A stretch of DNA of 64,000 nucleotides from Streptomyces sp. NBC_01197 (lineage in GTDB: Bacteria; Actinomycetota; Actinomycetes; Streptomycetales; Streptomycetaceae), in contig NZ_CP108569.1 of assembly GCF_036010505.1 (NCBI RefSeq), positions 4,568,001-4,632,000 on the forward strand, given 5' to 3'. The notes under the pieces were generated by a model that worked only from the letters and a program-made list of their open reading frames with translations, searched no databases and was not told the origin of the DNA. Positions 1-64,000 of the stretch are shown here, in pieces. The position numbers and the translations under genes were made by a program. How positions within the stretch are numbered: position 1 is the stretch's first letter; every line of letters begins with the position of its first letter.

Positions 1-674
1 GTGGTCAGCGAGGACACCGCCAACAGCAGCAGCCAGGACGGCGCCATGACGTACAGGGTCAGGGCGGCGGCAAGGCCGATGAACGTGCCCAGTCCGGCGA
101 TGATGCCCCTGAACCGGACGCGGTCGTTGCGCTGGTGAGACAGACGCAGGTACTCCGCCGCGTCCTCGCTCGCCACGGCGGCCAGGCGCAGCGACTTGGC
201 TTCGGCGTCGAATACCCACCGCCCGACCGCCGTTGACCAGCGCCAGGCGCCGCGCGGGGAGTACCACAGGATCTTCGGGGTGTAGATGGTCGGCAGGCGC
301 ACCGCGTGGTAGCCGACCATGGCCGAGTAGTGGCGCACTGCCCACTTGCGGACGGCGGTGCGCTGGTCGGGGAGCTTCATCCAGTCCGGCAGGACCGGCA
401 GGCGCGTCTTGTCCTTGGCCTGCATCCACTCCGCCACGGACGGCGGATACACCGTCTTGGGCGGGTCGACCTCCGCGCCCTCGGTGAGCCCTTCGGCGTC
501 CGGGTCGTCGGTGTCGGGGAGTTCGGCCTGCCACTCACCCGGCTTCACCTCCCCCACCTCGGGCGCAGTGGCCGGAGCGGCGGAGGTGGTCTTCTTCAGC
601 GGGAACGGCAGGACCCGCGCGGTCTCGTCTTCCGGCGCCTCAGCAGGCGGACCGGACACACTGATCTCGGTCAT
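1..674 (-). CDS. AICE transfer protein, FtsK/SpoIIIE type, N-terminal part (cut by window edge)
   Basis: About 224 N-terminal residues are visible. The first 80 or so are acidic, Pro/Ala-rich and probably disordered. A globular stretch with many Trp and Arg residues follows, then two hydrophobic segments near the cut edge (around FRGIIAGLGTFIGLAAA and PSWLLLLAVSS). This layout fits the N-terminal membrane part of Streptomyces Tra proteins (TraB/TraSA type), hexameric DNA pumps that move double-stranded DNA between mycelia. The Walker motifs would lie beyond position 1 and are not seen, so the family call leans on context. The start ATG at 674 overlaps the stop of the upstream gene (ATGA), so the two are translationally coupled. 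Last gene of the visible transfer operon. Confidence 0.65.
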   Translation of the reverse strand, partial: MTEISVSGPPAEAPEDETARVLPFPLKKTTSAAPATAPEVGEVKPGEWQAELPDTDDPDAEGLTEGAEVDPPKTVYPPSVAEWMQAKDKTRLPVLPDWMKLPDQRTAVRKWAVRHYSAMVGYHAVRLPTIYTPKILWYSPRGAWRWSTAVGRWVFDAEAKSLRLAAVASEDAAEYLRLSHQRNDRVRFRGIIAGLGTFIGLAAALTLYVMAPSWLLLLAVSSLT

Positions 675-1090
675 GCTGTACGTGCTCCTTCAGCAGAGTT
701 GAGGGTTCCGGCGGCGCGCTGCTCTTCGGGGTAGGCGCAGGTCACGCACATGCCGAGCGAGGACGGGATGCAGTACCCGGCGTCCTGGTGGCATTCGGGG
801 CAGGTGCGGCGGGCGAGCATCGCCAGGGCGAGCGCGCCCCACTTGCGAGAGGTCATCGGCCGGACCGGTTTCGCCTGGTCGATGCGGTAGAGGTAGGCGA
901 CGAGCGGGCCGCGCCGGTAGCGCGGCCGGATCACTTCCGCCTGCACCCCCTGACCACCCGGGCGAAGCCCCAGGGCCCGTAACTGGCGGCGGGTAGCCAT
1001 GCCCTCGGGGGCGCACCGCCAGATGTGCTGGGGCAGGGTCGCGGAGCGCGGCTCAGGCTGGGCGAGGCACTTGCCATGGGTGATGGCCAT
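671..1090 (-). CDS. RRQRL-motif zinc-binding protein of AICE
   Basis: 139 residues. It has an Arg-rich motif (TRRQLRALGLRPGGQ) in the first half and a Cys cluster in the second half (CPECHQDAGYC followed by MCVTC) that can bind zinc. Proteins of this layout are common small partners next to tra and spd genes in Streptomyces integrative elements; the function is unknown. The ATG at 1090 overlaps the stop of the Spd-like gene (TGATG) and its own stop overlaps the tra start, so it lies in a tightly coupled operon. A longer frame upstream exists, but the overlapping ATG is the natural start. Confidence 0.65.
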   Translation of the reverse strand: MAITHGKCLAQPEPRSATLPQHIWRCAPEGMATRRQLRALGLRPGGQGVQAEVIRPRYRRGPLVAYLYRIDQAKPVRPMTSRKWGALALAMLARRTCPECHQDAGYCIPSSLGMCVTCAYPEEQRAAGTLNSAEGARTA

Positions 1091-2175
1091 CAGGCGGCCC
1101 GCTCGGCTCGCAGCGTCTCGCGCAGCATCCGGGCATTCGCCGGGGACGTGCGCAAGGTGCGGCGGATGCCCTCGGCGGTCAGTTTGGCGTCCGGCCAATC
1201 GGCCGTTGCCACACGGGCCTCGCTCAGCAGCTGGTCCGGCGTGCGCTTGGGACGGGTCGACTTCGCGGCCTCCGGGACACGGCCGGTGGCGCGGCGCGGC
1301 TGACTCGACTCGGCAGGCACCACACGCTTCACGATCGGGCGGACCACCGTCGACTCGATGGCCTTGACCGGCTTGCTCGGCAGGGTCGACTTCAGGAAGC
1401 CGACCGCCACCGGGCGGGGCAGTTCCCAGGCTTTCGCGGTGATCGGTTCGCGGGTCGATTCACGCTGGTCAGACGTAGACCGAATCCTCACGGTCGCGGT
1501 AGATTCCTCCGCATTTGCTGCTACGGCGGGGAGGGCGTCCGGGCCGAGGTGGAACATCGCTCCGAGCGCGGCGTCAGCCCCGACCGTGACGCGCTGACGC
1601 TGCACATCGAGCAACGCCGACCCGAGGCCCGTGTCTCCCGATCCGACCTTGCGGGCCAGACGCCACGACGCCCGATCCGAGCGCTTGCGAACGTTCCCAT
1701 CGGGGTGGTTCGCGGCGCGCGCCCGGTGATAGGCGAGCCGCTGCACCACCTCGACCGCACGCCGCTCGCCCTCAGCGTCACGCCCCTCGGTGTGGACCGC
1801 GATGCGGCGGGCGAGGAACGCCATGCCCTCAGCCGACACGCACATACCCATTGGCGTGATGGCGTAGATGACCGTGGTGCCGAGGTCGTCGGCTGCCATC
1901 GCCGCCATTGACGCCGCCGCTGCGGGAAGCGCCCACAAGCCGAGTCGGATGACGCGGGGAGAGGACTGACCGAGCATGGTCAGCCCCAGCAGAACCAGCG
2001 CCAGGACGGCGGTGGCGCCCTCGCCGGCGGCGACGGCACCGAGTGCGGTTCCGGTTCCGTAGGCGCCGCTGATGTTGGAGTAGGTGCCGACGCCGCCGAA
2101 CGCGCCCGTGGCGAGCATCGGCAGGAACGCCGCACTCAGCACGGCAATCTGCGTCTTGCTCAAGGTGTTGCTCAT
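1090..2175 (-). CDS. Spd-like (spread) membrane protein of AICE
   Basis: 361 residues. The first ~130 residues hold about four hydrophobic segments (AVLSAAFLPMLATGAFGGVG, ATAVLALVLLGLTML, LGLWALPAAAASMAAMA and TTVIYAITPMGMCVSAEGMA). A long charged cytoplasmic region rich in Arg, Ser and Pro follows. This matches the SpdB2-type proteins that help transferred plasmid or AICE DNA spread within the recipient mycelium. The start overlaps the end of the DUF6284 gene by four bases. The spd assignment rests on topology and neighbours rather than a clear motif. Confidence 0.6.
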   Translation of the reverse strand: MSNTLSKTQIAVLSAAFLPMLATGAFGGVGTYSNISGAYGTGTALGAVAAGEGATAVLALVLLGLTMLGQSSPRVIRLGLWALPAAAASMAAMAADDLGTTVIYAITPMGMCVSAEGMAFLARRIAVHTEGRDAEGERRAVEVVQRLAYHRARAANHPDGNVRKRSDRASWRLARKVGSGDTGLGSALLDVQRQRVTVGADAALGAMFHLGPDALPAVAANAEESTATVRIRSTSDQRESTREPITAKAWELPRPVAVGFLKSTLPSKPVKAIESTVVRPIVKRVVPAESSQPRRATGRVPEAAKSTRPKRTPDQLLSEARVATADWPDAKLTAEGIRRTLRTSPANARMLRETLRAERAA

Positions 2176-2435
2176 GCCGCACCGCCCGTCCGGGCCGTGG
2201 CGAGGTTGGCCAGCTCGCGCCGTGCGGCGAGGACCCGCCGACGGGCCCTGCGGATGCGCTGGTGGTCCAGCTCGGTCGGGGCGTGGTCCAGGGTGATGAT
2301 CTGCGCATCCAGCAGATCGACGTCGGCCAGGATGGCCGGCATCTCCCGCTCGATGGCGTCCAGCTCCGCGTCCGTCGGCTCCATGAACGGAGCGAACGCA
2401 GTAACAGCGTCCTGAAGTGTGACGATGTGTTCCAT
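2172..2435 (-). CDS. DUF6284-type small AICE protein
   Basis: 87 residues starting MEHIVTLQDAVTAF. It is acidic in the first half (PTDAELDAIEREMPAIL) and has an Arg-rich helix near the end (RIRRARRRVLAARREL). It resembles the DUF6284 family of small proteins found in Streptomyces integrative elements; no function is known to me. The ATG at 2435 is preceded by AGGAGAACACGACCC, a good ribosome site, so it is preferred over an upstream frame extension. The gene overlaps the Spd-like gene by four bases. Confidence 0.6.
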   Translation of the reverse strand: MEHIVTLQDAVTAFAPFMEPTDAELDAIEREMPAILADVDLLDAQIITLDHAPTELDHQRIRRARRRVLAARRELANLATARTGGAA

Positions 2436-2471
2436 GGGTCGTGTTCTCCTAGCCGTGAGACGGCCCGAAAT

Positions 2472-2501
2472 GCGGCCCCGGTGTTCCAGCACCGGGGCCG
2501 C
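2472..2501 (-). terminator. Perfect 12-bp hairpin inside the AICE operon
   Basis: GCGGCCCCGGTG, a six-base loop, then CACCGGGGCCGC. It lies between the 57-residue gene and the DUF6284 gene, both leftward. There is no clear U-tract. It could be a partial terminator or an mRNA-stabilising stem that sets different expression for upstream and downstream genes. Confidence 0.6.
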
Positions 2502-2546
2502 GCGCCGTTCGTGGGGTGGTGGGACAGAGGGGGGCTTTTGCTGCTG

Positions 2547-2720
2547 TCAGCGACGGCCCGCGCGGTACGCCTGGTTGATCTCGTTCTGGGTGGCACCCGC
2601 CGCACCGGCCTCGCTGGCGGTGGCCTGCACCTTGCGGTCGGACGACGGGACCTGCAGGCGCTTGTCGATACGGGCGGCCTGGGTCAGGCGGGAGAGAGCA
2701 GCGTTCTTCTTGGCAGACAT
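2547..2720 (-). CDS. 57-residue AICE protein, unknown function
   Basis: Starts MSAKKNAALSRLTQAARID and ends NEINQAYRAGRR. It is basic, Ala- and Gln-rich, has no cysteine or membrane segment, and probably forms helices. The ATG at 2720 has a strong ribosome site (CAGGAGAAACGC). Codon-position GC bias supports it as a real gene. It lies between a tRNA-like minihelix upstream and a 12-bp hairpin downstream. I do not recognise a family. Confidence 0.65.
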   Translation of the reverse strand: MSAKKNAALSRLTQAARIDKRLQVPSSDRKVQATASEAGAAGATQNEINQAYRAGRR

Positions 2721-2763
2721 GCGTTTCTCCTGAGGGGTGTGTGATGTCCGCGTGGTGCGGACC

Positions 2764-2806
2764 GTGCCCCGGCGGGGAGTCGAACCCGGCCTGCGACCTT
2801 CGGGGC
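2764..2806 (-). ncRNA. tRNA-like minihelix A (acceptor stem + T-arm)
   Basis: Read on the minus strand it begins GCCCCGA, has a ~10-nt linker (AGGTCGCAGG), then CCGGG, the classic T-loop TTCGACT, CCCCG, CCGGGGC and A. GCCCCG pairs with CGGGGC (6 bp) and the T-stem pairs in 4 of 5 positions, giving the exact 7+5 spacing of a tRNA acceptor/T-arm stack plus a discriminator-like A. D-arm and anticodon arm are missing. It lies in the gap between the RapZ-C gene and the 57-residue gene, on the strand of the operon. A near copy lies upstream of the RapZ-C gene. Confidence 0.55.
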
Positions 2807-2822
2807 TGTGGAGCCGTGTGCG

Positions 2823-3209
2823 TCAGCGCTGGACGACGGGTTCACCGATGTCGCGGTGGGTGAGGGTGACGCTGGCCCCGGCTGCTTCAAGGCGGGCGGC
2901 GAGGCTCATGGCGAAGGTCGGGGCGCGGTGTCGGCCGCCGGCGCATCCGTCGGCGACGACGATCGTTCCGGTGCTGGGACCGGAGGCGAATCCGGCGACC
3001 GCGGCGGCCGTGGCTTCCACCAGGGCGGCGATACCGGGAGTGCCGAGAACCGCCGTGCGGACCGGCTCGTCCGCTGCGGTCATGTAGCGCAGTTCCGGGC
3101 TGACGTGCGGGTCCCGGAAGTGGTGGCGCAGGTCGATGGTCAGGTGCGCGGCGGGCGGCGCCCCGTGGAGGTAGCCGAACGAGACGATCTCAACCGTTGT
3201 TTCGGGCAT
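2823..3209 (-). CDS. RapZ C-terminal-domain-like protein of AICE
   Basis: 128 residues. Residues ~85-128 carry the signature of the RapZ C-terminal domain (ADGCAGGRHRAPTFAMSLA, then a THRDIG end), comparable with CTGGQHRS...HRD in RapZ. In E. coli the RapZ C-terminal domain binds small RNAs (GlmZ/GlmY); the N-terminal P-loop domain is absent here. Stand-alone copies are frequent in Streptomyces AICEs, with unknown role. The ATG at 3209 has a GAGGAG ribosome site. Two tRNA-like RNA elements flank the gene in the same operon, which fits an RNA-related function by inference only. Confidence 0.7.
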   Translation of the reverse strand: MPETTVEIVSFGYLHGAPPAAHLTIDLRHHFRDPHVSPELRYMTAADEPVRTAVLGTPGIAALVEATAAAVAGFASGPSTGTIVVADGCAGGRHRAPTFAMSLAARLEAAGASVTLTHRDIGEPVVQR

Positions 3210-3253
3210 GGCGGATCTCCTCTGAGCTGGGAGGAAGGAAGGGGTGAAGGGGA

Positions 3254-3297
3254 GTGCCCCGGTCGGGAGTCGAACCCGGCCTTGCGACCATCGGGGC
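3254..3297 (-). ncRNA. tRNA-like minihelix B (acceptor stem + T-arm)
   Basis: Minus strand: GCCCCGA, linker TGGTCGCAAGG, CCGGG, T-loop TTCGACT, CCCGA, CCGGGGC, then AC. The acceptor-like stem is 6 bp and the T-stem pairs in 4 of 5 positions. It matches minihelix A almost base for base, including the 5' half, so the whole fold and not only a tRNA 3' end is conserved. It sits between the 68-residue gene and the RapZ-C gene. Confidence 0.55.
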
Positions 3298-3308
3298 GGT
3301 TGGCGGAA

Positions 3309-3515
3309 CTACATTTCGTTGAGGCGGTTGATGCTCTCGTTCTCCTCGTACGTGATGTTGGTCCTGACGGACGCGTTGCAGCCGTTGCTGCCCCCGTTGC
3401 ACTCGTAGATGGGCTCGAACGACAGCTTCTGCATCGGCTGGCCGTGGTGCTCGGGCGGTGTCTTGAGCCCTCCGGCGACCTCGTCCTGGGTGAAGTTGTT
3501 GAGGCGGCGTCCCAT
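3309..3515 (-). CDS. 68-residue protein, first gene of the AICE operon
   Basis: Starts MGRRLNNFTQDEV. The C-terminal half carries two cysteines in a Gly/Asn-rich stretch (YECNGGSNGCNAS) and ends acidic (ENESINRLNEM). The ATG at 3515 has a clear AAGGAG site nine bases upstream. No family recognised. Leader-like size and a two-Cys C-terminal part would also suit a small secreted or modified peptide, but no maturation enzyme is nearby. Confidence 0.6.
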   Translation of the reverse strand: MGRRLNNFTQDEVAGGLKTPPEHHGQPMQKLSFEPIYECNGGSNGCNASVRTNITYEENESINRLNEM

Positions 3516-3907
3516 GCTGATCACTCCTTGATGTGGTCCGGATCGGTTCCGGCTCCCCTCAGCCCCGCCCGTACGGCCGTATCGGCCGGACGGGCGGAGG
3601 AGGCAACCGGCCGCAGCAGCAGAAATGCGCTGCGGAGACGGTGGGTGGAACGGGTTCGGTCCTCTTCGCACGGCGCTGCTCGTTCCGGGGGAGGGCCGAA
3701 GCCCGGAAGTCGTGCAGCCAAAGGTGGCCGTGCGGTTCTTTAGAGCCGATTGCGTGTCCCCCACTCGGAGGGGTGGGGCCCGGTTGTGACACCGGGCCCG
3801 GTCTCGATCGGCTGGTCTCCACTCGCCTCGGCCGGTGTCCTCACGGCCGTCGTGCTGCGGTGGATCACGCTGTGCAGTTGTTGCGCCCGTTCGGACCGGG
3901 GTCCATC
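3516..3907. other. Leader region of the AICE operon with two strong hairpins
   Basis: No convincing gene. Two inverted repeats stand out: 3565-3597 (CCGCCCGT-A-CGGCCG, TAT loop, CGGCCG-G-ACGGGCGG) and 3776-3799 (GGGCCCGGT, six-base loop, ACCGGGCCC). If the operon starts near 3914, as the promoter suggests, both would be in a ~400-nt untranslated leader and could work as attenuators or processing sites. Confidence 0.5.
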
Positions 3908-3951
3908 TGGTGCGCACCAATAGGTAAGCATCTGGTGCGCACCAGAGTCAA
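3908..3951 (-). promoter_or_regulatory. Probable AICE operon promoter with two GntR-type operators
   Basis: On the minus strand TTGACT (3951-3946) and TTACCT (3927-3922) form a -35/-10 pair with an 18-bp spacer. The palindrome TGGTGCGCACCA occurs at 3933-3944, inside that spacer, and again at 3908-3919, over the expected start point. Such placement is typical of repression. A one-mismatch copy (TGGTGCGGACCA) lies before the GntR-NUDIX gene. Confidence 0.6.
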
Positions 3952-4131
3952 GGATGTTCGACGGTTCCACCGCCGTTCCGCCTTGCTGGCGCCTAATCAG
4001 AAGACTCCAGAAGGGGCGGTGTTCGGTAGCCAACAGCGCTTAACACGGGGCCTGTTAACCCCTGTTGACCTGCGGTGACGTAGTGCATGCTGGATTGGAC
4101 AGCGACGGCACCTATCGCCCGGCGGTGGCAC

Positions 4132-5262
4132 GTGAGTGAAGGACTTCGGGGCTCGCGAAAAAAACGCGGCTGGTCTCAGGAGCGGCTTGTCCGAGAGATC
4201 GAGCAGTACGCCAGACAGCACGCAACGGATGTCGCTTCGACCGCGAGTCTGCGTGTGTACGTCTCCGAGTGGGAGAACGGCAAGCGGGTGATCTCGGACC
4301 GCTATGCAGTGATCCTGCGGCGCCTTCTCGGGGTCACGGACGATGAGCTGAGACCCTCAGCCACAGTTCTGCAGACGCCAGCCGCGGACGGCTATGACGA
4401 CTTGCTCAGCCGGATCGACACGGCGAGCAGCATCGGCGGCAGCATGGTGGAGTCGTTCAACGCGCAGACAGAGCTATTGCGGACCATGGACCGTCAGATG
4501 GGTTCATCGGGTCTTGTTGACCAGATGGCTGGCCACTTGGCCAAGCTTGAAGAAACGCTGAACTTTGCTGTCCTGCCGGAGACTCGTCGGCCCGTGGCAC
4601 TCGCCTTGGCCGGTGCCTCCACCTTGGCGGCTTGGCAGGGGCTGGACGCTGGCGCAGTTGAGCGTGCCTGGCGTCACTACGAGGTTGCGAAGAGGGCCGC
4701 CAGGGACGCAGAAGCCCCCATGTATCTGGCTCACGCGATGGGCGAGCAGGCGTACGTGCTGTGCGATGCGGGCCGCCCTGCTCTGGCGGTCGATCTCGTG
4801 CGCGACGCACAGAGGATCCTTGGCCGACAAGGCTCCCCCCGCCTGCTGGCCTGGCTCTACTCAACAGAGGCTGAAGTGTGCGCCCGCGCGGGTTTGCCGG
4901 TCGATAGCAGGCGGGCGCTCGACGCCGCGGCCGCGAGTATTCCGGGCGGGGCGGAGGACCGGGACCCCGACATGCTGAGCATCTTCCTCAATGGCTCGCA
5001 CCTCGAAAGATGGCGCGGCAACGTCCTTGCGATGCTGGGCGACGACGACGCGGTAACCGAACTGTACGGGGCTCTTGAGCGAGTAGACCCGACGTTCGTC
5101 CGAGCACAGGCGGGGCTCCGGTGCGATCTCGCACAGGCGCACTTGGCGCGCGGTGAGTACGACCAGGTCGATACTCACCTGCGCGCGGCGCGGCTGCTGG
5201 CTAGCCGTACGGGATCCGTACGGCATCGCCGTCGTATTGATCTCCTTACGCAGGAGTTGTAG
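4132..5262 (+). CDS. XRE-type HTH regulator with TPR-like C-terminal part
   Basis: 376 residues from the GTG at 4132. The first ~75 hold a Cro/C1-type helix-turn-helix (SRKKRGWSQERLVREIEQYA, then LRVYVSEWENGKR). Residues ~160-376 are Ala-rich repeated helix pairs like tetratricopeptide repeats, common in Streptomyces XRE-TPR regulators. An ATG at 4087 is in frame, but homologues as I know them begin near SEGLRGSRKKRGWSQ, so GTG is preferred. The stop overlaps the end of the convergent GntR-NUDIX gene by 17 bases. Target and signal are unknown; it may belong to the element's control circuit. Confidence 0.7.
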   Translation: MSEGLRGSRKKRGWSQERLVREIEQYARQHATDVASTASLRVYVSEWENGKRVISDRYAVILRRLLGVTDDELRPSATVLQTPAADGYDDLLSRIDTASSIGGSMVESFNAQTELLRTMDRQMGSSGLVDQMAGHLAKLEETLNFAVLPETRRPVALALAGASTLAAWQGLDAGAVERAWRHYEVAKRAARDAEAPMYLAHAMGEQAYVLCDAGRPALAVDLVRDAQRILGRQGSPRLLAWLYSTEAEVCARAGLPVDSRRALDAAAASIPGGAEDRDPDMLSIFLNGSHLERWRGNVLAMLGDDDAVTELYGALERVDPTFVRAQAGLRCDLAQAHLARGEYDQVDTHLRAARLLASRTGSVRHRRRIDLLTQEL

Positions 5263-6031
5263 GGGTCCCACTGCGGTTCGCTAGTACATGCAGCAGGCCG
5301 ACCAGAGTGCCGGAGCCCATGAGGTCGCCCTGAGCCATCAAGCGCGGCACGTCAGCCAGTGGGACCCACTCGACGTGGCCGGCCTCTTCCGCGTCCGTGG
5401 GTTCTCCCACGTGCTCAGCGCCCCGGCCTACGAAGATTTCATGCGGTGAGTCGACCATCCCGACCATCGGCTGATAACTCACCGCGTGGTCAAGGTGGGT
5501 CGGACGCCACCCTGTTTCTTCCTCGACCTCGCGGAGTGCCGTTTCGTGTGCGCTCTCGCCCGGATCCACGATCCCTCCGGGGAGTTCCCAACCCCATTGC
5601 TGTGGAACGAATCGATACCGCCAGAGCAGGAGCACACGGTCACGATCGTCCAGCACGACGGAGATTGCGACGTGCTTGAGCTTCACCACGTGATGCTCGA
5701 ACCGCTCTACGCCGGGGGGCTCGACGTCCCAGAGTTCGAGCTTGACCCACCGGTTGTCATAGAGGGTCCGTTCTCCGTGGATCTTCCACGGGGCGAGTCC
5801 CTCGGGGCGGGTGACGCTGCCGCCCCCGGGGATCCGGTACGAGCTTCGCCCTCGCACCTCGATCGCCCCCTCGGCTACGAGCCTCGCGAGTACCTGGCGC
5901 AGGGCTGTGCGGCCGATGCCGAGTTCGTCCACCATGGTGCGTTCGGAGGGCAGCTTGTCGCCGGGCGCCAGCTCGCCGGACGCGAGCCGTGCGCGGATTG
6001 CTTCGTAGACCTTTGCCGACTTCGGTCCCAT
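5246..6031 (-). CDS. GntR-family regulator fused to a NUDIX hydrolase domain
   Basis: 261 residues. Residues ~5-70 form a GntR winged helix (KVYEAIRARLASGELAPGDK, then LPSERTMVDELG). Residues ~115-255 form a NUDIX domain with an intact box: G-I-V-D-P-G-E, seven residues, then REVEEETGW. NUDIX enzymes cleave nucleoside diphosphates linked to another group; fused to a DNA-binding domain the module may instead sense a nucleotide ligand. In pSAM2 a GntR protein (KorSA) and a Nudix protein (Pif) are separate. Here one protein combines both domain types. Its likely operator is at 6066, and the same motif lies at the transfer-operon promoter. Confidence 0.85.
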   Translation of the reverse strand: MGPKSAKVYEAIRARLASGELAPGDKLPSERTMVDELGIGRTALRQVLARLVAEGAIEVRGRSSYRIPGGGSVTRPEGLAPWKIHGERTLYDNRWVKLELWDVEPPGVERFEHHVVKLKHVAISVVLDDRDRVLLLWRYRFVPQQWGWELPGGIVDPGESAHETALREVEEETGWRPTHLDHAVSYQPMVGMVDSPHEIFVGRGAEHVGEPTDAEEAGHVEWVPLADVPRLMAQGDLMGSGTLVGLLHVLANRSGTPTTPA

Positions 6032-6065
6032 CCGTGAAGCACTCTCCGTTCTAAGGGCCTATTGG

Positions 6066-6077
6066 TGGTGCGGACCA
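6066..6077. promoter_or_regulatory. Putative auto-operator of the GntR-NUDIX gene
   Basis: TGGTGCGGACCA, one mismatch from the two palindromes at the AICE operon promoter. It lies 35 bases upstream of the GntR-NUDIX start, where autoregulation would be expected. Confidence 0.5.
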
Positions 6078-6301
6078 GAGTATGGGAGCCACGCCAGTCG
6101 GTTGACATGGATGGCACAAGAGTGGCGCGCTCAACCTGGACGCTAGGGGGCCACGTCGGTCCTACAGAGCGTGGGCCGACGGCTGACTGGACGGAATCGG
6201 ATCTAGTCGAGCGATGGGGATGGGTAAGTGTCGGCCTCACGCTGCTGACGATTGCCCTACAGAAGTAGACGCTTTTCGGCCACATTTACGAGCAACCTCT
6301 G

Positions 6302-6370
6302 GTAGGCAAAGTGCAACTCCCGGCAGGCAGAGTGCATCCTCCCGACCTGTGTAGATGCACGGCTCCCGAC
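6302..6370. repeat. Short imperfect direct repeats (about 22 bp)
   Basis: AGGCAAAGTGCAACTCCCG (from 6304), AGGCAGAGTGCATCCTCCCG (from 6325) and a weaker third copy with ATGCACGGCTCCCG. The area 6080-6540 otherwise shows no convincing gene. Near the likely right end of the element such repeats might be integrase/Xis arm sites or replication-protein sites; no att core could be identified. Confidence 0.35.
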
Positions 6371-6540
6371 CTGGTCGCGTCACGCTTTCAGCGCCCTGAC
6401 CAGGGCAGATTAGCCTGGCTGATTTTCTATTGCGCACGCAATGAAAGAGATGACTCACAGGGTGTCAGGAGGGGGTCCTGTTGTCGCCTGCCGGCGAAAG
6501 CAGGGGCCCATCCGCAAGGCACCATGCTCGTAACAGCAGA

Positions 6541-6588
6541 AGCCCACCACGCGGCTCCGCCCTGGAAGAAAGGGCTACGTGGTGGGCT
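6541..6588 (+). promoter_or_regulatory. 11-bp inverted repeat with nested hairpin before a small gene
   Basis: AGCCCACCACG and CGTGGTGGGCT flank a 26-bp loop that itself can pair (GCCCT with AGGGC). It ends eight bases before the GGAGG ribosome site of the 70-residue membrane protein. It could be an upstream terminator or an RNA control element for that gene. Confidence 0.45.
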
Positions 6589-6608
6589 GCGAACCCGGAG
6601 GTTCAACA

Positions 6609-6821
6609 GTGAGTCTGAACCAGGCCCCAAGGCATCTGTCAAACCGCCCGCAGTATCCGTGGGTGATCGTGATCATCGTCGTGCTAATGGTCATGTGGCC
6701 GCCGGTCGCAAGAGCGGTGAGTGTCTACCTCGACGCAGTCGCTGTAGCGGCCCTCTTCGCGCTCGGTTCCAACACGGCAGCGAACCACAGCAGCAAGTCC
6801 CGTCGTCAGACGTCCTGGTAA
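6609..6821 (+). CDS. 70-residue membrane protein, unknown function
   Basis: GTG start with an excellent GGAGG site (6597-6601) seven bases away, in frame with a longer ATG option at 6579 that lies inside the inverted repeat and is less likely. Two hydrophobic segments are visible: WVIVIIVVLMVMWPPVA and LDAVAVAALFALGS. A Ser/Lys-rich tail follows (SSKSRRQTSW). Small size and two membrane helices resemble holin-like or toxin-like proteins, but no family is evident. Stands alone between the element's regulator and the mannosyltransferase terminator. Confidence 0.5.
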   Translation: MSLNQAPRHLSNRPQYPWVIVIIVVLMVMWPPVARAVSVYLDAVAVAALFALGSNTAANHSSKSRRQTSW

Positions 6822-6907
6822 GACCGGCGCACGGTCTGCCTGTGCCGGGCCGTCCCTGGGCCGTCCGAAGGCGACCTACGACAACCACTAACGACCGACA
6901 ACGACTG

Positions 6908-6936
6908 CGAGGGCCCGACAGACTGTCGGGCCCTCG
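6908..6936. terminator. Strong terminator hairpin between AICE end and mannosyltransferase
   Basis: CGAGGGCCCGACAG, one base, CTGTCGGGCCCTCG: a perfect 14-bp stem, 17 bases past the stop of the mannosyltransferase gene and also downstream of the 70-residue gene, so it can serve both strands. Confidence 0.8.
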
Positions 6937-6952
6937 TTACGCGTCTGCCCAG

Positions 6953-8722
6953 CTAGATCCAGGTGTTCAGCCACATCCGGTTGTTCCACTCGCTCAGCGG
7001 GATCGCATCCCCGGTGAACAGCGGCCAGAAATAAATGAAGTTCCACACGATCAGCAGCACCAGCACACCCGCACCGATCGCACCCACCGCCCTGCGCCGC
7101 TCGCTCGACCCGGGCGGTCCCAGGATCGCGCCGATCATCATGGCGACGGCCAGACACAGGAACGGCACGAAGACGACCGCGTAGAAGAAGAAGATCGTCC
7201 GCTGCTGGTACATGAACCAGGGCAGATACCCGGCCGCGATCCCGCACGCGACGGCCCCCGCCCGCCAGTCCCGGCGGAAGGCCCAGCGCCACAGGATGTA
7301 CAGGACAGCGAAGCACGCGGCCCACCAGAGCAGCGGGGTGCCGATGGCCAGCACCTCGCGGGCGCAGCTCTCGCCGCCCCGCGGGCAGCCGTCGGCACCC
7401 GGCTTCGGGGACTCGTAGAAGTACGAGACGGGGCGGCCCACCACGAGCCAGCTCCACGGGTTCGACTGGTACTGGTGCCCCTCCGTCAGATTGACGTGGA
7501 AGCTGTAGACCTCGGCCTCGTAGTGCCAGAAGCTGCGCAGTGACGCCGGGACCCAGCTCATGTCGAACTGCGGGAGATGGACCGTGCCGAGCACCGGCAG
7601 CTTGACGTGGTCGGGGGAGAGCCCGGCGCGCTGGTTCGCCCAGTCGCGGAAGTACCCGCCCTTGGTCACGAACCAGCCGGTCCAGGAGAGCATGTACGTC
7701 ACCACGGCGACCGGCACCGTCGAGACGAAGGCCGGCAGCAGGTCGTGGCGCAGGACGGCCCGGTACGGGCGGACGGCGCCGGCCGTGCGGCGGGCGCCCA
7801 CGTCCCAGAGCACCGACATCACCGCGAAGAAGACCAGGACGTAGAGGCCGTTCCACTTGGTCGCGGCGGACAGACCGAGCAGTACACCGGCGGCGATCCG
7901 CCAGGGCCGCGCGCCCAGCCGCAGCGTGCTCGCGACACCGCTGTCCGGCCGCAGCCCGCCCTCCTCGCCCGCCGGCAGGGCGGCGGCGAGCCGGGCCCGG
8001 CTTCTGTCCCGGTCGATCAGCAGGGCCCCGAAGGCCGCCACGACGAAGAACATCACGATCAGGTCGAGCAGCGAGGTGCGGCTCATGACGAAGTGCAGGC
8101 CGTCGACCGTCAGCAGCGCGCCCGCCAGACACCCCAGGAACGTCGAGCGCAGCAGCCGCCTGCCGATCCGGCAGATCATCAGCACCGAGAGCGTGCCGAG
8201 CAGCGCGGTCATGAAGCGCCAGCCGAACGGCGTGAACCCGAAGAAGTGCTCACCGATCCCGATGAGCCACTTGCCGATCGGAGGGTGCACCACATAGCCG
8301 GGGTCGGACGGCACCGAGACGTGCGAGGGGTTGGCCAGGATCGCGTTGTTGATGCTGTCCGGCCAGTGGCCCTCGTACCCCTGGTGGATCAGCGCCCAGG
8401 CGTCCTTCGCGTAGTACGTCTCATCGAATATCACGGCGTGCGGGCTGCCGAGATGCCAGAACCGCAGTACTCCGGCGACCAGCGTGACCAGCAGCGGACC
8501 GCCCCAGGCCGACCAGCGCAGCAGCCGCTCGGCGAAGGTGGGGGAGAGGCCGAGCACGGTCCACAGCTGCGGCCCGGGTGAGGCGTACGGCGGCACCAGT
8601 CGCTCGCGCAGACCCGTTTCGCGCGGGTCCGCGTACCCGAAGCGGCGCAGTCTGCGCCCCCAGGCGGGTGGCTGTTCCCCGGCGTCGTGGCCCTTCAGGG
8701 CTTGAGGCGCTGTACTCGTCAC
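6953..8722 (-). CDS. pmt: Protein O-mannosyltransferase (GT39, dolichyl/polyprenyl-phosphate-mannose dependent)
   Basis: 589 residues from the GTG at 8722. It is a polytopic membrane enzyme that moves mannose from a polyprenyl-phosphate donor to Ser/Thr of exported proteins. The first loop after helix 1 carries the acidic pair of the family (FDETYYAKDAW). Other typical parts are HPPIGKWLIGIGE, a middle ATKWNGLYVLVF helix and a C-terminal group of hydrophobic helices with WNFIYFWPLFTG. Length fits actinobacterial Pmt. Diverges from rsmI across a ~60-bp gap, an arrangement also found in mycobacteria (Rv1002c/Rv1003). Confidence 0.93.
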   Translation of the reverse strand: MTSTAPQALKGHDAGEQPPAWGRRLRRFGYADPRETGLRERLVPPYASPGPQLWTVLGLSPTFAERLLRWSAWGGPLLVTLVAGVLRFWHLGSPHAVIFDETYYAKDAWALIHQGYEGHWPDSINNAILANPSHVSVPSDPGYVVHPPIGKWLIGIGEHFFGFTPFGWRFMTALLGTLSVLMICRIGRRLLRSTFLGCLAGALLTVDGLHFVMSRTSLLDLIVMFFVVAAFGALLIDRDRSRARLAAALPAGEEGGLRPDSGVASTLRLGARPWRIAAGVLLGLSAATKWNGLYVLVFFAVMSVLWDVGARRTAGAVRPYRAVLRHDLLPAFVSTVPVAVVTYMLSWTGWFVTKGGYFRDWANQRAGLSPDHVKLPVLGTVHLPQFDMSWVPASLRSFWHYEAEVYSFHVNLTEGHQYQSNPWSWLVVGRPVSYFYESPKPGADGCPRGGESCAREVLAIGTPLLWWAACFAVLYILWRWAFRRDWRAGAVACGIAAGYLPWFMYQQRTIFFFYAVVFVPFLCLAVAMMIGAILGPPGSSERRRAVGAIGAGVLVLLIVWNFIYFWPLFTGDAIPLSEWNNRMWLNTWI

Positions 8723-8783
8723 CGCGCCATCGTAGGGAACCCGACTGTGAGAGTGGTGTGCACGGGGCTGGGAGAATGGAGTC

Positions 8784-9674
8784 GTGACAGGAATGCTGGT
8801 ACTCGCAGGGACCCCCATCGGTGACGTGTCGGACGCGCCGCCCCGGCTCGCCGAGGAGCTGGCGACGGCCGACGTCGTCGCCGCAGAGGACACCCGGCGG
8901 CTGCGCCGGCTGACCCAGGCGCTCGGCGTACAGACCACGGGACGCGTCGTCTCGTACTTCGAGGGCAACGAGACGGCCCGCACCCCGGAGCTGGTCGAGG
9001 CGCTGACCGGCGGCGCGCGGGTGCTGCTGGTCACGGATGCGGGGATGCCGTCGGTCTCCGACCCCGGCTACCGGCTGGTCGCCGCCTGCGTGGAGCAGGA
9101 CATCAAGGTCACGGCGGTTCCCGGCCCCTCCGCCGTGCTGACCGCGCTGGCGCTCTCCGGGCTGCCGGTCGACCGCTTCTGCTTCGAGGGCTTCCTGCCG
9201 CGCAAGGCGGGCGAGCGGCTCGGCAGGCTCCGCGAAGTCGCGGCCGAACGCAGGACGCTGGTGTACTTCGAGGCCCCGCACCGGCTGGACGACACCCTCG
9301 CCGCGATGGCGGAGGTCTTCGGCGACGACCGCAGGGCGGCGGTCTGCCGTGAGCTGACCAAGACGTACGAGGAAGTGAAGCGCGGGCCGCTCAAGGCGCT
9401 CGCCGAGTGGGCGGCGGAGGGCGTACGGGGCGAGATCACGGTCGTGGTCGAGGGCGCCCCCGAGGCGGGGCCGCAGGAGCTCGACCCCGCTGAGCTGGTG
9501 CGCAGGGTGCAGGTGCGCGAGGAGGCGGGGGAGCGGCGCAAGGAGGCCATCGCCGCGGTCGCCGCCGACGCGGGCCTGCCCAAGCGGGAGGTGTTCGACG
9601 CGGTGGTCGCGGCGAAGAACGCGGCGAAGGACGCGGCGAAAGACGCAGTGAAGGATGCGGCAAAGGGGCAGTGA
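8784..9674 (+). CDS. rsmI: 16S rRNA (cytidine-1402-2'-O)-methyltransferase RsmI
   Basis: 296 residues. Tetrapyrrole-methylase fold with the RsmI hallmarks: LVLAGTPIGDVSDAP at the start, AAEDTRRLRRL, TDAGMPSVSDPGY, VPGPSAVLTALALSGLP and ELTKTYEE. It methylates the ribose of C1402 of 16S rRNA using SAM. GTG at 8784 follows a GGGAGAATGGA ribosome site. The C-terminus ends in a Lys/Asp/Ala repeat (NAAKDAAKDAVKDAAKGQ), a charged helical tail beyond the usual fold. Confidence 0.95.
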   Translation: MTGMLVLAGTPIGDVSDAPPRLAEELATADVVAAEDTRRLRRLTQALGVQTTGRVVSYFEGNETARTPELVEALTGGARVLLVTDAGMPSVSDPGYRLVAACVEQDIKVTAVPGPSAVLTALALSGLPVDRFCFEGFLPRKAGERLGRLREVAAERRTLVYFEAPHRLDDTLAAMAEVFGDDRRAAVCRELTKTYEEVKRGPLKALAEWAAEGVRGEITVVVEGAPEAGPQELDPAELVRRVQVREEAGERRKEAIAAVAADAGLPKREVFDAVVAAKNAAKDAAKDAVKDAAKGQ

Positions 9675-9958
9675 AGGGCGCGGTGAAAAGCGCGTCCCGC
9701 GCTGTGCCGGACGGTGCCCGTGCGGCGGCGGAGAGTGGCCGTACGGCGTCGGCTCGGTGGTCCCGTGCCACCGGGAGGCAAAGGACCCGCGCGCTTGGCA
9801 AAGCGGGCAACGTGATCACGGGCCCTTTGGCCACGAGCAGGCCAAAACCGGTCCAATAGTAGGCAGCACCTGATGCATTCCGGGAGCCGGAGGCGTCCAC
9901 TGGGAAGTGGGACGGAATCGCCCCTCGGAAGGCTTGTCCGCGGACAAGAGGAGCTGGC

Positions 9959-10411
9959 ATGAGTGAGATAGTTGAAAGCACCGCCCATGAGGCATATTCC
10001 TTCGCCTGTATGCGGTGTGGCCATGGCTGGGAGCAGGCGTACGAGATTGAGCACCACGTCAATGCTTCCGGTGAGGCCTTTGTCGTATACCGGGCCGACG
10101 GCGAGCGGGTGCCCTCGCCGCTTTCCAATCCGAACTGTCTGAACTGCGGCGGTCACGTCGTACGCATCATGAGGTCGGGGCGGGTCTCATCGGTGCAGAA
10201 TCTGCTCCATTACACGGACGACGTCACGTCCGTGCCTGCCGGGGCGGGCAGCGTCACGTCCGTGCCTCCCGGAGCGCCCCGGGACACAGCGCGCCGGGGG
10301 GCCGGGTCCGCGGCAGCCGCCCAGCCCGCGGGCGGGGCGACCCCCGCACCCGGCGAGCGCCACCACTGGCAGCTCCGGGACCTGCTGCACCCCTTCCACC
10401 GCGGCGAGTAG
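9959..10411 (+). CDS. Zinc-ribbon protein, conserved in Streptomyces, unknown function
   Basis: 150 residues with two Cys pairs, CMRCGHGW near residue 17 and CLNCGG near residue 61, which can form a zinc ribbon. The second half is Pro/Ala/Gly-rich and disordered, ending in a short conserved-looking segment (HHWQLRDLLHPF). Start ATG at 9959 with AAGAGGAGCTGGC upstream. The 284-bp gap before it shows no gene I trust and probably holds the promoter. Confidence 0.75.
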   Translation: MSEIVESTAHEAYSFACMRCGHGWEQAYEIEHHVNASGEAFVVYRADGERVPSPLSNPNCLNCGGHVVRIMRSGRVSSVQNLLHYTDDVTSVPAGAGSVTSVPPGAPRDTARRGAGSAAAAQPAGGATPAPGERHHWQLRDLLHPFHRGE

Positions 10412-10495
10412 GCCGCTGGCACCGCGGATCGCGCTTCGCGCGGCGGCCCTCCCCCCGCCCCAGGAGGTGGGAGGTGCCCCATAAGATCGGGCGCC

Positions 10496-11377
10496 ATGAG
10501 CAAGGACTCCGCGCCGCCGCTGCCCGCACCGCTCGCCGTACCGGTGGCGGACTCGCACACCCATCTGGATATGCAGGACACCACCGTGGAGGAGGCCCTG
10601 ACCAGGGCCTCATCGGTCGGAGTGACCACCGTGATCCAGGTGGGGTGTGACGTGAAGGGCTCCCGCTGGGCGGCCGAGACGGCCGCCGCGTACGAGAACG
10701 TGCACGCCGCGGTCGCCCTGCACCCGAACGAAGCGCCCCGCATCGTGCTGGGGGATGAGGACGGCTGGTCGCGGCAGGGGTCCCGCGCCGCCGGCGGGGA
10801 CAGCGCCCTGGACGAGGCGCTCGGCGAGATCGACCGGCTGGCCGGGCTCCCGCAGGTGCGGGCCGTCGGCGAAACGGGCCTCGACTACTTCCGGACCGGG
10901 CCGGAGGGCGTGGCTGCCCAGGAACGCTCGTTCCGGGCGCACATCGAGATGGCGAAAAGGCATGGCAAGGCGCTGGTTATTCACGACCGCGAGGCCCACG
11001 CCGACGTACTCCGCATTCTGGCGGAGGAAGGGGCTCCGGACCGCACCGTATTCCACTGCTATTCCGGTGACGCCGAAATGGCCGAAGTCTGCGCGGCCCG
11101 CGGCTATTTCATGTCCTTCGCGGGAAACATGACGTTCAAGAACGCCCAGCCGCTGCGTGACGCACTCGCCGTCGCCCCCACGGAACTCGTCCTTGTCGAA
11201 ACGGACGCGCCTTTTCTTACCCCCGTCCCCTACCGGGGCCGGCCGAATGCGCCGTATCTCATTCCCGTGACGGTGCGGGCGATGGCGGCGGTGCGGAACA
11301 CCGGCGAGGACGAACTGGCCGCCGCGATCATGGCCAATACGGTCCGGGCGTTCGGCCTGGACGGCGACACCGTGTGA
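10496..11377 (+). CDS. tatD: TatD-family metal-dependent DNase/hydrolase
   Basis: 293 residues. TIM-barrel metallohydrolase with metal motifs ADSHTHLD at the N-terminus, an acidic GETGLDYF strand, KALVIHDREAH, VFHCYSGD and ETDAPFLTPVPYRG. TatD proteins have 3'-5' exonuclease activity on DNA and are linked to repair and quality control. An insert near residue 90 (DEDGWSRQGS) is somewhat longer than in E. coli. Located upstream of ksgA-ispE as in many actinobacteria, but without rpfB between them. Confidence 0.92.
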   Translation: MSKDSAPPLPAPLAVPVADSHTHLDMQDTTVEEALTRASSVGVTTVIQVGCDVKGSRWAAETAAAYENVHAAVALHPNEAPRIVLGDEDGWSRQGSRAAGGDSALDEALGEIDRLAGLPQVRAVGETGLDYFRTGPEGVAAQERSFRAHIEMAKRHGKALVIHDREAHADVLRILAEEGAPDRTVFHCYSGDAEMAEVCAARGYFMSFAGNMTFKNAQPLRDALAVAPTELVLVETDAPFLTPVPYRGRPNAPYLIPVTVRAMAAVRNTGEDELAAAIMANTVRAFGLDGDTV

Positions 11378-11500
11378 GGTCCGGTGCGAGCGGGATGTGA
11401 GCGGGTCCGACAGGGATGCGGGCGGGGCGCGATGGGGGTGCGGGCGGGGTGCGCGCCCAGCGCGCGCCCGGGGGTCTCCGCGCGGCCGTAGGCTTGACGG

Positions 11501-12412
11501 GTGAGCAGCACTGAACCCGAGGTATCCGAACCCGCGGCCTCCGAAGTCTCCGACGCCCTTCTGGGCCCCGCCGACATCCGCGAACTGGCCACCGCGCTCG
11601 GCGTACGCCCGACCAAGCAGCGCGGCCAGAACTTCGTCATCGACGCCAACACGGTACGCAGGATCGTCCGGACGGCCGAGGTGACCCGGGACGACGTCGT
11701 CGTGGAGGTCGGCCCCGGCCTCGGTTCGCTGACCCTGGCGCTCCTCGAAGCGGCCGACCGGCTGGTCGCCGTCGAGATCGACGACGTGCTGGCGGGTGCG
11801 CTCCCCGCGACGGTCGAGGCCAGGCTGCCCGCCCGCGCCGACCGCTTCACGCTCGTCCACTCCGACGCGATGCAGGTCACCGAGCTCCCCGGCCCGCCGC
11901 CCACGGCGCTGGTCGCGAACCTCCCGTACAACGTGGCGGTCCCGGTGCTGCTGACGATGCTGGCCCGGTTCCCCTCGATCGAGCGGACGCTGGTGATGGT
12001 CCAGGCGGAGGTCGCCGACCGGCTCGCGGCCGAGCCCGGCAGCAAGGTGTACGGGGTGCCGTCGGTCAAGGCCAACTGGTACGCGCACGTCAAGCGGGCC
12101 GGATCCATCGGCCGCAATGTGTTCTGGCCGGCCCCGAACGTGGACTCGGGCCTGGTGTCGATGGTCCGCCGCACCGAACCGGTCGCGACCACGGCCACCA
12201 AGGAAGAGGTCTTCGCGGTCGTCGACGCGGCGTTCGCGCAGCGCCGCAAGACCCTCCGCGCCGCGCTGGCCGGCTGGGCGGGGTCGGCGCCCGCGGCCGA
12301 GGCCGCGCTGGTCGCCGCCGGGATCTCGCCGCAGGCGCGCGGGGAGTCGCTGACGGTGGAGGAGTTCGCCCGGATCGCGGAGGGCAGGACAGCCGCGGAG
12401 GGCAAGGCATGA
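11501..12412 (+). CDS. ksgA: 16S rRNA dimethyladenosine transferase
   Basis: 303 residues, GTG start. Rossmann-fold rRNA methyltransferase (RsmA/KsgA) that dimethylates A1518 and A1519 of 16S rRNA. Seen motifs: [18 protein letters not shown], the SAM site [19 protein letters not shown], and the catalytic [13 protein letters not shown]. The first ~25 residues are a Streptomyces-type acidic extension. Overlaps ispE by four bases (ATGA), so the two are co-translated. Confidence 0.96.
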
Positions 12413-13356
12413 CAGTCCACGACGGCACGGCCCACGCCGCTACGGAGAACGCCGCTACGGAGAACACCGCAGGCGTCACCGTCCGCGTCCCCGCCAAGGT
12501 CAACGTCCAGCTCGCGGTGGGCGGCGCGCGCCCCGACGGCTACCACGACCTGGCCAATGTCTTCCTCGCGGTGTCGCTCTACGACGAGGTCACCGTCGTC
12601 CCGGCCGACACCCTGCGCATCACCTGCACCGGCCCCGGCGCCGACCTGGTCCCCCTGGACCGTACGAACCTGGCGGCGCGGGCGGCCGAACTGCTCGCGG
12701 CCCGGCGCGGTATCGAGCCCCACGTGCACATCCACATCGCCAAGGACATCCCCGTCGCGGGCGGCATGGCGGGCGGCAGCGCGGACGGCGCGGGCGCCCT
12801 GCTGGCCTGTGACGCACTCTGGTCCACGGGCGCCTCGCGCGACGAACTCCTCGGCATGTGCGCCGAGTTGGGCAGTGATGTGCCCTTCAGCCTGGTCGGC
12901 GGAGCGGCGCTCGGCACCGGCCGGGGCGAGCGGCTGACGCCCCTGGAGCTGGGCGGCGCGTTCCACTGGGTGTTCGCGATGGCCGACGGAGGGCTCTCCA
13001 CCCCGACGGTCTTCCGCGAGTTCGACCGCCTCACCCCGGACGCCGGTCCGCCGCAGGCGTCACCGGAGCTGATCGACGCACTGCGCACCGGCGACACGGT
13101 GGCCCTGGCGGGCGCCCTGTCCAACGACCTTCAGCCGGCCGCGCTCTCCCTGCGCCCCTCGCTGGCGGACACACTCGCAGCGGGCACGGCGGCCGGCGCA
13201 CTGGCCGCACTGGTCTCTGGCTCGGGCCCGACGACGGCATTCCTGGCGAAGGACGCGGACGCGGCGGAGCGGATCGCGACGGAGCTGCTGGAGTCGGGGA
13301 CGTGCAGGTCCGCGCGGGTCGCGGTGTCGGGAGTGGCGGGGGCGACGGTCCTCTGA
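12409..13356 (+). CDS. ispE: 4-diphosphocytidyl-2-C-methyl-D-erythritol kinase
   Basis: 315 residues. GHMP kinase of the non-mevalonate isoprenoid pathway, phosphorylating CDP-methylerythritol. The catalytic lysine motif is near the N-terminus ([13 protein letters not shown]), the glycine-rich ATP loop is [17 protein letters not shown], and the C-terminal GHMP motif is [14 protein letters not shown] ~20-residue Ala/Thr/Glu-rich N-terminal leader contains a tandem [15 protein letters not shown] repeat. Start ATG overlaps the ksgA stop. Confidence 0.96.
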
Positions 13357-13365
13357 GCTACCGAA

Positions 13366-13390
13366 GCGACCCGGGAGACGGCCGGGTCGC
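13366..13390 (+). terminator. Terminator after ispE
   Basis: GCGACCCGG, seven-base loop, CCGGGTCGC, ten bases past the ispE stop. It closes the ksgA-ispE unit and marks the left border of the accessory enzyme cluster. The following ~240 bp hold no gene but show a second small inverted repeat (CTCGG-acta-CCGAG, 13508-13521) and presumably the cluster promoter. Confidence 0.7.
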
Positions 13391-13629
13391 CGCCGGGTTA
13401 CCACCGGGCTGCTGAGACACAAGCCGAGACACAAGGGGTGCAATCGCGCCATTGATGCGCCATTGCCAAAGGCCCTCTTCCCCCTGCTCCGGTGGGCAGG
13501 CAAGAATCTCGGACTACCGAGCTGGGAACGCAGCGTGCACGGATGAACACTCCTGGGAGTGGAGTGGCATGTGCGCACGCATCGCTGTGCATGTCCCGCA
13601 CAGCGCAAGACGATCTCTAGGAGTGGTCC

Positions 13630-14793
13630 ATGGTCGCCCGTCATGACTACCCGGTAATCGATGCCGACAGCCACATCGTCCTTCCCGACTCCGATCAGTG
13701 GTGGCGCGGAAGGATTCCGGAGAAGTACGCGGCATGGATGCCGCAGTACCAGGACGACGTGCTGATCGCGGAGGGCCGCGTCATCGAAGGGCCGTCGGCG
13801 ACCTTCCACGGCAAGCCCACCCAGGCCGCCTGGTTCGGCAGCACCCAGGGGGCCACGTACACGCCGGGCAGCTGGGCGTTCGACGACCCGGCGACCGTGG
13901 AAGTGCTCGACGCACTGCGGCGCGGAGGCCTGGACCCGCAGGACCGCCTCACAGCGATGGACCGCGAAGGGATATCCCAGGCCTACATCTTTCCCTCCAA
14001 GGTCCTGGGACTCCTGCCCGCCCTGCGCAGCTCAGCCTTCGCCCATGAGGTGACCAAGGCGTACAACGACTGGGCGGTCGAGTACTGCTCGGCGGAGACC
14101 AGCAGACTGCTTCCCGTCGCCGCGCTGCCCCAGCACGACATCGTGCTCGCCCTCGACGAGGCACGCCGGGCACTCGTCAACGGGGTCCGTACGGTCATCC
14201 TGCGGCCCAATACCGTGGCCGGCACCAATGTCGACGACCCGGTGTACGAAGCTCTCTGGGCGTTCTGCGAGAGCAACGGGATGGCGGTCTGCTTCCACGA
14301 AGGGTTCGGCGTCGCCCGCATTCCCCGCATCGGTACGGAGCGTACGCACGACACCATGCAGGGCCATCTGGTCAGCCACACCTTCGAGCACATGGCGGCC
14401 GTCATGCTGCTCATCACGGGCGGAGTGATGGAGCGGTACCCGGCTCTCAATTTCGCCTTCATGGAAACCGGCGCGGGCTGGGCCCCGTTCTGGCTGAACC
14501 GTATGGACGACCACGTCGAACAGTTCGCCAAGGACCGCGAACCGCTGCCGGAGAAGCCCAGCACCTATTTCAAGCGCCAGTGTTATCTGGGCGTGGAACC
14601 CGAGGACCCGCTGCTCCCGATGCTCGTGGAACAGGGCCTGGAGGAAAACCTTCTGTTTGCGAGCGACTTCCCGCACTTCGATGCCAAATTCCCCGGGGCG
14701 GTGACGTCCCTGACCGAACGGGGCGATCTCAGCGGGGCGGTGAAGCGCAAAATCCTCTGCGACAACGCACGCCGCTTCTTCGGGGCCGCCTGA
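13630..14793 (+). CDS. Amidohydrolase (ACMSD-like, PF04909 type)
   Basis: 387 residues. TIM-barrel metal hydrolase/decarboxylase with the N-terminal metal motif VIDADSHIVLP, a mid-barrel CFHEGFG, SHTFEHMAAV and the C-terminal metal ligand motif FASDFPHFDAKFPG, then DNARRFFG. The family includes decarboxylases and C-C or C-N hydrolases acting on small acids and phenolic substrates. Start ATG at 13630 has TAGGAGTGGTCC upstream. First of four rightward genes coupled with a methyltransferase (TGATG overlap). Substrate unknown. Confidence 0.85.
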   Translation: MVARHDYPVIDADSHIVLPDSDQWWRGRIPEKYAAWMPQYQDDVLIAEGRVIEGPSATFHGKPTQAAWFGSTQGATYTPGSWAFDDPATVEVLDALRRGGLDPQDRLTAMDREGISQAYIFPSKVLGLLPALRSSAFAHEVTKAYNDWAVEYCSAETSRLLPVAALPQHDIVLALDEARRALVNGVRTVILRPNTVAGTNVDDPVYEALWAFCESNGMAVCFHEGFGVARIPRIGTERTHDTMQGHLVSHTFEHMAAVMLLITGGVMERYPALNFAFMETGAGWAPFWLNRMDDHVEQFAKDREPLPEKPSTYFKRQCYLGVEPEDPLLPMLVEQGLEENLLFASDFPHFDAKFPGAVTSLTERGDLSGAVKRKILCDNARRFFGAA

Positions 14794-15458
14794 TGCAGCC
14801 GTCGGTTCCCCCTCTCGGCCCGCGGACCGAAGCGGTGCTGGCCGGACTCGAAGCCCGTTCCCGCAAGGAGCAGCAGCAGCTCGAAGTGTTGCGCGAGGCC
14901 GGCGGCACGGCGCTGCGCGAGCGTGCGGGGTCCTTCATGCTGGACGTGGGCCCCGAGGTCGGTCTCTTCCTGAACACGCTGGTCAGGGCGGTCGGCGCCC
15001 GGACGGTCGTCGAGATCGGCGGCTCGGTGGGCTACTCCACGGTGTGGCTCGCGGAGGCAGTGCACGCCACCGGCGGGCGCCTCTACTCGATCGAGGTCGA
15101 CAAGGACAAGCAGGACGAGCAGCGCGCGAACCTGACGGCCGCGGGACTGGACGCCCACGTGGAACTGACCACCCGTGAAGCCCCCGAACTGCTGCCGTCC
15201 CTTCCGGGCCCGGTGGACCTCGTACTGCTCGACCACTGGAAGGAGTTGTACATCCGGGACTTCGAAGCGTGCTGGCCGGTACTGCGCCCCGGCGGGCTGA
15301 TCGTGGCCGACAACGTGCTGGTGCCGCAGAAGAATTCCGAGGTGATCGCACGCTATCGCCGTCATATCAGCGGACTCTCCGACGCGCAGAGCCAAATGCT
15401 CGCAGTGGGCGACGGACTCGAAGTCACTACAAAGCGTGAAAACGTTCCCCGTGGCTGA
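14793..15458 (+). CDS. Catechol O-methyltransferase-like SAM enzyme
   Basis: 221 residues from the ATG at 14793, which overlaps the amidohydrolase stop. Class I SAM fold: VVEIGGSVGYSTVWLAEA for SAM binding and YSIEVDKDK after it. The stretch LLDHWKELYIRDFEACWPVL followed by GGLIVADNVLVP closely resembles the LDHWKDRYLPD and LLADNV region of animal COMT, whose Asp and Asn bind Mg2+. This suggests methylation of a vicinal diol or catechol-like oxygen, unproven for this pathway. The C-terminus (DGLEVTTKRE) also fits COMT. Confidence 0.8.
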   Translation: MQPSVPPLGPRTEAVLAGLEARSRKEQQQLEVLREAGGTALRERAGSFMLDVGPEVGLFLNTLVRAVGARTVVEIGGSVGYSTVWLAEAVHATGGRLYSIEVDKDKQDEQRANLTAAGLDAHVELTTREAPELLPSLPGPVDLVLLDHWKELYIRDFEACWPVLRPGGLIVADNVLVPQKNSEVIARYRRHISGLSDAQSQMLAVGDGLEVTTKRENVPRG

Positions 15459-15524
15459 GTGAGTCGCACCCCCGGACTCTAACCTCTGCTCCGACACCGT
15501 CCGGCACTGAGCAAAGGCTTGTAC

Positions 15525-16913
15525 GTGAACGTGAGAATTGGCATCGAGTCAGAACTGCCCACCGTCGACGCCCAAGGCATGGCGGCCGACGAGCGGTCCG
15601 TACAGGCCTTGTTCGGGAGGCTCGCCCGGCAGGAGGGCTTCTCCACCTACTCCGACGCCACGAGCGGGACCGTGGTGGGCGTCAGGTCACGTCGCGGCTC
15701 CGGCACGCTGGACGTGGGCAACGACTACGGATTCTGCACGGTGGAGATGGCCCTCCCGCCGGAGGAGGGCTTCGCCGCCGCCAAGTCGGCGTGGCACCAC
15801 ACTCTCGACTCCCTGCTGCTCCCAGCCCTGGGCGCGGAGGCTCTGTCCGTACTGGCACACGGCTGCCAGCCCCGTACCGAGACGCTGGGCAGGGCCTATC
15901 TGGCGGACAAGGGGCACTACCAGTTCTGGCTGGCGCAGGCCGAGCGGTTCCCCGGGCACTACGCGTCCGACGCGTGGCCGGGGTTCGCCGCTGTCCAGTT
16001 CAACATCGATGTGCCGCTGTCCGATGTGATCCCGGTCTGCAACACCCTGATCTCCATGACGCCGCTGCTGTGCGCGTGGGGTGCGAACTCCGCGGTGTTC
16101 GGCGAACGCGTGCAGCCCTGGCAGTCGTTGCGAATGCGCGGCTACCAGGAGCTGGCCGAGTCGAACCCGTTCTTCGCCGACCGGCTGCTCTTCCCCCGCC
16201 GGCTCTACAGCGGTCTGGCGCAGTACATGCAGGACGCCTGGGCGACGCCCGTCTTCGAGGTGACCAGAGCGGGCATGATCTACCGGCCCATGGCCGTGGA
16301 GCTGACCACTGCTGAGTTCGCCGCCGCGGGCGAGGCGGAGTTCGTCGACTTCCACGGTGCGAAGCGCACCCTGCAGTGCACGGTCGGCGACCTGGCATCG
16401 GGCCTTGTCTTCTACTGGCCCGCGGTACGCGTCCGGATGCGGCTCGACGAGACGTGCAGCGTCGCGGAAGTCCTCGCAGCCGTGGCGGCCGGGCGCCCCG
16501 AGTCCGTGCTGCACAACGGCGGGCGCGACACCTTCGTCGAGGTCCGGCACCTGCCCACCATGAGCCGGCCGGAGACCTTCTCCTGGCTGGCCATGATCCT
16601 CGGCTGGCTGGACAACATCGAGCAGTGCGAGAAGCTCTTCCGCCCCTGGACCCTGGCCCTGTCGCGTGCGGCCATGCCCCAGGTCCAGGCCCACGGCTGG
16701 GACGCCGAGGCGGCCGGTGCCCCGATCGGCCAGTGGGCGCAGCAGGCGTTCGCCGTCGCCGAGGAAGGACTACGGCGGGGGAAGGCCGCGCCGGCCGAGG
16801 AGCTGGAGCCACTGGCCCGGCGTCTGCGGGACCGTACGAACCCCGCGACGGACGCCGTCGCCTGTCTGCGCGCCGAGGGAATCGAGGCGCTGGTCGAGAA
16901 GCTGAGGATGTGA
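15525..16913 (+). CDS. GCS2-type carboxylate-amine ligase (glutamate-cysteine-ligase-like)
   Basis: About 462 residues. It starts with VNVRIGIESELPTVDAQG, like the first strand of glutamate-cysteine ligase family 2 (EgtA and plant GshA type). Other fitting parts are HTLDSLLLPALGAEALSVLA, HYQFWLAQAERFPG and FAAVQFNIDVPL. Such enzymes join an acid, often Glu, to an amine through an acyl-phosphate. A TTG at 15519 and GTGs at 15525 and 15531 are possible starts; AAAGG at 15513-15517 favours 15525. In this cluster it may build an amide or dipeptide without NRPS. Assignment rests on motif resemblance. Confidence 0.6.
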   Translation: MNVRIGIESELPTVDAQGMAADERSVQALFGRLARQEGFSTYSDATSGTVVGVRSRRGSGTLDVGNDYGFCTVEMALPPEEGFAAAKSAWHHTLDSLLLPALGAEALSVLAHGCQPRTETLGRAYLADKGHYQFWLAQAERFPGHYASDAWPGFAAVQFNIDVPLSDVIPVCNTLISMTPLLCAWGANSAVFGERVQPWQSLRMRGYQELAESNPFFADRLLFPRRLYSGLAQYMQDAWATPVFEVTRAGMIYRPMAVELTTAEFAAAGEAEFVDFHGAKRTLQCTVGDLASGLVFYWPAVRVRMRLDETCSVAEVLAAVAAGRPESVLHNGGRDTFVEVRHLPTMSRPETFSWLAMILGWLDNIEQCEKLFRPWTLALSRAAMPQVQAHGWDAEAAGAPIGQWAQQAFAVAEEGLRRGKAAPAEELEPLARRLRDRTNPATDAVACLRAEGIEALVEKLRM

Positions 16914-16917
16914 CGAC

Positions 16918-18051
16918 GTGACCGAGCAGTCCCCGTCAGCCGCCGTGTTACCGGCCGCGCCGCCCCGGTACGCGTACAACTTCTGCGCCGGGCCCGCGAC
17001 ACTGCCCCGCCCGGTGGCGGAGCGGATTCGTGAGGAGTTCCTGGCCCATGCGGAGGACGGGGCCTCGGTCGTCGAGATCAGCCACAAGGGCCCGCGGTTC
17101 ACCGGCATCCTGGACACCGTCGAATCGCTCTTCCGCGGGCTCTGCGGACTTCCCGCGGACCACCACCTGTTCTTCATGCACGGTGGTGCGCGGATGCAGT
17201 GCTCCGCCGTCCCCCTCAACCTGCTCGGCCGGTCCGCCGCCCGCGCGGCCGGCTACGTCGAGACAGGGCTGTTCGCCCAGCAGGCGCGTCGCGAGGGGGC
17301 GCGCTACGGCACCGCGCGGACCGTCGCCGGCAGCGCGGACACCGCATTCGACCGGATACCGGCCGTGGCGGCGCGCGACTGCCCGGATGACGCCGCGTTC
17401 ATCCATCTGACCAGCAACAACACGGTGTACGGCACACGGTGGAAGGACTTTCCGCAGGATCTGCCCGCACCGCTGGTGGCCGACGCCACCAGCGACATCC
17501 TGTCCCGCCGTATCGATCACACGCGGTTCGGTTTGGTGTACGCCGGATTCCAGAAGAACCTGGGGCCCTCCGGCATGGCCCTGGTCACCGTCCGGGACGA
17601 TCTGGTCGGGCGGGCCCTGCCCGGCACGCCGAGGCTGCTCGACTACGCGGTCCAGGCCGGGACACGCTCACTCGACAACACACCGAACACCTTCGCCGTC
17701 TTCGTCCTGTCCCTGGTCCTGGAGTGGATCCGGGACCAGGGCGGTCTTGACTCCGTTGAGCGAGCCAACGAGGCCAAGGCCGCTCTCCTGTACGGGGAAC
17801 TCGACCGGTCGTCCTTCTACCGCCCCACGGCCCACCCGGAGCACCGCTCGATCACCAACATCGTCTTCCGGCTCGGCGACGAGTCCCTGACGGGCGAGTT
17901 CCTTGCCCTGGCCGAGTCCGAGGGGCTCATGGGGCTGGCCGGTCACCGGACGGTCGGGGGTGTACGCGCCTCCGTCTACAACGGCATGCCGGAGGACGGC
18001 GTCCGGGCCCTGACCGGCTTCCTGCGCGAATTCGAGCGCCTGCACGGGTGA
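16918..18051 (+). CDS. SerC-like PLP aminotransferase (class V)
   Basis: 377 residues. Resembles phosphoserine aminotransferase: YNFCAGPATLPRPV, SHKGPRFTGILD, FFMHGGARMQCSAVPLNLLG, HLTSNNTVYGTRW, the PLP-lysine motif AGFQKNLGPSG, and the C-terminal GGVRASVYNGMP. SerC makes phosphoserine from phosphohydroxypyruvate. As a cluster member it could supply a serine-derived building block or act on another keto acid. Codon 11 (16948-16950) is TTA, the rare leucine codon read by the bldA tRNA. GTG start four bases after the ligase stop. Because TTA genes are rarely housekeeping, this is probably a second, pathway-specific copy. Confidence 0.8.
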   Translation: MTEQSPSAAVLPAAPPRYAYNFCAGPATLPRPVAERIREEFLAHAEDGASVVEISHKGPRFTGILDTVESLFRGLCGLPADHHLFFMHGGARMQCSAVPLNLLGRSAARAAGYVETGLFAQQARREGARYGTARTVAGSADTAFDRIPAVAARDCPDDAAFIHLTSNNTVYGTRWKDFPQDLPAPLVADATSDILSRRIDHTRFGLVYAGFQKNLGPSGMALVTVRDDLVGRALPGTPRLLDYAVQAGTRSLDNTPNTFAVFVLSLVLEWIRDQGGLDSVERANEAKAALLYGELDRSSFYRPTAHPEHRSITNIVFRLGDESLTGEFLALAESEGLMGLAGHRTVGGVRASVYNGMPEDGVRALTGFLREFERLHG

Positions 18052-18168
18052 CACCCCGGCCCGGGCTCGCGCGGGCGCGGGCGGCGGTGACCGGCACGAC
18101 GCCCGGCCGGCCGGCCACCGCTTCAGCTCACCTGCTCCGGATCACCCGTTCCGGCTCACCGCTCCCGG

Positions 18169-18972
18169 TCAGTTCCCGGCCGGCTTGCGCAGGGTGAAGG
18201 CGTAGCGGCCCAGACTGAAGAAGTACTCGCCCGTAGCCGCCAGTTCACGGAGCTCACCGCTCCAGGCCCGGGTCTGTTCCGCGCGGGCCCCGGGGTGGCC
18301 GGCGAGGAACGCCTCGATGAAACCGACCTGCCAGTAGCTGTACCTGCCCGGGTCGAGCTCCCGGTCGACGAAGGTCAGCGTGGTCAGGGGCTCCTCCTCG
18401 AACCCCGCCCGGCGCAGCAGAGGGCCCAGCTGCTGGGGAAGGCGCGGATGGGCGACGTGGTCCTCCCACAGTTCCAGTACTTCCCGCATCCGCCCGCGGT
18501 CTGCCGAGCGCCACACCAGCGAGTCCCAGTCGGTGTCCAGGACGACCGCTCGGCCACCGGGCCGCAGGACTCGGAACAGCTCGTTCAGAGCGCGCTCGAT
18601 GTCCTCGACGTACTCATAGACCTGCACGGCGACGGCCGCGTCGAACGTCGCGTCCGGAAAGGGGATCCGCTCCGCGCGCCCGCTCCGCAGGTCGACCACC
18701 CCCGGTGCGGAGCCGGTGGCGCACCGTTCCCGGGCCAGTTCCAGCATGGAATCGCTGATGTCGATGCCGCAGATCCGCCCCGTGGGACCGATATCCGGGC
18801 GCAGCTCGGATATCAGATAGCCGGGCCCGCAGCCGACATCCAGCACCTGGTGCCCGGCCCGGACGTCCAGCTGCCCGCGCAGATGCCGGCGCTGGGCGAC
18901 CATGTCGGCGGTGTGTGCCTCCGTGTCGGCCTCGGTCGCCCGGGCCCCGTCGAAACGCAGCAGCCCCGTCAT
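18169..18972 (-). CDS. Class I SAM-dependent methyltransferase (UbiE-like)
   Basis: 267 residues from the ATG at 18972, which overlaps the stop of the lyase gene (ATGA). SAM motif QVLDVGCGPGYLISEL, acidic loop GIDISDSMLELAR, and FDAAVAVQVYEYVEDIERAL followed by VLRPGGRAVVLDTDWDSL. Acceptor atom unknown. Convergent with the SerC-like gene, from which it is separated by ~115 bp without a clear gene. Forms a two-gene leftward operon with the lyase. Confidence 0.85.
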   Translation of the reverse strand: MTGLLRFDGARATEADTEAHTADMVAQRRHLRGQLDVRAGHQVLDVGCGPGYLISELRPDIGPTGRICGIDISDSMLELARERCATGSAPGVVDLRSGRAERIPFPDATFDAAVAVQVYEYVEDIERALNELFRVLRPGGRAVVLDTDWDSLVWRSADRGRMREVLELWEDHVAHPRLPQQLGPLLRRAGFEEEPLTTLTFVDRELDPGRYSYWQVGFIEAFLAGHPGARAEQTRAWSGELRELAATGEYFFSLGRYAFTLRKPAGN

Positions 18973-20498
18973 GCGCGCGGGCCCTCCGCGAGGGCGGCGC
19001 CGGACCGCTCGGGCTCCGCCAGCCACTCCCGCGCCCGCTCCACCGAAAGGTCGGTCAGCTCACGTGACTCACCCAGATAACGGGAGGGGTCCAGCAGCCC
19101 GTCCACCTCGGCGACGGAGAACCGCGCGGTGACGGTGGCGTCCGCCAGCAGGCAGTCGCGCAACCGCCGGCCCTCGCTCTGCGCACGCTGGCTCAGCTCG
19201 TACACGAGGGTGTGTGCGCTCTGCCGGCCGATCGACGGTGCCAGGGCCAGCATCACCGCCTCCGTGCAGAGGGATTCGGCCGCGGCCCGCGCGTTCGCGG
19301 CCATCCGTCCGCTGTCGACCTGCAGGCCCGACAGCACGGCGTTCAGGGTGCCCAGCGCGGCCAGTGTGTAGTGCGAGACGTCGGCGACCGCGACCCACTC
19401 CATCCGCAGACCGCGCGAGTCGCGCTCGTGTTCCTGGACCATGCTCTCGATCCCGAGTGCGGCATTGGAGCGGGCGAGCCGGGCCAGCAGCACCACCTGC
19501 GCCGAGCGCTCCGGATTGCGCTTGTGCGGCATCGTGCTGCTGCCCACCCGGCCGTACTCCCAGCCTTCGGACACCTCGCCGACCTCCGGCCGCGACAGCG
19601 CCCGTATTTCGTCGGCGACCCGGGCAAGCGTGCCCGTGAGCATGGCCAGCGCGGTCCCGAACTCGGCCACCCGGTCCCGGGCGGAATGCCAGCCGACCGC
19701 GGGCACCTCCAGCTCCAGGTCCCCGGCGAAGAGCTCCAGCAGCTCGCGCCCGCGCCCGTCGAACCCCGCCATGGTGCCGACACCACCGGACAGCTGGGCC
19801 GTCAGGACTCGCGGGCGTAACTGCACCAGCCGCTCCGAGTGCCGCAGCAGCTCGTCCAGCCAGCTCGCGACCTTGAGTCCGAACGTGATCGGCAGCGCCG
19901 GCTGGCCGTGTGTGCGCCCCGGCATCAGGCTGTCCCGGTGCTCCACCGCGAGACCCGCCAGGAGCACCGCCATGCGCCGCACCCCGGCGTCCACCTCCGC
20001 GAGCACCTCTCGCATCTCCAGCGCCTGCGCGGTGTCCTGGATGTCCTGGGTGGTCGCCCCGAGATGCACCATCTCTCCCGACGCACCCTCGCACGCCGCC
20101 TCCAGGCCGCGCAGCAGCGGCACCAGCGAGTGGCCCGTACGCCGGAACTCGGGTGCCAGGGCGGCGAGGTCGATGCGGCCCGGCTCGCACGCGCGGGCCA
20201 CCTGCGCCGCGGTGTCCGGGGCTACCATCCCCAGCCGCTCCTGGCACGACGTGAGCGCCGCTTCCACCTGCAGCCAGCGCTGCAGCCGGCACCGGTCGCA
20301 GAAGATCCGCCGGCTCGCCGGAGTGGCGTAACCACCGCCGTGGAAAAGGGAGTCGGTGATGTGCGCGCGCTGATGTCCGCACGGCCCGTGCCGCTGGTCT
20401 CTCCCGGGCGCCGTGGAATGTTCGTTGTCCGGACAGTCCTCCGGCGGCTCAGCCGCGCGGATCGTGCCGGTCCGGAGGTGCTGGTCAGAAACAGCCAT
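18969..20498 (-). CDS. Fumarase/adenylosuccinate-lyase superfamily lyase
   Basis: 509 residues. The superfamily signature GSSTMPHKRNPERSAQ is intact (catalytic loop Ser and Lys/Asn). HLGATTQDIQDTAQ and MPGRTHGQPALPITFG match the other two conserved regions. Closest in feel to PurB or carboxymuconate-cycloisomerase-like lyases, which eliminate fumarate or a similar acid from a C-N or C-O adduct. The first ~48 residues are a His/Arg/Cys-rich extension with no inner in-frame start, so they appear real. Codon 227 (19818-19820 on plus) is TTA. Only start seen: ATG at 20498 with GAGGA upstream. Likely acts on a cluster intermediate rather than in purine synthesis. Confidence 0.8.
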   Translation of the reverse strand: MAVSDQHLRTGTIRAAEPPEDCPDNEHSTAPGRDQRHGPCGHQRAHITDSLFHGGGYATPASRRIFCDRCRLQRWLQVEAALTSCQERLGMVAPDTAAQVARACEPGRIDLAALAPEFRRTGHSLVPLLRGLEAACEGASGEMVHLGATTQDIQDTAQALEMREVLAEVDAGVRRMAVLLAGLAVEHRDSLMPGRTHGQPALPITFGLKVASWLDELLRHSERLVQLRPRVLTAQLSGGVGTMAGFDGRGRELLELFAGDLELEVPAVGWHSARDRVAEFGTALAMLTGTLARVADEIRALSRPEVGEVSEGWEYGRVGSSTMPHKRNPERSAQVVLLARLARSNAALGIESMVQEHERDSRGLRMEWVAVADVSHYTLAALGTLNAVLSGLQVDSGRMAANARAAAESLCTEAVMLALAPSIGRQSAHTLVYELSQRAQSEGRRLRDCLLADATVTARFSVAEVDGLLDPSRYLGESRELTDLSVERAREWLAEPERSGAALAEGPRA

Positions 20499-20780
20499 GA
20501 ATCCTCATATCCAGAGGTAGCTAGCTTTCCCGTCAGAACCGTTCGACGTCAGCATGTCCAGCTCACGAGCGCGCCAAGGCACAGGTCTCAGCCCGTTTCC
20601 GGCGCAAGACGGCTTTCGGCCCTGTACCGGACAGCAGGCCCGCACGCGGGACCGCTCCCCACCGGGGCGGACTCTCCTGCTGCCCGGTCCTTCCCCCGCG
20701 GACCGATGCCCGGACCCGGCTCCGCAGGGGGACGAAAGCGACCGGAAACCGCCCCGGTCCCCGATCTGAAGAGGCCCGGG

Positions 20781-21041
20781 TCAGCGCCCGAAGTCGTAGC
20801 GGCAGGCGGCGATCCGGACCTCTCCGCCGACCACCTTGTGGATCAGCCGGTGTTCCTCGGTGATGCGGCGGGACCAGTACCCCTGAAACCCGTGTTTCAG
20901 GGGCTCCGGTTTACCGATGCCCTCGTTGCCGTTACGTGCGACATCCTGCAGCAGGGTGTTGATGCGCTTGAGGATCTTCCGGTCCTGGGCCTGCCACCAG
21001 ACGTAGTCCTCCCAGGCCGATTCGTCCCAGACGAACTTCAC
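20781..21041 (-). CDS. yoeB: YoeB-family toxin (ribosome-dependent mRNase)
   Basis: 86 residues, GTG start at 21041 overlapping the antitoxin stop. The C-terminal half (SRRITEEHRLIHKVVGG, then IAACRYDFGR) matches YoeB, including the catalytic Glu, Arg and His region; the last residues are Asp-Phe-Gly-Arg in place of His-Tyr in E. coli. YoeB cleaves mRNA at the ribosomal A site. The toxin follows its antitoxin, as is normal. The 282-bp gap to the lyase start holds nothing I can name. Confidence 0.92.
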   Translation of the reverse strand: MKFVWDESAWEDYVWWQAQDRKILKRINTLLQDVARNGNEGIGKPEPLKHGFQGYWSRRITEEHRLIHKVVGGEVRIAACRYDFGR

Positions 21042-21289
21042 TCGGCCGGCTCCCGCGCTGTGCCGCCGTCGTTCTCCAGGCGCTCGATCGACGCCAGCAG
21101 CCGCCGGGCGTTCGCCGGGCTCCGGAGCAGGTAGGCCGTCTCCTTCAGCGACTCGTACTCGTCCAGGGCCACGATCACGACCGGATCGTGCCCGGCGCGC
21201 GTGACGACGACCTCCTCGCGATCGTCCACCACCGCGTTGAGTGTTTCGGCGTAATTCGCACGGGATTCTGTGTACGTCATGGTCCGCAC
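21038..21289 (-). CDS. yefM: YefM-family antitoxin
   Basis: 83 residues. Phd/YefM fold start TMTYTESRANYAETLNAVVD, then EEVVVTRAGHDPVVIVALDEYESL, and a C-terminal helix with SPANARRLLASIERL. It binds YoeB and represses the operon. GTG at 21289 lies eight bases after GAGGAGG and is preferred; an ATG three codons later is also possible. Operators would lie in the 134-bp gap to the divergent ABC-F gene. Confidence 0.92.
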   Translation of the reverse strand: MRTMTYTESRANYAETLNAVVDDREEVVVTRAGHDPVVIVALDEYESLKETAYLLRSPANARRLLASIERLENDGGTAREPAE

Positions 21290-21423
21290 GGAGGCCGCCT
21301 CCTCGGGTTGTACGGAAAGTTGTACGTACAGGAAACTGTACGCGGAGGGAGGAGGCGTCGCAAAGAGCCCGTCCGCGGCGCCGTACCCTGGGAGATCGAT
21401 CTACCCCCGTCCCAGGAGCGCCA

Positions 21424-23232
<1,809 letters not shown>

Positions 23233-23288
23233 GGGCCGCTCGTCCGGCCCCCGGCCCTGCCGCGCGGCTCGCATAACGAGGGCGTCAC

Positions 23289-23326
23289 GGCCCGGTTCTC
23301 CCTTGGGCACAGGGGCGGACCGGGCC
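23289..23326 (+). terminator. Probable terminator after ABC-F gene
   Basis: GGCCCGGT and ACCGGGCC flank a 22-bp loop about 55 bases past the stop. The 250-bp gap also has AT-richer sequence around 23345-23400, likely the promoter of the following gene. Confidence 0.45.
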
Positions 23327-23484
23327 CTCTCACGCCGTTCTCCGGGTGATAGAAAGAACTCCCGCTCGACTGACGTTGATGTGTGGGATCCACACCCGAT
23401 TCGCTCCATTCCGGTTGCTGTAACCACCGGAATTGCGGGGGAGGCCGGTCGGGCAGTGGACCCCGCGTGAAGAGGTATGTGCTG

Positions 23485-25311
23485 ATGACTCAGCCGCCCG
23501 ACCAGCAGCCGCCGCGGGGCGGTTTCGGCGCCCCGCAGGATCCTCCGCCGGGTGGCTTCGGCGCTCCGCCGCCACCCGCCCAGCCGCCGCAGATGCCGCC
23601 GCCGCCCCAGGCGCCGCCGGGGCAGCCGTCCGCACCACCGCAGGGACCGCCACCGGGGCCGCCGTCCGGGCCGCAGCCCGGCTACGGATACCCGCAACAG
23701 GCCCCGCAGCAGCCGCAGTCCGGCCCCTACGGATATCCGCAGCAGCAGCCGGGCCCGTACGGCCAGCAGCCCCAGCAGCCGGGCCCGTACGGCCAGCAGC
23801 CGCCGGGTCCGTACGGACAGCAGCAGGGCCCCTACGGCTACCCGCAGCAGTACCCGGGCGGGCCGGTCCCGCCGCAGGGCGGCGGCAAGAACCCCTTCAA
23901 GGGCAAGCCGGGCGTCATCATCGGCGCGGCCGTCGCGGGCCTGCTCGTCGTCGGTGCCGGGGTCTTCTTCGCCGTCGGCAGCGGCGGCGGCGGCAAGAAG
24001 CCGGTCGCGAGCGACAGCAAGAACATCGACGGCAAGCCGTCCACGTCCCCGAGCGTCGACCAGGGCGACGGCAGCGGCAACGGGCGCTCCGGCGACGATG
24101 ACCTCAACGCCGGGCGCAAGGCGGGCGAGGACAAGGTCCTCTGGCTCCAGACCAACAAGGTCGCGCTGCCGCAGGACGGCGCCCAGAACTACGGCATGTG
24201 GTTCAGCGGCGATGTCGTCGTGCGCGCGATGTACAAGAAGGTCACCGCGTACGGGGTGAACGACGGCAAGGAGAAGTGGAGCGTGCCGACGCCGCACGCG
24301 ATCTGCGCCGCGCCCCACCAGACCACTCCCGACGACAAGATCGTCATCGCGTACAAGAGCGACGACACCGACCGTGCCGACTGCAACCAGATGCAGGTCA
24401 TCGACCTGAAGACGGGCAAGGGGGGCTGGAAGAAGCCGATCCCCAAGGAGGGAGCCTTCGACATCATGAGCTCCCTGGAGCTGACGATCGCGGGTGACAC
24501 CGTGACCGCCAGCCGGATGGGGCCCTCCAGCGCCTTCTCGGTCAGCGACGGGCACAAGATCTTCGGGAGTATGCAGGGCGCGTGCCAGCCGGACGCGTTC
24601 GCGGGCGGCGCCAAGCTGATCGCCATCGAGTCGTGCACCAAGAACAGCCAGCCGGACGCGACCGAGCAGGTGCAGGAGCTCGACCCGTCGACCGGCAAGT
24701 CCAAGTGGACGTTCCCGCTCCCGGCGGGCTGGCAGGTCAAGAAGGTCTACTCGCTGGACCCGCTGGTCATCTACTCGACCAACGAGAAGAAGAAGTCCTG
24801 GAACATCTCCGTCCTCAAGAGCGACGGAACGCGGCGCTCCCAGCTGACCACGAAGGACAGCTTCCAGCCCGAGTGCGGTCTGTCGATCATCGACCGTGAC
24901 CTCCAGGGCTGTGTCGGTACGGCGGCCGACGCCAACACGCTGTATCTGCCGACCGAGGTGAAGAGCGGCGCGAACGACGTGGTCGCCTTCGACCTGAACA
25001 CCGGCAAGGAGAAGTGGCGGGTGCCCGCGGGCAGCGACCGTACGATGCTGCCGCTGCGGATGGACGGCTCCAACCTCATCGCGTACAAGGAGCCCTCGTA
25101 CGACGGAGGCGGCGCGGTCGTCAGCATCCCGTCGACGGGCGGCAAGGCGAGTGTGGTCCTCCAGAACCCGGAGTCGACGTCCAGCATCGAGAACTCCTTC
25201 TTCTCGAAACTGGTCGCCTACCAGGACGGCCGGTTCTTCCTGATGTCGGGCCAGGTCAGGGGCAAGAGGGGCGACACCACCGAGAAGACGATGCTGGTCT
25301 TCGGCAAGTGA
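23485..25311 (+). CDS. PQQ-type beta-propeller membrane-anchored protein, copy 1
   Basis: 608 residues. About 135 residues of Pro/Gln/Gly/Tyr repeats come first (PYGQQ and YPQQ units, cytoplasmic). One membrane helix follows around residue 150 (VIIGAAVAGLLVVGAGVFFA), then a Ser/Gly/Asp-rich linker, then an outside domain with propeller-like blades (DLKTGKGGWKKPI, DLNTGKEKWRVPAGSD, and a YLPTE strand). The blade motif GK..W resembles PQQ-like or BamB repeats, but no PQQ-binding evidence exists. Role unknown, perhaps sensing or scaffolding at the membrane. Start ATG 23485 with AGAGG upstream. The next gene is a paralogue. Confidence 0.8.
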   Translation: MTQPPDQQPPRGGFGAPQDPPPGGFGAPPPPAQPPQMPPPPQAPPGQPSAPPQGPPPGPPSGPQPGYGYPQQAPQQPQSGPYGYPQQQPGPYGQQPQQPGPYGQQPPGPYGQQQGPYGYPQQYPGGPVPPQGGGKNPFKGKPGVIIGAAVAGLLVVGAGVFFAVGSGGGGKKPVASDSKNIDGKPSTSPSVDQGDGSGNGRSGDDDLNAGRKAGEDKVLWLQTNKVALPQDGAQNYGMWFSGDVVVRAMYKKVTAYGVNDGKEKWSVPTPHAICAAPHQTTPDDKIVIAYKSDDTDRADCNQMQVIDLKTGKGGWKKPIPKEGAFDIMSSLELTIAGDTVTASRMGPSSAFSVSDGHKIFGSMQGACQPDAFAGGAKLIAIESCTKNSQPDATEQVQELDPSTGKSKWTFPLPAGWQVKKVYSLDPLVIYSTNEKKKSWNISVLKSDGTRRSQLTTKDSFQPECGLSIIDRDLQGCVGTAADANTLYLPTEVKSGANDVVAFDLNTGKEKWRVPAGSDRTMLPLRMDGSNLIAYKEPSYDGGGAVVSIPSTGGKASVVLQNPESTSSIENSFFSKLVAYQDGRFFLMSGQVRGKRGDTTEKTMLVFGK

Positions 25312-25354
25312 GCTGCCCCCGGATCCTCAACTCCCCCTCCACGAAGGCAGAACA

Positions 25355-27268
25355 ATGACGCAGCCGCCACAGCCACCCCAGCCGCCACAGCCCCCCAACG
25401 GGCCCCCGCAGGGAGGGTACGGCGCACCCAAGGATTCCCCGGCGGGCGGATACGGTGCCCCGACGCCGCCCGCCCACACCCCGCCCGCCAACACCCCGCC
25501 GGTCCCGCCGCAGATGCCGCCCCAGGCTCCGCAGACCCCGCCGGCACCGCAGTCCCCGCCGGCACCGCAGTCCCCGCCCCCCGCGGGTCCGCCGCAGGCC
25601 GGGGCCCAGCAGGGCCCGGTGTACGGCTACCCGAACCCGCAGCAGCAGCCGGGTCAGCCCGGCTACGGCTATCCGCAGCAGCAGCCCGGCGGCCCCGCGT
25701 ACGGCTTCCCGCCGCAACACCAGCCCGGCTTTCCGCAGCAGCAGCCCGGCGTACCGGCGCAGCAGCAGTACACGACGCAGCCCATGCAGCCGCCGCGCGG
25801 CAGCCTGGGAGGCGGCTCCGGTGGCGGGAAGTTCGGTATCGACGCGAAGATCATCACCTCCGCGGTCGTCGCGATCGTGCTCATCGTCGGCGCGGGCTTC
25901 GTCTACTCGTCCAGCAAGGGCGACAAGGAGCCCAACGTGTCGAGCGCGGGCCCGACGGGCGGCGGCGACAAGACAGGTGGGGACACCGCCAAGGGAGGCG
26001 GCGGCAAGGAGAAGGTGCCCGCCGACACCAACTCCAAGGTGCTCTTCCAGATGCCGGCCCCGAAGGTCGGCGACGTCACCGGCGTCAACGGCTCCTGGGC
26101 CACCGACAAGTTGTACGTGAAGTCCGGCGTCAACGCGGTCTACGGCTACGACGCGGTCACGGGGTCCCAGGTCTGGAAGCTTCCGCTGCCGGGCCCGCTC
26201 TGCGCCGCGACGAGCCACGTCAGCAAGGACGACAAGACGGCCATCGCCTTCCAGCCGAAGGTGCCGACGAAGGCCAAGCAGTTCTGGGGCTGCTCGGAGG
26301 TCGCCGCGCTCGACCTCGACAAGGGCAAGCTCCTCTGGCAGAAGTCGTACAAGGACGGCGACGGCAAGGTCAGCGTCGACGAGGTCACCCTCGGCGGCGA
26401 CACCGTCGCCACAGGCAGCACCAACGGCGGCGCCGCCTGGGGCCTGGAGAAGGGCGAGGTGCGCTGGCTGCCCAAGGTCAGCACCGACCAGTGTGAGGAC
26501 GCCGGATACGGCGGCGGCGCCACCACCCTGGTCGCCGTCCGCAAGTGCGGCGACTACGACAGCCCGCAGGTCAGCGTTCAGAACCTGAACCCGAAGACAG
26601 GCGCGCCGATCTCCTCGTACAAGATGCCGTCGGGTGTCCAGTACGCCCACATCGTCTCCACCGACCCGCTGGTCGTGGCCGCCGACGTCGGTGACACGGC
26701 GGGCGACGGCAGCGGCATCTCGGACTACTTCTCCGTCGACGCCAAGACCGGCAAGCTGCGCGCCCGGATCCCGGCCAACGCGGACAAGTACGGCGGCAAG
26801 TGCGACAGCACCACGGTCGAGCAGTGCAACGACCTGGTGGTGGGCGACGACCGGCTGTACGTCCCGACGGAGCAGCACGACGGCGTCGGCGGCGCGATCG
26901 GCCAGACCAACGAGATCGTCGCGTTCGACCTGGCCACCGGCAAGGCGGTCCCGGGCCGTGCCGACGCGGGTGCGGGCTACTCGGCCTACCCCGTACGGAT
27001 GGACGGCTCCAACGTCATCGCGTACAAGACGGGCCCGTACAACAAGGGCGGCCAGGTCGTCTCGATCGACGGCTCCACCCTCAAGCAGACCCTGCTGCTG
27101 AACAACCCGGGCCAGGAGGCGGTCCGCGGCGCCGAGTCCAGCTTCCTGGCGGACAGCGCCGAGATCCGGTTCACCGACGGCCGGCTCTATCTGGCCGACG
27201 ACACCATCAGCGACTACACGTCGGACTCGGAGAAGCACTACCTGGCTATCGCGTTCGGCCCGGGCTGA
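25355..27268 (+). CDS. PQQ-type beta-propeller membrane-anchored protein, copy 2
   Basis: 637 residues with the same plan as its upstream neighbour: Pro/Gln-rich N-terminus (repeats of PAPQSPP and YPQQQPG), one membrane helix (ITSAVVAIVLIVGAGFVYSS), a Gly/Lys-rich linker and an extracellular propeller (YDAVTGSQVWKLPLPG, DLDKGKLLWQKSY, DLATGKAVPG). Both share the unusual strand RMDGSNVIAYK or RMDGSNLIAYK near the C-terminus, so they arose by tandem duplication. Start ATG lies 43 bp after the first gene's stop, so they are one operon. Confidence 0.8.
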   Translation: MTQPPQPPQPPQPPNGPPQGGYGAPKDSPAGGYGAPTPPAHTPPANTPPVPPQMPPQAPQTPPAPQSPPAPQSPPPAGPPQAGAQQGPVYGYPNPQQQPGQPGYGYPQQQPGGPAYGFPPQHQPGFPQQQPGVPAQQQYTTQPMQPPRGSLGGGSGGGKFGIDAKIITSAVVAIVLIVGAGFVYSSSKGDKEPNVSSAGPTGGGDKTGGDTAKGGGGKEKVPADTNSKVLFQMPAPKVGDVTGVNGSWATDKLYVKSGVNAVYGYDAVTGSQVWKLPLPGPLCAATSHVSKDDKTAIAFQPKVPTKAKQFWGCSEVAALDLDKGKLLWQKSYKDGDGKVSVDEVTLGGDTVATGSTNGGAAWGLEKGEVRWLPKVSTDQCEDAGYGGGATTLVAVRKCGDYDSPQVSVQNLNPKTGAPISSYKMPSGVQYAHIVSTDPLVVAADVGDTAGDGSGISDYFSVDAKTGKLRARIPANADKYGGKCDSTTVEQCNDLVVGDDRLYVPTEQHDGVGGAIGQTNEIVAFDLATGKAVPGRADAGAGYSAYPVRMDGSNVIAYKTGPYNKGGQVVSIDGSTLKQTLLLNNPGQEAVRGAESSFLADSAEIRFTDGRLYLADDTISDYTSDSEKHYLAIAFGPG

Positions 27269-27287
27269 CCGAGGCCGCCCGGGGCCT

Positions 27288-27350
27288 GTCCCGGACACCC
27301 GATGGGGGCGCACCCGCCGATGGGGGCGCCCCCATCGGCGTGCCCGGGAC
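27288..27350 (+). terminator. Large terminator hairpin after PQQ genes
   Basis: The core is a perfect 26-bp palindrome (CGCCGATGGGGGC/GCCCCCATCGGCG, 27315-27340) within outer arms GTCCCGG (27288) and CCGGGAC (27344). An extra direct copy of CCGATGGGGGCGC precedes the core, allowing alternative pairing. Confidence 0.75.
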
Positions 27351-27483
27351 GCCTTGCGGCGGTAGCTGGGCCTCGCACTATGCCCGTCCGGGGCGCGCAT
27401 CACCGGACAAGCGTGTAACTTGCCGGGGCAGGAAAGCCGGGCCCGGGAGCGCTCCCGGCTCGGGGGAACAGGGGGACTGCTCC

Positions 27484-28209
27484 ATGGGCGTGCGGCTCAT
27501 GGTGGTCGATGACCACCGACTGCTCGCCGAGGCGCTCGCCTCGGCGCTGAGACTCCGCGGGCACCGGGTGCTCGCAGCGGCCGCGCCCACCGGGGGCGCG
27601 GCCGACCTCGTGGTGAGCCGGGCGCCCGACGTCTGCCTGTTCGGGACGGCCACGCCCGCCGAGCCCGGGGTCTTCGACCCGGTCGCGCGGATCAGGAAGG
27701 AACGGCCGCAGGTGGCCGTGGTGGTGCTGGGCCCGGTGCCCAACTCACCCGGTGTCGCCGCCGCGTTCGCCGCGGGCGCCTGCGGTTACGTACGTCACGA
27801 CGAGCGCATCGAGGGCGTCGAGCGGGCCATGGCGCAGGCCTGCGCGGGGGAGACCGCGGTCGCGCCGCAGCTGCTGCAGGCCGTCTTCACGGAACTGCTC
27901 AACCCCGTGGCGCAGCCCGACGACGAGGGGCAGCGGCTGCTGGCTCTGCTCACCCCGCGCGAAGCCGAGGTGCTGGCCCGGGTCGCGGAGGGCGAGGACA
28001 CCCGGCTGATCGCCGCCGGGATGCGGATCGCGCCGAGCACCGCCCGTACGCATGTGCAGCGGGTCCTGGTGAAACTAGGCGTCGGCTCCCGGCTTGAGGC
28101 CGCCGCGCTCGCGGCGCGCACCGGGCTGCTCGACCACGTGGTGGTGCGTTCGCGGCCGGCCGGCCCCGGAGGGCCGGAGAAGCCGGAGGGGCCGGACTCA
28201 CGGGAGTGA
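27484..28209 (+). CDS. NarL/LuxR-type regulator with degenerate receiver domain
   Basis: 241 residues. Receiver-like N-terminus begins MVVDDHRLLAEALASALR. The place of the phosphate-accepting Asp reads APDVCLFGTATP (Gly54), the usual Thr/Ser is a Gly (VVVLGP), and the conserved Lys is His (GYVRHD). It thus seems unable to be phosphorylated. The C-terminal LuxR helix-turn-helix is intact (LLTPREAEVLARVAEGEDTR, then ARTHVQRVLVKLGVGSR). No kinase gene is adjacent. ATG 27484 with GGGGGAACAGGGGGA upstream. Probably regulated by ligand, protein contact or level. Confidence 0.85.
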   Translation: MGVRLMVVDDHRLLAEALASALRLRGHRVLAAAAPTGGAADLVVSRAPDVCLFGTATPAEPGVFDPVARIRKERPQVAVVVLGPVPNSPGVAAAFAAGACGYVRHDERIEGVERAMAQACAGETAVAPQLLQAVFTELLNPVAQPDDEGQRLLALLTPREAEVLARVAEGEDTRLIAAGMRIAPSTARTHVQRVLVKLGVGSRLEAAALAARTGLLDHVVVRSRPAGPGGPEKPEGPDSRE

Positions 28210-28222
28210 AGTCCGGCCCCTC
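28186..28222. terminator. Terminator overlapping the regulator stop codon
   Basis: GAGGGGCCGGACT and AGTCCGGCCCCTC, a perfect 13-bp stem with an 11-base loop that contains the stop codon. It can end transcription of the regulator gene. The remaining ~90 bp to the symporter-partner stop contain short repeats of GCTGACGG. Confidence 0.75.
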
Positions 28223-28311
28223 GGTCGGCCGATGCGGGATCTTCCGTAACGGCTGACGGCTGACAGCTGCCGGGTTACGGCGTACACCTGACGGCCTTTA
28301 CAGCTGACGGC

Positions 28312-28608
28312 TTACGGCGTCTTCTCATCGGCGGGTGTGACATCCGGCGTGGGCGGCGCCACCGGGCGCAGCCACAGCCAGACCAGGAAGAACAGGCCGA
28401 GCGCGAGCATCGCGAGCCCGGTCCAGAGGTTGATGTTGACCCCCTGGGCCTTCTTCAGCTCCGCGTCGGACGCGGTGAATCCGGCGATGGTCACGATGAT
28501 CCCGTAGACCATGAACAGTCCGCCGATGATGCGCCGGATGTCGAAGAGGCGGGCCGCCGTCGCGGACTTCTTCTCCAGTTCGGAGACTTCGTTCTGCAGT
28601 TCAGACAT
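28312..28608 (-). CDS. Small membrane partner of the sodium/solute symporter
   Basis: 98 residues. An N-terminal amphipathic coiled-coil-like stretch (ELQNEVSELEKKSATAARL) precedes two membrane helices (IIGGLFMVYGIIVTIAGF and LWTGLAMLALGLFFLVWLW) and a Pro/Thr-rich tail. Its start lies 15 bases after the symporter stop, in the same operon. Size and position resemble small accessory subunits of SSS transporters. Exact function unknown. Confidence 0.7.
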   Translation of the reverse strand: MSELQNEVSELEKKSATAARLFDIRRIIGGLFMVYGIIVTIAGFTASDAELKKAQGVNINLWTGLAMLALGLFFLVWLWLRPVAPPTPDVTPADEKTP

Positions 28609-28622
28609 GGTGGTGCCTCCGA

Positions 28623-30293
28623 TCAGAGCGAGTAGGGCAGGTAGCAGAGGGCGGCGAGGACGATCGCGCCCCAGCCGAGCAGGGCCGGCTTGCGGTACCA
28701 CGCGTCGTCGCCTTCGGCCGGTACCTCCGGCGCGTCCGGCGACTCCGTCCCGTACACCAGGCCGGCCAGTTCCGCCACCGGCTTGGGCGCGGTGAAGAGC
28801 GTCACGAGCACCATGACGACCGCACCGGCGACGAAGCCGACGATCGCCGAGACGAAGTTGGCGCCCTGGTCGGTCGGGATGGCGATGATGCCCTGCTTGT
28901 AGATCCAGAAGTAGTTGATCATCGCGGCGCTGGTACCGGCGAGCAGACCCCACACACCGGACTTCATCGAGGCGCGCTTCCAGAACATCCCGATGATGAA
29001 GACCACGAACAGCGGGACGTTGAAGAAGGAGAAGAGCGTCTGGAGATAGCTCATGATGTTGGAGAAGCTGGCGGCGATGAAGGCCGTGCCGATGGAGGCC
29101 AGCACACCGACCGCGGTGATCATCCGTCCGAAGCGCAGGTAGTACGCGTCGGGCTTGTCCTTCTTCACGTACCGCGCCCAGATGTCCGTCGTGAAGACGG
29201 TGTTGAACGAGGAGACGTTGGCGGCCATACCGGCCATGAAGGCGGCCAGCAGACCGGTCACCGCGATACCGAGCACACCGTTGGGCAGCAGCTCCTGCAT
29301 CAGCAGCGGGATCGCGTCGTTGTACGTCAGGTCCGAGCCGGGCGTGCCGATCTTCGGGGCGATGACGGCGGCGACCAGGCCGGGGATCATCACGAGGAAG
29401 ACGATGAACATCTTCGGGAAGGCGGCGATCAGCGGTGTGCGCTGGGCGGCGGAGAGGTTCTTCGCGGACAGCGCGCGCTGCACCTCGGCGAAGTTGGTCG
29501 TCCAGTAGCCGAAGGAGAGCACGAAGCCCAGGCCCAGGATGATCGTCAGCCAGTTCGCGCCGAGCGGGTTCGCGTGGCCGATCGAGGTGCCGCCCCAGGC
29601 CGTCATGAAGTCATGGCCGTGGCTCTTGGTCAGGGTGTTGGAGAGGCCGTCCCAGCCGCCGACCCGCTTGAGGCCGAGGATGGTGAGCGGGATCAGCGCG
29701 GCGAGGATGACGAAGAACTGGAGCACTTCGTTGTAGATCGCCGACGAGAGTCCGCCGATGGTGATGTAGACGAGGACGAAGAGGCCGGCGACGACGATCG
29801 CGACCCACTGCGGCCAGCCCAGGAGCGCCTCCACGACGATCGACAGGGCGTAGAGGTTCACGCCCGCGATCAGGATCGCCGAGAAGGCGAAGAGTATGGA
29901 GCTCAGCAGGTGCGCCGACTTGTCGAAGCGGTGCAGCAGGAACTCCGGTACGGAGCGCACCTTCGACTTGTAGTAGAAGGGCATCATCACCAGGCCGAGG
30001 AAGACCATGGCGGGGATGGCGCCGATCCAGTACCAGTGGACGACGGCCACGCCGTACTGCGCGCCGGTCGCCGCCATGCCCAGGATCTCGGTCGCGCCGA
30101 GGTTCGCCGCGACGAAGGCCAGGCCGGTGACCCAGGCGGGCAGTGAACGGCCCGAGAGGAAGAAGTCCAGGCTCGTCTTCACGCTCGCTCTGGCGGCGAA
30201 TCCGATGCCCAGGACCACGATGAAGTAGATCGCCAGAATCGTGTAGTCGAGCCCGTTCGTGGGGAGCCGGAGTCCGGCAGCCAGGTATTGCAT
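28623..30293 (-). CDS. Sodium/solute symporter (SSS family), probably for galactose
   Basis: 556 residues with ~14 hydrophobic segments. Typical SSS parts: DYTILAIYFIVVLGIGFAAR, the unwound first helix region FFLSGRSLPAWVTGLAFVAA, NLGATEILGMAATGAQYG, and FMAGMAANVSSFNTVFTTDI with the Ser pair near the sodium site. Located divergently from galT. From memory the same arrangement exists in S. coelicolor, so galactose or a related sugar is the likely substrate by context. Confidence 0.88.
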   Translation of the reverse strand: MQYLAAGLRLPTNGLDYTILAIYFIVVLGIGFAARASVKTSLDFFLSGRSLPAWVTGLAFVAANLGATEILGMAATGAQYGVAVVHWYWIGAIPAMVFLGLVMMPFYYKSKVRSVPEFLLHRFDKSAHLLSSILFAFSAILIAGVNLYALSIVVEALLGWPQWVAIVVAGLFVLVYITIGGLSSAIYNEVLQFFVILAALIPLTILGLKRVGGWDGLSNTLTKSHGHDFMTAWGGTSIGHANPLGANWLTIILGLGFVLSFGYWTTNFAEVQRALSAKNLSAAQRTPLIAAFPKMFIVFLVMIPGLVAAVIAPKIGTPGSDLTYNDAIPLLMQELLPNGVLGIAVTGLLAAFMAGMAANVSSFNTVFTTDIWARYVKKDKPDAYYLRFGRMITAVGVLASIGTAFIAASFSNIMSYLQTLFSFFNVPLFVVFIIGMFWKRASMKSGVWGLLAGTSAAMINYFWIYKQGIIAIPTDQGANFVSAIVGFVAGAVVMVLVTLFTAPKPVAELAGLVYGTESPDAPEVPAEGDDAWYRKPALLGWGAIVLAALCYLPYSL

Positions 30294-30343
30294 GAGTACT
30301 CGCTTCGTTGCCAGAACTTTTCCGCTGCGGAACCTACGCCCAT

Positions 30344-30375
30344 GTGTTCAAAAAATGAACACTTCACTGGTGTTC
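30344..30375. promoter_or_regulatory. Inverted-repeat operator between symporter and galT
   Basis: GTGTTCA-AAAAA-TGAACAC (30344-30362) is a perfect 7-bp inverted repeat; a third half-site GTGTTC follows at 30370-30375. It lies 51 bases upstream of the symporter start and could control both directions. The regulator is not in this window. Confidence 0.6.
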
Positions 30376-30413
30376 TTTGTTTGATTGTGATCGGGCTGGT
30401 TGGTATGTCCTGA

Positions 30414-30427
30414 TGAAAGCGCTTGCT
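30414..30427. promoter_or_regulatory. LacI-like palindrome AAGCGCTT upstream of galT
   Basis: TGAAAGCGCTTGCT with central palindrome AAGCGCTT (30417-30424), the style of LacI-family sugar operators. A T-rich tract with TTGACT follows towards galT and is a plausible promoter. Confidence 0.4.
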
Positions 30428-30522
30428 CTTGCTTGCTCCCGCTCCATTGACTGTGCTGTTGAGTTGTGGTTTGTTGTGTGCGGTTCTGTTTGGGTAGGTA
30501 GCAGTGGGCGAGGAGCGCCAGA

Positions 30523-31608
30523 GTGAAGAAGACATCGACCCGTCTCGCCGACGGTCGTGAGCTGCTCTACTACGACGGCCGGGACGACGTGGTCCGCGAC
30601 GCCGTGGACCGGCGCCCGCTCGGCCCTGTCGCCACCGCGTCCGAGATCCGCACCGACCCGCTGCTCGGCGACGCGGTCGCGATCTCCTCGCACCGCCAGG
30701 AGCGCACCTACCACCCGCCGGCCGACGAGTGCCCGCTCTGCCCCTCCCGCGACGGACGGCTCAGCGAAATCCCGGACGCGGACTACGACGTCGCCGTCTT
30801 CGAGAACCGCTTCCCCTCACTCGCCGGTGACTCCGGCCGCTGTGAGGTCGTCTGCTTCACCTCCGACCACGACGCCTCCTTCGCCGATCTCACCCCCGAA
30901 CAGGCCGCCCTGGTCCTGGAGGCCTGGACCGACAGGACCGCGGAGCTGGCCGAACTCCCCGAAGTCAAGCAGGTGTTCTGCTTCGAGAACCGCGGCGCGG
31001 AGATCGGCGTGACCCTCGGCCACCCGCACGGCCAGATCTACGGTTACCCCTTCGTCACCCCGCGCACCGCGCTGATGCTGCGCTCGGCCGACGCGTTCCA
31101 GGAGAGCAGTGGCGGCCGGAACCTCTTCGACGAGACCGTCGCGCGCGAAGTGGCCGACGGCTCCCGGGTGGTGCTGGAGGGCGCGCACTGGGTCGCGTTC
31201 GTCCCGTACGCCGCGCACTGGCCGTACGAGGTGCACCTCTACCCGAAGCAGCGCGTACCCGACCTGCGCTTCCTCGGCGACGAAGCGCGCACAGAGTTTC
31301 CACAGATGTATCTGGAACTGTTGAGGCGCTTCGACCGGATCTTCGACGGGCCGGGCGGCCGGAAGGAAGGGGCGGGCGAGCCCCCGACGCCGTACATCTC
31401 CGCCATCCACCAGGCGCCCTTCGGTGAGCTGGATGGATACGGCATCAACCGGGACGAATTCGCCCTGCATCTTGAGCTTTTCACCATTCGCCGCACTTCG
31501 GGCAAGCTGAAGTTCCTCGCGGGTTCCGAGTCGGGCATGAACGTCTTCGTGAATGACGTGCCGCCGGAGACCGCGGCCGAGCGACTGCGAGAGGTAGCGA
31601 GCAAGTGA
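30523..31608 (+). CDS. galT: Galactose-1-phosphate uridylyltransferase
   Basis: 361 residues. HIT-superfamily enzyme of the Leloir pathway, exchanging UMP between UDP-glucose and galactose-1-phosphate. The active-site motif [12 protein letters not shown] holds the nucleophilic His. Two Cys near residue 66 (DECPLCPS) suggest a metal site, as in Gal[13 protein letters not shown] lies near the C-terminus. GTG start at 30523 follows GCGAGGAGCGCC. First gene of galTEK, with four-base overlaps to galE. Confidence 0.96.
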
Positions 31609-32612
31609 GCAAGAAGTATCTGGTCACCGGTGGCGCGGGATACGTCGGCAGTGTCGTGGCCGCCCACCTCCTGGAGGCCGGGCACGAGGTGACCGTGCTC
31701 GACGACCTCTCGACCGGCTTCCGGGTGTCCGTACCCGAGGGCGCCACGTTCATCGAGGGCCGCATCCAGGACGCCGCCCGGTGGCTCGACTCCTCGTACG
31801 ACGGGGTGCTGCACTTCGCCGCGTCCTCGCAGGTCGGCGAGTCGGTCGTCAACCCCGAGAAGTACTGGCTGAACAACGTCGGCGGCACCACCGCGCTGCT
31901 CGCCGCGATGCGGTTCGCCGGTGTCCGCACGCTGGTGTTCTCCTCCACCGCCGCGACCTACGGCGAGCCGGAGACCGTACCGATCAGGGAGAGCGCCCCC
32001 ACCGCGCCGACCAACCCGTACGGCGCCACCAAGCTCGCCGTCGACCACATGATCAGCGGCGAGTGCGCGGCGCACGGTCTGGCCGCGGCCAGCCTCCGGT
32101 ACTTCAACGTCGCGGGCGCCTACAAGACGTACGGCGAGCGCCACGACCCCGAGTCGCACCTCATCCCGCTGGTCCTCCAGGTCGCCCAGGGCCGCCGCGA
32201 CGCCATCTCGGTGTACGGCGACGACTACCCCACCCCGGACGGCACCTGCGTACGCGACTACATCCATGTCGCCGACCTGGCGGAGGCGCACCTGCTCGCC
32301 CTGGACGCGGCGGCCTCCGGCGAGCACCTGATCTGCAACCTCGGCAACGGCAGCGGGTTCTCGGTCCGTGAGGTCATCGAGACCGTACGCAAGGTGACGG
32401 GGCACCCCGTCCCGGAGCGGGCCGCGGGCCGCCGCGCGGGCGACCCGGCCACGCTCGTGGCCTCGGCCGACACCGCACGCGAGCGGCTCGGCTGGGCCCC
32501 CTCGCGCTCCGATCTGGCCGGGATCGTCTCCGACGCCTGGGCCTTCGCGCAGAACGCCCGCACATCCGACCGGACAGAGTCGTCCGTACACAGGGGAGTT
32601 ACTGAGGAATGA
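31605..32612 (+). CDS. galE: UDP-glucose 4-epimerase
   Basis: 335 residues. Extended short-chain dehydrogenase with the NAD motif [20 protein letters not shown], the catalytic YGATKLAVD (Tyr-x3-Lys), [11 protein letters not shown] before it, and [12 protein letters not shown]. Interconverts UDP-galactose and UDP-glucose. Start GTG overlaps galT and its stop overlaps galK, so translation is coupled. Confidence 0.95.
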
Positions 32613-33775
32613 GTTTCGAGGAGCTGTACGGCCGTGCCCCCGAGGGCACCTGGGCCGCCCCCGGCCGCGTCAACCTCATCGGTGAGTACACCGACTTCAA
32701 CGACGGCTTCGTCATGCCGCTCGCCCTGCCGCACACCGCCGTCGCGCAGGTCTCCCGGCGCACCGACGGCGTACTGCGGCTGTATTCGGCGGACATCGAG
32801 GGCGGCATCGTGCAGCTCCGCACCGATGAACTCGAACCGCTCACCAACACCAGCTGGGCCGCCTACCCGGCGGGCGTCGTCTGGGCGCTGCGCGAGGCGG
32901 GCCACCCGGTCACGGGCGCCGACATCCACCTCAGCTCCACGGTCCCCACCGGCGCCGGGCTCTCCTCGTCCGCCGCCCTGGAGGTCGTCACCGCGCTCGC
33001 CCTCAACGACCTGTACGAACTGGGGCTGGACTGCAACCAGTTGGCGCTGATCGCGCAGCGCGCCGAGAACGCCTTCGTCGGGGTGCCGTGCGGCGTCATG
33101 GACCAGACGGCGTCGGCCTGCTGCGCCGAGGGCCACGCGCTGCACCTCGACTGCCGGGACCACTCGATACGGCAGGTCCCCTTCGACCTGGCCGCGCAGG
33201 GGCTGCGGCTGCTCGTCGTGGACACCAGGGTCAAGCACGCCCTCGGTGACGGCGCGTACGCCGAACGGCGCGCGGGCTGCGAGGAGGGCGCCCGGATCCT
33301 GGGCGTCCCGGCGCTGCGCGACGTGCCGTACGCGCAGCTGCCCGAAGCGCTCGCGAAGCTCTCCGAGCCCTCCGAGCCCTCCGGCGCCTCCGGCCTCTTG
33401 GACCCGAAGGTGCGCGGTTACGTCCGCCATGTCGTCTCGGACAACCACCGGGTGGCGCGGACGGTCGCGCTGCTCGACGCGGGCGACGTACGCGGAGTCG
33501 GGCCGATCCTCACCGACGGCCACGCCTCGCTCCGCGACGACCTGCTGGTCTCCTGCGACGAGCTGGACCTGGTGGTGGCGTCGGCGAACGCGGGCGGCGC
33601 GCTGGGCGCGCGGATGACCGGCGGCGGGTTCGGCGGTTCGGCGATCGTGCTGGTCGAGGAGGTGCACGCGGAGGCGGTGGCCAAGGCGGTGACGGAGGCG
33701 TTCGCCGAGGCCGGGTACACCGCGCCGCGGATCTTCACCGCCACGGCATCGGCGGGGGCGCGCCGGCTGTCCTGA
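32609..33775 (+). CDS. galK: Galactokinase
   Basis: 388 residues. GHMP kinase with the galactokinase signature [19 protein letters not shown], the ATP loop [34 protein letters not shown] (catalytic Asp region) and the C-terminal [17 protein letters not shown]. Phosphorylates galactose at C1. An acidic repeat [14 protein letters not shown] lies near residue 255. Last gene of the operon. Confidence 0.96.
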
Positions 33776-34115
33776 GGTACCTGTTGAGCTGAGAAGCCGT
33801 ATTCCTCCCGGTCCACGTCAACGGCGGCGCCTTCACCACGGGCCGAATGCCGGCCGGCCCGGCAACCCCACCCAGATGCGGGCCGCGCCCCCCGGTGCAA
33901 TGGTGGAGTGAGACCGGAAGCGCGGATGACGGGGGAATCTCAAGGCCGGGACGGCACGCGTCGCCGTGCGCCATCGACGACGCCGCCGCGGGCTCCGGTC
34001 TCGCCGCACCGTAACGGGGCACGCACCCCGCGCACCGGTTTTCGCCGCTGCGCGGGGACACAAGCCGACCCTCCCTCTTCCATCCCGATGCCGCACATAG
34101 GTGCGAGGAGGAGCT
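33776..34115. other. Gap between galK and the giant-protein operon
   Basis: 340 bp without a convincing gene. No strong terminator stem is visible. It should contain the promoter of the three-gene accessory operon, but no clear -35/-10 pair could be chosen. Border between conserved core and accessory insert B. Confidence 0.4.
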
Positions 34116-37100
34116 GTGAGCACACCCTCCGACGCCAGACTTGCCAACACCACGGCCCTGTCGGGGGGTGACCAACTGCTCGATGTCTTCTACCGGGCGG
34201 ACGACGCCTCCCTCCACCACTGGCAGTACGCCCAGGGCAGTTGGCAGTTCGAGAACATGGGCGGCCGCCTGCTGTCAGCTCCGGTCGGCATGGCGCTGCG
34301 GCCCGACTCCCTGCACCTGTTCGTCACTGAGCTGGACAGCGACCTGAATCACGGCCTCTACAGCCGTAGCTCAGCCGAGGGTTTCTGGGAGCCTGAGGAG
34401 ATCGAAGTCAGCTGGGTCAGTCACGATCCGGTGGTCCTGCCGATTACTACGGACCGCTACGAGCTGTTCTCCGCCTCGGTCGAGGGTGCGTTGCGGCATT
34501 GGAGCTTCTCGCCGGGCACCCGGTCGCACAGGGCCGACATCGTGGGCGTCGGAGCAGAACTCGGCGCGGTCTCGCGCACCCCCAACCTGCTCGATGTGTT
34601 CTACCCCGGCGACTCCGGGAAACTGCAGCGCTCCACCTTCTCCGGTCTGGTGACCGACGACGCGCAGGCGTGGACCGCTCCGGTCGACATGGGCGGACAG
34701 CTGGCGGGAGCGCCGGCTGTCGCGTCCTTCGGACCGGAGCGCCTCGACATCATCGGGCGTCAGCCGGACGGACGGTGGGTGCACTGGGGCTGGAACGGCG
34801 GACGGTGGTTCGGGCCGGAGAACAACGCCGCAGGCCAACTTGCCTGCGGCCCGGTCGCCGTGACCCGCGTGCCGGAGCACGTCGACGTCTTCGCCCGTGA
34901 CACGGACGGGTTCCCGGTGCACTGGCGCTTCAACTCCGGTTCGCAGGTGTGGGAGGGGCCGGAGCGTCTCGGCTCGGACCAGATCCTGGGATGTCCCAGC
35001 GTGGTGTCGTGGGGCCCGGACCGGCTCGACGTCTTCGCTCGCTCGGCTGCGGGCCCGCTGCTGCACTGGTGGTCATCGGACGCGGTCACCTGGGGTTCGG
35101 AGCAGCTGGATGCCTCACTCCTGCCGGCGCGCCCGCCTCCCCCGGGGCCTCGGCTACCCGATGCTCAGTTCCTTCTGGTGCGGCCCGATGACCTGGTCAT
35201 TCTGGGAGTGCGGTTCTCCGGGTTCCAGCAGCAGGCGAGCCGCACAGGCGGCGGAACCGAGCTCGTTTCCATGGATGACAACGCACGGCTGGTGCTCACC
35301 TTTCCGCCCCAGCACATCGGCGAACAGACCCGGCCTGCGATCGGCAGCCCCCAGGACCTCAACGAGGGGCGCCTGGCAGGGCCCAGCCAGCTGGCGTTCT
35401 CGGTGCCGGCCGGCACCGTCGTCAACCCCACAGCCGAGCGGGTGCTCGATGTGTGCACCGCGCTGGCCCGCTCGGACGGCCAGTGGACGCCCGACGACTC
35501 GGCGGTCGAACTGCCGTGGCGGCTGCTGTCGGCGCCGGAGAGCCGCGACAGCGCCGCAGGCGTCGTATCCGACCACCGCTCGCAACCTGTCGCCACCGAC
35601 GTCGGCGCCGTCGGGCTCTGGCGCAGCCGCCTGCTGGCGGTCGGCCGGGCCGACGACGGTTCAGACGCGGGGCTCGCCCTGCGCCCCCTCGACGTCGAAC
35701 TCGCGTCCCACACAGACGAGTTCACGGCGCCCCTGTCGGTCGCGGAGCGGCTGACCATCGCACAGCAGGGCGACCCCGCGGCAACGCAGCGGTTGGAGTT
35801 GAGCTCTCTCGGGGGCTCTCTGACGGTCCACCAGCAGTGGGAAACCTTCGGCTGGGACCACGAAGCGGTGCTCGGCCGCGACGAAGTGGTCCGTACCGTG
35901 CAACATGGCGTGTTGTTCCCGCTGGGGCATCGCGCCCAGTACGAGCGGATCACCCGCCGCGTCGTGGATCCCGGCTCCGGTATGCCCGCCGAGCTGGTCA
36001 CGCAGCAGATCCTCACCGTCACCGAGCCGGTCAGACACGCCCCCAGCGATCCCCAGGCCGCCCGCGCGTTCCCTTTCTCCGACGTGGAGATCACCACCCT
36101 GCGGTTCACGGACCTCGAAGCCGACTGGCACTCCGTCGAGCGCACGGCCTCCGATGTCGAAGAACTGGAGCAGGAACTCGCGCAGGCGGACTACGGGATG
36201 AGGACTCTCAGGGCACGGATCTACGGCGGGGACATGGGCTGGCAGCCGGGCACGCCGACAGCCGAGGACATGGCGCCCGGCAGCAGCGACGCGGCCGACT
36301 ACCTCAGCCAGATCGCCACGACCGACCAGCTCAGCGCGGAGATCCAGGCTGCTGAGCAGCACCCGGCGACACGTCCCGTGCCGCTGTACTTCTGGCCGCT
36401 CAGGCAGACCGGCGAGGAGAGCGAGCCCATACGCTTCCCCGTCCGGTGCCAAGGCGCCGCCGGAGAGGTGCACTTCGAACTTCCGCTGGTCTTCTACGCC
36501 GATGTGCGGTTCCCCCGGGGATCGGGCTACCCGGCGTTCACCTCGTTGCGGGATTTCTCCGCACAGTGCGAGGTGATCCGTGCCTACGAGAGCTCCCTCC
36601 AGGGCATCGTCGAACTCCCCGGCGTCACGGTCGACCTCATCGGCGCCGCCACACCGGCACCGGGGGACCTGCACGAGGTTCACGCCCTCCACATCGCCGG
36701 CGTTCCGGACCCCGTCGAGGACACCTTCCGGCCCCGGCTCGGGACGCCGGATCCCGACCCTTACGCGCTGCCGCCGGCCGCGACGACGGCTACGGAATCC
36801 GCCGCCGCCCAGGCCTGGGGCGTCCGCGTCGGCATGCCCGCCCTGCGCACCATCATGGGCGACGCGCCCCAGCCTCCGGCGGTCCTGGCGCAGTACGCGA
36901 AGGACACTGCTCTGTCCTACTCCAAGGACTACCTGGCGCAGGGAAGCGATGCGGTGGACGCCGTGCTGGAGGTGGCCGGAGGCACACTGCCGATCACGTT
37001 CTCGGGCGTCGCCGACCGCTCGGGCGGACTGGTGACACCCGATCTGGTCGCCGACGGAATCTCCCGCAAGCACGGGCCCGTCCAGCTGGCCGGGCTGACC

Positions 37101-38342
37101 ACGTCCGACCCCAAGGACGTCCTCGCGGACGGCGCCACCCTGCTCGGGTTCGACCTGCGGGACGTGGTCTCGGGACTGACTGGTCCTCCACAGATCCTCT
37201 CGGACCTCACCCACACACCACCGACGACCAAGATGACCTGGGGCGACCTCACGCTGCAGGACAAGCCCCCGTTCAAAGGCGGACCCCAGTCGAAACTGGA
37301 ACTCACCGTGGAGCGTTCGGCGGACAGCGTCACGACCACGTGCGACGTGACGGACTTCGACCTGGAGATGCCCCCAGGCGCGGCTGCGCTGCTCACGCTG
37401 CACTTCGGAGAGCTGAAGTACAGCCAGGTCGCGGGGAAGGCACCCGACCTGGCCGTGAACCACGTGACCGCCGCCTTCGAGGGCCAACTCCTCCTCCTGC
37501 AGAAGCTCCAGGAAGCCGTGGACCTCGGCAAGGCCGGTCCGGACATCCAAGTCACCGGGACGGACATCGTCGCGAGCTACCAACTCCCCGTACCTCCGGT
37601 GGAGACGGGTGTCTTCGTGATGAACGGGATGGTTTTCCGGGCCGCGGTTCTCGTGCCCTTCGACGGGCGGCCCGTCTCGGTGATGCTGGGCTTCGCCAGC
37701 CGCGAGCACCCCTTCACCTTGAGCGTGATGGCCTTCGGCGGGGGCGGCTACGTCGAGCTGGAGATGGACAAGTCGGGGCTGCGGAGGCTGGAGGCGTCGC
37801 TGGACTTCGGGGCGGTCGTCGGCGTGGACTTCGGCGTAGCCCGGGGCGAGGTGCACGCCATGGGGGGTGTGCGCTACGAGTTGGCCGGCGGAGAGGCCAA
37901 GTTGAGCGGGTTCTTCCGTATTGGTGGAACAGTCGAGGTGCTGGGCCTGATCTCCGTGTCCGTGGAACTGGTGGTGACACTGGCCTACGACGACACCACC
38001 AACGTGCTGTCCGGCCGGGCCACCCTCGTGATCGACATCGATCTCACCCTGTACTCCGACTCGGTGGAGCTGGACAGCGGGGTGTGGGTCCTCGCAGGTG
38101 ATCCGAACGCCGCGCACCCCGCCCCGCCTCCCCCGCCACCGTCCAGGCCCGTAGCCGGCGAGCCCGGAGGGCTGCGCCCGCCGGGCGGAGCGTTCACCGA
38201 GCCGCCGACGCAGGCACGTGCCGCGGACGCGCCGAACGCGGAGGACGCCGATCTGGCGTCCCTGGCCGCTTCGTGGACGGCCTATCGAGCCGCCTTCGCC
38301 CCCACCCCGAGGGACGCACTCACCGACCGGAGGACCCCATGA
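34116..38342 (+). CDS. 1408-residue protein with PLL-lectin-like propeller and beta-rich C-terminal part
   Basis: GTG at 34116 with a strong GAGGAGGAG site. Residues ~20-335 show seven similar blades of about 45 residues with motifs such as LLDVFYRADDASLHHWQY, HVDVFARDTDGFPVHWRFN and RLDVFARSAAGPLLHWW, the pattern of PLL-type seven-bladed sugar-binding propellers. The next ~1000 residues match nothing I know: a charged helical part near 670-740 (DVEELEQELAQADYG) and a long C-terminal beta-rich stretch (LSGFFRIGGTVEVLG, VSVELVVTLAYDD). Pro-rich tail. No signal peptide or membrane helix. Overlaps the next gene by four bases. Possible roles are surface recognition, toxin-like assembly or storage structure, all inference. 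Confidence 0.75.
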   Translation: MSTPSDARLANTTALSGGDQLLDVFYRADDASLHHWQYAQGSWQFENMGGRLLSAPVGMALRPDSLHLFVTELDSDLNHGLYSRSSAEGFWEPEEIEVSWVSHDPVVLPITTDRYELFSASVEGALRHWSFSPGTRSHRADIVGVGAELGAVSRTPNLLDVFYPGDSGKLQRSTFSGLVTDDAQAWTAPVDMGGQLAGAPAVASFGPERLDIIGRQPDGRWVHWGWNGGRWFGPENNAAGQLACGPVAVTRVPEHVDVFARDTDGFPVHWRFNSGSQVWEGPERLGSDQILGCPSVVSWGPDRLDVFARSAAGPLLHWWSSDAVTWGSEQLDASLLPARPPPPGPRLPDAQFLLVRPDDLVILGVRFSGFQQQASRTGGGTELVSMDDNARLVLTFPPQHIGEQTRPAIGSPQDLNEGRLAGPSQLAFSVPAGTVVNPTAERVLDVCTALARSDGQWTPDDSAVELPWRLLSAPESRDSAAGVVSDHRSQPVATDVGAVGLWRSRLLAVGRADDGSDAGLALRPLDVELASHTDEFTAPLSVAERLTIAQQGDPAATQRLELSSLGGSLTVHQQWETFGWDHEAVLGRDEVVRTVQHGVLFPLGHRAQYERITRRVVDPGSGMPAELVTQQILTVTEPVRHAPSDPQAARAFPFSDVEITTLRFTDLEADWHSVERTASDVEELEQELAQADYGMRTLRARIYGGDMGWQPGTPTAEDMAPGSSDAADYLSQIATTDQLSAEIQAAEQHPATRPVPLYFWPLRQTGEESEPIRFPVRCQGAAGEVHFELPLVFYADVRFPRGSGYPAFTSLRDFSAQCEVIRAYESSLQGIVELPGVTVDLIGAATPAPGDLHEVHALHIAGVPDPVEDTFRPRLGTPDPDPYALPPAATTATESAAAQAWGVRVGMPALRTIMGDAPQPPAVLAQYAKDTALSYSKDYLAQGSDAVDAVLEVAGGTLPITFSGVADRSGGLVTPDLVADGISRKHGPVQLAGLTTSDPKDVLADGATLLGFDLRDVVSGLTGPPQILSDLTHTPPTTKMTWGDLTLQDKPPFKGGPQSKLELTVERSADSVTTTCDVTDFDLEMPPGAAALLTLHFGELKYSQVAGKAPDLAVNHVTAAFEGQLLLLQKLQEAVDLGKAGPDIQVTGTDIVASYQLPVPPVETGVFVMNGMVFRAAVLVPFDGRPVSVMLGFASREHPFTLSVMAFGGGGYVELEMDKSGLRRLEASLDFGAVVGVDFGVARGEVHAMGGVRYELAGGEAKLSGFFRIGGTVEVLGLISVSVELVVTLAYDDTTNVLSGRATLVIDIDLTLYSDSVELDSGVWVLAGDPNAAHPAPPPPPPSRPVAGEPGGLRPPGGAFTEPPTQARAADAPNAEDADLASLAASWTAYRAAFAPTPRDALTDRRTP

Positions 38343-41300
38343 GTCGACTGCTGTGGATCGCGGTGCCCGGCGGTGCGGTCACCGGCGGGCAGGCCACCCT
38401 GCGCATCCTGATCGTCCCGCAACTGACCGAGGGCACGCTCAAGGACAACGGGCTGGCGGACTGGCCGGCGGTGCTGGGCCACGCGGAGCTCTCGGTGGAG
38501 GTGCGTCGGCCCGACGGCAGCGGCAGTGAGGTGCCGTACACGCTGGTAGGCAGCGGCAGTTCAGACGTGTGGCAGCAGTTCTTCAGTGCCGTCGACGTAC
38601 GGGGCTGGCAGCAGCCGCCGACCTATGACCCGCCCACCGTCGAACCCTCCACGGTGCAGCACGACAACATCCAGAAGACGTATGCCACTTCCGCCAAGGC
38701 CGTCGCCACACCCGACGTCGTCCACGACCAACTGGCGTCCTGGCACGTCGGCTCCCCCGACGGGGTCGCCTCGGACGGCGCTCCTTCGCCGCCGCGCACG
38801 GGGCGGAGCGCCATGGACTTCCACCGCGCTGTCGCCCTGCTGCGCGAGCACCCGGCCGTCCTGCGCGAGCTCGGCCTGATCGCGGAACTCACCCTCGGCA
38901 CCGGCGACAAGGGCCTGCCGCCCGCCACCCCGACCGCCCCGGGCGCCGTCCGGGTCCGTTGGCCCGCCTCGACGATCGCTCCCGAGGTGGTCTCGCCGTG
39001 GACGGCCTACGAACTCGACAGCGGACTGTTCCTGCCCGCGTCGACCGCGACGATCAGCTCAGGCCTGGTCGACCTGGACGTGAAGGACCCGGCCGGGAAT
39101 CCGCGTTGGCAGGTGGCCACCGTGGACATCGACGGTGCCGTGAGCCGGCTGCGGGACGCCGCACGCACCTACGCAACGGACAGGACGGACGGGCAGACCC
39201 CGCCGGCCAACGACGCGACGCTTCCCGCCCTGCGATCGGCGGGGCTGCTGCTCATGCGGCGCGACCGAGCCGAGCACTTCGCCGCGCGCTCCGACGCGGC
39301 GCGGGCCAACGCGGCGCGCGACGACCTCGGCGACGGGCCCCCGCTGACCGCGGACGACCTGGTGCTCGGATACCGGATGGACGTCAGGCTCCATGGGGCC
39401 GGTGACTCGCTGTCACTGTGCCGGCGGAACGCAACGTACTTCCTCAACAAGAACCCGATCGGTCCGCAGCAACTTGAGGAAGGGCATGTGAAGGCCAACG
39501 CCGCCATCCGCGACGAGCGCACCGGCGAGCTGCGCGCAGACGAGGTCGTCAGCCGCTGGAGCGGCTGGAGCCTGGCGGTGCCGCGCCCGGCCCTGGGCGC
39601 ACCCCTGCCCCCGGCCCCGAACCCCGCACCGGCCCTTCCCTTCGACTTCTCATGGCAGTTCGAACCCGTGCCGGGCTCGCTGCCGGAGTTGCGCTTCAAC
39701 ACGTCGTACAGCGTGCGGCTGCGCGTCGCCGACATCGCCGGGGGCGGTCTGGAACACGATGACCCCTCCGCAGACCGCTGTTTCAGCGACTTGACGCCGT
39801 ACGCCCGCCATGAGCCGCTCCCGGCACCGCAGATTCCACCCCCCGACGGCCTCGTGGTCACCGGGGCGGACGGGAAGCCGGTCGTCCACCCGGACGCGTT
39901 GGGCCCCGGAGGCAGCATCGACCAGTTGGTCATCCGCAGTGATCTCGGAGCGACCTCCTACGTGGACAATGCCGAACGCACGCTCCTGCCACCGCGCACC
40001 ACCGTCGATCTGGCCGAGCAGCACGGCAGACTCGACGGATCGGACGAGGAGACGACGGGCTTGGTGCAGCGGGCCGTGCAGGCGGACGGCCCGGGACTGC
40101 CGGAACCGCTCGCCGCCGGCGTGGCCGTGTACTTCGTACGCGAACAGCCGACCGGGCAGGACGACCAGATGACGGACACGAGGGACTGGACCGGCGTATG
40201 GCCGAACTTCGCCGCCAAGTCACTCCGCTTGGTCCCGGGCGCCGCCGGCAGCGATCCTGAACTGCGCTGGGCCAACGACGATGGTTTGCTGGCCCTGGCC
40301 CCCGGACGACAGGTCACGGTGGAGCTGGCCTCGTACCTGAAGCTGCAGGACCTCGACAACTTCGTGATCAAGAACTGGCTCTCCGACCCGTCGGTCCCGG
40401 ATCCGCCCGGCGACCACGATTCGCCCGAATCAGCGGTCCTCAACGGCCGCCACCCGATGGTCACCCCACCCCATGTCGTGACCCTGGTCCACGCGGTACG
40501 GCATCCGCTGCAGACGCCGGACGGCGACCTCGCCCCCGTACGCAACGAAGGAGATCCCTTCGCCGTGCTGGCACACGACCAGGCGCCGCTGCTCTCCCTC
40601 GATGCGGGGAGCACAGCACAACTCGACATCGTCGCCTCCTGGCAGGAGGTGAACGACAGCACCGCCCCGCAGCAGATGTCCCAGGGGCTCCCCTCGCTGG
40701 CGATCGGCCGTCGCGACTCCGAACTCGCCACGATCAGGCACGAGTTCGGCGACACGCGACACCGGCGGGTGAGCTACAACATGACCGCCGTCACCAGGTT
40801 CCGGCAGTTCTTCGCGGCTGAGGAACCCGACGACGCCTTCGTCAGGACGCAGACCCTGGGGCCGGTGAGTGTGCCGAGTTCGGCCCGGCCGGTACCGCCC
40901 CAGGTCCTCTCGGTGCGCCCCGCCTTCCTGTGGCAAGGTGAGGTGCCCGACCAATGGGACGTGGTCGAACGGACCAGGCTCGGAGACAGGCTGCGGGTCG
41001 AGCTCGCCCGCCCCTGGTTCACGACCGGGGAGGGCGAAAGGCTCGCCCTGGTCGTGTGCCCCGACGCGGCCGGCGTCGGCGATCCCGTGCTGACGGTCCC
41101 GGAGTTGCTGACCTGCACGGCCAGAGATCCGCTGTGGTCCACGCCGGGACCGTCCGGGATCGTGCGGACCTCGTCGTGTGTCACACAGGCAGCCGGGGCC
41201 AAGAGTGTCCACCCCGCCGGCCGGCCCGACCTCGACGTGGACGTGGTGGGGTTCCCGGTGGCGGAGGAAGGCGGGCACTGGTTCAGCGATGTGGTCCTGC

Positions 41301-41860
41301 CGGGAGTGGCCGCGTCCTCGTACAGCCCGTTCGTGCAACTGGCCCTGGCTCGCTACCAGGAGGAGAGCCTGGCGGGGCTGGAGCTGTCCACGGTGGTGCG
41401 CACGTCCCTGGTGCAGCTCCTGCCCGACCGGGCCCTACGGCTCGAACGCGGCCCAGACGGAGTCCTGGTGACGCTCTCGGGCCTCGCTCCCCAAGGCCCT
41501 GCAGTCAACCGGGTCATCGCCACGCTGGAGGCGTACACCGAGCAACCGGGCGCGGGAGCTGACTCCGTCCAGCTCACCTCGCTGGCGGCGGACCCCGGTA
41601 CGGCGGGCCTGCCGGCCTGGACGCGGGTCCCGGGGTGCCAGGTCGAGGGAACACTGAACGAGACACTCACGCCGCTGCCCCCCGTGCCTGCCGGTCCGCC
41701 GACCGGGACGCCCTCGCGCGCGCCGGGGGCCGGGCGGCTGCGGGTGGTCGTGCGCGAGGTGGAGAGCGTTCCCGCCAACCGCATGGACATCGACGTCTCC
41801 GTCGAACTGACCGAACGCACGGTCTTCGTGGACGCCATCCCCCTTCCTGTGAACGTCTGA
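38339..41860 (+). CDS. 1173-residue protein of unknown family, partner of the propeller protein
   Basis: ATG at 38339 overlaps the previous stop (ATGA), so both are made together. No signal peptide, membrane helix or known motif seen. Content is mostly beta-type and loop sequence with Pro-rich turns. Notable segments are LLWIAVPGGAVTGGQATLRI at the start, LVLGYRMDVRLHGAGDSLSL near 350, SVRLRVADIAGGGLEHDD near 475 and LVHAVRHPLQTPDGDLAPV near 730. Such tracts recall immunoglobulin-like or fibronectin-like strands, but this is weak. A 15-bp direct repeat covers the stop codon (41848-41862 and 41865-41879). Confidence 0.75.
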   Translation: MSRLLWIAVPGGAVTGGQATLRILIVPQLTEGTLKDNGLADWPAVLGHAELSVEVRRPDGSGSEVPYTLVGSGSSDVWQQFFSAVDVRGWQQPPTYDPPTVEPSTVQHDNIQKTYATSAKAVATPDVVHDQLASWHVGSPDGVASDGAPSPPRTGRSAMDFHRAVALLREHPAVLRELGLIAELTLGTGDKGLPPATPTAPGAVRVRWPASTIAPEVVSPWTAYELDSGLFLPASTATISSGLVDLDVKDPAGNPRWQVATVDIDGAVSRLRDAARTYATDRTDGQTPPANDATLPALRSAGLLLMRRDRAEHFAARSDAARANAARDDLGDGPPLTADDLVLGYRMDVRLHGAGDSLSLCRRNATYFLNKNPIGPQQLEEGHVKANAAIRDERTGELRADEVVSRWSGWSLAVPRPALGAPLPPAPNPAPALPFDFSWQFEPVPGSLPELRFNTSYSVRLRVADIAGGGLEHDDPSADRCFSDLTPYARHEPLPAPQIPPPDGLVVTGADGKPVVHPDALGPGGSIDQLVIRSDLGATSYVDNAERTLLPPRTTVDLAEQHGRLDGSDEETTGLVQRAVQADGPGLPEPLAAGVAVYFVREQPTGQDDQMTDTRDWTGVWPNFAAKSLRLVPGAAGSDPELRWANDDGLLALAPGRQVTVELASYLKLQDLDNFVIKNWLSDPSVPDPPGDHDSPESAVLNGRHPMVTPPHVVTLVHAVRHPLQTPDGDLAPVRNEGDPFAVLAHDQAPLLSLDAGSTAQLDIVASWQEVNDSTAPQQMSQGLPSLAIGRRDSELATIRHEFGDTRHRRVSYNMTAVTRFRQFFAAEEPDDAFVRTQTLGPVSVPSSARPVPPQVLSVRPAFLWQGEVPDQWDVVERTRLGDRLRVELARPWFTTGEGERLALVVCPDAAGVGDPVLTVPELLTCTARDPLWSTPGPSGIVRTSSCVTQAAGAKSVHPAGRPDLDVDVVGFPVAEEGGHWFSDVVLPGVAASSYSPFVQLALARYQEESLAGLELSTVVRTSLVQLLPDRALRLERGPDGVLVTLSGLAPQGPAVNRVIATLEAYTEQPGAGADSVQLTSLAADPGTAGLPAWTRVPGCQVEGTLNETLTPLPPVPAGPPTGTPSRAPGAGRLRVVVREVESVPANRMDIDVSVELTERTVFVDAIPLPVNV

Positions 41861-41904
41861 CCTTTGTGAACGTCTGACCCTCGGACACCAGGAGGAGAAC
41901 AGCC

Positions 41905-42945
41905 ATGGCCACTGTCACCACTTTGGTCGCCGCAACCGTCACCGGAATCAGCGAAGCCAACGGCCTGAACGCCACGGGTTCCGTCGTGGGCCAGGAAGAC
42001 ACCGTCTTCGCCTACGTCTGGAACCCCACCCAGCCCAACGGCACGACCGGAACACCGACCCAGCTGCCGGCGCTGCCGACAGTAGGTGCGCCCGGGAAGG
42101 CGCGAGCCCGCTCGATCAACGCCAACGGGGTGATCTGCGGAGAGTCCGAAGGGCTCGACGCCTCCGGAAACCCGGTCACCCGCGCTGTCCTGTGGACCTC
42201 GGCGGGGATCCAGGACTTGGGGACCCTCATTCCCGACCCCGGCAATCCCGGGTTCTTCGTCGGAAACAGCCGAGCGCTCCACATCAACGACAACGGCCAG
42301 ATCGTGGGGGCTTCGGATTCCGCGACGGGTTCAGAGCACGCCTTCCTCTTCGATCCCACAACGGCGTCCATGACTGATCTGGGCGCCCTGGTCCTTGCCG
42401 GGGCGTCCGGAACGACCGATACGAGCCGGGCCACGAGCATCAACAGTCAAGGTGACGTCGTGGGCGTCAGCAACTCTCTGGACACGAGCGGAACCCCGGT
42501 CGAGCGCGCCTTCCTCAGCACGGCGGGATCGGGCTTCCTGGCGGATCTCGGTACTCTGCTCCCCGACCCCGCCAATCCGGGCAGCTTCCTCGGCAACAGC
42601 AGCGCGTTCGGGATCAACGACAACGGCACGATCATCGGAACCTCGGACGGTGGAGGCGGGCTCACCGGCGTAACCCGGTTCTTCAGCGGGTCGCCTCCCG
42701 CGCCGGTGATCCCTAGCGACAGCGAAGGATCCGATGTGGGTCCCAACGACGACATCGTGGGGTCCATCGGCAGCCCCGCCGTGGGCTTCACGGAGAACAA
42801 CACCAGCGGCCTGGTCGATCTCACCACTCTCGCCGCCACCGCCGGCATGACGGTCGACAAGGGCACAGGCGTCAGCGCGTCGGGCCAGATCACCGCGAGC
42901 GCGACCGTCGGCGGCTCCAGCGTCGGAATCCTCATCACGCCCTGA
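41905..42945 (+). CDS. HAF-repeat protein
   Basis: 346 residues with ~6 repeats of the HAF type: ARSINANGVICGESEG, ALHINDNGQIVGASDS with HAFLFDPTT, ATSINSQGDVVGVSNS, and AFGINDNGTIIGTSDG. The repeats LGTLIPDPGNPGFFVGNS and LGTLLPDPANPGSFLGNS are near-duplicates. HAF repeats are thought to form propeller-like extracellular domains. Here the N-terminus (MATVTTLVAATVTGISEA) is not a clear signal peptide. ATG with CAGGAGGAGAACAGCC upstream; third gene of the operon, 44 bp after the second. Confidence 0.8.
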   Translation: MATVTTLVAATVTGISEANGLNATGSVVGQEDTVFAYVWNPTQPNGTTGTPTQLPALPTVGAPGKARARSINANGVICGESEGLDASGNPVTRAVLWTSAGIQDLGTLIPDPGNPGFFVGNSRALHINDNGQIVGASDSATGSEHAFLFDPTTASMTDLGALVLAGASGTTDTSRATSINSQGDVVGVSNSLDTSGTPVERAFLSTAGSGFLADLGTLLPDPANPGSFLGNSSAFGINDNGTIIGTSDGGGGLTGVTRFFSGSPPAPVIPSDSEGSDVGPNDDIVGSIGSPAVGFTENNTSGLVDLTTLAATAGMTVDKGTGVSASGQITASATVGGSSVGILITP

Positions 42946-42957
42946 AACGGCCGCCCG

Positions 42958-42982
42958 ACCTCGATCCAGCACCGATCGAGGT
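42958..42982 (+). terminator. Terminator after the HAF-repeat gene
   Basis: ACCTCGATC, seven-base loop, GATCGAGGT: a 9-bp perfect stem 12 bases past the stop. It closes the three-gene operon. Confidence 0.6.
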
Positions 42983-43134
42983 GGCAGAGGGAGCCGGGCC
43001 GGAAGTCCTGAGGTACGCGGCCACCGGTGCCCGTCACCCACCGGTGTTCGCCAATCACCGGACGAGCCCGGTATACGCCCGTACGCTGAATCAGAGCCAC
43101 CGGTGGGGGCCGGTGCGCGGGCGTGGGGGTTTCT

Positions 43135-43911
43135 ATGGGTCATATGGGTCATATCCGTGTTCTCGTCGTCGACGACCACCGGATCTTCGCCGAGTCGCTC
43201 GCCGCGGCCCTCGCCGCCGAACCCGATGTGGAGGTCATCGCAGCGGGCAGCGGGCCGGCCGCGCTGCACTGCCTGGACCGGGCCGCGGCGGACGGGCGCC
43301 CATTCCACGTACTGCTCGTCGACGCCGATCTCGGCGTCGCCGCGGGGTGGGGCGCTCGCCCGGCTGCTGCCCCGGGCGTCGGGGAAAGCCCCCCGGCGGA
43401 CGGCATCTCGCTGGCCGCCGCGGTGCGCGCGGCCCGGCCCGCGCTGCGCACCGTCGTACTCGCGGCGCGGGACGACCCGCGCCGGGCCGCGCAGGCCCTC
43501 GGGACCGGCGCGTCGGGGTGGGTCGCCAAGGACTGTTCGCTCCAGCGCCTGCTCGCGGTGGTCCGGGGCGTCCTGCGGGACGAGACGTATCTGCCGCCCG
43601 CTCTGCTCACCGGCGTCCTGCGGGAGCTGACCGCGGCCGACCGGAACCGTTCCGAGGGCGAGCTGCTGGTCGAGGCGCTGACGCCCAGGGAGCGCGAGGT
43701 GCTGCGGTGCATGGTCGCGGGCCTGGGGCGCAAGGCGGTGGCGGAGCGGCTCTTCCTCTCCCCGCACACCGTCCGTACGCATATGCAGAACGTGCTGGGG
43801 AAGCTCGGCGTGCACTCCACACTGGCCGCGGTCGCGCTGGCGAGACGCGCGGGGGTGGGCCCGGCCGACCTACCCGGGGATGTTGTCGAACGGGGCGGTC
43901 AACTGGCGTAG
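43135..43911 (+). CDS. NarL/LuxR-type response regulator
   Basis: 258 residues from ATG 43135 (GTG 43123 and ATG 43144 are alternatives; a GGGGG run just upstream favours 43135). Intact receiver: HIRVLVVDDHRIFAESLAAA, phospho-Asp in FHVLLVDADLG, and Lys in GWVAKD. A ~20-residue Gly/Pro-rich loop is inserted after the Asp strand. LuxR helix-turn-helix: ALTPREREVLRCMVAGLGR, then VRTHMQNVLGKLGVHST. No neighbouring kinase. Its 3' end overlaps the convergent tamR gene by 42 bases. Confidence 0.88.
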   Translation: MGHMGHIRVLVVDDHRIFAESLAAALAAEPDVEVIAAGSGPAALHCLDRAAADGRPFHVLLVDADLGVAAGWGARPAAAPGVGESPPADGISLAAAVRAARPALRTVVLAARDDPRRAAQALGTGASGWVAKDCSLQRLLAVVRGVLRDETYLPPALLTGVLRELTAADRNRSEGELLVEALTPREREVLRCMVAGLGRKAVAERLFLSPHTVRTHMQNVLGKLGVHSTLAAVALARRAGVGPADLPGDVVERGGQLA

Positions 43912-44367
43912 CAGGCTGGCCAGTTCACCCCGCTGGGTGCGCGAGAGCTCGGCGAGCAGGGCGCGCTCCTGGGCGAGCAGCCCGGCCAGCGCCTGGTCGG
44001 CCCGGTCGCGCCCCTCGTCGGTCAGCCGGACCAGCACCCCGCGCCGGTCGCTGGGGTCGGGCAGCCGCTCGACGAGTCCCTTGGTGGCGAGCCGGTCGAT
44101 GCGGTTGGTCATGGTGCCCGACGTGACGAGGGTCTGGGTCAACAGCTGTCCCGGGGAGAGCTGGTACGGGTCGCCCGCGCGGCGCAGCGACGTCAGCACG
44201 TCGAACTCCCACGGCTCCAGATTGTGCTCAGAAAACGCGAGCCGACGGGCGCGGTCGAGATGGCGAGCCAGCCTGGACACCCGGCTCAGGACCTCAAGCG
44301 GTTCCACGTCGAGGTCAGGGCGCTCACGGCGCCACGCAGCCACCAGCCGGTCGACCTCATCCTCCAT
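43870..44367 (-). CDS. tamR: MarR-family regulator TamR
   Basis: 165 residues. Winged-helix MarR fold: EPWEFDVLTSLRRAGDPYQL, SPGQLLTQTLVTSGTMTNRI (recognition helix) and a wing with DPSDRRGVLVRLTDEGRD. Divergent from tam, the arrangement of the described Streptomyces TamR, which answers to trans-aconitate and related acids and controls tam and citric-cycle genes. ATG 44367 has only a weak ribosome site. Operator-like repeats lie in the shared gap. Confidence 0.88.
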   Translation of the reverse strand: MEDEVDRLVAAWRRERPDLDVEPLEVLSRVSRLARHLDRARRLAFSEHNLEPWEFDVLTSLRRAGDPYQLSPGQLLTQTLVTSGTMTNRIDRLATKGLVERLPDPSDRRGVLVRLTDEGRDRADQALAGLLAQERALLAELSRTQRGELASLLRQLTAPFDNIPG

Positions 44368-44400
44368 GTGGATCAGTGTAGAGGGTCTGTCGACGTGAAG

Positions 44401-44463
44401 TCTCTTGGTATCAACTATCTCGGCAACAACTCTCTCGATGACAACTATCTTGACATCAAGAGA
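44401..44463. promoter_or_regulatory. TamR operator repeats between tamR and tam
   Basis: CTTGGTATCAA (44404-44414) and the palindrome CTTGA-CA-TCAAG (44449-44460), with a degenerate middle copy (CTCTCGATGACAA) and repeated AACTATCT units between them. Two or three spaced MarR sites in the 118-bp divergent promoter fit joint repression of both genes. Confidence 0.7.
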
Positions 44464-44485
44464 TTTTCCGGGGAATGCTGATCCC

Positions 44486-45271
44486 ATGACCGCACCCACC
44501 TGGGATCCGCAGCAGTACCTGCGCCACGCGGACCATCGCACCCGCCCCTTCCTCGACCTCCTGGGCCGTGTCCCCGGCACCCCGGCCACCATCGCCGACC
44601 TCGGCTGCGGCGCCGGAAACGTCACCGCCCTGCTCGCCGACCGCTGGCCGAACGCCCGGATCACCGGCTTCGACAACTCCCCGCAGATGCTGGCGCAGGC
44701 CCAGCAGCACGCGGGCCCCCGCCTCGGCTTCGCCCACGCCGACGCCACCACGTGGACCCCCGACGTCCCGTACGACCTGCTCGTTTCCAACGCCTTGCTC
44801 CAGTGGGTCCCCGGCCACGCGGACCGCTTCCCCGACTGGCTTGACGCCCTCGCCCCCGGCGGCACCTTCGCCTTCCAGGTGCCCGGCAACTTCACCGCGC
44901 CCAGCCACACCATCCTCGCCGCACTGCGCGAATCCCCGCGCTGGAAGTCCCGGCTCTCCGGCGTCGGCGACCGCGCCGGAGCAGTCCTGGAGCCCACCGA
45001 ATACCTCTCCCGCCTCACAGACCTCGGCTGCACCACGGACGTCTGGGAAACCACCTACCTCCAGCTCCTCAGCGGCGACGACCCGGTACTCGACTGGGTC
45101 AAGGGCACCGCCCTGCGCCCGGTCCTCACCGCACTCGCCGACGACGAGGAGGCGGCAGCCGCCTTCCTCACCGAATACCGCGACCTGCTCCGTGAGGCGT
45201 ACCCGCGGGGCCCGCACGGCACGGTCTTCCCGTTCCGCCGCGTCTTCGCTGTCGCCCACAGGAGGAATTGA
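44486..45271 (+). CDS. tam: Trans-aconitate 2-methyltransferase
   Basis: 261 residues. SAM enzyme that methylates trans-aconitate, a by-product that inhibits aconitase. Family marks: WDPQQYLRHADHRTRPFLDL at the start, IADLGCGAGNVTALLADRWP for SAM, FDNSPQMLAQAQ, SNALLQWVPGHADRFPDWL and FAFQVPGNFTAPSH. ATG 44486 is the last and best placed of several in-frame starts. Overlaps the VOC gene (TGATG). Confidence 0.93.
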   Translation: MTAPTWDPQQYLRHADHRTRPFLDLLGRVPGTPATIADLGCGAGNVTALLADRWPNARITGFDNSPQMLAQAQQHAGPRLGFAHADATTWTPDVPYDLLVSNALLQWVPGHADRFPDWLDALAPGGTFAFQVPGNFTAPSHTILAALRESPRWKSRLSGVGDRAGAVLEPTEYLSRLTDLGCTTDVWETTYLQLLSGDDPVLDWVKGTALRPVLTALADDEEAAAAFLTEYRDLLREAYPRGPHGTVFPFRRVFAVAHRRN

Positions 45272-45633
45272 TGATCTCCGCCGTCGACCACGTCCAGCTC
45301 GCCGCCCCGCCCGGCACGGAGGACGAACTCCGCGCGTACTACACAGGGGTGCTCGGCATGACGGAGATCCCCAAGCCCCCGGCGCTCGCCGCCCGGGGAG
45401 GCTGCTGGTTCCAGTCCGGCCCTGTCCAGCTGCACCTCGGCATGGAAGAGGGCCACCGCCCCTCGGAGAAGGCCCACCCGGCGCTGCGCGTCACCGGTAT
45501 CGAGGCGTACGGGCAGCTGCTGGAATCCCGGGGCGCGAAGATCGTCTGGGATACCGACCTGCCGGGCCACCGCCGCTTCTACTCGTGGGACCCGGCGGGT
45601 AACCGGATCGAGTTCCTGGAGCGGGTGGCCTGA
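45271..45633 (+). CDS. VOC-superfamily (glyoxalase-like) protein
   Basis: 120 residues, two beta-alpha-beta-beta-beta repeats: AVDHVQLAAPPGTEDELRAY with GVLGMTEI, then YSWDPAGNRIEFLE at the end. The His, Gln and Glu positions of metal ligands seem partly kept. ATG 45271 follows GGAGGAATTG and overlaps tam. Function is unknown; coupling with tam suggests handling of a small organic acid or a stress role. Confidence 0.85.
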   Translation: MISAVDHVQLAAPPGTEDELRAYYTGVLGMTEIPKPPALAARGGCWFQSGPVQLHLGMEEGHRPSEKAHPALRVTGIEAYGQLLESRGAKIVWDTDLPGHRRFYSWDPAGNRIEFLERVA

Positions 45634-45776
45634 CGGTCTTCTCCCTCCCCGCATGTCAGCCTTTCGGGTGATCACATCGCGTTCCGTGTCGCCGGGGTGC
45701 TGAGGTGCCCAGCTTGGCGGTGTCGCTTGTGCCGCAGTGGCGCCCGCGCCCACACTGATGGAGGAGGTGCTTCACG

Positions 45777-46400
45777 ATGACCGCTCTCGCACACGAGGTT
45801 TCCCCGGCTGTGGACGACAACCCGGTCTCCGACCTGGACGAGGTCCTTTGGCAGGCGTGGAAAGCCATGGATCTCCCCGAGGGCTACCGGGCCGAGATCA
45901 TCGAGGGGTCCATCGAGGTGTCACCTACTGGCCGCCGGCGTCATGCCGTGCTCATCAGCCGCATCCGTCGGGCGCTCGACGCTCATCTGACGGGCGAGGA
46001 CTACGTACCTCACCAGGACGCCAACGTGATCCACCGCCGTAAGTCCTGGGTGCCCGACATCTTCATCGCCCCGGCTGACCTGGACGAGATCCCCGACGAG
46101 GACGGCCTCGGAGTCGACGCCGCCGGAGTGACAGCGGTCATCGAGGTGGTCTCGCCCGGCCGGCAGAACGAGCAGCGGGACCGGATCCGCAAGCGCCGCG
46201 AGTACGCTCGCGCGGGCATCCCGCTCTACATCATGGTGGACGACCACGACGGCGACGGCACGGTCGTCCTGCTGACCTCGCCCGACGCGAAGAAGGCCGT
46301 CTACACGGACGAGCACCGCGTCCCGTACGGCACGGACGCGGTGATCCAGGAGGGCCCGGCAAAGGGCTTCGCCATCGGCGAGGACATCACCAGGCCCTGA
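45777..46400 (+). CDS. Uma2-family (restriction-endonuclease-fold) protein, copy 1
   Basis: 207 residues. PD-(D/E)xK-like core: SWVPDIFIAPAD, then VTAVIEVVSPGRQNEQRDRI with KRREYARAGIPLYIMVD. The Asp, Glu and Lys of the nuclease site are present. Uma2 proteins are strongly expanded in Streptomyces and cyanobacteria; substrate and role are unclear. GGAGGAGG ribosome site before ATG 45777. Converges with another Uma2 gene 17 bp away. Confidence 0.88.
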   Translation: MTALAHEVSPAVDDNPVSDLDEVLWQAWKAMDLPEGYRAEIIEGSIEVSPTGRRRHAVLISRIRRALDAHLTGEDYVPHQDANVIHRRKSWVPDIFIAPADLDEIPDEDGLGVDAAGVTAVIEVVSPGRQNEQRDRIRKRREYARAGIPLYIMVDDHDGDGTVVLLTSPDAKKAVYTDEHRVPYGTDAVIQEGPAKGFAIGEDITRP

Positions 46401-46417
46401 CACCTTCCAGGAGTTGG

Positions 46418-47020
46418 TCAGAGCCTGGCGAGCGCGTCCGTCGTGATGTCGATGCCCAGGTCGTACGGGACGCCGAGCTTGAGCTGGTCGTGGTGGATAC
46501 CGGTCAGCGCGTACGCCTTGGTCACCGGGTCGAGTTCGTACACCCTCACCACCGGATGCCTGCTCTCGCCGGTTATCTCCACCAGCCAGAAGTGCTCGAT
46601 GCCGGCAGCCGCGTACTTGCGCGGCTTCGTGTCGCGGTCACGGGCCTCCGAGTCGGGGGAGACGACCTCGACGGCGAGCAGAACGTCCGCGGCCTCGAAG
46701 CTGGTCTGCTCCGGGCCGGTGACCGCACTGGCCCGGATGACGGAGATATCGGGCTCGGGACCGTTGCGGCGGTCCAGGACGACAGTCATCTCCCGACGGA
46801 CCTTCAAGTGCCCGGGCACAGTACGCCGCAGGCCCGTCATAAGCAGGTCGATCATGGTGCTGTGAAAATCCCGCTGTGGACTCACGAAAACAAGGCTCCC
46901 GTCGAGCAGCTCGGTGTGCGGCGGGAGGCCGGGCAGCGTGAACAGGTCGTCCACGGTGTATCCGTCCTGGGGCGGCACGGGCCAGCGGAAGCTGTGCCCG
47001 GCGAGCGGCTCGGCGGTCAT
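46418..47020 (-). CDS. Uma2-family (restriction-endonuclease-fold) protein, copy 2
   Basis: 200 residues with the same fold: PEPDISVIRAS, VLLAVEVVSPDSEARDRDTK and PRKYAAAGIEHFWLVEI. The N-terminal TVDDLFTLPGLPPHTELLDG is the usual Uma2 substrate-side region. ATG 47020 follows GGGAGGAACC. Sequence differs clearly from the convergent copy, so they are not a recent duplication. Confidence 0.88.
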   Translation of the reverse strand: MTAEPLAGHSFRWPVPPQDGYTVDDLFTLPGLPPHTELLDGSLVFVSPQRDFHSTMIDLLMTGLRRTVPGHLKVRREMTVVLDRRNGPEPDISVIRASAVTGPEQTSFEAADVLLAVEVVSPDSEARDRDTKPRKYAAAGIEHFWLVEITGESRHPVVRVYELDPVTKAYALTGIHHDQLKLGVPYDLGIDITTDALARL

Positions 47021-47130
47021 GGTTCCTCCCATAGGCGGGATTCTCTGCCTGTGCCACCACGTTAGCGGCCGGAAATCAGATAAGTCATCACAACGGGTGA
47101 TCCACGGCCTGCGGAGCGCGGCCGGGGCCA

Positions 47131-47820
47131 TCACCCCTTCCGGTGCCCTATCAGCCGCGGCTTCGGCTCCAGGCCGTCCAGGCCGTGCCACGCCAGGTTC
47201 ACCAGATGCGCCGCCACCTCCGCCTTCGGCGGCTTGCGGACGTCCAGCCACCACTGGCCCGTCAGCGCCACCATGCCGACCAGCGCCTGCGCGTACAGCG
47301 GCGCCAGCTTCGGGTCGAAGCCCCGGGCCTTGAACTCCATCCCCAGGATGTCCTCCACCTGGGTGGCGATATCGCTGATCAGCGACGCGAACGTACCCGT
47401 CGACTGCGCCACCGGCGAGTCCCGCACCAGGATGCGGAAACCGTCCGTGTACTCCTCGATGTAGTCGAGCAGCGCGAAAGCCGCCTGCTCGCACAGCTCA
47501 CGCGGATGGCCGGCCGTCAGCGAACCCGTCACCAGATCCAGCAGCTGACGCATCTCCCGGTCGACCACCACCGCGTACAGGCCCTCCTTGCCGCCGAAGT
47601 GCTCGTACACCACCGGCTTGGAGACCCCGGCCTTCGCCGCGATCTCCTCCACCGACGTGCCCTCGAACCCCTTCTCGGCGAAGAGGGTGCGGCCGATGTC
47701 CAGCAGCTGCTCGCGGCGTTCCTTCCCGGTCATACGGACCCGGCGCGCACGCCGGGCCGCCGGCGGGCGGCTCCTGCTACCGCTGGTACTGCTGCCTTCG
47801 ATCGCCACGTCTGCCATCAT
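47131..47820 (-). CDS. TetR-family regulator, likely of the desaturase
   Basis: 229 residues. HTH: RREQLLDIGRTLFAEKGFEG, then TSVEEIAAKAGVSKPVVYEH. A basic tail of Arg/Ala precedes the HTH. The C-terminal ligand domain is helical and has no marked motif. The ATG at 47820 overlaps the desaturase stop (ATGA), so they form one operon; autoregulation together with fatty-acid desaturation control is likely. Confidence 0.9.
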   Translation of the reverse strand: MMADVAIEGSSTSGSRSRPPAARRARRVRMTGKERREQLLDIGRTLFAEKGFEGTSVEEIAAKAGVSKPVVYEHFGGKEGLYAVVVDREMRQLLDLVTGSLTAGHPRELCEQAAFALLDYIEEYTDGFRILVRDSPVAQSTGTFASLISDIATQVEDILGMEFKARGFDPKLAPLYAQALVGMVALTGQWWLDVRKPPKAEVAAHLVNLAWHGLDGLEPKPRLIGHRKG

Positions 47821-48800
47821 GCCGTCTCTGTGAGCTCGCTCTTGCGCCGTGCGTCGATCCGCGAAGCTGACGGCCAGCGCACCTCGGTCGCCCAGCCCAG
47901 CTGCTCGCACCAGCGGATCAGACGCGCGCTGGAATCCAGCTGGCCCCGCAGGACACCGTGCCGGGCGGACGTCGGGTCCGCGTGGTGCAGGTTGTGCCAG
48001 GACTCCCCGCAGGACAGGATCGCCAGCCACCACACATTGCCCGAGCGGTCACGCGACTTGAACGGCCGCCTGCCCACCGCGTGGCAGATCGAGTTGATCG
48101 ACCAGGTCACGTGGTGGAGCAGCGCCACCCGGACCAGCGAACCCCAGAAGAACGCCGTGAAAGCGCCCCACCACGACATCGTCACCAGACCGCCCACCAG
48201 CGGCGGAATCGCCAGCGACACAACCGTCCAGTAGATGAAGTTCCGCGAGATCCAGCGGATCACCGGGTCCTTGACCAGATCCGGGGCGTACTTGTGCTGC
48301 GGAGTCTGCTCCTCGTCGAACATCCAGGCCATGTGCGCCCACCACAACCCCTTGAGCAGGGCCGGAAAGGTCTCGCCGTACCGCCACGGAGAGTGCGGGT
48401 CACCCTCCGCGTCCGAGAACTTGTGATGCTTGCGGTGATCGGCCACCCAGCGCACCAGCGGCCCCTCGACCGCCAGCGAACCCATCATGGCCAGCACGAT
48501 CCGCAGCGGACGCTTCGCCTTGAACGAACCATGCGTGAAATACCGGTGGAATCCGATCGTGATGCCGTGGCAACCGACGTAGTACATCACCACGAGCAGA
48601 CCCAGATCCAGCCAGCTCACACCGCCCCAGCTCCAGGCCAGCGGCACCGCCGCGACCAGAGCGAGAAACGGCACGATGATGAAGAGCAGCAGACCGAACT
48701 GCTCGACGGAACCCTTACTGTCCCCGCCCAGTGTGGCGCGCGGGATTACGGGACCGGTCGGGGTCTGGGCGTCATCGATCAAATCGGGACCAATGGTCAT
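47817..48800 (-). CDS. Membrane acyl-CoA desaturase
   Basis: 327 residues from ATG 48800. Three His boxes of the di-iron centre: HRYFTH, HRKHHK and HNLHH. Membrane helices: LLLFIIVPFLALVAAVPLAW, WLDLGLLVVMYYVGC and FIYWTVVSLAIPPLVGG. Introduces a cis double bond (delta-9 type) into acyl chains. A much longer open frame exists upstream, but MTIGPDLIDD is the natural start. Followed by its TetR gene. Confidence 0.93.
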   Translation of the reverse strand: MTIGPDLIDDAQTPTGPVIPRATLGGDSKGSVEQFGLLLFIIVPFLALVAAVPLAWSWGGVSWLDLGLLVVMYYVGCHGITIGFHRYFTHGSFKAKRPLRIVLAMMGSLAVEGPLVRWVADHRKHHKFSDAEGDPHSPWRYGETFPALLKGLWWAHMAWMFDEEQTPQHKYAPDLVKDPVIRWISRNFIYWTVVSLAIPPLVGGLVTMSWWGAFTAFFWGSLVRVALLHHVTWSINSICHAVGRRPFKSRDRSGNVWWLAILSCGESWHNLHHADPTSARHGVLRGQLDSSARLIRWCEQLGWATEVRWPSASRIDARRKSELTETA

Positions 48801-48844
48801 AAGGGACGTCCCCCGTGGGGTGAGGAATGCGGCTGATGCCCGGC

Positions 48845-48859
48845 TACGGTTCCGTAACC
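48845..48859. promoter_or_regulatory. Putative operator upstream of the desaturase
   Basis: TACGG-TT-CCGTA (48845-48856) is a 12-bp palindrome overlapping GGTTCCGTAACC (48848-48859). It lies 45 bases before the desaturase start, a good place for the TetR protein of the operon. The opposite side leads into ppc, about 190 bases away. Confidence 0.45.
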
Positions 48860-49045
48860 TACGGCCTCGTAAGTATGTCAGCGAGCAGCCTCGCGGCAAG
48901 AGGGCCGTGGACGCCCCGGCGAGCCGGACAACCGGACACCTATCCTGTGTGCGTGTCGTCGGACAGCGCGGTCCGTTCTGTGACTTCTGGGAATGACACC
49001 CAGACCCCTTTGCCAGTCGTGCCAACACTGCAAGGAGCCGCACCT

Positions 49046-51781
<2,736 letters not shown>

Positions 51782-51800
51782 CCTCCGACCGGGGACCGGG

Positions 51801-51839
51801 GACCGGGGCCCGGGCGCGCGTCGCCCCGGGCCCCCGGTC
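51801..51839 (+). terminator. Terminator after ppc
   Basis: GACCGGGGCCCGGG and CCCGGG-C-CCCCGGTC pair with one bulged C. A short tandem GGGGACC repeat precedes the stem (51790-51806). Confidence 0.65.
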
Positions 51840-51881
51840 GCCGGGGAACGCTCACAGCGGCCACGCACACCGGGGAACTGC

Positions 51882-52346
51882 TCACAGCGCCACGAACGCC
51901 GCCACCAGCAGCCCCGCACCCGCCGTCCCCACCGCCCACGCCGTACGCGTCATCCGCAGCCCGCCCCCGATCACCAGCGCCGCCAGCAACAGCGCACCGC
52001 CCAGCGGCACCCACGCGTGCAGCGCCCCCGCCCAGCCCGTCCTGATCGCCTCGTCGCTCCCCGGACGGACCACCACCGGCAGCCGCTCACCCTTCTCCGC
52101 AGCCGTCGACTTGTCGATGACAAGACCACTGTGCGCAGCCGAACCGGCCGACGGCACAAACGGCCCCGAGCACGTATCGCCCGTACACGAGGCGACCGTC
52201 AGAGTCCCGTGATCACGGCCCTTCGCCAGAATCACATGCTGCGCCGTACCCCACGACGACCAGAAACCGGCCACCAGGATCAGCACCGCGACACAGCCCA
52301 TGGCTGCCCGGCGTGCGTACAGCAGGACGCCACCACTCCGCTTCAT
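51882..52346 (-). CDS. Membrane protein of unknown function
   Basis: 154 residues. One N-terminal membrane helix (AMGCVAVLILVAGFWSSW), an outside domain with one Cys pair (ASCTGDTCSGPF) that may form a disulfide, then two C-terminal helices (VPLGGALLLAALVIGGG and WAVGTAGAGLLVAAFVAL). No family recognised. Lies between ppc and pth. Confidence 0.7.
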   Translation of the reverse strand: MKRSGGVLLYARRAAMGCVAVLILVAGFWSSWGTAQHVILAKGRDHGTLTVASCTGDTCSGPFVPSAGSAAHSGLVIDKSTAAEKGERLPVVVRPGSDEAIRTGWAGALHAWVPLGGALLLAALVIGGGLRMTRTAWAVGTAGAGLLVAAFVAL

Positions 52347-52424
52347 GGGGCGCGATCCTTGGCCATGGGACCACGCCAGGTCAACCCATCGGGAGCCGGA
52401 CCAGGAGCCGCACCGGCCACAGCG

Positions 52425-53054
52425 TCAGGAGTTGTACGTGGTCTGCGCCCGGTCGAGGCCCTCGATGATCAGCGCTTCCACCGCGTCCGCCGCCCGCTCC
52501 ACGAAGTACCCCAGCTCCTTGCGCTCCGCCGACGAGAAGTCCTTCAGCACGAAATCCGCGACCTGCATCCGGCCCGGCGGACGGCCGATACCGAACCGGA
52601 CCCGGTGGTAGTCCGGACCCAGCGACTTGGTCATCGACTTCAGACCGTTGTGGCCGTTGTCCCCGCCACCCAGCTTCAGCCGCAGCGTCCCGTACTCGAT
52701 GTCCAGCTCGTCATGGACGGCCACGATGTTCGCCGTCCCCACCTTGTAGAAATCGCGCAACGCCGTGACCGGGCCACCGGAAAGATTCATGTACGACATC
52801 GGCTTGGCCAGCACCACCCGCCGGTTGTCCCCCAGTGCCTTAAGGGCCTGGGAGGTGCCCCCAGGACCCGGCGGACCCAGCCGGCCCTCCACGACCTGGG
52901 CGCGGGCCTTGTGCGCCTTGAACCGGCCCCCCACCCGCTCGGCGAGCAGATCGGCCACCATGAAACCCACGTTGTGGCGGTTGGCCGCGTAGTCGGGGCC
53001 TGGATTGCCGAGGCCCACGACGAGCCAGGGAGCGGTCGGGTCGGGCGTCGTCAT
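52425..53054 (-). CDS. pth: Peptidyl-tRNA hydrolase
   Basis: 209 residues. Frees tRNA from peptidyl-tRNA dropped by ribosomes. Motifs: [20 protein letters not shown] (catalytic His), [23 protein letters not shown] (catalytic Asp) and [16 protein letters not shown] 53054 has AGGGAG upstream. Downstream of rplY in the same direction, as in many actinobacteria. Confidence 0.96.
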
Positions 53055-53199
53055 CTGCACGTCTCCCTCTGCACGTGTCCGGCCACCTGTTGAGCCGGCA
53101 GGCCGGCGAAGCCGGTGAACAGCCAGCCGCCGCCCGCGCCTTGCGGCACGGACGGCGGTTTCAAGCACACTCCGGGAACTCAGGGCAGCAGACCCCGGA

Positions 53200-53219
53200 C
53201 CGCCGGAACAAGCCGGCGG
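53200..53219 (-). terminator. Hairpin after rplY
   Basis: CCGCCGG, six-base loop, CCGGCGG, 15 bases beyond the rplY stop in the leftward direction; may partly end transcription before pth. Confidence 0.5.
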
Positions 53220-53234
53220 AAATCAGCGCGAGGC

Positions 53235-53825
53235 TCAGGCCTCGGCGCCCTCGGCCGCCTCAGCGGTCTCCGCGGCCGGCTCCTCGGCCTGCGCGGACAC
53301 GACCTGGATGACCACGGCGTCCTCGTCGGTCGCAAGGGTCGTGCCGGAGGGCAGCGGAACATCCTTGGCCAGGATCGAGTCGCCCGCGTCCATGCCCGCG
53401 ACCGAGACGGTGACCGACTCGGGGATGTGAGTGGCCTCGGCCTCGACGGTCAGGGTGTTCAGCACGTACTCCAGCAGGTTGGCGCCCGGCGCCAGATCGC
53501 CCTCGGCGTGCACCGAGACCTCGACCGTCACCTTCTCGCCCAGCTTGACCGCGAGCAGGTCGACGTGGGTCAGGTTGCGCTTGATGGCGTCACGCTGGAT
53601 CGCCTTGGGGATGACCAGCTCGGTGCGGCCCTCGATGTCCAGACGGAGCAGCGCGTTCGCGGTCTTGAGCGCCATCATCAGCTCGTGGCCCGGAAGGGTG
53701 ATGTGCACGGTGTCGGCACCGTGGCCGTAGATGACCGCGGGAACCTTGTTCTCACGACGGATCTGGCGGGCAGCGCCCTTGCCGAACTCGGTACGGACTT
53801 CAGCGGTGAGCTTGACCTCAGCCAT
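53235..53825 (-). CDS. rplY: 50S ribosomal protein L25 (long, CTC-type form)
   Basis: 196 residues, larger than E. coli L25. N-terminal 5S rRNA-binding domain AEVRTEFGKGAARQIRRENK with VPAVIYGHG; C-terminal beta domain typical of general stress protein CTC (VHAEGDLAPGANLLEYVLN), and an acidic Ala/Glu tail. ATG 53825 with CCGAGGAGTGCC upstream. Downstream of prs. Confidence 0.95.
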   Translation of the reverse strand: MAEVKLTAEVRTEFGKGAARQIRRENKVPAVIYGHGADTVHITLPGHELMMALKTANALLRLDIEGRTELVIPKAIQRDAIKRNLTHVDLLAVKLGEKVTVEVSVHAEGDLAPGANLLEYVLNTLTVEAEATHIPESVTVSVAGMDAGDSILAKDVPLPSGTTLATDEDAVVIQVVSAQAEEPAAETAEAAEGAEA

Positions 53826-54004
53826 GTGGCACTCCTCGGAGGTGACGAAAAAGGATGGGTCACCCGGCCACGTATCGCGGCCTGCTACGAAGAGCGCGTC
53901 GATAACGGAGTCCCGTACCAATAAGTACGGCCTCCCTCGCCGAGCAACTCCGTGAGTCTACCCGGCGGGGAGGCCGTCCCAGAAATCGATCTTTCAGACC
54001 GCTG

Positions 54005-54982
54005 TCACGCCTGCTCCTCGAAGAGGCTGGTGACCGAGCCGTCCTCGAAGACCTCGCGCACCGCGCGGGCGATCGTCGGCGCCATCGAGAGCACCGTGAT
54101 CTTGTCGAGCTCCAGATTGTCCGGGTCCGGCAGCGTGTTCGTGAAGACGAACTCACTCACCTTGGAGTTCTTCAGACGGTCCGCGGCGGGACCGGACAGC
54201 ACACCGTGCGTCGCCGTCACGATGACGTCCTCGGCACCGTTCGCGAACAGCGCGTCCGCGGCGGCGCAGATCGTGCCACCCGTGTCGATCATGTCGTCGA
54301 CCAGGACGCACACGCGGCCCTTCACCTCACCCACGACCTCGTGCACGGTGACCTGGTTGGCGACGTCCTTGTCGCGGCGCTTGTGCACGATGGCCAGCGG
54401 CGCGCCGAGGCGGTCGCACCAGCGGTCGGCGACCCGCACCCGGCCGGCGTCAGGCGAGACGATGGTCAGCTTCGAACGGTCCACCTTGGCACCCACGTAG
54501 TCCGCGAGTATCGGCAGCGCGAACAGGTGGTCCACCGGGCCGTCGAAGAAGCCCTGGATCTGGTCGGTGTGCAGATCGACCGTGAGGATACGGTCCGCAC
54601 CCGCGGTCTTCATCAGGTCCGCGATCAGCCGGGCCGAGATCGGCTCACGGCCACGGTGCTTCTTGTCCTGCCGCGCGTAACCGTAGAACGGCACGATCAC
54701 GGTGATGCTCCTGGCCGAGGCCCGCTTCAGAGCGTCGATCATGATCAGCTGCTCCATGATCCACTGGTTGATGGGAGCCGTGTGGCTCTGCATCAGGAAG
54801 CAGTCCGCGCCGCGGGCCGACTCCTGGAAGCGGACGTAGATCTCGCCGTTCGCGAAGTCGAAAGCCTTAGTCGGCACCAGGTCGACCCCCAGCTGGGACG
54901 CGACCTCCTCGGCCAGCTCGGGGTGGGCGCGGCCGGAGAAGAGCATCAGCTTCTTCTCGCCGGTCGTCTTGATCCCGGTCAC
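54005..54982 (-). CDS. prs: Ribose-phosphate pyrophosphokinase
   Basis: 325 residues, GTG start. Makes PRPP from ribose-5-phosphate and ATP. Motifs: LMLFSGRAHPELAEEVA, the flexible-loop region YARQDKKHRGREPIS, the ribose-phosphate loop VLVDDMIDTGGTI, and SPDAGRVRVADRW for metal binding. Located directly after glmU in the same direction. Confidence 0.97.
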   Translation of the reverse strand: MTGIKTTGEKKLMLFSGRAHPELAEEVASQLGVDLVPTKAFDFANGEIYVRFQESARGADCFLMQSHTAPINQWIMEQLIMIDALKRASARSITVIVPFYGYARQDKKHRGREPISARLIADLMKTAGADRILTVDLHTDQIQGFFDGPVDHLFALPILADYVGAKVDRSKLTIVSPDAGRVRVADRWCDRLGAPLAIVHKRRDKDVANQVTVHEVVGEVKGRVCVLVDDMIDTGGTICAAADALFANGAEDVIVTATHGVLSGPAADRLKNSKVSEFVFTNTLPDPDNLELDKITVLSMAPTIARAVREVFEDGSVTSLFEEQA

Positions 54983-55121
54983 AGCACAGTCTCCTCAGAC
55001 GTGTTGATCGCTGCTGGGCGAGCCAGCCGGCGGTATGTACGGGGGCGTATCCCGGAGTCCCGGCCCATGAGCCGAGCATGCGTCTATCACGGTACGCGCA
55101 GATGAACGCACGTGTTTCCGG

Positions 55122-56621
55122 TCAGCTTTCGGCACCGGGCTCCTCAGAGGCGGCCTGAGCGGCCCGCGCGGCGGCACTTCCCGGCCGCTTCCTGGCCACC
55201 CAACCTTCGATATTCCTTTGCTGGCCCCGGGCGACGGCCAGTGCACCGGCCGGCACGTTCTTCGTGATCACGGAGCCGGCAGCGGTGTAGACACCGTCCC
55301 CGACCGTGATGGGAGCCACAAACATGTTGTCCGAACCGGTCCGGCAGTGCGACCCGATCGTTGTGTGGTGTTTGTCCTGTCCGTCATAGTTCACGAAGAC
55401 ACTCGCGGCACCGATGTTGCTGAACTCACCGATCGTCGCGTCACCGACATACGACAGATGCGGCACCTTCGAACCCTCACCGATGGTGGCGTTCTTCGTC
55501 TCCACATACGTCCCGATCTTGCCCCGCGTACCGAGCCGCGTACCCGGCCGCAGATAGGCGTACGGACCCACCGTCGCGTGCTCACCGACCTCCGCACCGT
55601 CCGCCACCGTGTTGTCCACCCTCGCGTACGCACCCACCACGGTGTCGTTCAACCGCGAGTTGGGGCCGACCTCCGCACCCTCGGACAGATGCGTCGTACC
55701 CAGCAGCTGCGTACCGGGATGGATCACCGAATCCGGCTCGAAAGTCACCGACACATCGACGAACACCGACGCCGGATCGATCACACTCACCCCGGCCAGC
55801 ATCGCCCGCTCAAGCAACCGGGCATTCAACAGGGCGCGCGCCTGCGCCAGCTGCACCCGGTTGTTGATCCCGACGATCTCCCGGTGGTCACCGGCGACCG
55901 ACGCCCCGACCCGGTGACCGGCCGTCCGCAGAATGCCGAGCACATCGGTCAGATACTCCTCGCCCTGGCTGTTGTCGGTGCGCACCTTGCCCAGCGCCTC
56001 CGCCAGCAGCCGCCCGTCGAAGGCGAACACCCCCGAGTTGATCTCCCGGATCGCCAACTCCGCCTCGGAAGCGTCCTTGTGCTCGACGATCGAGATCACC
56101 GCACCGGTGGCGTGATCGCGCACGATTCGCCCGTACCCGGTCGCGTCGGGAACCTCGGCGGTCAGCACGGTGACCGCGTTGCCGTCGGCGGTGTGCGTGG
56201 CGGTGAGCGCCGCCAGGGTCGCCCCGGTGAGCAGCGGGGTGTCGCCACAGACGACGAGAACCGTTCCTTCGGGAGCCGCGCCCAGCTCTTCGAGGGCGGT
56301 ACGGACGGCGTGCCCGGTGCCGTTCTGTTCGACCTGCACAGCGGTCCGTACGTCCGCGTCGGACTCGGCGAGATGCGCCTGGACCTTCTCGCGCTCGTGC
56401 CCGACGACCACGACGAGCTGCTCGGGCTCCAGCTCACGGGAGGCGGCGACGACATGACCGACGAGCGAGCGCCCGCTGACCTCGTGCAGGACCTTTGGCG
56501 TGGCCGACTTCATCCGGGTGCCCGCACCGGCCGCGAGAACGACGACGGCGGCGGCGGTGGCCGAGGGAGCCTCTCCCCCTGTATGCGCGGAACCGAGACC
56601 TTGGGGGGGAGTGGCGCTCAC
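55122..56621 (-). CDS. glmU: Bifunctional UDP-GlcNAc pyrophosphorylase / GlcN-1-P acetyltransferase
   Basis: 499 residues, GTG start. N-terminal uridylyltransferase with VVLAAGAGTRMKSATPKVLH; C-terminal left-handed beta helix of hexapeptide repeats (LRPGTRLGTRGKIGTYVETK, then NATIGEGSKVPHLSYVGDA). Supplies UDP-GlcNAc for peptidoglycan. An extra ~22-residue Ser/Gly/Ala leader and an Ala/Glu tail are Streptomyces-typical. Start chosen from the weak AAGGGC site; a later start before the nucleotide motif is possible. Confidence 0.95.
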   Translation of the reverse strand: MSATPPQGLGSAHTGGEAPSATAAAVVVLAAGAGTRMKSATPKVLHEVSGRSLVGHVVAASRELEPEQLVVVVGHEREKVQAHLAESDADVRTAVQVEQNGTGHAVRTALEELGAAPEGTVLVVCGDTPLLTGATLAALTATHTADGNAVTVLTAEVPDATGYGRIVRDHATGAVISIVEHKDASEAELAIREINSGVFAFDGRLLAEALGKVRTDNSQGEEYLTDVLGILRTAGHRVGASVAGDHREIVGINNRVQLAQARALLNARLLERAMLAGVSVIDPASVFVDVSVTFEPDSVIHPGTQLLGTTHLSEGAEVGPNSRLNDTVVGAYARVDNTVADGAEVGEHATVGPYAYLRPGTRLGTRGKIGTYVETKNATIGEGSKVPHLSYVGDATIGEFSNIGAASVFVNYDGQDKHHTTIGSHCRTGSDNMFVAPITVGDGVYTAAGSVITKNVPAGALAVARGQQRNIEGWVARKRPGSAAARAAQAASEEPGAES

Positions 56622-56693
56622 GTTGGTGCCCTTCGGGTGCGGGTGGGTGGATACCCGCAGAATACCGGGGGGCCGGGGGGTGGAAATGGGGGC

Positions 56694-56720
56694 GGGGCCT
56701 GACCAAGTAGGTCAGGCCCC
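56694..56720 (-). terminator. Terminator of tRNA-Gln
   Basis: GGGGCCTGAC, seven-base loop, GTCAGGCCCC: a perfect 10-bp stem starting 11 bases after the tRNA in the leftward direction and before glmU. Confidence 0.8.
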
Positions 56721-56731
56721 GCGCTGTGCTG

Positions 56732-56804
56732 CTCCCCCACCAGGATTTGAACCTGGACATACGAGACCAAAACTCGCAGTGCTGCCTGATTACACCATGG
56801 GGGA
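56732..56804 (-). tRNA. tRNA-Gln (anticodon TTG)
   Basis: Cloverleaf on the minus strand: acceptor TCCCCCA paired with TGGGGGA and discriminator G; D-arm with GGTGTAATCAGGCA; anticodon stem GCGAG/CTCGT with loop TTTTGGT, anticodon TTG; T-arm with GGTTCAAATCC. CCA is not encoded. Reads CAA and CAG. Confidence 0.97.
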
Positions 56805-56831
56805 TGAAATCAAGCTAAACCGGACATAAGG

Positions 56832-57698
56832 TCAGGCCGCTTGATCGGCACCCAATACTATGCCGTACCAAGTACCTTCCATGCGACGGTACAGCTCGGC
56901 GCTTTTGGTGACGTAGACGACCAGGCAGCCTCGGTACGTCTCAGCTGTGTTCTTCCGTGTCGTTTTCGGGTTGTGCTTCTTTAGGGTCGCTTTCTTGAAG
57001 ACGGAGACATCCATGCCTACCAGGTCGGCCCAGAACCTCTCGGCCTCGGCGACGTCCGCCGATTCGTGGATGCTGACCCGGAAGTGCATCCGGTCGCGGG
57101 GTACTTCGAGGAGTTCGAGCCAGTGGAGGTGCAGCTTGATCACGTTGGGGTCGCTGTTGATGAACTGGAGGACTTCGCTCCGCCGGTACGGTTTGTCCTT
57201 TGCGCCTTCGGCCCAATAGAGCGCGACCCCGGCGATGAGTAGCTCCCGATCGGAGAGTCGGCCGATCGCGTCTGAAGCGGAGCGCTTGGTCTCTTGACGT
57301 TCCTGATCCTGTGTGGCGCGCAGTTGGGCTAGGCCCGCGTTCATGCGGGCGTGGCGCTCTTCGTCCGTGTAGCGAGGTGCGGGCTTCGGCAGGTCCCGAA
57401 CCCACAGTGAAATCGAACTCTTCGAGCACCCCAGCTCCAGCTGTATCTGGTCGTAGGTCATCCCCTGGAGCCTCAGTTCCCGCGCCTTCGCCCGTACGTC
57501 GTCCTTGGCGTTGGGGCGCTTCGTCCATTCCGGGGCGGGCTCGCCCCTGACGAGGCGCTGCAGGATGTCGTTGTTGAAAATCTTCAGGCGATCCCGGATC
57601 TGGCGGAGGCTGAGCCCCTCCCGGCGCAGGGCGATCGCCTGTTCGCGCAGTTCCTCGAAGTCGGAGTACTTGCTGTTCTTGTTGCGGATATCGGTCAC
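56832..57698 (-). CDS. HTH protein with LAGLIDADG-like domain beside tRNA-Gln
   Basis: 288 residues, GTG start with a weak ribosome site. Two resolvase/sigma-like helix-turn-helix units lie at ~15-55 (LREQAIALRREGLSLRQIRD) and ~68-105 (KARELRLQGMTYDQIQLELG, then CSKSSISLWVRDLP). Residues ~150-285 resemble a LAGLIDADG-type fold (LLIAGVALYWAEGAK, FINSDPNVIKLHLHWLELL, MHFRVSIHESADVAEAERFW). This could be a tRNA-associated mobile gene or a regulator derived from a homing endonuclease. Its stop lies 27 bases upstream of the tRNA. Family call moderate. Confidence 0.6.
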   Translation of the reverse strand: MTDIRNKNSKYSDFEELREQAIALRREGLSLRQIRDRLKIFNNDILQRLVRGEPAPEWTKRPNAKDDVRAKARELRLQGMTYDQIQLELGCSKSSISLWVRDLPKPAPRYTDEERHARMNAGLAQLRATQDQERQETKRSASDAIGRLSDRELLIAGVALYWAEGAKDKPYRRSEVLQFINSDPNVIKLHLHWLELLEVPRDRMHFRVSIHESADVAEAERFWADLVGMDVSVFKKATLKKHNPKTTRKNTAETYRGCLVVYVTKSAELYRRMEGTWYGIVLGADQAA

Positions 57699-57840
57699 AG
57701 GGACAGCTTCGTCCGGAATGCGGACGTCCGGTTCGAAAGTCTGCTCGATTCACTGGATCGAGTGATCCGGGTGTATTGCGCGTAACCTCCCACATCGGAA
57801 TTCGTGGGGCAGGGGTGCGCCCGCCCGTACGCTGGTGGCC

Positions 57841-59160
57841 ATGACCGCAACGGGGGCGTACGACGCCACGGCCACGGGGCTGACCACCCGGGGCTGGTGG
57901 TGGTGGGAACGGCGGCGCAGTGCCGTGCTGGATGTGGGGCTGGGTGTCGTCTCGGCTCTTGAGTGTGCGTTGGAGGGTGTTGATTTCTCCGGGCAGGCCG
58001 GGCTTCCCGTGCCGTTCGGGGTGGTGTTCGGGCTGTTGGCCGGATTCGTACTGGTGCTGCGGCGGCGGTGGCCGATCGGTGTGGTGCTGGTGTCGGTCGC
58101 CACCACGCCCGCCCAGATGGGTTTCCTGATGGGCATCGTCGGGCTCTACACGCTGGCCGCGTCCGATGTGCCGCGCCGGCTGACCGGTGCGCTGACGGTG
58201 ATGGCGACGCTCGGCACGCTCATCGTGACGTTCGTGCGGCTGCGGCACGGTGTGGGGGCCGAGGACGGGAGTCCGGGGCCGCTGTTCGTCGTGCTCGGGT
58301 CCGTCTTCATGTCGCTGGGGCTGACGGCCCCGCCCGTGCTGCTCGGGCTGTACACGGGGGCGCGCCGCCGGCTGATGGAGAGTCTGCGGGAGCGGGCGGA
58401 CAGTCTGGAGCGTGAGCTGTCGCTGCTGGCGGACCGTGCCGAGGAGCGGGCCGAGTGGGCGCGGACCGAGGAGCGGACGCGGATCGCGCGGGAGATGCAC
58501 GATGTGGTCGCGCACCGGGTGAGTCTGATGGTGGTGCACGCTGCGGCTCTGCAGGCGGTGGCGTTGAAGGATCCGGCGAAGGCGTCGAAGAACGCGGCGC
58601 TGGTGGGGGACATGGGGCGGCAGGCGCTGACCGAGTTGCGGGAGATGCTCGGGGTGCTGCGCTCGGGTGAGCCGGTGCGGGCTCCGGCGGCGGTGCCGCT
58701 GGCGGCGGTCGGGGTGGCGGCTGCGGCGGCTGCTGCGGCGGCGGTGGAGGACGGGCCGTGTCTGGATGCGCTGGATGTGCTGGTGGGGCAGTCGCGGGCG
58801 GCGGGGATGGTGGTGGAGCTGCTGGTGGAGGGCGAGGCCGGGGCGTATGACGCGCTGGTGGAGCAGACGGCGTACCGGGTGGTCCAGGAGGCGCTGACGA
58901 ATGTGCACAAGCATGCTGCCGGGGCGAAGACCCGGGTGCGGCTGGCGCATCGGGGGGCCGAGGTGGCTCTGCAGGTCGAGAACGGTCCTTCGGACGCGGG
59001 TGCGGCCGATGCCGGGTTGCCCAGTGGGGGGAACGGGCTGCTGGGGATGCGGGAGCGGGTGACCGCGCTGGGCGGGGTCTTCGTGTCGGGGCCGACGGAG
59101 GCCGGGGGGTTCCGGGTGTCGGCGGTGTTGCCGGAGCGGCGGCCGGCCGAACGGGCCTGA
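57841..59160 (+). CDS. Orphan NarL-type sensor histidine kinase
   Basis: 439 residues. N-terminal part has ~4-5 membrane helices (for example PFGVVFGLLAGFVLVL and LGLTAPPVLLGLYTGA). HisKA_3 phospho-His motif EERTRIAREMHDVVAHRVSL; ATPase boxes LVEQTAYRVVQEALTNVHKH and GGNGLLGMRERVTALGG. An Ala-only tract near residue 295 links them. Start ATG 57841 (GTG 57835 also possible). No response regulator sits next to it. Just upstream is an inverted repeat TCACT-N6-AGTGA (57750-57765). Confidence 0.9.
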   Translation: MTATGAYDATATGLTTRGWWWWERRRSAVLDVGLGVVSALECALEGVDFSGQAGLPVPFGVVFGLLAGFVLVLRRRWPIGVVLVSVATTPAQMGFLMGIVGLYTLAASDVPRRLTGALTVMATLGTLIVTFVRLRHGVGAEDGSPGPLFVVLGSVFMSLGLTAPPVLLGLYTGARRRLMESLRERADSLERELSLLADRAEERAEWARTEERTRIAREMHDVVAHRVSLMVVHAAALQAVALKDPAKASKNAALVGDMGRQALTELREMLGVLRSGEPVRAPAAVPLAAVGVAAAAAAAAAVEDGPCLDALDVLVGQSRAAGMVVELLVEGEAGAYDALVEQTAYRVVQEALTNVHKHAAGAKTRVRLAHRGAEVALQVENGPSDAGAADAGLPSGGNGLLGMRERVTALGGVFVSGPTEAGGFRVSAVLPERRPAERA

Positions 59161-59194
59161 TGGGTGGCTTCTTTCCTCGGTCCCGGTGTTTTTT

Positions 59195-59713
59195 CTATCC
59201 CGAGCCCAGTCTGACTGCCTGGAGTCCGGTGATGAGGGCGATGAGGCCTTGGTCGATGTCGTGGCCGAGGTACCAGTCGCCGGTGTGGTCGATGCTGTAG
59301 ACGCGGCCTTCGGAGTCGATGGCGAGCAGCGCCCGTCCGTCTCCTTCGTCGCCGAGCGGGGCGATCTCGGTGTCGAGTGCGCGGCCCAGGTCGGCGAGGG
59401 TGCGGGCGAGGTGGAGGCCGCTGAGCGGGTCGATCAGGACCGGGGCGGGGGCTGTCTGGCGGCCGGGTGCGGGGCCGGTGATGCGCAGTCCGCCGAATTC
59501 GGCCCAGGCCTCGACGGCTGCGGGGAAGACCGCGTGCTGGTGGCCGGCGGGTGAGACGTGGGCGCGCAGGGTGTCGGCCCACTGTTCGGCGCCCCGGATG
59601 TCCCAGCGGCCGGGCAGCCAGCCGGCTTCGCGCAGCGTGGTGTCCACGGTGTCGGGGAAGCGGGTGCTGGTGGCGGCGGGTGCGTCCGGCGCGTCCTGCG
59701 GGTGCGGCGGCAT
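59195..59713 (-). CDS. SUKH-3-type immunity protein
   Basis: 172 residues. SUKH-3 pattern: TLREAGWLPGRWDI, FGGLRITGPAPGR, DPLSGLHLARTLADLGRALD, IAPLGDEGDGRALLAIDSEG and VYSIDHTGDWYLGHDIDQGL. SUKH proteins are antidotes of contact-dependent or secreted nuclease and deaminase toxins. Lies 10 bp after the YwqJ-type deaminase gene in the same direction, so it is its likely immunity partner. Confidence 0.85.
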   Translation of the reverse strand: MPPHPQDAPDAPAATSTRFPDTVDTTLREAGWLPGRWDIRGAEQWADTLRAHVSPAGHQHAVFPAAVEAWAEFGGLRITGPAPGRQTAPAPVLIDPLSGLHLARTLADLGRALDTEIAPLGDEGDGRALLAIDSEGRVYSIDHTGDWYLGHDIDQGLIALITGLQAVRLGSG

Positions 59714-59723
59714 CGGCGGTGGT

Positions 59724-60284
59724 TCAGCCCTTCTCGGTGGTCGGGTCGACTGCGCGTACGCCGAAGTGGGCGAGCATCGCCGTACAGGAGCGGCAGGGGG
59801 GTGCGTAGCTGCCGTGGAGGGGGTCGCCGTCCTCGCGGATGTGGCGGGCGGTGATTCTGGCGTGTTTGAGGGTGCGGCGGGCCTCGCCGTTGGTGAGGGG
59901 CTTGCGGGAGGCTCGTTTGGAGCGGTTGCCTTCTACGGCGGTGAGGTGGCGGGAGAGCAGGATCGCTTCGGGGCAGCGTCCGGTGAAGCGTTCGCGCTGG
60001 CCGCTGGTGAGGGTGGTGAGGAAGTCGTGGACCAGCGGGTGGAGTGTGGGTGGCTGGTCGGCCTTGCCCGCGGTGGAGGTGAGGGTGTCGGCGCCGCGGA
60101 CGGAGAGTGCGGCGGCGACTGTGGGGAGGATGCCGTCTCTGCGGTGGCGGAGTTCGGGCGGGCGGGTTTCGGTGCTGCTCCAGCGCAGGCGTGGGTCGCC
60201 GGCGGGCCCGGTGTGCGGTGACGGCGCTCCGGTCTGCGGTGACGTTGCTGTCTGTGGCGTGTGCGGTGTCTGTGCGGTGTGCAT
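59724..60284 (-). CDS. YwqJ-related deaminase-type toxin domain protein
   Basis: 186 residues. After a Thr/Pro-rich N-terminus comes a deaminase-like core with RCPEAILLSRHL (Cys104, Glu106) and APPCRSCTAML (Cys164, Cys167), the zinc and proton-transfer residues of the YwqJ family. Such domains deaminate nucleotides or nucleic acid in polymorphic toxins. No export domain is attached here, so it could be a cassette toxin or a domesticated enzyme. ATG 60284 with GGGAGGGGC upstream; SUKH-3 gene follows. Confidence 0.8.
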   Translation of the reverse strand: MHTAQTPHTPQTATSPQTGAPSPHTGPAGDPRLRWSSTETRPPELRHRRDGILPTVAAALSVRGADTLTSTAGKADQPPTLHPLVHDFLTTLTSGQRERFTGRCPEAILLSRHLTAVEGNRSKRASRKPLTNGEARRTLKHARITARHIREDGDPLHGSYAPPCRSCTAMLAHFGVRAVDPTTEKG

Positions 60285-60416
60285 GGTCGTGCTGCCCCTC
60301 CCACCCCCGCGGCGGCTGCCGCTGGTGTCGCGCCCCCGTGTTGCGGGGTCAGCCTGCCAAATGGGGCGCCGGATGGGGAAGCTGGGGCCTGTGATCGGGG
60401 TGGTGTGTCGGCTGCG

Positions 60417-60434
60417 GGTCACTCGAACGTGACC
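60417..60434. promoter_or_regulatory. Inverted repeat in the divergent toxin/immunity promoter region
   Basis: GGTCAC-TCGAAC-GTGACC, a 6-bp perfect inverted repeat in the 263-bp gap between the leftward deaminase and the rightward WHH-SUKH genes. Possible site of a shared regulator. Confidence 0.35.
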
Positions 60435-60547
60435 GTCCGTTACGTCGGTGGACGGGGGCCGGACTGTGCGGTGACGGGGCGGAACCGCCTCTTGCACCAC
60501 CGCATAGGCTGTCCGTTCCACGCCATTCGCAGCAGGGGGCAACCGCC

Positions 60548-61531
60548 ATGACGACAGGTCGGCTCGGGCAGCAAGCCGCGCCACCGAACGCGGCCTATGC
60601 CGGGCAGCTCGTGAGCTTCCCGGACCCGGTCCGGGCCGCGCGCCACCCGCGCGGGGTGCGGGTGGACGGGAACGGTTTTCCGGATTTCTCGCCGTACGCG
60701 CGCGCGGCGGCGGAGATCGCGGAGCCTCCGGAGGGGTTCGGCGTCGACGAGTTGAGGCTGACCGACTATGTGTCGGCCAATGCCGCGCTGGCGGCTTCGG
60801 GGCACGAGTTGTGGGACACGATCCCGGCTGTTGCCACGCCGCACGGCTGGACCTGGCACCACGTGCCCGGTGCGCGGCGGCTGGAACTCGTACCGGTCGA
60901 GGTGAAGGCGCTGTTGCGGCATCACGGCGGGCTCGCGACGGCGGCCGTCGACCAGAACAAGCGGGGTACGCGTCCGTTGCAGGACACCCGGCCGGTCCAT
61001 TTCGGGCTGCCCAGGGGTGCGGTGGCGGTGGGCGAGCAGCTGGTTCTGGGTGCCGAGGAGGATCTGGGGTACCGGCTGCCCGCCGCGTACCGGTCGTTCC
61101 TGAAGGCTGCGGGTGGCTGCGCGCCGGTCGGTACCGCGCTGGACGCGGAGTTGGGCCTGCTGGTGGACCAGCCGTTCTTCACGGTGCGCGACGAGGCTGC
61201 TGTCAATGACCTGGTGTACGTGAACAAGTGTCTGCGGGACCATCTGACGAAGGATTACCTGGGCGTGGGTTTCGTCCAGGGCGGGATCGTCGCGGTGAAG
61301 GTGAAGGGCGGCGGTGTCGGCACGGTCTGGTTCTGTGCGTACGACGATGCCCGCGACCAGGACGCGTGGCCGCCGGCGGAGCGGGTGGAGCGGTTGCTGT
61401 TGCCGTGCGGTGAGGATTTCGACGCGTTCCTGGAGCGGCTCGCGGGGAATCCACCGGAGCTGGAGACAGTGGCGAACCTGATGGTGGACGGCGGCTTCGC
61501 GCAGGCCGTCCCGGTCTCGGCCGAGGGGTGA
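60548..61531 (+). CDS. WHH-family HNH/Endo VII nuclease fused to SUKH (SMI1/KNR4) immunity domain
   Basis: 327 residues. Residues ~40-130 form an HNH/Endo VII-type nuclease domain: DGNGFPDFSPYARAAAEI, then TPHGWTWHHVPGARRLELVP (Trp103-His104-His105) and LRHHGG. Residues ~160-300 form a SMI1/KNR4 (SUKH-1) domain with LGYRLPAAYRSFLKAAGGC and GIVAVKVKGGGVGTVWFC. A toxin and its presumed inhibitor in one chain is unusual outside this family and may be self-blocked until processed. No signal peptide. Seven bases upstream of the next gene. Confidence 0.8.
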   Translation: MTTGRLGQQAAPPNAAYAGQLVSFPDPVRAARHPRGVRVDGNGFPDFSPYARAAAEIAEPPEGFGVDELRLTDYVSANAALAASGHELWDTIPAVATPHGWTWHHVPGARRLELVPVEVKALLRHHGGLATAAVDQNKRGTRPLQDTRPVHFGLPRGAVAVGEQLVLGAEEDLGYRLPAAYRSFLKAAGGCAPVGTALDAELGLLVDQPFFTVRDEAAVNDLVYVNKCLRDHLTKDYLGVGFVQGGIVAVKVKGGGVGTVWFCAYDDARDQDAWPPAERVERLLLPCGEDFDAFLERLAGNPPELETVANLMVDGGFAQAVPVSAEG

Positions 61532-61538
61532 AGAGCCG

Positions 61539-64000
61539 ATGGTGACCTTTGCGCAGGCGCAGGAGCGCGCGGAAGAGTGGGTTAACGGGGACGTTCCCGC
61601 GTATCAGCACCGTGAGGTGCGGGTACGGGAGTTCGAGCTCGGGTTCGTGGTGTGGGCGGAGGACCGCGCGGAGGGACCTTCGGGTGGTGGCGGCCGTCAG
61701 CGGCTGGTGATCGCGCGGGACGGCGGTGAGGCGACGCTGTGGCCCGGGCTGCCGGTCGGCGAGGTGGTGCGGCGGTACGAGGAGGAGTACGGGGCGGCGG
61801 GCGATGCGCCCGCGGCGCCGGAGCCGCCGCAGCGGATCGATCTGAATCAGACGTCGTTCCTGCTGACTCCGCCGGAGTGGCTGCAGGACGCGGCGGACAA
61901 GCTGGGCATCCCTGACCGGCGGTCGGAGTCCGGTGCTGGTGCTGGGTCCGGTTCGGGTGTGGGTGCGGGGGCGCCTGTTGCGGGCGGTAGCTGGGGGGCG
62001 CCGGGGGGCCGCGAGCCCACGGCCGATGAGGGCGTTCCCGCGGACCGGACCCCCTGGGCCGGGACCGACACCAATGCGGCGCCGGGTGGCCAGGACGGTT
62101 CGGTTCCGCTGCCCGCGACCGTGTTCGCGCCGCCGCTTGCCGGTTCGGACGACGAGGAGGCCCCGCCGCCCGGTGTGGCGCCCGAGGCCAAGACGACGCT
62201 GATGTCCGGTGGCAGCGGGCTGCCGAGGACGACCATCGCGCCCGCGCTGGACGGGTCCCAGCAGCCGCAGCCGCCGCATCAGCCGTCGACGGGGGGCCAG
62301 CAGCCGCCGTCGCAACGGCAGCCGATGGGAGGTCAGCCGGGGCAGTCGTTGCCGCAGCCCCCGGCGCAGACGCTGCCGCCGGCCGCCGGTCAGGTTCCGG
62401 GCCAGGGTGCCGGTGTGGGTCCCGGTCCTGGCCCCGCTGCCGGTCCCGGTGACATCGCCGACGCCGCGACCAGTAAGGCCACGGCGCCCCCACGGTCGGC
62501 GCGCGGCAGTGGTGTGACCACTCCGCCCCCGCCTGGCGCCCCGGGCACCCCGGGTGCGCGGCCCGATGCGGCTCCGCCGCTGCCGCCGGGTGTTCCGGCC
62601 GCTGGTTACGTACCTACGCAGCTGGTCTCGCAGCTCGGACCCGAAGGCCCGCAGCCGCCAGGACCGCCCGGCGCCCCGAGCGCGCCGCAGGCTCCCGGTC
62701 AGCAGCCGCCCGGTCGGCCCGGCGTGCCGCCAGGGCCGCCGACGCCTCCGCCGCCCGGCGGAAGTGCCGGTGGGAGCACCGGTGGCGATGTGCACCACGC
62801 GGCGACGATGCTGGCCGGACCGAGTCTGGGCGGCCAGGGCAGTCTGGGTGGCCCGGGCGGTTCCAGGCCTGCCGGTCCGCCCGGTGCGCCGCAGCCGCCG
62901 GGTCCGCCCGGTGTGCCCGGCGCCGGTGTGCCGCAGCCGCCAGGTCCGCCGGGCCGGCCCGGCCAGGCCGGCCCGCAGGCGCCTCCGCCGCCCGGTGGGA
63001 GCGTCGGCGGGGGTGTGCACCAGGCGGCCACCATGCTGGCCGGTCCCGGGGGCACGCCGCCGCCCGGCCGGATGGCGCCTCCCGGTCCGGTGCAGCCGCC
63101 CGGTCACGTGCCGCCGCCGCAGGGTGCTTCGTACGGGTATCCGCAGCAGCCCCCCGGCGGGCTGCCGACGGTGGGCCCTGGCTACCAGGCGGTGCTGCGC
63201 TACCGCGCGCAGGACGGCTCCGAGCAGCAGCTCATCCGCCGCTCCGCGCCCGGCACCCCGCACCCCGAGTGGCAGATGCTGCACGAGCTGCGGGCCATGA
63301 ACGTGCCGCCGCAGCAGGTCATCGAGCTGCACACGGAGCTGGAGTCGTGCGAGCTGCCCGGTGGGTACTGCGCGCGGATGATCCGGGAGACCTGGCCGCA
63401 GGTCCGGATCACCAGCGTTGCCCCGTACGGCAGTGATCACGCCGGCCGCCAGCAGGGGATGCAGCATCTGCTGACCCATCAGGGCGAGTTGCACCAGGTC
63501 GCGGACGGACCGGCGCGGCCGGCGCCGGTGCGTGCTCCGCTGCCGGCGGTGCAGTCGGCGCCGCCGATCCCGCCGCAGGGTGTCGCGCACGAACTGGCGC
63601 AGGCCTTCGGACCGCAGGCCGTCTTCCGTTTCGATCAGCGGGCGGTGTCCCGTCAGGGTGTGCCGGACGTCGTGGCGCAGACACTGGTGTGGGCGGGGCT
63701 GCCGGTCGATTTCGGCCCGTTCTTCTGGGCGCAGGCGGTGCCGGGCCAGCCCGTTCCGACGCTGGCCGAGCTGGCCGCGCAGCGCCAGGTGCAGCCCGCG
63801 TCCGACGCGGGGTCGTATCTGGTGATGGGCTCCGACTTCGGGCGGGCGATCTGTGTGCAGTACGGCACGGCGAACATCGTGGCGGTGCCGGTGGAGGCGG
63901 GTCCTGGCGGCCGGCCGGTGGCGCCGCAGTTCGTGAACTCCGGGCTGCCCGAGTTCGTACGGTCGCTGGCGCTGCTGGGCCGGATGTGGCGGCTGCGCTT
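61539..64000 (+). CDS. Long Pro-rich protein with Imm35-like, deaminase and SUKH-4 domains (cut by window edge)
   Basis: At least 820 residues. ATG 61539 with GAGGGGTGAAGAG upstream; GTG 61542 is an alternative. Order: Imm35/YrhB-like start (TFAQAQERAEEWVNGDVPAY, REFELGFVVWAEDR) at ~1-80; a Pro/Gly/Gln linker from ~110 to 545 containing the repeated motif HAATMLAGP or QAATMLAGP; a nucleic-acid-deaminase-like domain at ~548-660 (VIELHTELESCELPGGYCAR); then a SUKH-4-like region (ELAQAFGPQAVFRFDQ, LVMGSDFGRAICVQYGT). Runs off the end. Likely pairs with the upstream WHH-SUKH gene. Confidence 0.75.
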   Translation, partial: MVTFAQAQERAEEWVNGDVPAYQHREVRVREFELGFVVWAEDRAEGPSGGGGRQRLVIARDGGEATLWPGLPVGEVVRRYEEEYGAAGDAPAAPEPPQRIDLNQTSFLLTPPEWLQDAADKLGIPDRRSESGAGAGSGSGVGAGAPVAGGSWGAPGGREPTADEGVPADRTPWAGTDTNAAPGGQDGSVPLPATVFAPPLAGSDDEEAPPPGVAPEAKTTLMSGGSGLPRTTIAPALDGSQQPQPPHQPSTGGQQPPSQRQPMGGQPGQSLPQPPAQTLPPAAGQVPGQGAGVGPGPGPAAGPGDIADAATSKATAPPRSARGSGVTTPPPPGAPGTPGARPDAAPPLPPGVPAAGYVPTQLVSQLGPEGPQPPGPPGAPSAPQAPGQQPPGRPGVPPGPPTPPPPGGSAGGSTGGDVHHAATMLAGPSLGGQGSLGGPGGSRPAGPPGAPQPPGPPGVPGAGVPQPPGPPGRPGQAGPQAPPPPGGSVGGGVHQAATMLAGPGGTPPPGRMAPPGPVQPPGHVPPPQGASYGYPQQPPGGLPTVGPGYQAVLRYRAQDGSEQQLIRRSAPGTPHPEWQMLHELRAMNVPPQQVIELHTELESCELPGGYCARMIRETWPQVRITSVAPYGSDHAGRQQGMQHLLTHQGELHQVADGPARPAPVRAPLPAVQSAPPIPPQGVAHELAQAFGPQAVFRFDQRAVSRQGVPDVVAQTLVWAGLPVDFGPFFWAQAVPGQPVPTLAELAAQRQVQPASDAGSYLVMGSDFGRAICVQYGTANIVAVPVEAGPGGRPVAPQFVNSGLPEFVRSLALLGRMWRLR

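Follow-up and report, generated by a model that had tools for sequence, protein, structure and literature searches.

Covarying tRNA-like minihelices between genes of actinobacterial mobile elements and phages: candidate substrates of RNase P

RNase P is an essential ribozyme. In mitochondria, tRNA units between genes release the messages (tRNA punctuation), and in the early operon of phage T7 the gene boundaries carry hairpins that are processed by RNase III. Cleavage of polycistronic mRNAs by RNase P itself was reportedly described in E. coli by Li and Altman in 2003. Hairpins reduced to the acceptor stem and T-arm are cleaved efficiently by RNase P, and replacement of the T-loop lowers this cleavage, according to a review (PMC11143913).

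The tRNA-like minihelices described here, usually 41–45 nt long, lie between genes of actinobacterial mobile elements and phages. Set against mitochondrial punctuation, they contain no functional tRNA, having neither anticodon nor D-arm. They resemble the T7 sites as hairpins at gene boundaries but differ in fold and in presumed enzyme. A cut in an operon mRNA would be common to them and to the E. coli case, whereas the candidate site here is a tRNA-like element of mobile DNA that is dedicated to the purpose, conserved and present in multiple copies. With AT1 and the other acceptor/T-arm model substrates (PMC11143913), they share the acceptor, T-stem and T-loop, a mostly unpaired base before G1 and A73-C74. 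They differ in being natural, repeated and placed within operons, in carrying a bulge of ~10–12 nt with GGU, in mostly not encoding C75 and A76, and in that their cleavage is presumed. A literature search, mostly without subscription journals, found no description of such an element, and the minihelix is not given as an RNA feature in the annotated phage and plasmid records examined. The 50-bp Vardy motif is a TATAAT promoter and not a tRNA-like element (PMC9671010); the CaiB repeats adjoin start codons, with no tRNA-like element described (PMC9302106).

The window, a 64,000-nt stretch of the genome of Streptomyces sp. NBC_01197, contains two such elements around a gene for a RapZ C-terminal-domain (RapZ-C) protein. 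The original prediction of two tRNA-like minihelices flanking this gene was confirmed on the minus strand, with the acceptor, the TTCGACT loop and the discriminator A:

2547–2720, minus strand: downstream small ORF, 57 aa, without family match
2727–2731, minus strand: AGGAG, after the second hairpin of copy 1
2746–2762, minus strand: second hairpin GTCCGC-ACCAC-GCGGAC directly after copy 1 (from sequence; order as in the phage cassettes)
2764–2806, minus strand: minihelix copy 1, 43 nt
2801–2806 and 2766–2771, minus strand: copy 1 acceptor, 5' and 3' strands
2790–2800, minus strand: copy 1 internal segment, AAGGTCGCAGG
2785–2789/2773–2777, minus strand: copy 1 T-stem, one C.C mismatch
2778–2784, minus strand: copy 1 T-loop, TTCGACT
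2765 and 2764, minus strand: copy 1 end, A73 and C74
2823–3209, minus strand: RapZ C-terminal-domain gene between the two copies, 128 aa (Pfam PapZ_C, PF22740, E 3.8e-24)
3254–3297, minus strand: minihelix copy 2, 44 nt
3292–3297 and 3256–3261, minus strand: copy 2 acceptor, 5' and 3' strands
3280–3291, minus strand: copy 2 internal segment, ATGGTCGCAAGG
3275–3279/3263–3267, minus strand: copy 2 T-stem, one C.A mismatch
3268–3274, minus strand: copy 2 T-loop, TTCGACT
3255 and 3254, minus strand: copy 2 end, A73 and C74
3309–3515, minus strand: upstream small ORF, 68 aa, without family match

Both copies have the 6-bp acceptor GCCCCG/CGGGGC and 12 nt from the T-loop to the discriminator, followed by A73-C74. 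Copy 1 starts 16 nt past the RapZ-C stop codon and lies 43 nt ahead of the next ATG; copy 2 starts 11 nt past the stop of the ORF at 3309–3515 and 44 nt ahead of the RapZ-C ATG. Model R1, of which both are seeds, scores them at 69.2 bits (copy 1) and 67.1 bits (copy 2). By inspection of the sequence, no second hairpin comparable to that of copy 1 follows copy 2. The RapZ-C protein also matches NCBIfam RapZ at E 1.4e-18, under the cut-off of that model. Genes for a tyrosine integrase and for a protein of 742 aa lie in flanking sequence of the same genome; the latter matches a type VII secretion ATPase model weakly (E 0.00056, far under cut-off), and the neighbourhood is in line with an integrative conjugative element.

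The window copies are not ordinary tRNA genes (RF00005): ARAGORN calls neither as a tRNA, and Rfam gives none at its gathering score. The sole tRNA called within the window is at position 56731, and 14.5 kb of adjoining sequence yielded none. A third structured intercistronic element (class III; window 3546–3610, minus strand; CCGGTTGCCTCC-long GC stem-GAGGGGAGCCGGAAC), without an Rfam match at gathering in the window scan, fills a similar slot and is also found upstream of RapZ-C in loci L002–L006, L009, L013, L015, L016 and L018.

Folded singly, the two window copies are thermodynamically ordinary (z −0.33 and −1.06), and the single-sequence fold pairs the internal GGUC with GGCC in competition with the T-stem. 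Since single-sequence folding is unremarkable, the case depends on comparison. Within the 25 loci fetched with the RapZ-C protein, the geometry around TTCRAYT occurs eight times with an internal gap of 10–11, versus 0 for four scrambled-loop controls. Among 11 seeds (9 distinct), 95.9% of paired cells are formed versus 92.2% after shuffling, and two pairs show double changes. MAFFT alignments A1, A3 and A4, with the 5' half misaligned or in two registers, were excluded from pair counts. RNAalifold finds double changes in 10 of the 11 pairs of a model-fitted alignment (92 sequences). The pair counts of alignment A6, which is fitted to the model, are biased toward it.

A letter-selected test is free of that bias. 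IMG/VR scans and the loci (375 sequences) gave 245 distinct matches to GCCC, GGTTCGAYTCC and GGGCAC; removal of 47 that overlapped ARAGORN tRNAs left 198, and five with a gap of 6–7 were left out. With kinship among the sequences ignored, as in the model-fitted statistics, the three unselected outer T-stem pairs of the matches with a gap of 8–13 (n = 105) are formed in 95.2% of cells versus 44.7% when shuffled (maximum of 2000 shuffles, 53%), and the three unselected inner acceptor pairs in 64.1% versus 43.3% (maximum of 2000, 50.2%). Matches with a gap of 14–34 (n = 88) give 94.7% versus 41.9% for the T-stem and 59.8% versus 38.9% for the acceptor. Both stems covary, the T-stem strongly. The earlier claim that the 5' half is conserved and the fold kept, for which a covariance analysis had been proposed as the check, is borne out: both stems change in a compensatory manner, an outcome that favours the fold.

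The predicted 7+5 geometry held for the 12-nt spacing from T-loop to discriminator; the stack of the family, on the other hand, is better read as 6+6, and the T-stem is mismatched once in each window copy. Acceptor positions 7 and 66 are mostly A and C, and nucleotide 66 is instead paired by RNAalifold with nucleotide 48, with double changes in 16 of the 92 model-fitted matches. Because nucleotide 66 pairs with 48 rather than with 7, the 12-bp stack is 6+6. The result is an acceptor/T-stem of ~12 bp, presumably coaxial, with a 7-nt T-loop, as in a minimal RNase P substrate; some Konstantine and MrMiyagi copies read as 11 bp instead of 12. GGN occurs within the first six internal nucleotides of 97 of 109 elements, and GGT in 77. 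This GGU, which resembles the D-loop GG and is mostly conserved across the family together with R73-C74, probably docks into the T-loop in the manner of D-loop G18-G19. The constancy of the T-loop is partly selection, because almost all of the searches included it.

The usual place of the minihelix is established in phages and plasmids. Many gaps between small genes of annotated phages hold a cassette in which a stop codon and a few nucleotides precede the minihelix; ACG comes next, then in many cases a second hairpin, and an A/C-rich stretch leads to the Shine-Dalgarno sequence and start codon, with modal spacings of 7–9 nt past the stop and 43–50 nt ahead of the start (outliers to 217 and 517). 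Gaps were also chosen from annotation alone (96 same-strand gaps of 60–210 nt in 12 phage and plasmid loci picked for carrying elements; Morgana and Trine entered with part of their gene lists). The true T-loop geometry was present in 48 of the 96, four scrambled loops in 0/96, and the opposite strand gave 1; half of the gaps thus hold no element by that scan. Of the R2 matches at E ≤ 0.01 in 11 loci, whose records partly seeded R2, 42/45 lie in gaps with both neighbours in the direction of the element, and such same-direction gaps make up 10.9% of bases. On the strand examined, an R2 match is found in 16/17 same-strand gaps of 70–210 nt in VanLee, 7/8 in Cafasso, 8/17 in MrMiyagi and 5/11 in Konstantine; VanLee carries 16 copies, and almost none of its intergenic gaps lacks one.

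Morgana, which contributed to none of the models, has 10 R2 matches. Nine of them fall in same-direction gaps, one of these with a 1-nt overlap of a gene end. As a relative of Cafasso that was also among the BLAST matches, Morgana is independent only in part. One slot of Morgana and Cafasso has the same downstream hairpin, and there both stems are rewritten with pairing kept. The tenth Morgana match (L424 22309–22354) lies inside a small CDS of no known function (L424 22170–22394), which may be a false gene call. The other three of the 45 R2 matches belong to Trine, which has three near-identical tandem minihelices in a repeat (L082 11510–11782) overlapping annotated gene 40 (L082 11516–12319), a gene call that may be wrong. 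Of the 50 Streptomyces matches, examined on the element strand only, 28 have an ORF stop no more than 60 nt upstream and 35 have a start with a Shine-Dalgarno sequence no more than 110 nt downstream. The downstream coding direction is that of the element in 42, opposite in 2 and unclear in 6; upstream, the counts are 27, 4 and 19.

The spread of the family is equally a matter of observation. At E ≤ 0.01, R1 matched 54 of 392 same-genus genomes, presumably Streptomyces, 12 of which are candidates with a best match weaker than E 3.1e-6; the strong set (E ≤ 3.1e-6) comprises 50 matches in 42 of the 392. Across the phylum the element is rare, with R2 under strict filters matching 10/396 genomes at E ≤ 0.001, and 5 of the 12 matches in the phylum search are tRNA-Leu genes (L384, L386–L389). 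In the genome of the window itself, R2 at E ≤ 1 finds no copy beyond the two described; two other weak matches there are whole tRNA genes (L391, tRNA-Arg; L392, tRNA-Glu). Weak R2 matches, being in part real tRNA genes, must therefore be checked. Minihelices at L382, L390 and L385, from two genomes of one other genus in the phylum, have a very different acceptor, AGACGG/CCGTCT or AGGCGG/CCGTCT, and ARAGORN calls no tRNA there.

BLAST places the element in phages of Gordonia, Mycobacterium, Streptomyces and Corynebacterium and in one Gordonia plasmid, for the most part outside annotated genes. Genes annotated without a known function cover the matches in Trine, Journey13 and Fowlmouth; no gene is annotated over the match in MrMiyagi, which belongs to the phage species of Fowlmouth. 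A sister form (class II) has the loop ATCGAAT, ATCGACT or ATCGGAT, in many cases with an internal GCC-GTGA-GGC, and occupies the same kind of slot in other RapZ-C loci and in Streptomyces plasmids. Examples with A at loop position 54 are:

L107 298–347: class II minihelix
L107 2348–2397: class II minihelix
L380 6695–6743: class II minihelix
L013 4385–4435: class II minihelix

The class II loop begins with A, and a 6-bp stem with a 5-nt loop would fit equally well, so its T-loop is a candidate. The internal hairpin of many class II copies is GNRA-like.

The ends of the elements resemble those of tRNA genes. In 45 phage and plasmid elements located in gaps, from a scan unselected on positions 73–75, C74 is present in 41 and C75 in 3, and N73 is A in 36, G in 6 and C in 3 (R73, 42/45). 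Among the 50 Streptomyces elements, 49 carry C74 and all carry R73, bases that the model used to find them itself favours. In the host tRNA sample (36 distinct gene contexts, from 30 loci of 68 matches), CCA is encoded in 7/36, and the remaining 29 have C74 in 29/29 and C75 in 6/29. C74 is kept and C75 mostly absent in both, so the 3' ends of the elements are like those of host tRNA genes; the scarcity of C75 also means that one RNase P contact is lost.

At the 5' boundary, U is the commonest base at −1 in many bacteria, and it is found in 575 of 1143 tRNA calls of the examined loci. U at −1 is rare in the elements (6/109, and 3/50 in Streptomyces), where A and C predominate. Host tRNAs (n = 36) have C in 14, A in 9, U in 8 and G in 5, and in mycobacteria C−1 outnumbers U−1, as stated in PMC11143913. 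The base ahead of G1 is mostly unpaired in the elements; in pre-tRNAs and model hairpins, an unpaired N−1/N73 leads to cleavage mainly at +1, according to PMC12710915.

We propose, with a probability of roughly 0.55, that the elements are intercistronic punctuation, a minimal substrate of RNase P and the tRNA maturation machinery that separates cistrons. Of the three readings in the original prediction, that of RNase P cut sites is the one supported, because of the anatomy, the position and the tRNA-gene-like ends, from which the cleavage itself is inferred. The minihelices would be transcribed within the long polycistronic messages of mobile elements and phages as minimal tRNA mimics, the acceptor-like stem stacked on the T-arm (12 bp) and the GGU docked in the T-loop. 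The end-maturation machinery of the host would recognise the minihelix, and RNase P would most likely cut 5' of G1, just past the stop codon of the upstream gene; trimming of the 3' end may come next. Such processing would separate cistrons or small gene blocks, with a presumed effect on expression. A broader version, for which we see a little less than an even chance, is that one expression architecture, spread by horizontal transfer, is common to the phages, plasmids and integrative elements of actinobacteria: blocks end in a stop codon and a 43-nt tRNA mimic, and host RNase P cuts the long transcripts into single messages. That architecture would cover many gene blocks, and almost every one in some phages.

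If true, RNase P punctuation would be a systematic mRNA-processing role for bacterial RNase P encoded by mobile DNA, and it would account for the regular gaps of ~80–100 nt between small genes in several actinophages. The family would supply dozens of natural variants of a minimal RNase P substrate, and the long-standing question of whether RNase P shapes mRNAs in vivo would become directly testable in Mycobacterium smegmatis and Streptomyces. The minihelix would also serve as a marker of operon units in phage genomes whose genes are mostly unannotated.

The main rival, a real one that we nevertheless consider unlikely, is an uncleaved structural element after the stop codon that guards the upstream message from 3'-5' exonucleases or halts drifting ribosomes, any cutting falling in the unstructured stretch ahead of the Shine-Dalgarno sequence. 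The location shortly past stop codons fits such a protector or insulator. So does the second hairpin that follows 32 of the 45 phage and plasmid minihelices (shuffled mean 13.8, maximum 21), a feature supported for the phages and plasmid and not claimed for the whole family: the Streptomyces class I elements show no excess (36/50; shuffled mean 29.5, maximum 38). One MrMiyagi slot holds a plain GAAA hairpin in place of the minihelix, and in other elements the class III structure stands next to RapZ-C in a slot of this kind; both observations keep this rival alive. Stability alone, however, needs no T-loop, GGU or R73-C74, all of which are kept across phages and plasmids of several genera, and scrambled loops of the same geometry are absent from the annotation-chosen gaps. 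In the gap sequences read by eye, a U run never directly follows the stem, as it would in an intrinsic terminator.

Less probable still, and in our judgement doubtful, is recognition by another tRNA enzyme (RNase Z, the CCA-adding enzyme or a T-loop-modifying enzyme) with no RNase P cut, by which upstream messages would gain a tRNA-like 3' end. The R73-C74 end, the canonical T-loop and the rarity of U at −1 are all compatible with it, but if the only cut were at the 3' end, there would be no obvious need for a 5' boundary that is mostly unpaired or for conservation of the 5' half.

RapZ binds structured RNA in E. coli, and a RapZ-C gene lies between the window copies. A similar element is found within ~700 nt of the gene in 8 of the 25 RapZ-C loci (L001, L002, L003 in a divergent form, L008, L010 twice, L011, L012 and L014). 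It is nonetheless very improbable that the minihelices act in autoregulation as sites bound by RapZ-C or another protein that the element encodes. The window protein has matches in just 8 of 51 loci (2.5–4 kb) around class I matches; these represent six genomes, since L026 and L039 are the window itself and L028 and L057 come from one genome. Among 11 element-bearing phage and plasmid records, two have a weak RapZ-C match and nine have none. From these counts the adjacency is mostly incidental, and the suggestion that the minihelices are RapZ-C ligands is left unsupported. A scan of L019–L022 likewise found no such element beside the gene; the same scan also missed the L003 variant.

Integrative elements often carry tRNA 3' ends. 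Such fragments are discussed in PMC9897764, but the reading of the minihelices as remnants or decoys of a tRNA attachment site, or as decayed tRNA genes, is contradicted by conservation that extends beyond the tRNA 3' side to the 5' half, by compensatory changes in both stems and by many copies per phage, mostly intergenic and in gene direction, and we regard its chance as negligible.

Known RNA families were also compared. In the window and in four further phage loci, the elements match none of the Rfam families at gathering; the tRNA test with ARAGORN and Rfam found just one true tRNA in those four loci. ARAGORN called two phage elements as odd tRNAs (L077 4245–4335 and L082 11714–11782). 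In laxer scans of eight loci, the sole same-strand Rfam match overlapping class I elements was mascRNA-menRNA (RF01684), itself a small tRNA-like RNA; membership was ruled out by scores of 22.6–25.4 bits against a gathering threshold of 42.5 (E 0.65–3.4). The YrlA Y RNAs (RF02553) are also tRNA mimics, and the Rfam scan gave no YrlA match at the VanLee minihelices. The Streptomyces plasmid NZ_CP108706 (L380 1–32084) apparently consists of two near-identical halves that share their protein accessions; this may reflect a dimer or a misassembly. Elsewhere in Gordonia phage VanLee (L077 17194–19232), a Ro-like protein is encoded with a sub-threshold YrlA match nearby (47 bits of 69).
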